Assembly: GCA_021793295.1 (NCBI GenBank)
Contig: JAJYTA010000027.1
Coordinates: forward strand, 1-35,517
Length of the DNA: 35,517 nucleotides
DNA from: Actinomycetes bacterium
GTDB taxonomy: Bacteria; Actinomycetota; Actinomycetes; Jiangellales; Jiangellaceae
Reading direction: 5' to 3'
Both the position numbers and the translations under genes were made by a program. Under the pieces are notes generated by a model. The model made no database searches. It was not told the origin of the DNA and saw only the letters and a list, made by a program, of their open reading frames with translations. Of this stretch, positions 1-35,517 are shown one piece after another (position 1 is the first letter of the stretch; every line of letters starts with the position of its first letter).

Positions 1-92
1 GTACTCATCTGGTCAGCCCGTTGGTCGCCGCAGCGACCGGCGTGCGCGGCACACTGTCGTCGCCTGCCGACCTCGAACCGTCGATCAGCTGA
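1..92 (+). CDS. leuC: 3-isopropylmalate dehydratase large subunit, C-terminal end (partial)
   Basis: The window opens inside a reading frame with codons from position 3 and a TGA at 90-92. The last residues read THLVSPLVAAATGVRG, then a short tail ending in EPSIS. The THLVSP...AAA pattern is the usual end of LeuC, the [4Fe-4S] large subunit of isopropylmalate isomerase, which converts 2- to 3-isopropylmalate in leucine synthesis. The gene for the small subunit, leuD, follows 79 bp downstream in the same direction, which is the expected neighbour. Only about 29 residues are present, so the call rests on this C-terminal motif and on the leuD neighbour. Confidence 0.85.
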   Translation, partial: THLVSPLVAAATGVRGTLSSPADLEPSIS

Positions 93-171
93 TCCCATGA
101 CCGTCGACGGGTCCGCGCGCCAGACCGGACGCCGTCGATGATCATGGCGGACTGCCGAAACAGAGGGAGCT

Positions 172-762
172 ATGGAGAAGTTCAGCCGCCACACCGGCAT
201 CGGCGTGCCGCTGCGATACAGCAACGTCGACACCGACCAGATCATCCCCGCCGTCTACCTCAAGCGGGTGACCCGCACCGGGTTCGAGGACGCGCTGTTC
301 GCGGCCTGGCGCGGCGACGAGTCGTTCGTGCTCAACCAGCCTGCGTACCGCTCCGGCTCGGTGCTCGTGGCCGGGCCCGACTTCGGCACCGGCTCGTCGC
401 GTGAGCATGCCGTCTGGGCGCTGAAGGACTACGGCTTCAAGGCGGTTCTGTCCTCGCGGTTCGCCGACATCTTCCGCGGCAACTCGGGCAAGCAGGGGCT
501 GCTCACCGGGGAGTTGGCACAAGACGACATCGAGCAGATCTGGAAGGTGCTCGAGAACGAACCCGGCACCGAGGTGACCGTCGACCTCGAACACCGCGAG
601 GTCCGTTGCGCCGACATCGTCGCGCCCATGGGTATCGACGACTACACGCGCTGGCGGCTGATGGAGGGCCTCGACGACATCGGGCTCACCATGCGCCACG
701 TCGACGCCATCGCCGATTTCGAAACCGCTCGGCCGTCCCACAAGCCGCGCACACTCGCCTGA
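172..762 (+). CDS. leuD: 3-isopropylmalate dehydratase small subunit LeuD
   Basis: This 196-residue protein has the normal length of bacterial LeuD, which with LeuC isomerises 2-isopropylmalate to 3-isopropylmalate in the cytoplasm. Visible motifs are the N-terminal [12 protein letters not shown] stretch (residues 16-27) and [10 protein letters not shown] (71-80), the substrate-binding serine loop of the aconitase-type swivel domain. The ATG start is preceded by a purine-rich GAGGGAG ribosome site at 163-169. It follows leuC by 79 bp and probably shares its transcript. A GC hairpin directly after the stop (762-780) likely ends the unit. Identity is secure. Confidence 0.97.
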
Positions 763-780
763 CCCGGCGACACGCCGGGT
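762..780 (+). terminator. Short GC hairpin after leuD
   Basis: ACCCGGC at 762-768 pairs perfectly with GCCGGGT at 774-780 around a five-base loop. The first base of the left arm is the last base of the leuD stop codon. The following sequence is pyrimidine-rich but lacks a true T-run, as is common in high-GC actinobacteria. It lies between leuD and the hup promoter. Confidence 0.55.
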
Positions 781-795
781 ATCTCCCTGTTGTCG

Positions 796-824
796 TTGTG
801 TGCGGCCCCGGGACTGCCTAGCGT
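796..824 (+). promoter_or_regulatory. Predicted promoter of hup
   Basis: TTGTGT at 796-801 and TAGCGT at 819-824 are separated by exactly 17 bp. TAGCGT fits the actinobacterial TAnnnT -10 pattern. The start codon is at 879, giving a leader of roughly 45-50 nt with a GAGGAG ribosome site at 868-873. Found by eye only. Confidence 0.5.
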
Positions 825-878
825 GTGGATCACGACGGCCGGACCTCGGGCGTCGCGACATCGGGTTGAGGAGCGACG

Positions 879-1709
879 GTGAGTAAGAAGAAGCTGATCG
901 ACCGGATCGCCGAGCGCTTCGACGGCAACCGCGAGGTGGCCCAGCACGCGCTCGATGCTGTCGTCGAGGGCATCACGAAGTCACTCGCGGCCGGCGAGAA
1001 GGTGGCCGTGCGGGGTCTCGGCGTGTTCGACCGCGGCAGCGAGGGGTCCAAGCGCAGAATCGTGCCCACCTTCGCTCCCACTGACGAACTCAAGGACGTG
1101 GTCGCGGGCGTGCGTAAGGTCCGCTCGCGCGTCGTGCAGTCGCTGTCGATGGTCCCGTCGCAGGCGGCTTCGGCCGCCGAGTCGGCCAGCCGGGTCGCGT
1201 CGTCGGCTGCTCGCAGGGCCGCCGACACGGTCCGGGGTGAGCGCGGCGATGATGGAGCTTCGACGGCAACGCCTTCGGCTGACGAGAAGGCATCGGGGTC
1301 GACGTCGTCGGCGTCGGCGAAGAAGGTTGCTGCGAAGAAGGTGCCGGCCGCGGCGAAGAAGACCCCCGCCAAGAAGGTTCCCGCGAAGAAGGTTCCCGCG
1401 TCGGCGACGAAGGCTCCTGCGGCGAAGAAGGTTCCGGCGGCGAAGAAGGCACCGGCGACGACGGAGACGAGCTCGGCCGCCAAGGCTCCGCTGAAGAAGG
1501 GGACCATGCCGGCGAAGAAGGCACCGGTGAAGGCTGCGCCCACGGCGGAGGCGGCTCCGGCGAAGAAGGCAGCTCCGGCGAAGTCCGCGGCGCCGGTGAA
1601 GTCCGCGGCCAAGAAGGCAGCTCCGGCGAAGTCCGCGGCGAAGAAGGCGGCGCCGGCGAAGTCCGCGGCCAAGAAGACCGCTCCGGCGGATTCGTCGTCG
1701 GAGTCGTGA
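879..1709 (+). CDS. hup: HU-family DNA-binding protein with long Lys/Ala/Pro tail
   Basis: The N-terminal ~85 residues are an HU/IHF-type domain (KKKLIDRIAERF near the start, then AVRGLGVFDRG). The rest, about residues 120-276, is a low-complexity tail of AKK, PAKKA and AAPAK repeats like the histone H1-like tails of mycobacterial HupB and Streptomyces HupS. Such proteins compact the nucleoid and bind DNA non-specifically. The GTG start at 879 is supported by GAGGAG five bases upstream. Oddly, between GLGVFDRG and the VPTFAP segment there are only a few residues (SEGSKRRI) where typical HU has the longer DNA-wrapping beta-arm with an RNPxTG motif, so the arm looks shortened. The leuD-hup order is usual in actinobacteria. 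The last codons are part of a duplicated DNA segment. Confidence 0.9.
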   Translation: MSKKKLIDRIAERFDGNREVAQHALDAVVEGITKSLAAGEKVAVRGLGVFDRGSEGSKRRIVPTFAPTDELKDVVAGVRKVRSRVVQSLSMVPSQAASAAESASRVASSAARRAADTVRGERGDDGASTATPSADEKASGSTSSASAKKVAAKKVPAAAKKTPAKKVPAKKVPASATKAPAAKKVPAAKKAPATTETSSAAKAPLKKGTMPAKKAPVKAAPTAEAAPAKKAAPAKSAAPVKSAAKKAAPAKSAAKKAAPAKSAAKKTAPADSSSES

Positions 1710-1997
1710 CTCGGTTTGGCGATCATGAGTAGGTAGCGGCGTTATCGCGCCGTGGGTGACTCATGATCTTCGCGGGGGAGCGCCGTGAGCGCCTCATGAT
1801 CGGCGGTTGGTAGCGGTCGTGTGCGGTGCGACGGGCGGTTTAGGCGGATTCGTCGTCGGAGTCGTGACTCGGTTTGGCGATCATGAGTAGGTAGCGGCGT
1901 TGTTGCGCCGTGGGTGACTCATGATCTTCGCGGGGGAGCGCCGTGGGTGACTCATGATCTTCGCGGGGGAGCGCCGCGAGCGCCTCATGATCGTCGG
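1685..1997. repeat. 158-bp-period tandem duplication with nested 33-bp repeats and ACTCATGATC inverted repeats
   Basis: The segment 1685-1784 recurs at 1843-1942 with two mismatches (1744/1902 and 1746/1904), a period of 158 bp. The repeated unit begins inside the last codons of hup, so the second copy carries a dead copy of the gene's end. A 33-bp unit present once in copy one (1752-1784) is present twice in tandem in copy two (1910-1942 and 1943-1975). Each copy holds GATCATGAGT (1721-1730, 1879-1888) facing ACTCATGATC (1759-1768, 1917-1926, 1950-1959), a perfect 10-bp inverted pair. CTCATGATC also occurs at 1793-1801 and 1984-1992. The region lies between convergent hup and cofC and may act as a two-way terminator. 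No gene is seen between 1710 and 2076. Confidence 0.9.
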
Positions 1998-2076
1998 CCA
2001 CGCCGCTGCATCGGCCACCAACGCAACACCGAACCAGCGCCGCCGCCGCGCCACCAGGTGCGACCGCGCCGCCGCC

Positions 2077-2721
2077 TCACCGGACGTTGTCGAGCTGCGC
2101 CACGGCGGCCTGTGTATGGGGCCCGAGGCCCAGGCGGGTGGCGTCCCACAGGTCGACGGCGGTGTCGACGTCGCGGCGTACCGAGGGAATCGCCGCCACG
2201 TCGAGTTCGACCGCGCCGGCTTCGCGGTGAGCCGCCCGCGACCGTCCGCCGAAGCGCGGCTCGAACGGCGAACCGGATGCACAGGCGTAGAGCGTCGTTC
2301 CCACGCCGGCCACATCGGCGACGAACGACACCGGATGCTCGGATGCGGCACCAAGCGCCTGCTCGAGTTCGGCCGGGCGCAGCGCCGGAAGGTCGGCCGA
2401 CAGGGCGGCGACGGGTGCGTCGGGCCGGCGTGCGCGTACTTCGGCGGCGCCATGCCGCAAGGCCGCGTTCAGACCTGCGTCGGGCGCGTCGGCCACGACG
2501 AGCGCCCCGAGCGACCGGAGCCGCTGGGCGGATTCGTCGTCGTCGGTCACCACGGTCACGTCTTCGACCAGCGCACACGCCAACGCGGCCGCGGCGGTGT
2601 CGGCGGCGAAAGCGCGTGCGATGTGCGGACGCAGCTCGCCGACCGTGTCAGCCAGGCGCGTCTTGGCGAACTCCGGCCGCTTCACCGGGATCACGAGGGA
2701 CCAAGGCAGGGTTGTCGGCAT
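2077..2721 (-). CDS. cofC: Phosphoenolpyruvate/2-phospho-L-lactate guanylyltransferase CofC (FbiD)
   Basis: The 214-residue protein matches CofC/FbiD, which activates 2-phospholactate or phosphoenolpyruvate with GTP in the first committed step of coenzyme F420 side-chain synthesis. Visible marks are VIPVKRPEFAKTRL (residues 10-23), the nucleotide-binding start of this NTP-transferase fold; ALSADLPALRP with Asp110, a likely metal ligand; and FGGRSRAAHREAGA in the C-terminal part. The ATG at 2721 has no obvious ribosome site, so the transcript may be leaderless or start elsewhere. It is on the strand opposite to its hup and plsC neighbours. F420-linked genes elsewhere in the window fit an organism that makes this cofactor. 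Confidence 0.92.
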   Translation of the reverse strand: MPTTLPWSLVIPVKRPEFAKTRLADTVGELRPHIARAFAADTAAAALACALVEDVTVVTDDDESAQRLRSLGALVVADAPDAGLNAALRHGAAEVRARRPDAPVAALSADLPALRPAELEQALGAASEHPVSFVADVAGVGTTLYACASGSPFEPRFGGRSRAAHREAGAVELDVAAIPSVRRDVDTAVDLWDATRLGLGPHTQAAVAQLDNVR

Positions 2722-2916
2722 CGTGTGTCAGTCTTACGCATGGTGCCCGCTCCCGCACCGGCGCCCTGCGACCAATCAGTCCAACGCCTCGACTCGACGC
2801 CGGCGCGGCACGCGGGTGAAACTGTCCCGGCCCGCAACTCGTACGGTATTCGCACCACATGATTCAGCAATCATTTGCACCACTTGCACCGCGGGCCGGG
2901 ATCTGAAGGAGGATTC

Positions 2917-3747
2917 GTGGCGGATCGAAGGCGTCGACGACACGCTGGGGCGGGGCTCGCCTTCCGGGCCATCGCGTTCGTGCTCCGCCCGTTCCTCATG
3001 CTCATCACGCGGCGAAACTGGACCGGAGGCGAGCACATCCCGCCGCCAGGCACCGGCGTGGTCGTCGCGGCCAACCACATCTCGCACTTCGATCCGCTGA
3101 CGTTCGCGCACTTCCTCTGGGACCACGGTCGCGCCACGCGGTACCTGGCCAAGGAGGGCGTGTTCCGCATTCCCGTGGTCGGCCGGATCGTGGCGGCTGC
3201 GCGGCAGATCCCGGTCTTCCGGGAATCGCGCGACGCCTCCCAGGCGTATCGAGCCGCAGTCGATGCCGTCAACGCCGGTGAGCTCGTGGCCATCTACCCC
3301 GAGGGCACCATCACGCGCGACCCCGGCATGTGGCCGATGGTCGGCAAGACCGGCGCCGCCAGGATCGCTCTGGAGACCGGCTGCGACGTCATCCCGGTCG
3401 CTCAGTGGGGTGCGCACGAAGTGCTCGCGCCCTACAGCAAGCGGCCGCGGCTGTTTCCCCGGAAGGTCATGCACGTCAGCGCCGGGCCTCCGGTCCAGCT
3501 GGACGATCTGCGCGGCGTCGCGCTGACCGCGGAGATCGTACGTCGGGCCCAAGACCGCATCGACGACGCCATCACGGCGCAACTGGCCGCCATTCGCCAC
3601 GAGTCCGCGCCGCAGCGACGCTTCGACGTCCGTGCCGCCGGATTGCCGCCCATCGGCGATCCCACCGTTCCCCGCCAGCTGGATCAGCCCGAACGCCCCA
3701 ACACTGCGGACCAGGCGGAGCCCACCTCTGACGAGGAGATGTCCTGA
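2917..3747 (+). CDS. plsC: 1-acyl-sn-glycerol-3-phosphate acyltransferase (PlsC family)
   Basis: This protein of about 276 residues is a membrane-associated acyltransferase that adds an acyl chain to lysophosphatidate in phospholipid synthesis. The catalytic HX4D motif is NHISHFD (residues 53-59, His54 and Asp59), and the phosphate-binding motif is YPEGT (127-131). A hydrophobic segment near residues 14-31 could anchor it. I chose GTG at 2917 because AAGGAGG lies just upstream (2907-2912); a longer frame from TTG at 2875 has no such site. Its TGA shares one base with the gpsA ATG, so the two are translationally coupled in glycerophospholipid synthesis. The C-terminal ~40 residues are polar and probably disordered. 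Confidence 0.93.
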
Positions 3748-4751
3748 TGCGCGCTGCGGTGTTCGGTGCCGGCTCGTGGGGGACGGCCTTCGCGCTGGTG
3801 CTCGCCGATGCCGGTGCGGACGTGGTGATGTGGGGGCGGCGCGCTGAACTGTGCGATGCCATCAACACCAAGCGGGTCAACGTCGACTACCTGCCCGACA
3901 TCACGCTGCCCGCCACGATCCGTGCCACCCATGACCCCGCCGAAGCCGCGGCTGGTGCCGATCTGGTGGTGCTCGCCGTACCGTCGCAGTCGCTACGGAT
4001 GAACCTCGTCGAGTGGGCGCCGCTGCTGCCGTCGTCAGCGGTGCTGGTGAGCCTGATGAAAGGGGTCGAGCTCGGCACGGCCAAGCGGATGAGCGAGGTG
4101 ATCGACGACGTGACGGGCGTGGGTCCAGGGCGCATCGCCGTCGTCACCGGTCCGAACCTGGCCGGCGAGATCGCCCAACGCCAGCCGGCCGCCAGCGTCG
4201 TCGCAGCAGCCGACGAATCGCTGGCCAAGCGGGTGCAGCAGGCGTGTCATTCCCCGTCGTTCCGCCCGTACACGAACACCGACGTCGTGGGCGCGGAGCT
4301 CGGCGGCGCGGTCAAGAACGTCATCGCGCTGGCGGTGGGCATGGCCGCCGGGCTGAACTTCGGCGACAACGCTCGCGCGAGCGTCATCACCCGCGGGCTG
4401 GCCGAGACCGCCCGCCTCGGCGCGGCTCTCGGCGCGGACCCGTACACGTTCTCGGGTCTGGCCGGGCTCGGCGACCTGGTCGCGACGTGCTCGTCGCCAC
4501 TGTCGCGCAATCGTTCCTTCGGCGAGAAGCTGGGGCGCGGGTTGAGCGTGGACGAGATCACCGCGGGCTCCCGGCAGGTCGCCGAAGGGGTCAAGTCGTG
4601 CGAATCCGTACTCGACCTCGCCGCGCGGCGCGGCGTCGAGATGCCGATCGTGGACCACGTCACTCGCGTCGTGCACGGCGAACTCACTCCGGTGCAGATG
4701 CTGCGATCGTTGTTGTCTCGCACCGCCAAACCGGAACGGCACGGGCATTAG
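3747..4751 (+). CDS. gpsA: NAD(P)-dependent glycerol-3-phosphate dehydrogenase
   Basis: GpsA reduces dihydroxyacetone phosphate to sn-glycerol-3-phosphate, the backbone precursor for the PlsC step encoded just upstream. The 334-residue length is normal. The Rossmann loop [11 protein letters not shown] is at residues 6-16, SLMKG with Lys105 and GAVKN with the catalytic Lys190 are in place, and GDNAR follows at 206-210 in the helical C-terminal domain. GAGGAG at 3733-3738 serves as its ribosome site inside the end of plsC. ddl follows after 19 bp, although ddl may also have its own start of transcription. Confidence 0.97.
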
Positions 4752-4757
4752 GCATAG

Positions 4758-4763
4758 TAGGGT
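4758..4763 (+). promoter_or_regulatory. Putative -10 box for leaderless ddl
   Basis: TAGGGT fits TAnnnT and lies exactly 7 nt before the ddl ATG at 4771, so transcription could start at the A of the start codon. No ribosome site is visible and no good -35 hexamer is seen. The same arrangement recurs before other genes in the window. Confidence 0.4.
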
Positions 4764-4770
4764 CGCGCCG

Positions 4771-5886
4771 ATGAACACCACCGCAACCGGGCGCCGTATC
4801 CGTATCGCGCTGATTTTCGGCGGCCGGAGCTCCGAGCACGAGATCTCCTGTGTCACCGCAGGCGGGGTGCTGGCTGCGCTCGATCCGCAGCGCTACGACG
4901 TGGTGCCGATCGGCATCACCACGAGCGGGCGCTGGGTGCTCACCTCCGGTGATGCTGAACAGCTGGCGATCACCGACGGGAAGCTGCCGCGCGTCGGCGA
5001 CGAGGGCGGCACCGTGGTCATGCCGGGTCGTGGCGAGCTCAGCGTGCACTCGCCCGGTGAGGTGCCGCGCGCCCTCGGCGAGGTCGACGTCGTCTTCCCG
5101 CTGCTGCACGGGCCGTTCGGTGAGGACGGCACCATCCAGGGTCTGCTCGAACTGGCCGGCGTGCCCTACGTGGGCTCGGGCGTGCTGGCCTCGGCCGTCG
5201 GCATGGACAAGCACGTCATGAAGATCCTGCTGGCCGGAGCCGGACTGCCGGTCGCTCGCCACGTGCTCGTCGAGCCCTCGGACTGGAAACCGCAGCGCGA
5301 CCGTGTGCTCGCCGAGGCCGCCGAACTGGGCCTGCCGGTGGTCGTCAAGCCGGCGCGGGCCGGCTCGAGCATGGGCGTGAGCAAGGTGCGTCATCTCGAC
5401 GACCTCGACGACGCCGTCCTCGCCGCCCGTGAGCACGATCCGAAGGTGCTGGTCGAGCAGGCCATCGACGGTCGTGAAGTCGAGTGCGGTGTCCTCGAGG
5501 GCGTCGACGGCGGACCGCCGGAGGCCAGCGTCGTCGGCGAGGTCCGGTTCGACGACTCCCACGATCTGTACGACTTCCAGGCCAAGTACCTGCCGGGCGA
5601 CGACGTCGGACTCGACATCCCGGCCGATCTGCCGGACGAGACGGCCGAGCGGGTGCGCGCGATGGCCGTGACCGCGTTCAAGGCGCTGTCGTGCGAGAGC
5701 CTGGCCCGCGTCGACTTCTTCCTGCGCGCCGACGGTTCCCTGGTGGTCAACGAGCTCAACACGATGCCCGGCTTCACGCCGACGTCGATGTTCCCGATGC
5801 TGTGGGCGGCCTCCGGGCTGGACTACCCGGCGCTGGTCGACCGGCTCGTCGCGACGGCGCTGCGCCGCCCTACGGGCCTTCGGTGA
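4771..5886 (+). CDS. ddl: D-alanine--D-alanine ligase
   Basis: This ATP-grasp enzyme joins two D-alanines for peptidoglycan precursors in the cytoplasm. The 371-residue protein shows FGGRSSEHEIS at residues 16-26, LLHGPFGEDGTIQG near residue 110, the glycine-rich KPARAGSSMGVSKV loop of the ATP-grasp domain, and NELNTMPGFTPTSMFP near the C-terminus, which carries metal and substrate ligands. It follows gpsA by 19 bp. The TGA stop lies inside the left arm of a large palindrome shared with the convergent ASCH-GNAT gene. The family call is secure; D-Ala versus D-lactate preference cannot be judged safely by eye. Confidence 0.96.
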   Translation: MNTTATGRRIRIALIFGGRSSEHEISCVTAGGVLAALDPQRYDVVPIGITTSGRWVLTSGDAEQLAITDGKLPRVGDEGGTVVMPGRGELSVHSPGEVPRALGEVDVVFPLLHGPFGEDGTIQGLLELAGVPYVGSGVLASAVGMDKHVMKILLAGAGLPVARHVLVEPSDWKPQRDRVLAEAAELGLPVVVKPARAGSSMGVSKVRHLDDLDDAVLAAREHDPKVLVEQAIDGREVECGVLEGVDGGPPEASVVGEVRFDDSHDLYDFQAKYLPGDDVGLDIPADLPDETAERVRAMAVTAFKALSCESLARVDFFLRADGSLVVNELNTMPGFTPTSMFPMLWAASGLDYPALVDRLVATALRRPTGLR

Positions 5887-5937
5887 TCGTTGGCGCTTTG
5901 TGGTCGCCCTGGCAACCACGAAGCGCCAACGATCACC
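5882..5937. terminator. 23-bp inverted repeat holding the stop codons of both convergent genes
   Basis: The arm at 5882-5904 pairs with 5915-5937 over 23 bp with one mismatch, around a 10-base loop. The ddl stop TGA (5884-5886) lies in the left arm. The stop of the opposite gene (TCA at 5933-5935 on this strand) lies at the mirror position in the right arm. It should form a strong hairpin in either transcript and probably works as a bidirectional terminator. Confidence 0.8.
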
Positions 5938-6823
5938 GGTCGCGGGCGTACACAACGACGTCGAGGTCGTCGTGCCTCGCCTTCTCCCACTCGGTGAAGC
6001 CGAGCCTGCCCATCACCGCGATCGAGCGCAGGTTCTCCGGGACGGTGACCGAGATCAACCGCGGCAGCTCGAGCAAGCCGAACGCGCGCCGAACCCACGC
6101 CGTCGCCGCCTCGGTCGCGTAACCGTGACCCCAGGCCGCGCGGACCAGCCGCCAGCCGATTTCGACGTCGTCGGGATACCACCGGTGCCGGTTGAGCCCG
6201 GTCCAGCCCAGGAAGGCGCCGTCGTCGAGGCGGCACACGGCGCTGAGGCCGAAACCGTCGGCGGCGAAGCGCTCGGCGATGCGGGCCAGGGCGGCGTCGG
6301 AGGCGTCGCGGTCGAGGGGTCCGGTGGTGAAGTGCCGCATCACCTCGGGATCGGCGTTCATGGCTGCGAACGGCCCGGCGTCGTCGACGGTGAACGGGCG
6401 CAGCAGCAGCCGGTCGGTCGCCAGCAGTTCCGGTCGCCAGCGGAACCACTCGATCACGACGAGGGCGTCGTCGAGGTCGAATCCGGGGCGATGACGGCGA
6501 ATCCGGTCGAGCTCGCCGGAACGGCGCCAGAAGTCCTCGTGCCCGCGACGCCAGTCGGCGGCATCGCGGAAGCCTTCGCCCTCGGCTCGCGCGATGGCGT
6601 CGTCGACGTCGGCGATCCGTCGTACCTCGACCTCGGTCACGTCGACGACACCGATCGATTCGTCCTGACGGTCGAGCAGGCGGTACAGGCCAGGAGTCGG
6701 CAGCGCCTCACCGTCGAGATCGTAGGAGGCCTTCAACGCCGTGGTGGCGGTCTTGTGGCCGGCGATCGTGGCTGCCACGAGCTGGTCGCGTAGGTCGCCG
6801 GAGGCCAGCTCGAACGATCGCAT
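5933..6823 (-). CDS. ASCH domain-GNAT acetyltransferase fusion protein
   Basis: Two domains are joined in 296 residues. Residues 1 to about 130 resemble an ASCH (PUA-like, RNA-binding or RNase-type) domain: AGHKTATTALKASY at 21-34 carries the GxKTAT signature, followed by VTEVEVRRIADVD and EGEGFRDAADWRRGHEDFW. Residues 134-296 are a RimJ/RimL-type N-acetyltransferase: ATDRLLLRPFTVDDA, a WGHGYATEA acetyl-CoA loop (231-239), and the NLRS...LGF pattern near the end. The substrate is unknown; a protein N-terminus, small amine or RNA-linked target are all possible. It is encoded opposite to ddl and shares a palindromic terminator with it. DUF3515 lies 10 bp upstream on the same strand, so the two may be cotranscribed. 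Confidence 0.8.
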   Translation of the reverse strand: MRSFELASGDLRDQLVAATIAGHKTATTALKASYDLDGEALPTPGLYRLLDRQDESIGVVDVTEVEVRRIADVDDAIARAEGEGFRDAADWRRGHEDFWRRSGELDRIRRHRPGFDLDDALVVIEWFRWRPELLATDRLLLRPFTVDDAGPFAAMNADPEVMRHFTTGPLDRDASDAALARIAERFAADGFGLSAVCRLDDGAFLGWTGLNRHRWYPDDVEIGWRLVRAAWGHGYATEAATAWVRRAFGLLELPRLISVTVPENLRSIAVMGRLGFTEWEKARHDDLDVVVYARDR

Positions 6824-6833
6824 TCCGGTGACC

Positions 6834-7283
6834 CTACCGGGCGGGCACGGTCGCCAGGATCGCCGGGGCGAGGTCCATCAGCACGTCGGCCTCCGGCGCG
6901 TAGTCGTCAGGAATGGCGACTTCGACGAGGACCGCGCGGTCGGCGGCGGTGAAGAACTGTCCACCGTCGCCCGGCTCGACGAACCAGCCGACCCCGTCGA
7001 TGTCGTGCAGCTGGGCGTCCGGGCGATAGGCAGCAGGCATGGCGACGCCACAGCGCAGCACGATGGGTGGATTGCCCCAGGCGGCGATAGTGGCAACGGG
7101 TGGGTCGACGTCACGACGGACGGCGTTGTCGAGGGTGTCGGGAAGCTCGGCGAGCAGGTCGGAGCACGTGTCGGCGCTGCCCGGCTGGACTTCATGCGGT
7201 TCGACGTCGACCGCGCCGAAACCGCACGAACTGAGCGCCACGGTGCCGAGGAGAGCGACGATCAGATGTGAACGACGGGACAC
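6834..7283 (-). CDS. DUF3515 family lipoprotein
   Basis: This 149-residue protein begins with a basic n-region, a hydrophobic stretch and a lipobox LSSC (Cys near residue 20), so it is predicted to be a lipid-anchored exported protein. The mature part, with ELPDTLDNAVRRDV, AAWGNPPIVLRCGV and GVGWFVEPGD, is typical of the DUF3515 family that sits between ddl and thiL in many actinobacteria. Its function is unknown. The GTG start at 7283 overlaps the end of the Lrp-type gene by 22 bp, implying cotranscription. The conserved WGNPPIVLRCG segment suggests a folded ligand-binding domain, but this is inference. Confidence 0.85.
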   Translation of the reverse strand: MSRRSHLIVALLGTVALSSCGFGAVDVEPHEVQPGSADTCSDLLAELPDTLDNAVRRDVDPPVATIAAWGNPPIVLRCGVAMPAAYRPDAQLHDIDGVGWFVEPGDGGQFFTAADRAVLVEVAIPDDYAPEADVLMDLAPAILATVPAR

Positions 7284-7498
7284 GTCAGTGTACGGGTGAT
7301 GCCTTCGACTCCCTGAACTTTGGCCACGACCAGTTTGCCCAGGTCGTCGACGTTGGTTGCTTCGGCGCGGACGATGACGTCATAGGGCCCGGTGACGTCC
7401 TCGGCGAGCGTGACACCATCGATGTCTGCGATCTGGCGTGCGACCTCGGCAGCTTTGCCGACCTCGGTTTGGATCAGGATGTATGCCTGTACCACCAC
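7262..7498 (-). CDS. Stand-alone AsnC/Lrp ligand-binding (RAM) domain protein
   Basis: The 78-residue product (VVQAYILIQTEVGKA... ending ITRTLTCPVVHI) is the small-molecule-binding RAM domain of Lrp/AsnC regulators without any helix-turn-helix. GPYDVIVRAEA is the core strand. Such one-domain proteins form dimers or octamers that bind amino acids and may modulate full-length Lrp proteins. I placed the start at the GTG at 7498, six bases after a GGAGGG ribosome site; the GTG at 7495 is an alternative, and a longer frame from 7513 would put that site inside the gene. It is divergent from thiL and overlaps DUF3515, a conserved actinobacterial neighbourhood. Confidence 0.88.
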   Translation of the reverse strand: MVVQAYILIQTEVGKAAEVARQIADIDGVTLAEDVTGPYDVIVRAEATNVDDLGKLVVAKVQGVEGITRTLTCPVVHI

Positions 7499-7576
7499 GG
7501 CTTGCCCTCCCACGTCGTGCGTAGAGATGTGCGAGGGGCCAACTTACCGGTTCGATGATGAAATTGAGGGAGCAGG

Positions 7577-8536
7577 ATGGCGGACAACATCGCCGACCTC
7601 GGTGAATTCGGCCTGATCGAGGCCGTCACCGCTCGCCTGCCGCAAGGCCCCGGGGTCCTGCTCGGCCCTGGTGACGATGCCGCGGTGCTGGCGGCGCCAG
7701 ACGGGCGGGTGGTGGTGACGACTGACCTGCTCATCGAGGACCGCCATTTCCGTCGTGCCTGGTCAGAGGCGGTCGACGTCGGGCACAAGGCAGCGGCACA
7801 GAACCTGGCCGACGTCGTCGCCATGGGGGCGCGACCCACGGCGCTCACCGTCGGGCTGGGGGCTCCGGCGGACCTCCCGACGGCGTGGGCGCTCGGGCTC
7901 GCCGACGGCCTGCGCGGTGAGTGTGAGCCGTTGGACGTGTCGGTCGCCGGAGGCGACATGGTGGCCAGCGACGTGATCGTGGTGGCGGTGACGGCGCTGG
8001 GTGATCTGCAGGGCCGGGCGCCGGTGACGCGGGCCGGTGCGCGGGTCGGCGATCTGGTGGCGGTGTGTGGTCGGCTCGGCTGGTCGGAGGCCGGGTTCAG
8101 GGTGCTCAGCCGAGGCTTTCGCACTCCACGCGCTGTCGTCGAGGCGCATCGGCGTCCGCAGGTGCCCTACGACGCCGGGCCGGAGGCCGCGATGCTGGGT
8201 GCCACGGCCATGTGCGATGTGAGCGACGGGCTGGTCGCCGACGTCGGGCACATCGCCTCGGCCAGCGGCATGTTGATCGACCTCGACCCTGACGCTGTTG
8301 TCGTGGACGAGCCGTTGCAGCAGGTGGCCAGCGCACTCGGTGCGGATCCGGTGGAGTGGGTGCTGACCGGCGGCGAGGACCATGCCCTGGTGGCGACGTT
8401 CCCGGCCGGCACCGAGCTGCCGCAGCGATGGCGAGTGATCGGGACGGTCACGCAGGCCAGTGCGCCGGGACGGGTGCATGTGGGTGGTGAGGCGTACGGC
8501 GGCGGGTCCGGGCACGACCACTTCCGGCCCCACTGA
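7577..8536 (+). CDS. thiL: Thiamine-monophosphate kinase
   Basis: ThiL phosphorylates thiamine monophosphate to the active diphosphate using ATP. The 319-residue protein has the family length. Visible signatures are GPGDDAAVL (30-38), TTDLLIEDRHF (48-58), AGGDMVASD in the middle, and CDVSDGLVADVGHIA in the C-terminal half. These supply the Mg- and nucleotide-binding aspartates of this PurM-like fold. The ATG has a GAGGGAG ribosome site (7566-7572). It diverges from the RAM-domain gene. In many actinobacteria thiL is followed by further core genes on the same strand; here the next trace is a broken PPOX gene on the other strand. Confidence 0.95.
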   Translation: MADNIADLGEFGLIEAVTARLPQGPGVLLGPGDDAAVLAAPDGRVVVTTDLLIEDRHFRRAWSEAVDVGHKAAAQNLADVVAMGARPTALTVGLGAPADLPTAWALGLADGLRGECEPLDVSVAGGDMVASDVIVVAVTALGDLQGRAPVTRAGARVGDLVAVCGRLGWSEAGFRVLSRGFRTPRAVVEAHRRPQVPYDAGPEAAMLGATAMCDVSDGLVADVGHIASASGMLIDLDPDAVVVDEPLQQVASALGADPVEWVLTGGEDHALVATFPAGTELPQRWRVIGTVTQASAPGRVHVGGEAYGGGSGHDHFRPH

Positions 8537-8568
8537 TCTGCGAGCTGATTCGCTGCGGTCGTCGGCGT

Positions 8569-8858
8569 TCACACCGCGTTACTGAGGTCCTTCGCGGTCA
8601 TCGAGTCCGGACGTATCCGCAGCCAGGCCGTTCCCCGCGATCGCGGATCGTCATGGAGGTAACGGCGGAACCGCTCGTCCCAGGCCGTCTCGTCGGGGCC
8701 GAGGTAGCGTTCGAGCTTGCGGCGACCGCGCAACGTCGAACGGCTCGATGTCGGCCCGGCCGTGAGCGATGACCTGGTGAACGGTACCGGTGGCGAGATC
8801 GCACTCGTCCACCGTGATCGCCACCGCGGGGTCGGTGCGTCGCGACGGCTCACGTCAT
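8569..8858 (-). pseudogene. Decayed PPOX-class (F420/FMN-type split-barrel) oxidoreductase gene
   Basis: On the minus strand two overlapping frames together spell part of a pyridoxamine-phosphate-oxidase-like protein. One frame gives DPAVAITVDECDLATG and VIAHGRADIEPFDV. After a shift near 8725 the other gives GRRKLERYLGPDETAWDERF and LRIRPDSMTAKDL. This is the typical second half of PPOX-class F420-dependent proteins. An ATG at 8858 follows GAGGAG but meets a TGA after two codons, and the N-terminal part of the domain is missing. The gene therefore seems to have suffered an internal deletion and a frameshift. A sequencing error could explain the shift but not the missing N-terminus. Confidence 0.65.
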
Positions 8859-9169
8859 CGGCTCTCCTCTCGCCTCGGCAGGTGTGGCGACATCATGAAA
8901 CCTCGACTGTGATCGAGGTCAAGCCGCGACCCGGCGACGGCGCCCATCCTGCCTGGCACGCTGAACTGTTCCACAAACGCGACATTTCGGGCGCGTCAAC
9001 TCACTTTGAGCGTGCCACGTGGTCGCTTTCACCGTGCCATGCTCGCCTCGAACATGATCACGTGGGGCACTTCTGCCGTATTCGTGGGTTTCGCTGGGGA
9101 GATCGGGGTCGGTCATGCTGGTGTGAGCGGCCCATGCTCAAAAATCCGACGCGAAACCGGCCGGCGAAC
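8859..9169. other. Non-coding stretch with repeated TGGCACGCTGAA-type motif
   Basis: No convincing gene is seen in these 311 bases. A motif occurs three times: TGGCACGCTGAAC on the plus strand from 8954, and on the minus strand TGGCACGCTCAAAG (9004-9017) and TGGCACGGTGAAAG (9026-9039). The last two are spaced 22 bp, two helical turns. The first and second form an inverted pair with 9-bp perfect arms. A run of five T on the minus strand follows a GC-rich patch just after the permease stop and may help end the sugar operon. Confidence 0.5.
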
Positions 9170-9982
9170 TCATTTGACGGCGCCTTCGACCATGCCGCGG
9201 ATGAAGTGGCGCTGCAGGAACAGGTAGACCAGCACCACCGGAAGCGCCACGAGCACCGCACCGGCGGCGAGCAGCGACGTGCCCGAGGTGTACTGGCCCT
9301 GGAAGAACGCGAGCCCCAGCGGTGCGGTGCGCAGACTCTCGTCAGTGGCCATGACCAGGGGGATCAAGAACTCGTTCCAGGTCCACATGAACACCAACAC
9401 GATCATCGTGGTGATGGCCGGGCGGCCCATCGGCACCAGCACCCGCCACAGGGTGCGCCAATGCCCCGCACCGTCGATGCGCGCGGCCTCGACGACCTCG
9501 CGTGAGCTGGACCGGAAGTACGCCCGCATCCAGAAGGTGCCGAACGCCACCGACTGGGCGACCTGAGGCATGACGATGGCCACGAGCGTGTTGGTCAGCC
9601 CGAGGGTGCGCAGGTCGAAGTAGAGCGCGACGACCAGCGCTTCGGCCGGCACCATGATGCCCAGGAGCAGCAGGTAGAAGATCACCTCGGAGCCGCGGAA
9701 CTGCATGGTGCCGAAGGCGTAGCCGGCCAGGATGGAGAACACGGTCGACAGCGCCACCACCAGCACGGCCACGATCACGCTCGTGCGCATGTAGGAGCCG
9801 AACCGGCCCTGATTCCACGCGTCGGCGAAGTTGGCGAACTCCAGCGACCGCAGCGAGCCGCCGGCGCCGATGGCGTCCGGCGACAGCGCGGTGGCGAGGA
9901 TCAGCAGGACGGGGAACAACGCGATGACCGCGAACAGGGCCAGCACGGCGTAGTTGGCGCTACGTTCGGTGCGCGAGATCAT
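9170..9982 (-). CDS. Sugar ABC transporter permease (MalG/CUT1 type)
   Basis: This 270-residue integral membrane protein has about six hydrophobic segments and the cytoplasmic EAA loop EAARIDGAGHWRTLWRVLVP that docks the ATPase. It is the second permease of a CUT1-class carbohydrate importer. It overlaps the upstream permease by four bases (ATGA), so translation is coupled. No ATP-binding subunit is encoded here; CUT1 importers in actinobacteria often share a multitask ATPase (MsiK type) encoded elsewhere. The transported sugar is unknown; the nearby GH4 enzyme suggests a glycoside. Confidence 0.93.
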   Translation of the reverse strand: MISRTERSANYAVLALFAVIALFPVLLILATALSPDAIGAGGSLRSLEFANFADAWNQGRFGSYMRTSVIVAVLVVALSTVFSILAGYAFGTMQFRGSEVIFYLLLLGIMVPAEALVVALYFDLRTLGLTNTLVAIVMPQVAQSVAFGTFWMRAYFRSSSREVVEAARIDGAGHWRTLWRVLVPMGRPAITTMIVLVFMWTWNEFLIPLVMATDESLRTAPLGLAFFQGQYTSGTSLLAAGAVLVALPVVLVYLFLQRHFIRGMVEGAVK

Positions 9983-10917
9983 CGTTGTGCCTTCTCGCCG
10001 ACTCGGTTGATCACGACGGTGACCAGGAACACGACAACGGTCAAGACGATGGCGAGCGCGGTGGCCGTGCCGACACGGCCGATCAGGAAGGCGTTGTTGT
10101 ACACCTCGTACGACGGCACGGTGGTCTGCCGGCCGGGACCGCCGCTGGTCATGACGTACACGAGGTCGAACGTCTTCAGCGCGGCGATGACGGTCAGGGT
10201 GAGCGCGACGGACAGCTCGCCGCGCACCGACGGCAGCGTGATCGCGGTGAACTCGCGCAACCTCCCGGCGCCGTCGAGGCGAGCGGCCTCGTACAGCTCA
10301 CGCGGGATCTTCGCCATGCCGGCCAGGAACAGGATCAAGCACAAGCCGGTGCCGATCCACGTACCGACCAGGCCCACCGACGGCAGCGCGGCGGTGTAGT
10401 CGCCGAGCCACGGGCGCGCCAACGCGTCGAGTCCGACCGCGCGCAACGCGCTGTTCAGCGGCCCCTGCGGCTCGTAGATCTGGCGCCACGCCACCGCCAC
10501 GACCACCATCGGGATCACCTGCGGCAGGAACAGCACCACCCGGAAGAACCCGAGACCGGCCATCCGGGCCCGGCTCATCGTGGCCGCGAGCATCAGGCCC
10601 AGAGTGACCGGGATGATCGCATAGAACACGATCAGCACCAGAGCGTGCACGAAGGCGCCGCGCAGCGCGGGCTCGGTGAACACCGCCTGGTAATTCGCCA
10701 GTCCGGCCCACTCGGCGGTGCCGAGTCCGTCCCAGTCGTACAGCGAGAAAACCCCGCTGCGAATGAGCGGATACAACACGAACAGGGCGAAGACCGTGAC
10801 CGCCGGCAGGATGTACAGGTAGGCGACTCGCCGCGGCTCGCCTGGTCGCCCCCGACCGCCCGGGCGGGCAGACGCCTGCTCCGCGGGCGGACGGGGGGTC
10901 GTACGTGGGACTGCCAT
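9979..10917 (-). CDS. Sugar ABC transporter permease (MalF/CUT1 type)
   Basis: The 312-residue protein starts at the ATG at 10917, 13 bp after the stop of the binding-protein gene; a much longer open frame upstream of it is antisense noise over that gene. A polar N-terminal stretch of about 30 residues is followed by roughly six membrane segments beginning VAYLYILPAVTVFALFVLYP. The EAA loop is ELYEAARLDGAGRLREFTAI. It pairs with the next gene to form the membrane channel. No clear ribosome site is visible, so coupling to the preceding gene is likely. Confidence 0.92.
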   Translation of the reverse strand: MAVPRTTPRPPAEQASARPGGRGRPGEPRRVAYLYILPAVTVFALFVLYPLIRSGVFSLYDWDGLGTAEWAGLANYQAVFTEPALRGAFVHALVLIVFYAIIPVTLGLMLAATMSRARMAGLGFFRVVLFLPQVIPMVVVAVAWRQIYEPQGPLNSALRAVGLDALARPWLGDYTAALPSVGLVGTWIGTGLCLILFLAGMAKIPRELYEAARLDGAGRLREFTAITLPSVRGELSVALTLTVIAALKTFDLVYVMTSGGPGRQTTVPSYEVYNNAFLIGRVGTATALAIVLTVVVFLVTVVINRVGEKAQR

Positions 10918-10930
10918 CACTGGCTCGTGA

Positions 10931-12295
10931 TCAACCAGTGGCCGCGGTGTACTCGGCCTCGAGCGTCTCGAGGAACTGCTGTGGGTCGGCCTGCCCGCTG
11001 AGCAGATCCTGGATCGCCGCGGTGATCGTGTCGTAGAACGTCTCGGTCGCGTAGTCGAGGTATGGCACCAGCAGATCGCGCTCGCCGGCTTCAGCCCACG
11101 CCTCGAACACCTCGGCCTGCAGGCCTTCGGCCGGCTGGTCGGCAGAGTCGACGACGGGGAGGTTGCCGGTCTCGGCGACCGTGGCCATGGCATCGGCACT
11201 GGTGATGAAGTTGATGTAGGCCGCGGCGGCGTCGTGGTTCTGGCCGTTCGCCGGAATCGCCCACGGGATGCTGATGCCGCCGGTGACGAGGTTCTCGCCG
11301 CTCGCGCCAGCAGGGGTGAGGACGAAGCCGACGTCGTCGCCCATGGTCTCGGTGAGATCGGCCACGAGCCACGTACCACCGGGGAAGAACACCCCGTCAC
11401 CCTGGGCGAAGTTCTGCCACGCAGTGTCGTAGTCGATGCCGTTGAATCCCTCGGTGAAGTAGCCGGCCTCGACCCAGGACACGATCGTCTCGGCGGCGGT
11501 GACGTTGTCGTCGGAGGTCCACGAGGAGCCCGGACGGCCGAAGCCGAGGTCACGGATCGTCTCGGCGTCGACGAACTGGTTCTGGACGAACCCGAACTCG
11601 TGAATGCCCGCCCACGGCTCGGAGTTGCCGAACTGGATGGGCGTCTCACCCGCATCGCGGGCAGCAGCGAGGATCGCCTCGAGTTCCTCGGTGGTCTCCG
11701 GCGGCTGCATGCCGAGCTCGTCGAGCTTGCTCTTGCTGTAGAACAGCCCGACGATCTCGCCCATCTGCGGCAGGCCGTACAGCTGCCCCTCGCCGTAGAC
11801 CGACCCGTCGTCGCTGTACGACGCCAGGGCGCGGATCGAAGCCGGGAAGCGGTCGGTCCAGCCATAGGCCTCGGCGTACGGGTCGAGCGGGACCAGCAGG
11901 TCCGAGGCCACGTACTGGCCCATCTCCGGGCGGCCGTTGTTGGCTTGGACGACGTCAGGTGCATCGTCGCCGGACAGCGCCAAGCGCAGCGTGGTGCGCA
12001 GGTCGTCGGTGGAGCGCGACACGCGGTCGATGGTGATGTTGGGGTATTCCTTTTCGAACGCGGCGTTGAGCTGCTCGATCTGTGCGGCCTGCCCACCGCG
12101 GACCTCCTGGTCCCAGACGGTCAGGGTGATCTCGCCCATCTCGGCCGGGTCGGTCTGCACGTCGCTGGCCTGCTGCTCGCCGTCACTGCCGTCGTCATCG
12201 TCGGAGCCACCGCCTGGCGCGCAGGCAGCCAAGAACAGGATGGCGGCAGCCGCAGCCGCGCTCCACCGACGACGACCCGAGAGATAGTGCTTCAT
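10931..12295 (-). CDS. Extracellular sugar-binding lipoprotein of ABC importer (family 1)
   Basis: The 454-residue protein begins MKHYLSGRRRW, has a hydrophobic signal segment and a lipobox LAAC (Cys near residue 26), then an acidic Gly/Asp/Ser linker. The mature part follows the SBP family 1 pattern: ITLTVWDQEV, a central YGLPQMGEIVGLFYSK and PWAIPANGQNHDAAAAYINF. It would capture the sugar outside the membrane for the two permeases downstream. I chose the ATG at 12295 because it starts the signal peptide; the open frame extends further upstream without features. It lies 62 bp after the PfkB gene in the same operon. Confidence 0.93.
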   Translation of the reverse strand: MKHYLSGRRRWSAAAAAAILFLAACAPGGGSDDDDGSDGEQQASDVQTDPAEMGEITLTVWDQEVRGGQAAQIEQLNAAFEKEYPNITIDRVSRSTDDLRTTLRLALSGDDAPDVVQANNGRPEMGQYVASDLLVPLDPYAEAYGWTDRFPASIRALASYSDDGSVYGEGQLYGLPQMGEIVGLFYSKSKLDELGMQPPETTEELEAILAAARDAGETPIQFGNSEPWAGIHEFGFVQNQFVDAETIRDLGFGRPGSSWTSDDNVTAAETIVSWVEAGYFTEGFNGIDYDTAWQNFAQGDGVFFPGGTWLVADLTETMGDDVGFVLTPAGASGENLVTGGISIPWAIPANGQNHDAAAAYINFITSADAMATVAETGNLPVVDSADQPAEGLQAEVFEAWAEAGERDLLVPYLDYATETFYDTITAAIQDLLSGQADPQQFLETLEAEYTAATG

Positions 12296-12357
12296 GACTC
12301 TGCCTTTCGTATCTGCCTCGCCGAGTGTTCGGAACATACGCTCCGCTACCGCCACAG

Positions 12358-13458
12358 CTATCGCCCGGCCCGGAAGCCGAGTGTCGCGATGGCACGCGAC
12401 ACCTCCGGAACCGCGTCGTCGGGCAGGACGGCCTCGAGAAACTCGTAGTCGGCGGCCAGCGCGGGATCCTTCGATCCGATGTCGCGGTACCACAACGCGA
12501 TGTCGCCCCACCCGGGCGAGGCGAGCGCTCCGCCGAAATGCCGGACCGACAAGGCGGCGCCGAGGTTGGCCAGGCGCAGGCTGTGCTCCACCGGCCAGTT
12601 CGCCAGCGTGCCGACCATGAGGCCAGCAACGAAGACGTCGCCGGCTCCCGTCGGGTCGATGGCTTCGACCGGCAGGCCGGGGACGTGAACGAGGCGGCCG
12701 GCGTCACGGTCGAAGGCCACCGCGCCGTCGCGGCCATTGGTCACCACCGGCAATGGCACCAGTTCGGCCAGGGCTTCGGCGGCGGCCTCGGGGGTGTCCG
12801 TGCGGGTGTAGCTCATCGCTTCCACCGCGTTGGGGGAGAAGGCGTGGCACCCGGCGAGGCTCTCGCGCAGCCGTTCGATGTCCCACCGGTCGTCCGGGTC
12901 CCAGCCGAGGTCGGCGAAGACGAGGCCGCCACTGCGGGCGATCGAGTCCACCCAATCCTGGCGGTCCGCGGCGAGGTCGACGGAGCAGGAACGCGCCCGA
13001 GGCGGTTCGGTGACCAACCTCGACAGCGCCTCGGGCTGATGTCCGTGCGTCACCATGGCGCGGTCACGCTCGTAGACCATCGAGACGGTGACCGGGGAGT
13101 GCCACCCGGTGACGTAACGAGAGTGCGTGAGATCGACGCCTTCTTGGATGCCCAGCGTCTGGCGGCAATAGTCGCCGTAGAGGTCTTCCCCGAACGCGGC
13201 GGCCAGGCCGGTGTGCAGCCCCAGCCGGGCAGCGGCGACCGCGAGATTGGCCACTCCGCCGGGGCTGGACCCCATGCCTTGCGCCCACACCTCGGTGCCT
13301 CGCCGGGGCGCGCCATCCAGGCCGATGAAGATGATGTCGAAGAAGACCGTCCCCGTGAGAAACACGTCGAGGTCAGGGCCGTCGTCGGAACGGATCTCCG
13401 CGAGCGGATCGTGGCGCGGCGGCGCGGCACGATGTGGGTCGCGCGCGACGTTGGACAC
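12358..13458 (-). CDS. PfkB/ribokinase-family carbohydrate kinase
   Basis: This 366-residue protein is a ribokinase-fold kinase. It has SSPGGVANLAVAAARLG in the N-terminal half, the substrate-binding glycine motif, and DPTGAGDVFVAGLMVG in the C-terminal half, carrying the catalytic Asp and the anion hole. The GTG at 13458 is the best start because GGGGAGG lies six bases before it. It is the first gene of the importer operon, so it probably phosphorylates the imported sugar or its product. A predicted promoter with 17-bp spacing lies just upstream. The exact sugar cannot be told from sequence; fructokinase, ribokinase or a kinase for a glycoside are possible. Confidence 0.9.
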   Translation of the reverse strand: MSNVARDPHRAAPPRHDPLAEIRSDDGPDLDVFLTGTVFFDIIFIGLDGAPRRGTEVWAQGMGSSPGGVANLAVAAARLGLHTGLAAAFGEDLYGDYCRQTLGIQEGVDLTHSRYVTGWHSPVTVSMVYERDRAMVTHGHQPEALSRLVTEPPRARSCSVDLAADRQDWVDSIARSGGLVFADLGWDPDDRWDIERLRESLAGCHAFSPNAVEAMSYTRTDTPEAAAEALAELVPLPVVTNGRDGAVAFDRDAGRLVHVPGLPVEAIDPTGAGDVFVAGLMVGTLANWPVEHSLRLANLGAALSVRHFGGALASPGWGDIALWYRDIGSKDPALAADYEFLEAVLPDDAVPEVSRAIATLGFRAGR

Positions 13459-13486
13459 TGCTGACCTCCCCATAGGTTGTGGTCGA

Positions 13487-13515
13487 ACCCTAGTTCCCTT
13501 GCTCGTAGTTGACAA
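13487..13515 (-). promoter_or_regulatory. Predicted promoter of the pfkB-ABC sugar operon
   Basis: Reading the minus strand, TTGTCA (13515-13510) and TAGGGT (13492-13487) are exactly 17 bp apart. The start codon at 13458 is about 28 nt downstream of the -10 box, with a good ribosome site between. Part of the -35 box overlaps a plus-strand TTGACA. Confidence 0.55.
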
Positions 13516-13567
13516 GAACTGAGCGTTTCTGGGTAAGCAAGGTGCTTTTGTCCTGGATCTTGGGACG

Positions 13568-13579
13568 CTGATCGATCAG
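13568..13579. promoter_or_regulatory. Palindrome CTGATCGATCAG, candidate DeoR operator
   Basis: A perfect 12-bp palindrome sits midway in the control region between the kinase and deoR genes. Its position suits an operator for the DeoR-type regulator encoded next to it. DeoR proteins often bind direct or imperfect repeats, so this is only a candidate. Confidence 0.3.
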
Positions 13580-13630
13580 ATTCGTTCAGGAGCCCGCATT
13601 TTGGGTGTTCGATTGAGCGAAGATGACTGA

Positions 13631-13636
13631 TATGGT
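13631..13636 (+). promoter_or_regulatory. Putative -10 box for leaderless deoR-type gene
   Basis: TATGGT (TAnnnT) ends six bases before the GTG start at 13643. TTCGAT at 13608-13613 could be a weak -35 with 17-bp spacing. No ribosome site is present, which fits a leaderless message. Confidence 0.4.
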
Positions 13637-13642
13637 TCAGCC

Positions 13643-14395
13643 GTGCTTGCGCAGCGCCGTTACGAACTCATCATGCAGACTCTGCGTGCCGAGGGTCCGG
13701 TCGCGGTCACCACGCTCGGCGCGCGCCTCGGTGTGAGTCAGGCGACCGTACGGCGCGACCTCGCGTGGCTCGAGAGCCAGGGGTTGCTGGTGCGGGTCCG
13801 CGGCGGCGCCGCGGCCAGCACGTCGCTGGAGCCGTCGTTCGCCGCCGTGGCGACCGAAGCCTATGCCGCCAAGGACGCCATCGCCCGGCGCGCTGCTGAG
13901 ATGGTCTCCGACGGCGACGTGCTGCTGCTCGACATCGGGACCACCGTGCACCGGCTCGCCGTCCACCTGCGAGGGCGGCAGATCACCGTGATGACGGCCA
14001 ACATGGCCGTCTACGAGGAGCTCGTTCCCGACCCCGACATCGAGCTGATCCTGCTCGGCGGGGTGGTGCGGCGCAACTACCGGTCGCTGGTCGGCTTTCT
14101 CACCGAGGACGCCGTGCGCCAGGTGCGCGCCGACACGTTGTTCATCGGCACCAGCGGCGTGCGTGCCGACGGCACGGTGATGGACACGACGGTGGTGGAA
14201 GTGCCGGTTCGCCGGGCGATGATCGAATCCTCCGACCGGGTCGTGCTGCTGGCCGATGCCGACAAGTTCCCGGGCAGCGGTTTCGCCACGGTGTGCGGAC
14301 CAGAAGCTCTCGATGCGGTCGTCAGCGACGTCGGCAAAGATGCCGATGCTCTCGAGTCGTTCCGCGACAACGGTGTGGAAGTGGTCTTGGTATGA
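13643..14395 (+). CDS. DeoR/GlpR-family transcriptional regulator
   Basis: The 250-residue protein starts with a winged helix-turn-helix (RRYELIMQTLRAEGPVAVTT, then LGVSQATVRRDLAWLE), followed by a DeoR C-terminal sensor domain with DIGTTVHRLAVHL and IGTSGVRADGTVMD. These domains bind phosphorylated sugars in many family members. It is divergent from the kinase-importer operon and overlaps the GH4 gene by ATGA, so it very likely controls both. The logic would be repression relieved by a sugar phosphate made by the kinase, which is inference. The GTG start has a -10-like box immediately upstream. Confidence 0.93.
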   Translation: MLAQRRYELIMQTLRAEGPVAVTTLGARLGVSQATVRRDLAWLESQGLLVRVRGGAAASTSLEPSFAAVATEAYAAKDAIARRAAEMVSDGDVLLLDIGTTVHRLAVHLRGRQITVMTANMAVYEELVPDPDIELILLGGVVRRNYRSLVGFLTEDAVRQVRADTLFIGTSGVRADGTVMDTTVVEVPVRRAMIESSDRVVLLADADKFPGSGFATVCGPEALDAVVSDVGKDADALESFRDNGVEVVLV

Positions 14396-15723
14396 AGTTG
14401 ACGATCCTCGGCGGTGGTGGATTCCGCGTGCCGTTGGTTCATGCGGCGTTGGCGGAGGACGGATCCGGCGTCGAGACGATCGTGTTGCACGACACCGACC
14501 CGCAGCGGGTCCGCTCGGTCAAGGCGGTGCTCGACGAGCGATCCGGCGGGCGTGGCCCGCGCCTGGTCGTGGAGCACGACCTGGCTGCGGCGGTGCGGGG
14601 CGCGGACTTCGTGTTCTCGGCCATCCGGGTGGCCGGGCTGCGCGGGCGAACGTGCGACGAACGCTCGGCCCTGGCCGAAGGTGTGCTGGGCCAGGAGACC
14701 ACCGGCGCCGGTGGCGTGCTGTACGGCCTGCGCACCGTTCCGGTCGCGATGCGCATCGCCGAGACGATCCGCCAGGAGGCCCCTGACGCCTGGGTCATCA
14801 ATTTCACCAACCCGGCCGGCATGGTCACCGAAGCGATGAGCACCGTGCTGGGGGAGCGGGTCATCGGCATCTGCGACTCACCGGTGGGCCTGTTCCGGCG
14901 AGTGGCGCGCGCGCTCGGTGTCGACATCGAGCGGGCGTGGTTCGACTACGCCGGGCTGAACCACCTCGGCTGGCTACGCCGTGTGCTGGTCGACGGCCGC
15001 GACGTCCTGCCGGGCCTGCTCGCCGACGACGACGCGCTGGGCTCGTTCGAGGAGGGCAAGCTGTTCGGCGCGGCGTGGCTGCGGACGCTGGGTGCGATCC
15101 CGAACGAGTACCTCTATTACTACTACTTCACGCGCGAAGCGGTCGCCTCGATCAGCGGCGCCGCGCACACCAGGGGAGAGTTCCTGCTGGCACAGCAGTC
15201 GGAGTTCTATCGCGCCGTCGACGAGCCTGGCGCGGCGACGCGATGGGACGACATCCGCCGTGAACGCGAGGCGACCTACATGGCCGAGACACGCAACGCC
15301 GCCGGAGCAGGTGAGCGTGACGTCCATGACCTCGACGGCGGTGGCTACGACCAGGTTGCTCTCGCGCTGATGCGGGCGATCGCCGCGGACGAGCGGGCGA
15401 CGCTGGTGCTCAACGTGCGCAATCGCTCCGCCCTGGCTGGCCTCGACGCCGACGCCGTCGTCGAGGTGCCTTGCCTGGTGGGCAGCAACGGCGCGCATCC
15501 CATCGCCGCCGGCGCTCTCGGCGCCGCAGAGATGTCGCTGGTCAGCAGCGTCAAGGCGGCCGAGCGCGCCACCATCGAGGCGGCGCTGACAGGCTCGCGG
15601 AGCGCGGCGGTGAAGGCGCTGGCCATCCACCCGCTCGTCGATTCCGTGTACAGCGCACAGCGGATCCTGAATCGTGAACTCAGCGACCTGCCAGAGCTGC
15701 GTGCGGTGCTCGCCGACGACTGA
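14392..15723 (+). CDS. Glycoside hydrolase family 4 (6-phospho-glucosidase-like)
   Basis: The 443-residue enzyme belongs to GH4, which uses NAD+ and a divalent metal to cleave glycosidic bonds by an oxidation-elimination route. The Rossmann start is MKLTILGGGGFRVP. NFTNPAG is at 137-143, the metal-binding Cys161 lies in ICDSP, and His191 in GLNHLGW. Family members commonly act on 6-phosphoglycosides. The motif after Cys161 is CDSP: literature as I recall it links CDMP with 6-phospho-alpha- and CN(I/V)P with 6-phospho-beta-glucosidases, so the anomer is not settled. The ATG overlaps the DeoR stop (ATGA), choosing this start over a longer open frame. With no PTS nearby, the PfkB kinase may supply the phosphate. 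Confidence 0.9.
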   Translation: MKLTILGGGGFRVPLVHAALAEDGSGVETIVLHDTDPQRVRSVKAVLDERSGGRGPRLVVEHDLAAAVRGADFVFSAIRVAGLRGRTCDERSALAEGVLGQETTGAGGVLYGLRTVPVAMRIAETIRQEAPDAWVINFTNPAGMVTEAMSTVLGERVIGICDSPVGLFRRVARALGVDIERAWFDYAGLNHLGWLRRVLVDGRDVLPGLLADDDALGSFEEGKLFGAAWLRTLGAIPNEYLYYYYFTREAVASISGAAHTRGEFLLAQQSEFYRAVDEPGAATRWDDIRREREATYMAETRNAAGAGERDVHDLDGGGYDQVALALMRAIAADERATLVLNVRNRSALAGLDADAVVEVPCLVGSNGAHPIAAGALGAAEMSLVSSVKAAERATIEAALTGSRSAAVKALAIHPLVDSVYSAQRILNRELSDLPELRAVLADD

Positions 15724-15742
15724 CGGGGTGCCGCCGGCGAGC
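15708..15742. terminator. Inverted repeat across the GH4 stop codon
   Basis: GCTCGCCG at 15708-15715, within the last GH4 codons, pairs perfectly with CGGCGAGC at 15735-15742. The stop codon lies in the 19-base loop. It precedes the convergent monooxygenase gene end at 15754 and may end transcripts from either side. Confidence 0.45.
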
Positions 15743-15753
15743 GAGCGTATTCA

Positions 15754-16911
15754 TCAGCGATAGACGAGGCCGGACAGGCGCCGCGCGAGCCGCGTGCGGA
15801 AGGCCGGAAGCCGCCCGAGTACGCCCAGCACGATGTTGCGCAGCGGGCGAAGCGCCCGGTCCGCCGTCGCGAGGCGGGTCAGGCGATCGGCGAGCGCCAC
15901 GACCTGCTTGGCGACCGGCCGGCGCGTCGCGGTGTAGTCGTCCAGCAGCGTGGCCGAGGCGCCGGACAGGATCGAGTGCAGCGCCGAGCCGAGGGCGACG
16001 GCGTCGGTGATCCCGGCGTTCATGCCTTGGCCGCCGGCCGGACTGTGCACGTGTGCTGCGTCGCCGGCCAGAATGATCCGCCCGGCCCGGTAGGTGTCGG
16101 CCACGCGGTGGTGGACGCGGAACCGGGAGCTCCAGACGACGTCCTCGACCGAAACCGGGTCCGCCACCGGGCCACGGGAGTCGAGCAGGTGCTGGACGAA
16201 CGCGGCGTGCGGCTCCGGCGGTGCGGTGTCCACGGTGGCGACGATGCGGTGCGTACCGTCGGGCAGCGGCGCCACCACGACCAGTCCGGCCGGGGAGAAG
16301 TAGAGGATGACCTCGTCGTCCGGCACGCCTCCGCTGAGTTTGACGTCGGCTAGGGCGAAGGATTCGTCGTAGGTGGCGCCGTCGAACGCGATGCCGGCCT
16401 GATCGCGCACCGTGCTGTGCATCCCGTCGGCGCCGATCACGTAGTCGGCGCGCACCTGTGCACCGTCGGCGAACGTCACGGTGACGCCGTCGGCGTCTTG
16501 ATCCAGACCGGCGACGGTCGCCGGACGGACCACGGTGCCGCCGAGCTCGGCCAGCCGTTGGAGCAAGATGGCCTCGGTCTCGGCTTGAGAGATCATCAGC
16601 GTGTACGGGTAGGCCGTGGGCAGCTGCCCGAATGGCACCGGGACGAGGACACGATCACGGTCCCGGATGGTGAAGCGGGGCGCGTGTACGCCGCGCTCGA
16701 CCAGCCGGTTCGACACGCCGAGGGGCTCCAGGGCCTCGAGCGTGTGGGCGTGCACGACGGCGGCCCGGGACGTGTTGGCCCCGGCGGCCTGGTCGTCGAC
16801 GACCGTGATGTCGTGCCCACGCAGCGCGAGCGCGATGGCGACGGTCAGTCCGGTCGGCCCGGCGCCGACGACCAGGACGCTCGTACTGGTGGGAAGCGTG
16901 CTGGCGGACAT
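15754..16911 (-). CDS. FAD-dependent aromatic-type monooxygenase (PHBH fold)
   Basis: This 385-residue flavoprotein has the three marks of class A hydroxylases: VVGAGPTGL for FAD at residues 14-22, the DG motif GADGMHSTVR, and the GD motif ILAGDAAHVHSPAGGQGMN. Such enzymes use NAD(P)H and oxygen to hydroxylate aromatic or polyketide-like substrates, including tetracyclines and rifamycins. The ATG at 16911 follows AGGAG. It is divergent from a tetR gene, and their shared control region carries repeated operators. That layout is typical of a drug- or aromatic-inducible gene, but the substrate is unknown. C-terminal residues after ~350 are basic. Confidence 0.9.
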   Translation of the reverse strand: MSASTLPTSTSVLVVGAGPTGLTVAIALALRGHDITVVDDQAAGANTSRAAVVHAHTLEALEPLGVSNRLVERGVHAPRFTIRDRDRVLVPVPFGQLPTAYPYTLMISQAETEAILLQRLAELGGTVVRPATVAGLDQDADGVTVTFADGAQVRADYVIGADGMHSTVRDQAGIAFDGATYDESFALADVKLSGGVPDDEVILYFSPAGLVVVAPLPDGTHRIVATVDTAPPEPHAAFVQHLLDSRGPVADPVSVEDVVWSSRFRVHHRVADTYRAGRIILAGDAAHVHSPAGGQGMNAGITDAVALGSALHSILSGASATLLDDYTATRRPVAKQVVALADRLTRLATADRALRPLRNIVLGVLGRLPAFRTRLARRLSGLVYR

Positions 16912-16937
16912 GGCGACTCCTGTCGGCAACTGTTGGT

Positions 16938-17006
16938 CAACGCTTGTTGGCATCAACGTACGCCGACTCCTCGGCGAAGTCAACACTTGTTGGCAAACGC
17001 TTGTTG
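16938..17006. promoter_or_regulatory. Three TetR operator copies, CAAC-N4-GTTG
   Basis: CAACGCTTGTTG occurs at 16938-16949, CAACACTTGTTG at 16981-16992 and AAACGCTTGTTG at 16995-17006. The first two are perfect CAAC/GTTG inverted pairs; the third has one changed base. A shorter CAACTGTTG is at 16927-16935. Copy one covers the expected start point of the monooxygenase promoter; copies two and three cover the -35 box and spacer of tetR and the -35 of the monooxygenase. Confidence 0.7.
16955..16983 (-). promoter_or_regulatory. Predicted promoter of the FAD monooxygenase
   Basis: On the minus strand TTGACT (16983-16978) and TACGTT (16960-16955) are separated by 17 bp, a near-ideal actinobacterial promoter. 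The operator copy at 16938-16949 lies just downstream and that at 16981-16992 overlaps the -35 box. Confidence 0.65.
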
Positions 17007-17015
17007 GCCTACAGT
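16987..17015 (+). promoter_or_regulatory. Predicted promoter of tetR, leaderless
   Basis: TTGTTG (16987-16992) and TACAGT (17010-17015) are 17 bp apart. The GTG start at 17023 lies seven bases after the -10 box with no ribosome site, so the transcript probably begins at the start codon. Operator copies overlap the -35 and spacer, implying autoregulation. Confidence 0.6.
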
Positions 17016-17022
17016 CGGTGCC

Positions 17023-17586
17023 GTGCGAAGATCCTCGGAACAGACCAAGGCGACGATCCTCGCGGCGGCACGCGAGCGATTCGCCGTCGACGGGTATGAG
17101 CGCGCGACGATCCGGTCCATCGCAGCGGACGCGGCGATCGACCCGTCGATGGTCATGCGCTATTTCGGCAACAAGGAGAAGCTCTTCGCGGCGGCGGCAG
17201 AGTTCGACCTGCAACTGCCGCGGCTGGCGGGGCTGGACCGCGACGACGTGGGGGCCCGGCTCGTCGAGCATTTTCTCGACCGCTGGGAGGGTGACGAAGC
17301 CCTGATGGTGTTGCTGCGCTCGGCGGTGACGAACGCCGAGGCGGCGCACCGGATGCGCGCGATCTTCGCCGAGCAGCTACGGCCGGTGACTGACGAGTTC
17401 CTCGGCGAGCGGGACGACGGCGGGCAGCGAGCCGCCTTGGCGGCGAGTCAGATTCTCGGGCTCGCGCTGGCCCGCTACGTGCTGCGTTTCGATCCGGTCG
17501 TGGCGATGAGTCGCGCGGAGCTCGTGGCGTGGGTGGGGCCCACGGTGCAGAGATACCTCGCCGGCAGGCCCGAGGCGTCGGTGTGA
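17023..17586 (+). CDS. TetR-family transcriptional regulator
   Basis: The 187-residue protein has a TetR DNA-binding domain: KATILAAARERFAVDGYERA, then TIRSIAADAAIDPSMVMRYF and GNKEKLF (about residues 9-54). An all-helical ligand domain follows. I chose GTG at 17023 because the domain starts right there and a -10 box lies seven bases before; the open frame upstream covers the control region and the opposite gene. It most likely represses the divergent monooxygenase and itself through the CAAC-N4-GTTG sites, releasing them when a ligand binds. Its last ten codons form one arm of a terminator hairpin. Confidence 0.92.
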   Translation: MRRSSEQTKATILAAARERFAVDGYERATIRSIAADAAIDPSMVMRYFGNKEKLFAAAAEFDLQLPRLAGLDRDDVGARLVEHFLDRWEGDEALMVLLRSAVTNAEAAHRMRAIFAEQLRPVTDEFLGERDDGGQRAALAASQILGLALARYVLRFDPVVAMSRAELVAWVGPTVQRYLAGRPEASV

Positions 17587-17604
17587 GTGGGCCTGCCGGC
17601 GAGG
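17556..17604. terminator. 16-bp perfect inverted repeat between tetR and protease genes
   Basis: The arm at 17556-17571 lies in the end of the tetR coding sequence and pairs perfectly with 17589-17604. The tetR TGA (17584-17586) is in the 17-base loop. The convergent protease gene ends at 17630. The hairpin should work for both directions. Confidence 0.75.
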
Positions 17605-17629
17605 GGTCAGAGAGGTGCGGAGATGTCGA

Positions 17630-18553
17630 TCAGGACGTGGCCGCGGCGTCGTACACCGCTTGCGCCGCCGAGCCGAAGTACGGCCCGTACATCGTGCTCG
17701 AGTCGTTGGTGTACTTGTAGCTGTTGACGGAGTTGAGCTGCCCGCCGGTGATCCATCCACCACCGGAGGAGCCGCCGGTCATGTCGCAGGCGATGCCCTG
17801 GGTGGTGGAACCCTGCGGGTCATCGTGTGCGGTGGCGGAGCAGGAGTACAGCAGTTGCCCGTCGAAGGGGCTGCCCGCCGGGTATCCGAACGAGGTGTAG
17901 CTCAACCCGCGGGACTGGTCGAAGGCGATCGGGTACGAGCCGACCGCGTCGGTCAGGCTCTGGCCACCGGAGTCGTTCATCACCGCGAAGCCGACGTCGA
18001 CGGTGAAGTCACCGCTGTCCGCCCAGCCGCTGGAGGTGTACAGCGTGGCCGCGGACCATTCACCGTGCGGGGCCGAGCCGTTCTCGTAGGCGGGCACGAA
18101 GGTGAAGTTCGTGGCGAACGATCCGCCGGCGCCTTCGTGGACGCAGTGACCGGCCGTGGTCACGACGGAGCTGTTTTGGCTCGTGGTGGCCGTGCCCGAG
18201 CAGACGTAGTCCTGGCCGCCGAGGGTGAAGAAGACCTTGCCGAGCTCCGGCTGCGGGTTCTCGGGGTCGGCTTGGGCCACCATGTCATCCGCGGCGGTGG
18301 GCGCAGCACCCGTGGTGACGTCACCGTCCGGGCTCATGCGAACGTCCGCGGGGATGGCGGCTTCCATGCGTTCGGGGGTCCAATACGACGTCACCGCTCG
18401 GTGTTCGGCGGCGGTGGTCGCTTGGTCGGCGCTGGCGACGACGGCATCTGCGGTGTCGATGCTCGGCGTCCCGGCCACGGCGGGGGCGGCTGCGCCTCCC
18501 GTCACGGCCAGCGCGAATGCGGCCAGCAGAGTTGGGGCTAAGGGTTTCCTCAT
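17630..18553 (-). CDS. Secreted trypsin-like serine protease (S1 family)
   Basis: The 307-residue protein has a Sec-type signal (MRKPLAPTLL, hydrophobic core, AVAG cleavage area near residue 28), then a propeptide-like region to about residue 105. The protease domain shows His136 in TTAGHC, a likely Asp186 in TVDVGFAV, and Ser263 in GGSSGGGW. Cys118/Cys137 and Cys238/Cys256 could form disulfides. The form resembles the glutamyl-endopeptidase-like branch of actinobacterial trypsin-fold proteases. The ATG at 18553 has GGAGG upstream; a longer frame starts in front of that site and is unlikely. It is expected to be released into the medium. Specificity is unknown. Confidence 0.88.
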   Translation of the reverse strand: MRKPLAPTLLAAFALAVTGGAAAPAVAGTPSIDTADAVVASADQATTAAEHRAVTSYWTPERMEAAIPADVRMSPDGDVTTGAAPTAADDMVAQADPENPQPELGKVFFTLGGQDYVCSGTATTSQNSSVVTTAGHCVHEGAGGSFATNFTFVPAYENGSAPHGEWSAATLYTSSGWADSGDFTVDVGFAVMNDSGGQSLTDAVGSYPIAFDQSRGLSYTSFGYPAGSPFDGQLLYSCSATAHDDPQGSTTQGIACDMTGGSSGGGWITGGQLNSVNSYKYTNDSSTMYGPYFGSAAQAVYDAAATS

Positions 18554-18709
18554 GCCACTCCTCCTCGATCGGCATGTTGTCACGTCTGTGACGAAGCGCT
18601 CAACATACAGTCATAAGGGAGTCGTGTACAGCTTTGTCGGAATATCGCAAAGTCGCCCATCGCCCAACACGGGCTTAAATGATCATGTTCACCAGGCAAA
18701 TACCCAGGG

Positions 18710-18751
18710 CACTAGGCGTGCACGCTTCGTGATGCGGCAGAACGCCTAGTG
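18710..18751. terminator. Inverted repeat CACTAGGCG / CGCCTAGTG
   Basis: Perfect 9-bp arms at 18710-18718 and 18743-18751 enclose a 24-base loop. It lies just past the end of the DUF5134 gene (minus strand) and before the protease gene, so it probably ends the former transcript. The remaining bases between 18554 and 18709 are AT-richer and should hold the protease promoter; GTCAC-N4-GTGAC is seen near 18580-18595, but I could not fix a convincing -35/-10 pair. Confidence 0.5.
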
Positions 18752-18781
18752 GTGTGACGAAAGGTGGGGCGCGGCCGCGTG

Positions 18782-19480
18782 TCAGGTCAGGAAGGCGAAC
18801 GCCAGTCCCACACTCATGGCGACCTCGCTGACACACGCACCCGCCCGCGACGTCAACAGTCCTGTTGCCGGCCGGACGGCGGGCGGGCGAGCGATCGGGC
18901 CTCCGACGCCCACCGGCACTGCCAGGCGATGCGTCACGCGAACAGCCGGCTCGGCGACGCGAAAGCCCAGCGAGGTCGCAGCGACCAGAAAGTACATGCC
19001 GAACAGCCAATTCACGCCGGTCAGGGACGTCGCGCCGGGTTGGACGGCAGGCGTGTCGGCGCTGAACGCGCCCGGGCCGCCGGTGATCGGAGCAGTGAGG
19101 AACAGGTAGATCATCGCGGCGCAGGCGATGAGATGGTGCAGGTTGTAACCATGGTGTCCGCCGTGCCGGTCGGTGCCGGCACGGCTGGTGACGCCTTCGT
19201 GACGCAGCGTGACGATGAACCTGGCGGCGAGTATGCCGAACGCCACGGCGCCGGCGGTGCACAGGATGAGCGACCTGGTGTGGCCGTGGGGAAGGAGGAG
19301 TGCTGCGAGCGCGCAGCCGGTCACCACGTGCATGAGGTCGGAGGTGCGCCCGGCGCGGGTGCGCTCTGGTGCGAGCCTGCTGTGAGGGGCGACGTTCACC
19401 AGCAATCGTCCGGCGGAGTACGCGGCCGCGGCGACGAGGATGGTGATCACCATCGCCCGGAGCACGTCGGGAACCGTCAT
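18782..19480 (-). CDS. DUF5134-like multi-pass membrane protein
   Basis: The 232-residue product has about six hydrophobic segments, beginning VLRAMVITILVAAAAYSAGR. Several His/Met clusters lie in or near the membrane: DLMHVVTG, LLLPHGH, GHHGYNLHHL and AAMIYLF. This resembles DUF5134 membrane proteins of actinobacteria, whose role is not established. The histidines could bind metal (copper or zinc), which is inference. The ATG at 19480 has GGGAGG six bases before; an upstream frame to 19612 crosses the promoter region. It stands alone between the protease and a non-coding region. Confidence 0.6.
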   Translation of the reverse strand: MTVPDVLRAMVITILVAAAAYSAGRLLVNVAPHSRLAPERTRAGRTSDLMHVVTGCALAALLLPHGHTRSLILCTAGAVAFGILAARFIVTLRHEGVTSRAGTDRHGGHHGYNLHHLIACAAMIYLFLTAPITGGPGAFSADTPAVQPGATSLTGVNWLFGMYFLVAATSLGFRVAEPAVRVTHRLAVPVGVGGPIARPPAVRPATGLLTSRAGACVSEVAMSVGLAFAFLT

Positions 19481-19557
19481 CACCGTCCTCCCTTCGTCGC
19501 CCTCGAGTCGCCAGCCACTTCTTCCGGTGACACCGTGAGATAAACGTAATCCAGAAG

Positions 19558-19566
19558 TCATTTTCA
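19558..19566 (-). promoter_or_regulatory. Half-site resembling a Zur box
   Basis: On the minus strand TGAAAATGA at 19566-19558 equals the first half of the actinobacterial Zur consensus TGAAAATGATTTTCA, but the second half does not match. A TACGTT -10-like box lies at 19548-19543. A separate inverted pair, ATGACTG (19583-19589) and CAGTCAT (19606-19612), is close by. Weak evidence for metal control of the membrane protein gene. Confidence 0.25.
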
Positions 19567-19612
19567 ATCCAGTCTTGAATTTATGACTGACAGTGAGTAA
19601 CTTTCCAGTCAT

Positions 19613-19837
19613 GCTCGCTCATCGAAAGTTCGTGTCGGTGTCAAACGCGATGCAAGAGACCGGTTGTGAGTTCGTGCGCGAATCCCGCTTCCCTTGATCA
19701 GATGTCATATCGCTAGTCATGGCGTTACGCACACCTGAATACCGCCGTCATCCAGAGCTGCATCGACGGCACCACAGGGCTTCTGAGCGGCCCATCTGCG
19801 GCTGGCCGGAGGCTGTCCGACCCCAAGGGAGGGTTCG
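19613..19837. other. Non-coding stretch, AT-richer than surroundings
   Basis: I see no convincing gene here. It separates the divergent DUF5134 promoter region from the small open frame at 19838 and would hold the promoter of the latter, but no clear -35/-10 pair stands out. No tRNA-like or riboswitch-like pattern was recognised. Confidence 0.4.
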
Positions 19838-19930
19838 ATGAAGGGTAGGCACAGGCGACGGCGCGTCAGCAAGGCGCGTAGGAGTTGGCCGCTGAGCTGG
19901 CTCAAGGGCGGGTCTCGCGAGAAGGTCTGA
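19838..19930 (+). CDS. Possible 30-residue highly basic small protein
   Basis: An ATG at 19838 preceded by GGGAGGG opens a 30-codon frame: MKGRHRRRRVSKARR, then SWPLSWLKGGSREKV. About half the residues are Arg, Lys or His in the first half, followed by a short aromatic/hydrophobic patch. A GC hairpin terminator follows 10 bp after the stop, so ribosome site, frame and terminator form a complete unit. I do not recognise a family. It could be a nucleic-acid-binding or membrane-active peptide, or a chance frame in GC-rich DNA. Confidence 0.4.
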   Translation: MKGRHRRRRVSKARRSWPLSWLKGGSREKV

Positions 19931-19940
19931 GCGTGATGTC

Positions 19941-19974
19941 GACCCGGCCGGCGCGCTGAGGGGTCGGCCGGGTC
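19941..19974 (+). terminator. GC hairpin after the small basic frame
   Basis: GACCCGGCCG (19941-19950) pairs perfectly with CGGCCGGGTC (19965-19974) around a 14-base loop. It lies between the small frame and the -10 box of the next gene, so it would insulate the two. Confidence 0.6.
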
Positions 19975-19979
19975 AGCAG

Positions 19980-19985
19980 TATGGT
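19980..19985 (+). promoter_or_regulatory. Putative -10 box for leaderless nitroreductase-family gene
   Basis: TATGGT fits TAnnnT and lies seven bases before the ATG at 19993, with no ribosome site. This spacing argues for ATG 19993 rather than the in-frame ATG at 19981, which would lie inside the -10 box. Confidence 0.4.
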
Positions 19986-19992
19986 GTCGGCG

Positions 19993-20454
19993 ATGTCGAC
20001 ACGACCGACTCTCGTCGAACGGCTCTTACAACGGCGAAGGCTGGCCCGCGCGCCCATCTGGATGTACCGGGCGCGGCTGGGTGTGCTCCTCGGCACCAGG
20101 GTGTTGCTGCTCGAGCACATCGGGCGGCGCTCCGGCCAGGCGCGTTACGCCGTGGTAGAGGCGGCCGAGCGTCCGGAGCCGGGTGTGTACGTCGTCGTCT
20201 CCGGGTTCGGCACCCAGGCGCAGTGGTTCCAGAACGTCATGGCCGACCCGAACGTGCGAATCTCGGTGGGATGGCGTTATCGGCGGCCCGCCCGCGCCCG
20301 GCGGCTGGGCGTCGCCGAGGCGCGCGGCGTGCTGGAGCGCTACGCCCTCGAGCACCCGCGGGCCTGGCGGACGCTGAAACCGATCGTCGAAGCGTCTGCC
20401 GACCGCGACCCGAACGGGCCTGATCCCGTCGTGGTGGAGTTCCGGCTGGTCTGA
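19993..20454 (+). CDS. F420-dependent nitroreductase-family (DDN-like) protein
   Basis: The 153-residue product matches the deazaflavin-dependent nitroreductase family (Ddn/FDOR-B split barrel). The marks are LLLEHIGRRSGQARYAVVEA, GVYVVVSGFGTQAQWFQNVM and DPNVRISVGWRYRRPARARR. These proteins use reduced F420 to reduce quinones, nitroaromatics or other compounds, sometimes at the membrane. The start at 19993 is favoured by a -10 box seven bases upstream. The presence of cofC in the same window is consistent with F420 use. Substrate unknown. Confidence 0.85.
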   Translation: MSTRPTLVERLLQRRRLARAPIWMYRARLGVLLGTRVLLLEHIGRRSGQARYAVVEAAERPEPGVYVVVSGFGTQAQWFQNVMADPNVRISVGWRYRRPARARRLGVAEARGVLERYALEHPRAWRTLKPIVEASADRDPNGPDPVVVEFRLV

Positions 20455-20462
20455 CAGCGCGG

Positions 20463-20822
20463 TCAGGTGCCGAACTCCGAAGGGTCCATGACCCGGCGTA
20501 CCTCGACGAGGTCGAAGCGGGCTTCGGGGATCCGGGCAGCGATGTCGGCGGCACGTTCGGCATCGGCGCAGTCCACCAGGTAGTAGCCGGCCAAGACCTC
20601 CTTGGCCTCCGTGAACGGCCCATCGGTGACGGTGGCCGTATCGTCGCGCACCCGTACGGTCATCGCCCCACGTGTCGTGAGGCCCTGGCTCTCGACGAAC
20701 TCATCGGAGGCCGCGAGCTCGGCGGCCAGCACCTCGTGCTCGCGCATGACGTCGTCGAAGGCATCGCCGTACAGCTCGTTCCACGTCGTCTCGTTGCCGT
20801 AGATCAGCAGCATGTATTTCAT
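20463..20822 (-). CDS. YCII-related (DGPF) domain protein
   Basis: The 119-residue protein starts MKYMLLIYGNE and carries TDGPFTEAKEVLAGYYLVD, the DGPF/YCII signature, with a ferredoxin-like alpha-beta fold. In actinobacteria such proteins often accompany ECF sigma factors or VOC proteins; here a VOC gene is 41 bp upstream on the same strand. Function is not established; relatives include YciI-like enzymes with a His-Asp pair. The start at 20822 has GGAGA five bases upstream. Confidence 0.88.
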   Translation of the reverse strand: MKYMLLIYGNETTWNELYGDAFDDVMREHEVLAAELAASDEFVESQGLTTRGAMTVRVRDDTATVTDGPFTEAKEVLAGYYLVDCADAERAADIAARIPEARFDLVEVRRVMDPSEFGT

Positions 20823-20863
20823 GTCATTCTCCGAAGACGGCGTGTGTGGTCGGGCCCACCTGG

Positions 20864-21259
20864 TCAGTTCGACTCGAGGACCGAGAGGACATTTCCGGCC
20901 GGATCGGTGAACCATGCGATCAACGGACCACCGCCCCGGAAGATGCCTTTCTGGTCGGTTTCCATCGGGGTGCCCACATAATGTTCGAATCGCACCCCGC
21001 GCCGGGTGAGTTCGTCCACGGCCGCTTCGATGTCGTCGACCGGAAAATTCAGGATCGTGAACGACGCGGGGGTGTGGTCGGGCTTGGTGTAGACGAGAAC
21101 GTCGCGGTCGCCGGCGATCTTCAGGTTCATCACGCCGGCCTCGGTCGGCATCTCCGGGATGTCGCTGATCTCCAGGCCGAGCACCTCGCCGTAGAACTCC
21201 TTGGCTCGGGCCGAATCGTCGACCGAGAAGCCGCTGAAGGCCTTGCTGTTGGCGAACAT
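20864..21259 (-). CDS. VOC/glyoxalase superfamily protein
   Basis: The 131-residue product begins [15 protein letters not shown] and shows the paired beta-alpha-beta pattern of VOC proteins: [39 protein letters not shown] and [15 protein letters not shown]. The last motif supplies a typical metal-ligand position. Members include glyoxalases, bleomycin-resistance proteins and dioxygenases; the substrate cannot be told. The ATG at 21259 has GGGAGGAAA upstream. It likely forms a two-gene unit with the YCII protein. Confidence 0.88.
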
Positions 21260-21319
21260 GGTGTTTCCTCCCGTGGGTGTGCCGAGGGCCGACGACATCG
21301 CCGACGCCGGCGGCTTGCG

Positions 21320-21351
21320 GTGTCACCGGAGACGTCGGAGCGCCGTGACAC
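21320..21351. promoter_or_regulatory. Inverted repeat GTGTCAC / GTGACAC upstream of VOC gene
   Basis: Perfect 7-bp arms at 21320-21326 and 21345-21351 lie about 60 bp upstream of the VOC start codon and about 70 bp past the end of the next VOC gene. It could be an operator for the VOC-YCII unit or a terminator of the upstream unit. Confidence 0.35.
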
Positions 21352-21421
21352 TTCTCGACATCGGCGGTGCGCGAATTTTCGTACCCAGTTCGGGCGGAGT
21401 TTCGCACCAGCGGCGATCACC

Positions 21422-21877
21422 TCAGGTGATGCAGAACTCGTTGCCTTCCACGTCCTGCAACACCAGGTGGGATCCGTCGGGGTCGTGGACGCGGCGCAGC
21501 AGCGTGGCGCCGGCGGCCACCAACCGCTCGGCCTCGGCGTCCTGGCGCGCCAGCCGGTCCTCGGGCGCGACGTCGCGAGTGGCCTTGATGTCCAGGTGGA
21601 GGCGGTTCTTCACCTGCTTGCCCTCAGGGACGGCGATGAAGAAGATGTCGGGCCGGTTGCCGACGACGTCGATGATCGTCCGGGTGCCGTAGCGCTGGTC
21701 TTCTGGAATGCCCATCGAATCAGCCCACGCCTCCCAGGTGGTGAAACCCGGCGGTGGGCAACCCGGGGGGCCGTCCGGGTCACTTCCCGGATAGTCGTAA
21801 CCCTCGAGCGCGGTCAGCCAGAACCTCGACACTGCGTCGGGGTCCGTGCAGTCGAACACGACGTCCAGGTTGTACAT
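21422..21877 (-). CDS. Glyoxalase-like (VOC) domain protein
   Basis: This 151-residue protein (MYNLDVVFDCTDPDAVSRFW, then NRLHLDIKA and HDPDGSHLVLQDVEGNEFCI) is a glyoxalase_6-type VOC protein. The HLDI and final EGNEFC stretches are the usual core strands. It differs from the VOC protein downstream, so it is not a recent duplicate. AGGAGA precedes the ATG at 21877. It follows the DUF1772 gene by 21 bp, suggesting cotranscription. Function unknown. Confidence 0.88.
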   Translation of the reverse strand: MYNLDVVFDCTDPDAVSRFWLTALEGYDYPGSDPDGPPGCPPPGFTTWEAWADSMGIPEDQRYGTRTIIDVVGNRPDIFFIAVPEGKQVKNRLHLDIKATRDVAPEDRLARQDAEAERLVAAGATLLRRVHDPDGSHLVLQDVEGNEFCIT

Positions 21878-21898
21878 GGGTTCTCCTGTGGTCGGGGC

Positions 21899-22384
21899 TC
21901 AGACGACGGTGAGGGCCACGCTGAGCACCACCGCCGCGGCGACACCGGCGAAGGTGCGCACGTGGTTCCACGTCGTCCAGTCCGCCGCGTAGCGCTCCCA
22001 CGTCCGGTCGGCATCGTCGGCCGTCGGGCTCACCCTGGCCAGCGCCAGGTTGCGCGGTTGATGGTAGACGACGGTCATGCCGAACACGCCGACGATGTAC
22101 AGCAGGCCGCCCACCAGCAGATAGATCGCCTCCGGCTCGCCCCAGCGCACGAACGCCGCGATCACGGCGATCAGGTCGACCACGGCGGTACCGATGAACG
22201 CGACCATGAACACCGGATTGTTGACAGCGGCGTTGATCGACTGCATCGCGACGATGCCCTGCGACGCGGGCAGCGCGCGAAGGCCGCGCATGACGAAGCT
22301 CGAGAACGCGAAGAGCAGCCCCGCCAGCACCCCGGAGCTGACCGCGGCGAAGATCGTGACGACGAAGATCACATCGTCGGACAT
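21899..22384 (-). CDS. DUF1772 (anthrone oxygenase-like) membrane protein
   Basis: The 161-residue product has four predicted membrane helices and the DUF1772 pattern: LLFAFSSFVMRGLRALPASQ, then AMQSINAAVNNPVFMVAFIG, YHQPRNLALA and WNHVRT. The conserved Asn, His and Trp residues are typical. Some fungal relatives are anthrone oxygenases, but bacterial members are mostly uncharacterised. GGAGGGGG lies upstream of the ATG at 22384. It is the first gene of a unit with a VOC gene. Confidence 0.85.
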   Translation of the reverse strand: MSDDVIFVVTIFAAVSSGVLAGLLFAFSSFVMRGLRALPASQGIVAMQSINAAVNNPVFMVAFIGTAVVDLIAVIAAFVRWGEPEAIYLLVGGLLYIVGVFGMTVVYHQPRNLALARVSPTADDADRTWERYAADWTTWNHVRTFAGVAAAVVLSVALTVV

Positions 22385-22495
22385 GGGCAACCCCCTCCGG
22401 GCGGACGAACGCCGCATGGTGATCATAGAGAGAAAAGCCAGCCGGGTGACGATGCCGCTCCGGCACCGATCGGGGCCGCCGACGGTGTCGTGCTC

Positions 22496-22545
22496 GAGCC
22501 GGGCGGGTTCTCAGGTGCTGTCACACTCGAGAACCCGCCCGGCTC
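22496..22545 (-). terminator. 17-bp perfect inverted repeat after the cox operon
   Basis: Arms at 22496-22512 and 22529-22545 match perfectly (GAGCCGGGCGGGTTCTC and its complement) around a 16-base loop. It lies 16 bp past the coxG stop codon on the minus strand and before the DUF1772 gene, so it should end the cox transcript. Confidence 0.8.
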
Positions 22546-22560
22546 GGTTGGTGTCAGAGC

Positions 22561-23271
22561 TCAGCGACGACGCCGCGCCACCAGCCACGTGACGACCATG
22601 AGTGCCCCCGCAGCGGCCACCATCGGGCCATAGCGGCGCAGCATCGTCTGGGCGCCGGTCACCTTCAGCAGATCGATCGGTTCGACCTCCGCATCGCCTG
22701 AGCCGTACTCGAGACCTGCGGCGCTTCTGCCGTCACCGACGTCGGGTGAATGCGGCGCCGGCATCCGATTCGGCGGCACCGAGGACTCCGTCGGCTCCGC
22801 CGACGTCGCCTGCTGCGATGCGCTCGTCTCGCCGAGCGTCGTCGCGAGGCACGAGGCGAACTGGTCCAGCAACTTCCCGCCCACGTCATTGAGCATCCCG
22901 CGGCCGAACTGCGCCGGCCGGCCGGTGATGCGCAACTCTGTGGTGACGTCGACCTTGGTCGCGTGGTCACCGTCGGCCACCAGCGCCGCGGTGACCGTGG
23001 CGGCCGCGGTGCCGGAACCTCGGCTCTCTTTGCCCGAGGCCGCCAGCACGACACGGTGCGCCGCTTCGTCGGTCTCGACGAAGCGGCCCTGCCCCTTATA
23101 CAGGAGGTTGATCGGCCCCAGCTTGACCTTCACCGAGCCAGTGAACGTCTCGCCGTCGAACTCGTCGAGCGTCGCACCCGGCATGCACGGCGCGACACGA
23201 GGGACGTCGAGCAGCACCTGCCAGGCTTCGTCGACCGGCGCCGGCACAGTGAACTGATGGTCCAGCTGCAT
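22561..23271 (-). CDS. coxG: CoxG-type SRPBCC protein with C-terminal membrane anchor
   Basis: The first ~150 residues (MQLDHQFTVPAPVDEAWQVL, then CMPGATLDEFDGETFTGSVK and FGRGMLNDVGGKLLDQFA) are the CoxG branch of the SRPBCC fold. A linker rich in Ser, Pro and acidic residues follows, and the protein ends in a single membrane helix with RRRR at the tip. In carboxydotrophs CoxG helps bind the CO dehydrogenase to the membrane and to quinone. That role is plausible here because the gene follows coxM by 40 bp in the same direction. AAGGAG precedes the ATG at 23271. Confidence 0.85.
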   Translation of the reverse strand: MQLDHQFTVPAPVDEAWQVLLDVPRVAPCMPGATLDEFDGETFTGSVKVKLGPINLLYKGQGRFVETDEAAHRVVLAASGKESRGSGTAAATVTAALVADGDHATKVDVTTELRITGRPAQFGRGMLNDVGGKLLDQFASCLATTLGETSASQQATSAEPTESSVPPNRMPAPHSPDVGDGRSAAGLEYGSGDAEVEPIDLLKVTGAQTMLRRYGPMVAAAGALMVVTWLVARRRR

Positions 23272-23311
23272 GAGCGTCTCCTTGTCGGGGTGTGCGGTTT
23301 CGGCGGCATCG

Positions 23312-24166
23312 TCAGGCGGCTCCAGCGGCGTGCAGGGCTCGGCGAGTGAGCACGGTCGCCAAGTGCCTGCGATAGTCCGCCGAGGCCCACGGGTCGCTCG
23401 AAGGCTCCGCGTCGTCCGCGGCGTGTGCCGAGGCACTGGCCAGGGATTCCTCGGTCGCCGAAGCGCCGGACAACGCGTCCTCCACTGCACGAGCGCGCAC
23501 CGGCTTCGAGGCCATATTGGTCAGCGCGACACGCGCGTCGGCCACGGTGCCGTTCGAGCGGTGTACGGCCACGGCAACCCCGACCAGCGCCCAGGCCTGG
23601 GCGACCCGGCTGAACTTCTCGTAGTGCGTGCTCCATCCGGGCAGTTTCGGCACCCGGATCGACGTCAGCACCTCACCCGGTTCGAGGACCGTGGTGAGGT
23701 AGTCGACGAAGAATTCCGACGCGGGTACGGATCGGCGACCGCCGGCTCCGGCGATCTCGAACGTGGCCTCCAGCGCCGTCGCCACGCTCGGCAGATCTCC
23801 GGCGGGGTCCGCGTGGGCGAGCGACCCGCCGAACGTGCCGAGATGACGTACCTGCCGGTCAGCGACGGTAGCCGTGGCTTGGGCGATCAACGGCGCATGT
23901 TGCTGGATCAACGGATCGCGCAGGATCTCGTCGTGCGTCGTCATGGCGCCGATCACCAACGCCTCGCCGTCGTCGCGAACGCCGCGCAGCTCGGCCACAC
24001 CGCCGAGGTCGACCAGCATGGTCGGAGCGGCGAAGCGCATCCGCAACATCGGCATCAGGCTCTGCCCGCCCGCGATCACCTTGGCGTCCTCGCCGGCATC
24101 CGCCAGGGCTTGGACGGCCGCGCCCAGGTCAGTGGGGCGCGTGTAGTCGAATGCGGCCGGGATCAT
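23312..24166 (-). CDS. coxM: Molybdenum hydroxylase FAD-binding medium subunit (CoxM-like)
   Basis: The 284-residue subunit carries FAD in the xanthine dehydrogenase/CO dehydrogenase family. AGGQSLMPMLRMR (32-44) and LGTFGGSLAHADPAGD (from residue 109) are the two FAD pyrophosphate-binding motifs. The C-terminal part is the CODH FAD domain. Its ATG overlaps the coxL stop by four bases (ATGA), so subunits are made in step. Electrons from the molybdenum centre pass via CoxS to this FAD. A low-complexity Ala/Ser stretch lies before the last helix. Confidence 0.93.
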   Translation of the reverse strand: MIPAAFDYTRPTDLGAAVQALADAGEDAKVIAGGQSLMPMLRMRFAAPTMLVDLGGVAELRGVRDDGEALVIGAMTTHDEILRDPLIQQHAPLIAQATATVADRQVRHLGTFGGSLAHADPAGDLPSVATALEATFEIAGAGGRRSVPASEFFVDYLTTVLEPGEVLTSIRVPKLPGWSTHYEKFSRVAQAWALVGVAVAVHRSNGTVADARVALTNMASKPVRARAVEDALSGASATEESLASASAHAADDAEPSSDPWASADYRRHLATVLTRRALHAAGAA

Positions 24167-26574
24167 GGCCGCTCACCCCCTTCGGGAGCAGGTGACGAGC
24201 CGTTTCGAGCGTCCTGGATGGTGCGCCACACCCGCTCGGGGGTGCAGGGCATGCGGACGTCGGAGACGCCGAGCGGGCGCAACGCGTCCACGACGGCGTT
24301 GACCACCGCCGGGGTGGAGGCGATGGTTCCGGCTTCGCCGACGCCTTTGGCGCCGAGTGGGTGCCCCGGGGCCGGTGTCTCGGTGCGGTCGGTGATGAAC
24401 GTCGGCAGATCGGCCGAGCTCGGGATGGTGTAGTCGACGAACGTCCCGGTGAGCAGGTTGCCGTCCTCGTCGTACACGGCTTCCTCGAACAGCGCCTGGG
24501 CGATGCCCTGGGCCACGCCGCCGTGGACCTGCCCCTCGACGATCAGCGGATTGATCACCGTGCCGACGTCGTCGACGGCGACATAGGAGCGGATGCTCAC
24601 CATCCCGGTCTCGGTGTCCACCTCGGTCGCGCACAGGTGTGTGCCGTGCGGATACGAGAAGTCCTCGGGATCGTAGGTGGCCTCGGCGTCCAACGTGGAT
24701 TCCACGCCGTCGGGCAGGTCGTGCGAGGTGAACACGGCCAGGGCACAGTCGGCCAGGGTCTTGCTCGCACCGGGGGTGCCTTTGACGCGGAAGGCGCCGT
24801 CGACGAACTCGAGGTCCGCAGGGTCGCATTCCAACAGGTGCGCAGCCACCGGACGGGCTTTGTCGACGACCCTTCGGCACGCGTTGACCAAGGCGATTCC
24901 GCCGACGGCCAGCGACCGTGACCCGTAGGTGTCCAAGCCCTTGGGCGCGGTGCGGGTGTCACCGTGCAGGACCTCGACGTCCTCGAACGGCACCCCGAGC
25001 TGATCGGCTGCGATCTGGCTCCAAGCGGTCTCGTGGCCCTGACCGTGCGGTGACGTGCCGGTGACGACCTCGACCTTGCCGGTGGGCAGCATGCGCACCG
25101 AGGCGTTCTCCCAGCCGCCGGCGGCGTAGCGCAATTGGCCGAGGATGCGCGACGGCGCCAGCCCGCACATCTCGGTGTAGGTCGATACGCCGATGCCCAG
25201 CTGGACGGGGTCGCCGGACTCCCGACGCTCGCGCTGTTCGCGGCGCAGGTCGTCGTAGCCGAACAACTCCATGGCACGGTCGGTGGCTGCGGCGTAGTTG
25301 CCGGAGTCGTAGGTCAACCCCGCGGCTGTGGCATACGGGAACTGGTCGTGCTCGATCCAGTTCCGCCGGCGAACCTCCAACGGGTCCATGCCCAACTCGG
25401 CAGCGAGATCGTCCATGATCCGCTCGACCGCGTATGTCGCTTCCGGGCGGCCGGCGCCGCGGTACGCGTCGGTCTTGGTCGTGTTCGTGAACACGCCGGT
25501 GCACTCGAAACGGTACGCCGGGAACCGGTAGATGCCGTTGTACATGAACGCGCCCAGCAGCGGCGTGCCTGGCGTGATGATGCCGAGATAGGCGCCCATG
25601 TTCACCTTGAGGTCGACCGAGATGCCGGTGACCGTGCCGTCGCGGGTCGCCGAGACCGTCACGTCTTGGATCTGGTCGCGACCGTGGTGTCCGGACAGCA
25701 TCGCTTCCGAGCGGGTCTCGGTGAACTTCACCGGTCGGCCCGACCGCCGCGCCGCAGCGAAGGCGATGAACTCCTCCGGCGTGACCTGCAGTTTGCCGCC
25801 GAATCCACCGCCGACGTCCGGAGCGATCACTCGGATCTTGTGTTCGGCGACTCCGGTGGACATCGCCAGCAGCAGCCGCAGGATGTGCGGAACCTGCGTG
25901 GCCGACCACACGGTGATCTGCTCGCCGGTGGGGTCGACGACGACGCTGCGCGGTTCCATGAAGGCCGGGATCAGTCGTTGCTGGATGTAACGGCGGCGGA
26001 CGACGACCTCCGCGTCGGCTGCCGCTTGGGCTGCGTCACCACCACTGCCGGCGGCGGCGGAGTCGAGCACCCAGGTGTAGCACTTGTTCGTGCCCTTGTC
26101 GGCGTGGACCAGCGGCGAGCCGTCGGCGAGCGCTGACTCCATGTCGAGAACGACGGGTAGGGGGTCGTAATCGATGTCGATGGCCTCGAGGGCATCGAGG
26201 GCGGACGCGGCGTCCCGGGCGGCGACCACCGCGACCGGCTCTCCGGTGTGGCGGACCTCGTTGATGGCCAGCGGGGGATAGTCGGGCAGGACGGTGTCTT
26301 CGGTCACCGGCCACACACACGGCATCAGTCCCTGCATGTCGGCGACGTCGCGACCGGTGAAGACGTCGAACACCCCGGGTAGCCCGCGCGCCGACGTGAC
26401 GTCGATGTGGGTGATCCGCGCGTGAGCCATCGGGCTGCGCAGGATGGCCAGGTGCATCATGCCGGGTAGGGCGAGATTGTCGGTCCACATCGTCCGGCCG
26501 GTGATCAGCCGGGCATCTTCCTTGCGGCGACGGTCGCGACCGACTTCGGCCTGGCGTTCTTCGGCGATGGTCAC
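24163..26574 (-). CDS. coxL: Molybdenum hydroxylase large subunit, CODH form II-like (CoxL-like)
   Basis: The 803-residue subunit holds the molybdenum-cytosine-dinucleotide cofactor. It has the CODH/xanthine dehydrogenase motifs VGGGFGGK (254-261), AYRGAGR (370-376), [15 protein letters not shown], and the catalytic Glu747 in KGVGEAGT. True CO-oxidising form I enzymes carry AYxCSFR in the active-site loop; AYRGAGR marks form II, whose substrate is generally unproven. The GTG start overlaps the coxS stop by four bases and fits the family N-terminus; an upstream extension is antisense noise over coxS. Possible substrates include CO, aldehydes, purines or nicotine-like heterocycles. Confidence 0.92.
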
Positions 26575-27110
26575 GTCGTCACCCCCTGCGTCTGTGCTGC
26601 TGGCGACGCCTGTGCCGGCGCATCGACGGTCGCTGCGGTGCCGGCGCGCATGCTCGTCGCGGCGTCGCGAACCGCTTGGACGATGTTCTGGTAGCCGGTA
26701 CAGCGGCAGAGGTTGCCTTCGAGCCCTTCGCGCACCTCGTCGTCGGTGGGGTCGGGGTTCTCCGACAGCAGGTCGACCGCCGCCATGATCATTCCCGGCG
26801 TGCAATACCCGCACTGCAGGGCGTGGGTCTCATGGAAAGCCCGTTGAACCGGATGCAGTTCGCCGTCGGCGCCGGCCAGTCCTTCAACGGTGGTGACGTC
26901 CATACCGTCGGCTTGCACGGCGAGGACGGAACAGCTCTTCACTCCGCGTCCACCGAGCAACACGGTGCACGAGCCGCAGTTGGTGGTGTCGCACCCCACG
27001 ACGGTGCCAACCTTGCCGAGCCGCTCGCGTAAGTGATGGACGAGGAGGGTCCGCGGTTCGACATCGTCGTCGTACGTGACGCCGTCGACCGTCATGCTGA
27101 TTCTGGTCAT
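26571..27110 (-). CDS. coxS: Molybdenum hydroxylase [2Fe-2S] small subunit (CoxS-like)
   Basis: The 179-residue subunit carries two [2Fe-2S] clusters. Cys40, Cys45, Cys48 and Cys60 form the plant-ferredoxin type site; Cys100, Cys103, Cys135 and Cys137 (QCGYCTPG and LCRCTGY) form the helical-domain site. It transfers electrons from CoxL to CoxM. The last ~25 residues are Ala/Thr/Pro-rich, a modest extension. The ATG at 27110 has GGGAG upstream. It is the first gene of the coxS-L-M-G operon. No MoCu-maturation genes (coxD/E/F) are in the window. Confidence 0.94.
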
Positions 27111-27172
27111 GGGCACTCCCGCGTACGCCAGGGGCCGGGTCCAGAGCACTCGACCGGCCCGACGGTGCGCAT
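27107..27172 (-). CDS. Possible 21-residue leader peptide upstream of coxS
   Basis: An ATG at 27172 opens [20 protein letters not shown] plus Pro, ending in a TGA that shares ATGA with the coxS start. That overlap is the usual sign of translational coupling. A GAGG lies ten bases upstream and a perfect Shine-Dalgarno decamer 22 bases upstream, so initiation here is possible but not certain. No family is recognised, and it may be a chance frame. Confidence 0.3.
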
Positions 27173-27194
27173 CGGGTCAGCGCCTCAGCGCGCT

Positions 27195-27204
27195 TCACCT
27201 CCTT
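27195..27204 (-). promoter_or_regulatory. Perfect Shine-Dalgarno decamer in the coxS leader
   Basis: Reading the minus strand, AAGGAGGTGA is a full match to the 16S anti-Shine-Dalgarno sequence but lies about 85 nt upstream of coxS. No start codon sits at the usual distance. An ATG at 27172 opens a 21-codon frame whose TGA overlaps the coxS ATG. Confidence 0.4.
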
Positions 27205-27257
27205 GTGACGGCGATCCACGGTGCGCCGTCGACGACGCTTGAGATCCCGGTGCGCGC

Positions 27258-27263
27258 ATTATG
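27258..27263 (-). promoter_or_regulatory. Possible -10 box of the cox operon
   Basis: CATAAT on the minus strand is one base from TATAAT. It would give a leader of about 140 nt before coxS. No convincing -35 hexamer is present at 16-18 bp. The rest of 27264-27393 shows no gene. Confidence 0.3.
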
Positions 27264-27393
27264 CCCCCAGCAAAGTCGTCCCAGCCGGTCACCGCAAGGG
27301 GTTCGGTCGAACCAGTCGGGTCGTGGACCCGGGGTGAGCGGCGTCACGGCCGCCTCATTGGCGATCACGAGAGGCATCTCGGCACAATCGTTC

Positions 27394-27412
27394 ACGAAAC
27401 GAGATGTTTCGT
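27394..27412. promoter_or_regulatory. 19-bp palindrome ACGAAAC-N5-GTTTCGT, likely operator
   Basis: A perfect 7-bp inverted repeat around GAGAT lies 30 bp before the zinc-ribbon gene. ATCG at 27387-27390 and CGAT at 27415-27418 extend the symmetry loosely. Its size and spacing are like binding sites of TetR- or MarR-type dimers. No regulator gene is adjacent. Confidence 0.45.
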
Positions 27413-27441
27413 CTCGATATCAGAGACTTGTGAGGTCCGTC

Positions 27442-27603
27442 ATGCTGTTCGACTGCCCGGAATGCGGGCTGCCCACCACGGTGAGCCCGCGTGGACGCGT
27501 GCTCAGTACGTCCGGGATGGTGGAGCACGTCGACGTCCATTGCGTGACCGGTCATCGCTTCACCGGGCCCGCGGAGTCGCTGCGCGTGCTCCTGTCGCGA
27601 TGA
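27442..27603 (+). CDS. Small zinc-ribbon-like conserved protein
   Basis: The 53-residue product begins MLFDCPECGLPTTVSPRG and continues EHVDVHCVTGHRF. The CPEC pair and the HCVTGH group give Cys and His residues that could bind one zinc ion. Short actinobacterial proteins with CPEC...VEHV...CxxGHxF patterns exist, but their role is unknown. The ATG at 27442 follows GAGG; the longer open frame upstream overlaps coxS and lacks a site. A palindromic operator precedes it. Its stop is one base from the end of the convergent NUDIX gene. Confidence 0.7.
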   Translation: MLFDCPECGLPTTVSPRGRVLSTSGMVEHVDVHCVTGHRFTGPAESLRVLLSR

Positions 27604-27604
27604 G

Positions 27605-28090
27605 TCAGGCCGGCGCGGTGTGGCCGTCCTGGGAGCCGAAGCCGTAGGCGATCACCGGCGCGAGGGCACCGGGCTTCAGACGATCGAGCACGTAGCGCTC
27701 GTACGGCACGACGGAGTCGGGGAGCGCGTCGAGCCGGAACCATCGCAGGTCCGCTGCCTTGTCCGGCTCCACGAGGCGCGGCGTGCCGGCCCATCGGCGG
27801 CACTCGAAGAAGAAGTCCACGCGCTCGTCGATCGGCAGCCCATTGCCTTCGGTGCGGTGCATCGTCGTCAGGGCCGTCAGATCGCCCGGGGCGACTTCGA
27901 CGTCGAGTTCTTCAGCGGCCTCGCGGCATGCGGCGTCGAGGACGGATTCGTCGGCCTCGACATGCCCGGCCGCTGCGGCCGCCCAGTAGCCGTCCATGTA
28001 GCCCGTGTTCTGGCGGCGTTGCAGCAGAACCTCGTCGTTGCGACGGAAGAACAGGTACGCAGCGGGGATGACGCTGAAGTGTTCCGGCAC
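27605..28090 (-). CDS. NUDIX hydrolase
   Basis: The 161-residue protein contains a full Nudix box from Gly42: GHVEADE, seven residues, then REAAEEL with Glu57, Glu60 and Glu61 as Mg ligands. Such enzymes hydrolyse nucleoside diphosphates linked to another group. The rest, with YLFFRRNDEVLLQRRQNTGY and FFFECRRW, fits the MutT/ADP-ribose branch. The GTG at 28090 is the likely start. Substrate unknown. It is convergent with the zinc-ribbon gene with one base between the stop codons, a very tight arrangement. Confidence 0.92.
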   Translation of the reverse strand: MPEHFSVIPAAYLFFRRNDEVLLQRRQNTGYMDGYWAAAAAGHVEADESVLDAACREAAEELDVEVAPGDLTALTTMHRTEGNGLPIDERVDFFFECRRWAGTPRLVEPDKAADLRWFRLDALPDSVVPYERYVLDRLKPGALAPVIAYGFGSQDGHTAPA

Positions 28091-28172
28091 GGGCGACGAT
28101 CCTACGCGCCATGATCGAGGTGTCGCCGTGCGGGTCCGGCCGCATGGATGAACGCGAACATGGACGATTTGA

Positions 28173-28178
28173 GACAGT
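28173..28178 (+). promoter_or_regulatory. Possible -10 box for leaderless DUF2203 gene
   Basis: GACAGT keeps the key A and final T of the TAnnnT pattern and lies seven bases before the ATG at 28186. No ribosome site is visible. Weaker than the other leaderless cases because the first T is missing. Confidence 0.25.
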
Positions 28179-28185
28179 GGGCGAC

Positions 28186-28548
28186 ATGACGGAGTCCTTC
28201 AGTCTCGACCAGGCCCGGGCCGCTCTCACGCGCCTGCGACCGGTCATCGACGAGTTCACCGCCGTCCGGGCCGACGTCGCCGAGCTCGCCGCGGCCGTCC
28301 ACGGCGGTACGCCGAGCGCGCTGGGAGGACTTCCCGAGCTCAAGGCAGCACAGGCCCGCCTCGACGAGCTGGTTTCGTTGATCGTGCAGTCGCGGGCGGA
28401 CGTGAAGGGGATCGCGCCGCTGTTGATCGACTTCCCGTCTCGATTGGACGGCCAGGATGTGCTGCTGTGCTGGCTGGAGGGTGAGGACGACCTCGGGTGG
28501 TACCACCGCGTCGACCTGGGTTTCGCGGGACGCCGTCGGCTGACGTGA
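28186..28548 (+). CDS. DUF2203 domain protein
   Basis: The 120-residue product starts MTESFSLDQARAALTRLRPV and has ADVKGIAPLLIDFPSRLDGQ, LLCWLEGEDDLGWYHR and a final AGRRRL. This is the DUF2203 pattern: an N-terminal helical hairpin with a short beta region. The role is unknown. The start at 28186 matches the family N-terminus; in-frame ATGs upstream would add about 25 residues unlike the family. It is convergent with the alpha/beta hydrolase. Confidence 0.82.
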   Translation: MTESFSLDQARAALTRLRPVIDEFTAVRADVAELAAAVHGGTPSALGGLPELKAAQARLDELVSLIVQSRADVKGIAPLLIDFPSRLDGQDVLLCWLEGEDDLGWYHRVDLGFAGRRRLT

Positions 28549-28573
28549 ATCGTCGGCGTGCCGAGAACCCCGG

Positions 28574-29296
28574 CTAGGCGGGCTCGGTGGAGGCAGCGGC
28601 GTCGAGAATGATCTGGGTGAGCTTGGCGGGCTGAGTGAGTTGCGGCCAGTGTCCGCCCGGCAGGTCGACGTACTCGACGTCGCGGATGCGGGCCATCTCG
28701 CTCACCGGGCCCTCGTTGCTCTCGATCCAGCCGCGCAGGTCGGCCGCGGTGTACTCGGGGCACACCGCCGTGGCGGGAACGTCGTAGCGGCGTTCGTCGG
28801 ACAGCTGGACTGCATCGGTGAGTACGCGTTCAGGTGCGGGGATGGCCTCGGCGTAGAACCGGGCCAGCGACTCCTCGTCGAAATCGACGATGTTCGCCTC
28901 TTCGCCCATTTCCGCCCAGTCGGGCATGGGTACTTCGCCGTTGGTGGCCGGCAGGCCTGGGAGCATCGGCGTTCCGGCCGGTGCTGGAAAGCCGCCGACG
29001 TGCACGATCCGTGCGACTCGACCGGGGCGAGCATCCAGGGCGGCATGGGCGATGCCGCAACCGATCGAGTGGCCGACGAGCAAGATGTCCTCGCCGTCTC
29101 CGGGCACCGCGTCGATCGCCGCAACGACGGCGTCGACCTGGTCACGCAGCGTGATGGCTGAGCGGTCGGCCTCCTTGCTGTGCATGCCGGGCAGGGTGAG
29201 GGGGTGGACGTCGTGGCCGGCGTCTTCGAGGAGAGGGGTGACGGCGTCCCACGAGGAGCCATCGAGCCAGAGGCCCGGGACGAGGATGATGTGCAT
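28574..29296 (-). CDS. Alpha/beta hydrolase
   Basis: The 240-residue enzyme has the fold's oxyanion start ILVPGLWLDGSSWD, the nucleophile elbow VGHSIGCG with Ser77, and GGHWPQ near the C-terminus supplying the catalytic His. It could be an esterase, lipase-like or C-C hydrolase. GGAGG lies upstream of the ATG at 29296. A promoter with palindromic operator lies about 50 bp upstream, so the gene is probably controlled by a small-molecule repressor. It forms its own transcription unit. Confidence 0.9.
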   Translation of the reverse strand: MHIILVPGLWLDGSSWDAVTPLLEDAGHDVHPLTLPGMHSKEADRSAITLRDQVDAVVAAIDAVPGDGEDILLVGHSIGCGIAHAALDARPGRVARIVHVGGFPAPAGTPMLPGLPATNGEVPMPDWAEMGEEANIVDFDEESLARFYAEAIPAPERVLTDAVQLSDERRYDVPATAVCPEYTAADLRGWIESNEGPVSEMARIRDVEYVDLPGGHWPQLTQPAKLTQIILDAAASTEPA

Positions 29297-29331
29297 CGGT
29301 ACCTGCCTCCGCGCTGATGTCTCAGGTGGAC

Positions 29332-29377
29332 GTGCTTTTTCGAAAGCACATACTACAGGTCGGAAGCACGATGTCCA
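29332..29377 (-). promoter_or_regulatory. Promoter and operator of the alpha/beta hydrolase
   Basis: On the minus strand TGGACA (29377-29372), a 16-bp spacer and TAGTAT (29355-29350) form a promoter. An 18-bp palindrome, GTGCTTT facing AAAGCAC at 29332-29349, follows directly over the expected start point. A related GTGCTTCCG lies in the spacer. This suggests a repressor binding at two places. Confidence 0.5.
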
Positions 29378-29392
29378 GTCGTGGCCGGGCGG

Positions 29393-30160
29393 TCAGTGAG
29401 CCGTGACGTCCCACGTGCGCAAGCGGCCGCACATGCCGTAGCGGAACGTCGCTTCGCGCCGCTCGCCCGGGTGGACCGATGACGCCGCCAAGTGCGGCGC
29501 GCTGCCTCGGGAGAGATCGGCCAGCGCCTGCTCGGTCGCCTCGACCTGGGCCTTGACGCTGCGTCGCCACATGTCGTGCCAGGTGGGTGCGCGGTCGGCG
29601 ACCAGTGCACCCGCTCGGTCGTACAACTGCATCAGGGCGGCCGGGCCGTGGGTCTGCACGCGTGACCGCAGCACGCCGAACCCCTCGATCGCGCGGTCGC
29701 GGCGCCGGCGCGCGGCCGCGGCGATGGTGTCGTCGTCCGCGCCGGTGGGCAGGGCGGCGGCCTCGGAGTAGCGCTGCGGATCGGCGAGAACGTCGTCGGG
29801 GAAGGTGAACACCGCGTCGCCGGCCTCGGGCAGTCCGGCGTTTTGCATCACGACGATGATCTCGAGCCCCGCCTCGTTGACCAGCCGGTGGACCGTGCCC
29901 GGCGTGAACCACAGGACGACCCCGGGCTCCAGGCGATGTTCGGCGAAGCCGGCGCTGCTCAGCGTCTGCAGCCGACCCCGTCCGCCGACCACGACGTAGC
30001 CTTCGCCGGACGCGGTGTGCAGGTGCGGCGAGCCGCCGGCCAGACCGTCCGGCGTGGGCCAGTCGTAGACGGTCAGGTGGCTGACGGCGGTGCCGCCAGG
30101 GAACGCCGGACGCCTCGATGTGGCCGGTGCCGACGCCTGCGGGAAAGCGTTATCCGCCAT
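29393..30160 (-). CDS. Cupin-domain protein
   Basis: In 255 residues, the N-terminal half is a cupin barrel: SPHLHTASGEGYVVVGGRG (His46, His48, Glu53) and PGVVLWFTPGTVHRLVN with a second-motif His. These are the usual metal ligands. The C-terminal half is helical and Arg-rich, with a repeated pattern of charged helices. Such proteins act as isomerases, dioxygenases or sugar sensors; function here is not clear. The ATG at 30160 has no strong ribosome site; GACACT six bases upstream might serve as a -10 box of a leaderless transcript. The next gene upstream ends 24 bp away. Confidence 0.8.
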   Translation of the reverse strand: MADNAFPQASAPATSRRPAFPGGTAVSHLTVYDWPTPDGLAGGSPHLHTASGEGYVVVGGRGRLQTLSSAGFAEHRLEPGVVLWFTPGTVHRLVNEAGLEIIVVMQNAGLPEAGDAVFTFPDDVLADPQRYSEAAALPTGADDDTIAAAARRRRDRAIEGFGVLRSRVQTHGPAALMQLYDRAGALVADRAPTWHDMWRRSVKAQVEATEQALADLSRGSAPHLAASSVHPGERREATFRYGMCGRLRTWDVTAH

Positions 30161-30184
30161 CCTGGCAGTGTCTCACATCCGAGG

Positions 30185-30790
30185 TCATCGGTGCGAGGCG
30201 AACCAGGGCCGGGGCAGGTCGAGATACCTGATGTCGTCCATCAACGCCAGCTCGGCGTCGATGAGACGTCGTGCCTCCGGTGGCGGCTGAAGCGATTCGG
30301 CCGCTCGCGCTTCGGCCTGAGTGGTGAACGCGACGGTCTCGGTGAATCGGCCGTGCGCGTCGATCGCCAGGGTCGCACCGAGGACGTCCGGGCGCAGCCG
30401 CGACAGCAATGGCGCAGACCGGGCCACGACGCTGCGCAGCCGGGCCGGATCGTGGACCCGGCCTTCGATGACCTGAACGAAGCCGGCATGGTCCGGCTCG
30501 CCGCCGAGCAGGAGAGTGACGTCGGAGCAGCCACGAATCACGACCGGACCGGCGAACAACGCCTCGATCTCGCGCCACCGGGATCTCTGCTCCGGGCGAG
30601 CGTCGTTCGCGCGGGCCTGCCGTTCGGTCGCGAAGCGCACCACGCCGACGAAGGTGCCGTCGTCGGCCACACCGTAGGTCCCGCCGATCCAGCCGTCGGC
30701 GCCGGGAGCGACATCCCGTTGCCAGCGTTCCACCGCCGCGTGAACCGCCGCTTCGTCGGCGACGACGCCCTCGATGACCTGAACGAACAT
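30185..30790 (-). CDS. Duplicated ferredoxin-like (ABM/dimeric alpha-beta barrel type) protein
   Basis: Two halves repeat the same pattern. FVQVIEGVVADEAAV...GGTYGVADDGTFVGVV begins the first; FVQVIEGRVHDPARL...GATLAIDAHGRFTETV begins the second near residue 106. Each half looks like the dimeric alpha-beta barrel fold of antibiotic-biosynthesis monooxygenase-like proteins, so the fusion could fold as a built-in dimer. No cofactor motif is visible and function is unknown. I chose ATG 30790 because GGAAGGA lies just upstream and the first repeat starts there; a frame to 30889 lacks a site and crosses a terminator arm. Confidence 0.7.
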   Translation of the reverse strand: MFVQVIEGVVADEAAVHAAVERWQRDVAPGADGWIGGTYGVADDGTFVGVVRFATERQARANDARPEQRSRWREIEALFAGPVVIRGCSDVTLLLGGEPDHAGFVQVIEGRVHDPARLRSVVARSAPLLSRLRPDVLGATLAIDAHGRFTETVAFTTQAEARAAESLQPPPEARRLIDAELALMDDIRYLDLPRPWFASHR

Positions 30791-30860
30791 GAGGTCCTTC
30801 CGCATGCCCGGCGATGCGGCCGCGCCTTCGGCACGAGAAGCCGGCCACACGTCGACGCTA

Positions 30861-30900
30861 CGCCGGCGCCGGCGCTGCACCAAGAGCACCGGCGCCGGCG
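30861..30900 (-). terminator. 12-bp GC inverted repeat after the first phoX gene
   Basis: CGCCGGCGCCGG at 30861-30872 pairs perfectly with CCGGCGCCGGCG at 30889-30900 around a 16-base loop. It lies about 60 bp past the stop of the phosphatase gene on the minus strand and before the duplicated-domain gene. Confidence 0.65.
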
Positions 30901-30961
30901 TGCACCGAATCGAGGCACTCCCGTCATGGGTCGGTGAACCGGTGAGCGCCGAGGCCGTTGC

Positions 30962-33073
30962 CTAGTCCCCGATGTACGGACCGCCGGTGGGGGACGTGCG
31001 CCACACCGTGACGACCGAGGGCCTGGGCTGGTCGCCGTAGGGGAAGGTGGACAGCGGGTTCTCCGGGGAGGCGCCGGCGCCGTCGCCCGGGTGCTGGACG
31101 GCCATCAGCGCGGTGCGCCCGTCCGGGGTGATGAACGGCCCGCAGCACTCCGCCCCGATCGGCACCGACAGGAACCGGCGCAGGTGTCCCTTGTCCGCGC
31201 CCTCGATCGGCATGACGAACATGCCGTCGTGGACGCCGCTGGCCCCCGGCATGCCGTCGGTGGACAGCCACAACCGCCCGGACGGATCGAAGGCGACGTT
31301 GTCAGGACAGGAGATCTGGCTGACCTGCGACTTGTCGAAGCCGTCGTAATAGGTCTCCGGATCGGAGGGGTCACCGGCGATCAACACCACCCGCCAGGTG
31401 AACGTCAACGCGGCCGCGTCCCCGCCGTCCTCGTCGACACCGATGACGTGGCCGAACTTGTTGTCCGGCCGGGGGTTGGCCTCGTCGACCTCCGCCGGGG
31501 TACGCCGGGAGTTGTTGGTCAGCGCGATGTAGACCGTGCCGGTGACCGGGTGCGGCTCGACGTCTTCGGGACGGTCCATCTTCGTCGGGTGGACGGTGTC
31601 GGCGGCCAGCCGGGTGAACGTCAGCACCTCCTCGACGCTCATGCCGTCGACCTTGCTCTGGCCGTCGACCACGAGCGGGAGCCACTCACCGGTGCCGTCG
31701 AACAGGCCGTCCTCGGGCGGGCGGTCCGGGAATTCCGGGCTGTCGCCGGTGAACCGCGCCACGTAGAGATCGCCCTGTTCGAGCAGGCGAAGGTTGTGCT
31801 CGCGGTCGCGCCGGCTGGTGCCGTCGCGGTACTTCTTCGCCGAGACGAACTTGTAGACGTAGTCGAAGCGCTCGTCGTCACCCATGTACGCCACCACGCG
31901 GCCGTCAGCAGCGATCGAGACGGCCGCCGCCTCGTGCTTGAACCGCCCCAGCGCGGTGTGCTTGCGCGGGACGGAGTGCGGGTCGTAGGGGTCGATCTCG
32001 ACGATCCAGCCGAACCGGTTCACCTCGTTGGGTTCGACGGCGAGGTCGAAGCGCTCGTCGATACGTTCCCACCCGCGCTGGGTACCGGCCTGCGTGCGGA
32101 TGCCGTACCGGCTGAGCCGCTCGACCGCCACCGGGTCCGTGATGTCGGCCGAAGCGCCGAAATACTGGTTGTAGTTCTCCTCGGCGGACAGGATCGTTCC
32201 CCATGGGGTCACACCGCCGGCGCAGTTGTTGAGCATGCCGTGGACCGTGGTGCCCCCAGGGTCTGCTGAAGTGCGCAGGAGATCGCTTCCCGCCGCGGCG
32301 CCGGTCAGCCGCATCGCGGTCGCGGTGTGGAGGCGGCGGTTGTGCCGCCGCGGACGCGAGACGCGCCGCCATTCCCCGGTGTCGCCGACGCGCTCGATCT
32401 CCACGATCGAGCCGCCGTGTGCGGCCATCGCGATCCGCAGCTGTTCCTCGCTGGCCGACTCGGGCCCGGCCCACCCGCGGAACATGAGCTCTTCGTTGGT
32501 GTACTCGTGGTTGACCCACAGCAGGGCGCGCTCGAAGTTCCGGTCCAGCGGCAGGACGGCCACGAAATCGGCGTTGTAACCGAACTGGCCTCGTTGCGCC
32601 GCCGACGTCTGGTTGTCGAAGTCGAACTCCGGTGCTCCCGGCTCCACGGGGTCGCCCCACGCCATGACCACCGACCAGTCGTAGCCGTTGGGCACCACGA
32701 CGTTGTCCACGACGTTGTCACCCACCGCGGTGAAGCCGACGCGGCGGCCGTACTCCGGTGGGGTGGGCCGGATACCAGGCGGCGGTTTCGGACCGGCGGT
32801 ACGTGCGGGTGCGGCGCTCGCCGGCGTCGGCATCGCCGCGCCGACGCCGGCCACGACGGCGGCCGCGGCGCCGGTGCGCAGTAGCCCGCGGCGCGACATC
32901 GCCTTGGTGACCACGTCGCCGAAGTACTCGTTGTCACTGGTGTTCGGTACGGGGTGCGAGCACGCGTCACCACAGCGGTACTTGCACGTCATGGCAGCGC
33001 GCCCGCCGTGGCCCGTGGTGAGCAACGGCAGCTGCAGGCGTCGGCGGCCAGGGCCGCTCTCGATGTCGGGCAT
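30962..33073 (-). CDS. phoX: PhoX-family (DUF839) secreted alkaline phosphatase, copy A
   Basis: The 703-residue protein is a PhoX-type phosphatase, a Ca/Fe enzyme that frees phosphate from organic esters outside the membrane. A Tat signal is seen at SRRGLLRTG (Arg61-Arg62) followed by an Ala-rich hydrophobic stretch. It comes unusually late, after a 58-residue lead containing MTCKYRC and three Cys in total. The catalytic-site motif NNCAGGVTPWGTILSAEEN matches the iron-binding Cys and nearby Glu of PhoX. Other marks are WVNHEYTNEE, GDDERFDYVYKFVS and DRPEDVEPHPVTG. GGAGGAA precedes the ATG at 33073. A close paralog lies upstream. No clear PHO box was found, so phosphate control is unproven. 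Confidence 0.9.
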   Translation of the reverse strand: MPDIESGPGRRRLQLPLLTTGHGGRAAMTCKYRCGDACSHPVPNTSDNEYFGDVVTKAMSRRGLLRTGAAAAVVAGVGAAMPTPASAAPARTAGPKPPPGIRPTPPEYGRRVGFTAVGDNVVDNVVVPNGYDWSVVMAWGDPVEPGAPEFDFDNQTSAAQRGQFGYNADFVAVLPLDRNFERALLWVNHEYTNEELMFRGWAGPESASEEQLRIAMAAHGGSIVEIERVGDTGEWRRVSRPRRHNRRLHTATAMRLTGAAAGSDLLRTSADPGGTTVHGMLNNCAGGVTPWGTILSAEENYNQYFGASADITDPVAVERLSRYGIRTQAGTQRGWERIDERFDLAVEPNEVNRFGWIVEIDPYDPHSVPRKHTALGRFKHEAAAVSIAADGRVVAYMGDDERFDYVYKFVSAKKYRDGTSRRDREHNLRLLEQGDLYVARFTGDSPEFPDRPPEDGLFDGTGEWLPLVVDGQSKVDGMSVEEVLTFTRLAADTVHPTKMDRPEDVEPHPVTGTVYIALTNNSRRTPAEVDEANPRPDNKFGHVIGVDEDGGDAAALTFTWRVVLIAGDPSDPETYYDGFDKSQVSQISCPDNVAFDPSGRLWLSTDGMPGASGVHDGMFVMPIEGADKGHLRRFLSVPIGAECCGPFITPDGRTALMAVQHPGDGAGASPENPLSTFPYGDQPRPSVVTVWRTSPTGGPYIGD

Positions 33074-33209
33074 GCGGATTCCTCCGGTCTGGGCAGGTGT
33101 GCCATGAAGGTAAGAATCCGACGGCGACGGGAACCACCGCACCTGGACGAACAACAGGTGACAACCCGATGAGCCACTCGTGTCGATCGGAGATGATCGG
33201 CGCCGGGGC

Positions 33210-33249
33210 GGTGCGGCCGGCACCGCGGACGTGGTGTGCCGGCCGCACC
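33210..33249 (-). terminator. 14-bp perfect inverted repeat after the second phoX gene
   Basis: GGTGCGGCCGGCAC at 33210-33223 pairs with GTGCCGGCCGCACC at 33236-33249 around a 12-base loop. It lies nine bases beyond the stop of copy B on the minus strand, separating it from copy A, which must then have its own promoter in 33074-33209. Confidence 0.75.
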
Positions 33250-33257
33250 TGGTCGGG

Positions 33258-35378
33258 TCAGTCCCCGATGTACGGACCGCCAGTCGGCGACGTACGCCAG
33301 ATCGTGATCACCGAGGGCCTGGGCTGGTCGCCGTAGGGGAAGGTAGACAGCGGGTTCTCCGGCGAGGCGCCGTCGCCGTCGCCGGGGTGCTGCACCGCCA
33401 CCGTGGCCGTCCGTCCGTCCGGAGTGATGAACGGGCCGCAGCACTCCGCGCCGATCGGCACCGAGACGAAGCGGCGCAGGTGTCCCTTGTCCTCGCCCTC
33501 GATGGGCATGACGAACATGCCGTCGTTCGCATTGAGCGTGCCGCCCATGCCGTCGGTGGCCAGCCACAACCGCCCGGACGGGTCGAAGGCGACGTTGTCG
33601 GGGCAAGAGATCTGGCTGACCTGCGACTTGTCGAAGCCGTCGTAGTAGGTCTCCGGATCGTCGGGGTCACCGGCCACGATCACGATGCGCCACGTGAACG
33701 TCGTGGACGCGACGTCGCCGTTGTCTTCGTCCACGCTGATGACGTGGCCGAACTTGTTCTCCGGGCGTGGGTTGGCCTCGTCGACCTGCTCGGGAGACCG
33801 TGCGGTGTTGTTGGTCAGCGACATGTAGACCGTGCCGGTGACCGGGTGCGGCTCGACATCCTCGGGACGGTCCATCTTCGTCGCCCCCGCCTTGTCGGCG
33901 GCGATCCGCGCGAAGGTCAGGACCTCCTCGACGCTCATCCCGTCGATCTGGCTCTGGCCGTCGACCACGAGCGGGAGCCACTCACCGGTGCCGTCGAACA
34001 GGCCGTCCTCGGGCGGACTGTCGGGGAATTCCGGGCTGTTGCCGGTGAACCGGGCGACGTAGAGGTCACCGTCGTCCAGCAGGGTCATGTTGTGCTCACG
34101 GTCGCGCCGGCTGGTGCCGTCGCGGTACTTCTTCGCCGAGACGAACTTGTAGACGTACTCGAACCGCTCGTCGTCGCCCATGTAGGCCGCCACGCGGCCG
34201 TCGGCGCCGACGAAGACGTTCGCGCCCTCGTGCTTGAACCGCCCCAGTGCCGTGCGCTTACGTGGGGTCGATGCCGGGTCGAACGGGTCGAGCTCGACGA
34301 TCCAGCCGAACCGGTTCGGCTCGTTGGGCTCGGTGGCGAGGTCGAAGCGTTCATCGACGCGTTCCCACCCGCGCTCGGTGCCGGCCTCGGTGCGCAACCC
34401 GTAGCGGCTGTACCGCCGGGCGCGTTCCTCGTCGGTGATGTCGGCGCTCGCACCGAAGTACTGGTGGACGTTCTCTTCTCCGGACAGGATCGTGCCCCAC
34501 GGTGTCAGGCCGCCGGCGCAGTTGTTGAGCATGCCGTAGACCGTGGTGCCGTCCGGGTCGGCCGTGGTACGCACGAGGTCGCTGCCGGCGACCGGGCCGG
34601 TCAGGTGGAACTCGGTGCCGGTGTGGATGCGGCGGTTGTGCCGGCGCGGGCGACGCGTACGCCGCCATTCGCCGGTGTCGCCGACCCTCTCGATCTCGAG
34701 AATGGAGCCGCCGTGCGCGGCCATCGCGATCCGCAGTTGTTCCTCGGTGGCTGATTCGGGCCCGGCCCACCCGCGAAACATGAGTTCTTCGTTGGTGTAC
34801 TCGTGATTGACCCAGAGCAAGGCTCGATCGAAATTTCGGTCGAGTGGTAACACGGCAACGTAATCACAGTTGTAGCCGAATTGCCGTTGCTGTGCTTCGG
34901 CGGTCTGATTGTCGAAGTCGAACTCCGGCGCTCCCGGCTCCACCGGGTCGCCCCAGGAGATGGTGACCGACCAGTCGTAACCGTTGGGGACGACGACGGC
35001 GTCGAGCATGTTGTCGCCGACCGCGGTGAAGCTGACCGGCCGGCCGTATTCCGGCGGCTCGGGCTTGATGGACGAGGGCGGCTTGGCCCTGCTGACCTGC
35101 GGTGCAGCTGGGGCGGCCGCAACCGCGCCCACCGACGAGGCCGCACCGGTTCCGGCCACCACGACGGCCGCGGCGCCGGTGCGCAACAGCCCCCGGCGCG
35201 ACATCGCCGTGTCGACCATGTCGCCGAAGTACTCGTTGTCGCTGGTGTTGGGCGCCTCGTGGAAGCACGCGTTAGCGCAGCGATATTTGCACGTCATGGC
35301 GCTCCGGCCGCCATGGGTTCCGCCGAGAATCGGGAGCAAGCGGCGTCGGCCCTGCTGGCCGCCGTCGAAGTCGGACAT
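33258..35378 (-). CDS. phoX: PhoX-family (DUF839) secreted alkaline phosphatase, copy B
   Basis: The 706-residue protein is collinear with copy A and almost identical over long blocks, for example around WVNHEYTNEELMFRGWAGPE and the C-terminal STFPYGDQPRPSV. The same late Tat signal (SRRGLLRTG, Arg61-Arg62), the MTCKYRC lead and NNCAGGLTPWGTILSGEEN are present. The signal-to-mature linker differs most from copy A. GAAGGGAA precedes the ATG at 35378. The two genes are clearly a tandem duplication, each with its own terminator; whether they differ in substrate or expression cannot be seen. Confidence 0.9.
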   Translation of the reverse strand: MSDFDGGQQGRRRLLPILGGTHGGRSAMTCKYRCANACFHEAPNTSDNEYFGDMVDTAMSRRGLLRTGAAAVVVAGTGAASSVGAVAAAPAAPQVSRAKPPSSIKPEPPEYGRPVSFTAVGDNMLDAVVVPNGYDWSVTISWGDPVEPGAPEFDFDNQTAEAQQRQFGYNCDYVAVLPLDRNFDRALLWVNHEYTNEELMFRGWAGPESATEEQLRIAMAAHGGSILEIERVGDTGEWRRTRRPRRHNRRIHTGTEFHLTGPVAGSDLVRTTADPDGTTVYGMLNNCAGGLTPWGTILSGEENVHQYFGASADITDEERARRYSRYGLRTEAGTERGWERVDERFDLATEPNEPNRFGWIVELDPFDPASTPRKRTALGRFKHEGANVFVGADGRVAAYMGDDERFEYVYKFVSAKKYRDGTSRRDREHNMTLLDDGDLYVARFTGNSPEFPDSPPEDGLFDGTGEWLPLVVDGQSQIDGMSVEEVLTFARIAADKAGATKMDRPEDVEPHPVTGTVYMSLTNNTARSPEQVDEANPRPENKFGHVISVDEDNGDVASTTFTWRIVIVAGDPDDPETYYDGFDKSQVSQISCPDNVAFDPSGRLWLATDGMGGTLNANDGMFVMPIEGEDKGHLRRFVSVPIGAECCGPFITPDGRTATVAVQHPGDGDGASPENPLSTFPYGDQPRPSVITIWRTSPTGGPYIGD

Positions 35379-35415
35379 GCGATTCCCTTCGTCGAGGTGC
35401 AGCGCGTGTCGACAA

Positions 35416-35421
35416 AGAGTA
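35416..35421 (-). promoter_or_regulatory. Possible -10 box of phoX copy B
   Basis: TACTCT on the minus strand fits TAnnnT within an AT-rich patch (35412-35433), about 38 bp upstream of the start codon. No good -35 or GTTCACC-type PHO repeat is seen in 35379-35517, and the window ends here. Confidence 0.25.
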
Positions 35422-35517
35422 AATAAACTTTCATCCCCTGGCTACCCACCGCAATCCGGATGGTGGTTTGCGTACCGCCCGGCCTCGCGGCGACTGCGCT
35501 TGGAGCACTGATCGATC

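Follow-up and report, generated by a model that had tools for sequence, protein, structure and literature searches.

Near the middle of the window, by which we mean the whole 35,517-nucleotide stretch of DNA analysed here, a gene for an FAD-dependent monooxygenase (FMO) and a gene for a TetR-family regulator (tetR) diverge from each other with 111 bp between their start codons, and the locus raises the question of whether this short region is a switch that the regulator operates on its neighbour and on itself. Our analysis makes it highly probable that the locus is a local, self-regulated TetR-type repressor switch over FMO that would be released by an inducer; FMO would then act on that inducer or on a relative of it. 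The features concerned are the following.

15754-16911, minus strand: FMO, class A flavoprotein hydroxylase, 385 aa, ATG start
16911-16909, minus strand: FMO start codon ATG, read from the sequence
16917-16921, minus strand: FMO Shine-Dalgarno AGGAG, read from the sequence
16924-16935, plus strand: O_L1, degenerate unit (6/8), in 14-bp register with O_L2
16938-16949, plus strand: O_L2, CAACGCTTGTTG, exact (8/8), over the predicted FMO start point (about 16948)
16955-16960, minus strand: FMO -10, TACGTT, at 17-bp spacing
16978-16983, minus strand: FMO -35, TTGACT
16981-16992, plus strand: O_R1, CAACACTTGTTG, exact (8/8); the FMO -35 lies within its left half plus the adjoining AGT
16987-16992, plus strand: putative tetR -35, TTGTTG (weak), at 17-bp spacing to the -10
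16995-17006, plus strand: O_R2, AAACGCTTGTTG, 7/8 and not exact, in the tetR spacer
17009-17020, plus strand: O_R3, degenerate (6/8), overlapping the tetR -10
17010-17015, plus strand: tetR -10, TACAGT, ending 7 nt before the GTG at 17023
17023-17586, plus strand: TetR-family regulator, 187 aa, GTG start at 17023, probably leaderless

The FMO protein matched the Pfam family FAD_binding_3 (3.2e-70, 237.5 bits, cut-off 22), which places it by domain among the class A flavoprotein monooxygenases. In an alignment of 26 rows, G16-A17-G18-P19-x-G21 was nearly invariant and D162-G163 and G283-D284 were invariant; we take these positions to be the motifs named GxGxxG, DG and GD, respectively. Searches against PDB sequences gave rifampin monooxygenase 5kow as the top match (6.2e-50), with polyketide oxygenases also near, and Foldseek placed the p-nitrophenol monooxygenase PnpA first against the AlphaFold model of FMO (mean pLDDT 91), followed by TedJ, OxyS, MtmOIV and Rox. 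Rox, OxyS, PgaE and MtmOIV were the best sequence relatives among solved structures and gave high structural matches. However, the chains of Rox and the polyketide oxygenases have 476-570 residues and FMO has 385, a length closer to that of PnpA or p-hydroxybenzoate hydroxylase; thus, FMO lacks the C-terminal part of those enzymes. The identity of a rifampin monooxygenase (Rox/Iri) was not adopted, because the NCBIfam model rif_monoox scored 216.4 bits on FMO against a cut-off of 800, and a reading as a tetracycline monooxygenase was considered and not adopted. Elsewhere in the window, an ORF at 19981-20454 resembles by eye the deazaflavin-dependent nitroreductase family and has no exact operator unit nearby.

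The regulator matched both TetR_C_16 (9.3e-33, 113.1 bits, cut-off 26.2) and TetR_N (1.4e-11, 44.5 bits, cut-off 24) above the curated cut-offs, and its model was all-helical (mean pLDDT 90), as befits the TetR_C_16 subgroup of the TetR family. By sequence and fold, its nearest solved structures were SCO0857 (2np3) and a Rhodococcus RHA1 protein (2guh), the titles of which give no function; these were also the best Foldseek matches to the model, with TM-scores of only 0.61-0.68. Its start residue is common to many orthologues.

The original prediction had placed CAAC-N4-GTTG sites on the FMO start point, on the FMO -35 and on the -35 and spacer of tetR, within two promoters of 17-bp spacing. 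Both promoters (TTGACT-17-TACGTT for FMO and TTGTTG-17-TACAGT for tetR) are present as read and the positions of the sites were confirmed, with the tetR -10 covered as well, but just two of the sites are exact, the third, O_R2, matching at 7/8 only. Together with two units at 6/8, these make up the CAAC-N4-GTTG units of the 111-bp intergenic region, which follow a 14-bp register inside each cluster. The right half of O_R1 is the putative tetR -35, and O_R3 is similar to a CTACAnTTGTTGnC-ATG unit found in many relatives. In the entire 35.5-kb window, the exact pattern occurs only as O_L2 and O_R1, with 0.36 occurrences expected, and at least two exact copies arose in 5 of 100 shuffles of the window; thus, the bare 12-mer is only modestly unusual by itself. 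The signal beyond it consists of the likeness of the left and right clusters, which are 30-nt blocks 80% alike, and of the conservation of the units across species. In the 4.67-Mb genome, the two matches listed for exact GTCAACN4GTTGGC both lie in the FMO-tetR intergenic region, and the tandem O_R1-O_R2 pattern has a single occurrence. A genome-wide search for the 16-mer with up to 2 mismatches did not discriminate, giving 171 matches forward and 174 in reverse versus 163 and 190 for the controls.

Conservation was followed in 91 loci, consisting of the window, 10 family-genome loci and 80 genome_contigs loci, the named-genome scan having contributed 80 loci with regulators of 57-69% identity, the best 80 of 158. 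The clade includes members from Mycobacterium, Nocardia, Streptomyces, Nonomuraea and others. Upstream of tetR, 88 of these 91 loci had an exact unit no farther than 130 bp away and 82 had at least two, while two control stretches inside tetR had an exact unit in 0 of 91 loci each and 100 Markov resamples gave a mean of 0.59 loci of 91, the largest being 3. When 11 near-duplicates (upstream regions >85% identical) were taken out, 77 of the 80 non-redundant loci had an exact unit and 71 had at least two. The exact unit was missing upstream of tetR in three loci: L107 has none across the entire locus, L033 has an inexact one only, and L079 is rearranged, with FMO followed by tetR on the same strand, three exact units ahead of FMO and one inexact unit ahead of tetR. 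Across the 80 loci (418,766 bp), 170 of 184 exact units fell within 175 bp upstream of tetR. The 14 outlying ones comprise the three before FMO in L079, two before an SDR gene in L063, one before an F420-dependent quinone-reductase-like gene in L033, two somewhat farther upstream of tetR in L122, and six for which we have no accounting (one each in L064, L083 and L101 and three in L086). The L086 record is a Rhodococcus MAG by its title, but the labels of the tree put it under Cyanobacteriota; either the contig or its label has probably been misassigned.

Two clusters could be defined in 74 of the 80 non-redundant loci, L033, L079, L107, L119, L128 and L130 being left out, and these 74 loci reveal how the units are fitted to the FMO promoter. 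The TTGAC of the FMO -35 was kept in 73 (TTGACA in 47, TTGACT in 23, TTGACG in 2, TTGACC in 1, and TTGGCG in the other), and a T precedes CAAC in O_R1 of 73/74 loci versus 37/74 for O_L (Fisher 8.5e-13). The -10 pattern nAnnnT was present at 17 or 18 bp in 71/74 loci, its frequency at spacings of 8-16 and 19-29 being 0-4%, and a second rise to 9-24% at spacings of 30-33 lies inside the left cluster. Conservation of the -35 and -10 therefore supports the FMO promoter as a prediction; it was used in place of a generic sigma-70 promoter scan, which returned no promoter in 16700-17200. With the FMO start point predicted at 7 bases past the best -10-like hexamer (spacings of 15-20 allowed), it lay 2-9 bp from the middle of the closest left unit in 72/74 loci, the exceptions being L122 and L123. 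An operator half-site and the FMO -35 thus share letters; one dimer would stop RNA polymerase at the -35 and a second one at the start point. The distance between the O_L and O_R clusters was 41-49 bp in 72/74 loci, with a mode of 43-44, and 29 and 111 bp in the other two. Phasing along the helix, or a loop joining the clusters, was considered and not adopted: the 41-49 bp range spans most of one helical turn, and the distance seems to be set by promoter geometry rather than by phase.

On the side of tetR, TAnnnT ends 7 nt ahead of residue 1 in 60 of the 80 loci, and in the 56 aligned FMO loci TACAnT overlaps the unit preceding the tetR start codon; thus, tetR is probably leaderless. A conserved tetR -35 hexamer was sought at the matching position of these 56 loci and none was found; the window has one additional unit between O_R1 and the tetR -10. 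O_L contains at least two units of at least 7/8 in 24 of the 74 loci. The intergenic regions of L032 and L126 have three tandem 14-bp units per side, and the operator array seems, from such sequences, to grow by whole 14-bp units.

The link between this operator and this regulator was also supported by the protein and by whole genomes. In the recognition helix, 80/80 orthologues carry M43, V44, M45 and R46. Twenty paralogues of about 36-41% identity carry H45 in all cases and H46 in 19, and exact CAAC-N4-GTTG was present upstream of one of the 20 paralogue genes (L011, where the flanks differ) and lacking in 19. A plasmid search for relatives gave 68 records, all with identity below 60%. In 22 genomes of the family (about 137 Mb by listed sizes), 11 of which encode a regulator orthologue of at least 50% identity, the tandem pattern CAACN4GTTGN4ACN4GTTG occurred at 16 places, counted as 25 strand-wise matches, each of them within roughly 100 bp upstream of a tetR orthologue. 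Of the 11 orthologue-bearing genomes, 10 had the pattern, G007 (the genome of L033, 51% identity) being the exception; 0 of the 11 others had it, and the reversed control pattern had 0 occurrences in the 22 genomes. By this pattern, the confinement to the region upstream of tetR argues for a local, probably single-target switch in the family, although single exact sites or weaker ones may lie elsewhere. These results make it extremely improbable that the repeats are by-products of the promoters or the sites of some other factor rather than of the window's TetR. The half-site TTGAC does coincide with the -35, so that its conservation is partly that of the promoter, but no promoter role is evident for the remaining half-sites, for the start-point unit or for the tandem copies at 14 bp, and the pattern tracks the tetR gene across genomes, also where the neighbour differs.

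The anatomy of the locus, with a divergent target and shared palindromes over both promoters, is that expected of a TetR-type divergent autoregulated switch, and joint repression of FMO with autoregulation of tetR is well supported as a prediction. In the absence of inducer, TetR dimers would bind TGYCAAC-N4-GTTGRC units spaced 14 bp apart in two clusters separated by about 43 bp. Occupancy of O_R would occlude the FMO -35 together with the tetR promoter and occupancy of O_L would cover the FMO start point, so that with both clusters bound FMO and tetR would be off or low. An inducer, in all likelihood of aromatic, quinone-like or polyketide type, would then bind the TetR_C_16 domain and release the repressor, and the induced FMO would oxidise the inducer or its relative. 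The binding, the inducer and the substrate in this model are what we infer from the sequences, and so is repression, since some TetR regulators activate. PMC3511530 names AtrA as one such activating protein, and it reports that each of the five tested TetR regulators with a divergent neighbour under 200 bp away repressed that neighbour (5/5). That the window's TetR is chiefly an activator or a dual regulator of FMO is very unlikely, because its sites lie over the -35 and the start point, a position for repression, and not upstream of the -35. Because the same arrangement recurs across actinobacteria, the locus very probably is a genuine chemical-sensing switch, though one of an ordinary kind.

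This kind of system is already well known, and the window's switch adds a member. Judged by arrangement, the nearest analogue with tests behind it that we found is SCO7222/SCO7223 of Streptomyces coelicolor, described in PMC3511530, where a TetR gene is likewise divergent from a monooxygenase gene. Its 146-bp intergenic region carries three footprinted palindromes, with two of the bound regions on the regulator side and one on the enzyme side, and a reporter showed repression. However, the operator there is TGGAACGNCGTTCCA, which is absent from the intergenic region here: with up to 3 mismatches it had 2 matches in the window (2288 and 27204; 2.09 expected by chance) and none in 16912-17022, and the operator is thus not of the SCO7222 type. 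In MabTetRx/MabTetX of Mycobacterium abscessus, likened by description only, a TetR protein represses a tetracycline-inactivating FAD monooxygenase and the inducer is anhydrotetracycline, a relative of the substrate (PMC6143652); those genes form a single operon with a 35-bp operator, whereas the genes of the window are divergent. TetR/TetA also has two operators between divergent genes, both of which are repressed, but with 15-bp palindromes and an efflux pump as the target, according to PMC3511530. No description of a CAAC-N4-GTTG operator was found in a literature search that strings printed without 'tetr' or as figures would escape. Motifs of mycobacterial TetR proteins are shown as logos in the part of PMC4482099 consulted, and the window operator may overlap one of them; PMC4258057, in its available portion, is unrelated to the window switch.

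Whether FMO acts on the inducer is best judged from the genes that stand opposite tetR in other genomes. Among the 80 non-redundant loci, an orthologous FMO (at least 50% identity) was present in 61, 60 of them divergent, and a distant FMO (35-40% identity) in 8, while tblastn detected none in the available stretch of 11, one of which, L123, has just 330 bp upstream. The tree of the regulators required 8 changes of the no-FMO label; many of its branches are weak and its bootstrap had not settled. Both operator clusters face an SDR gene in L118 and, in four loci, a member of an unnamed family of about 250 aa in the place of FMO.

L026, 620-1384, minus strand: unnamed-family member
L063, 1627-2367, minus strand: unnamed-family member
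L084, 1659-2420, minus strand: unnamed-family member
L098, 1548-2312, minus strand: unnamed-family member

The four share 41-72% mutual identity, and they gave no Pfam match and, in the three members scanned, no NCBIfam match. Three Streptomyces loci have UPF0060 (YnfA) and SDR genes opposite tetR (L119; L128, with UPF0060 assigned by Pfam and SDR by eye; L130, with both assigned by eye), but a second cluster was sought there and only the tetR-proximal one was found, and control of these genes is therefore doubtful. The extra exact units before the SDR gene of L063 (3319-3362) and the extra exact unit before the F420-dependent quinone-reductase-like gene of L033 (2090-2101) suggest that the regulator has a second target in those genomes.

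These partners bear on the part of the original prediction that required a ligand modified by the flavoprotein: joint repression and autoregulation are still predicted by the conserved anatomy, but the 11 of 80 loci without a detected FMO count against the strict form of the ligand claim. The chance is a little under even that the switch is real and its inducer is not the FMO substrate but a general signal, such as quinones or reactive electrophiles, served by an exchangeable enzyme. The persistence of the tetR/operator pair beside other neighbours, the repeated changes on the tree, the paired clusters facing SDR or the unnamed family, and the extra units in L063 and L033 all point this way. 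However, orthologous FMO far outnumbers every other partner, several of the alternatives (SDR, NmrA-like and F420-type) are oxidoreductase types that would fit enzymes for one compound class, and the Streptomyces loci offer the tetR-proximal cluster only. Such oxidoreductase neighbours also favour a looser form of the ligand claim. The partner set leans, by its sequences, to a redox or detoxification role. A broader reading, which we put forward tentatively and regard as somewhat improbable, is that an undescribed, MVMR-invariant, actinobacteria-wide TetR clade, with its expandable 14-bp arrays, a half-site doubling as the -35, a typically leaderless regulator and an exchangeable partner (FMO, SDR, F420-type reductase or the unnamed 250-aa family), would be a portable redox-detoxification switch for one aromatic or quinone class.

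The locus supplies an exactly defined operator, open to testing, for a TetR clade that is widespread and stands mostly beside a monooxygenase, and the sequence of this monooxygenase relates it to enzymes that modify antibiotics or tailor polyketides. The inducer of the switch, once found, would hint at the compounds sensed or detoxified and could give a compact biosensor. We also noted that L123 is a 3.8-kb Gemmatimonadetes MAG contig with operator-like units and an NmrA-like gene downstream of tetR, possibly the result of transfer or of a binning error.
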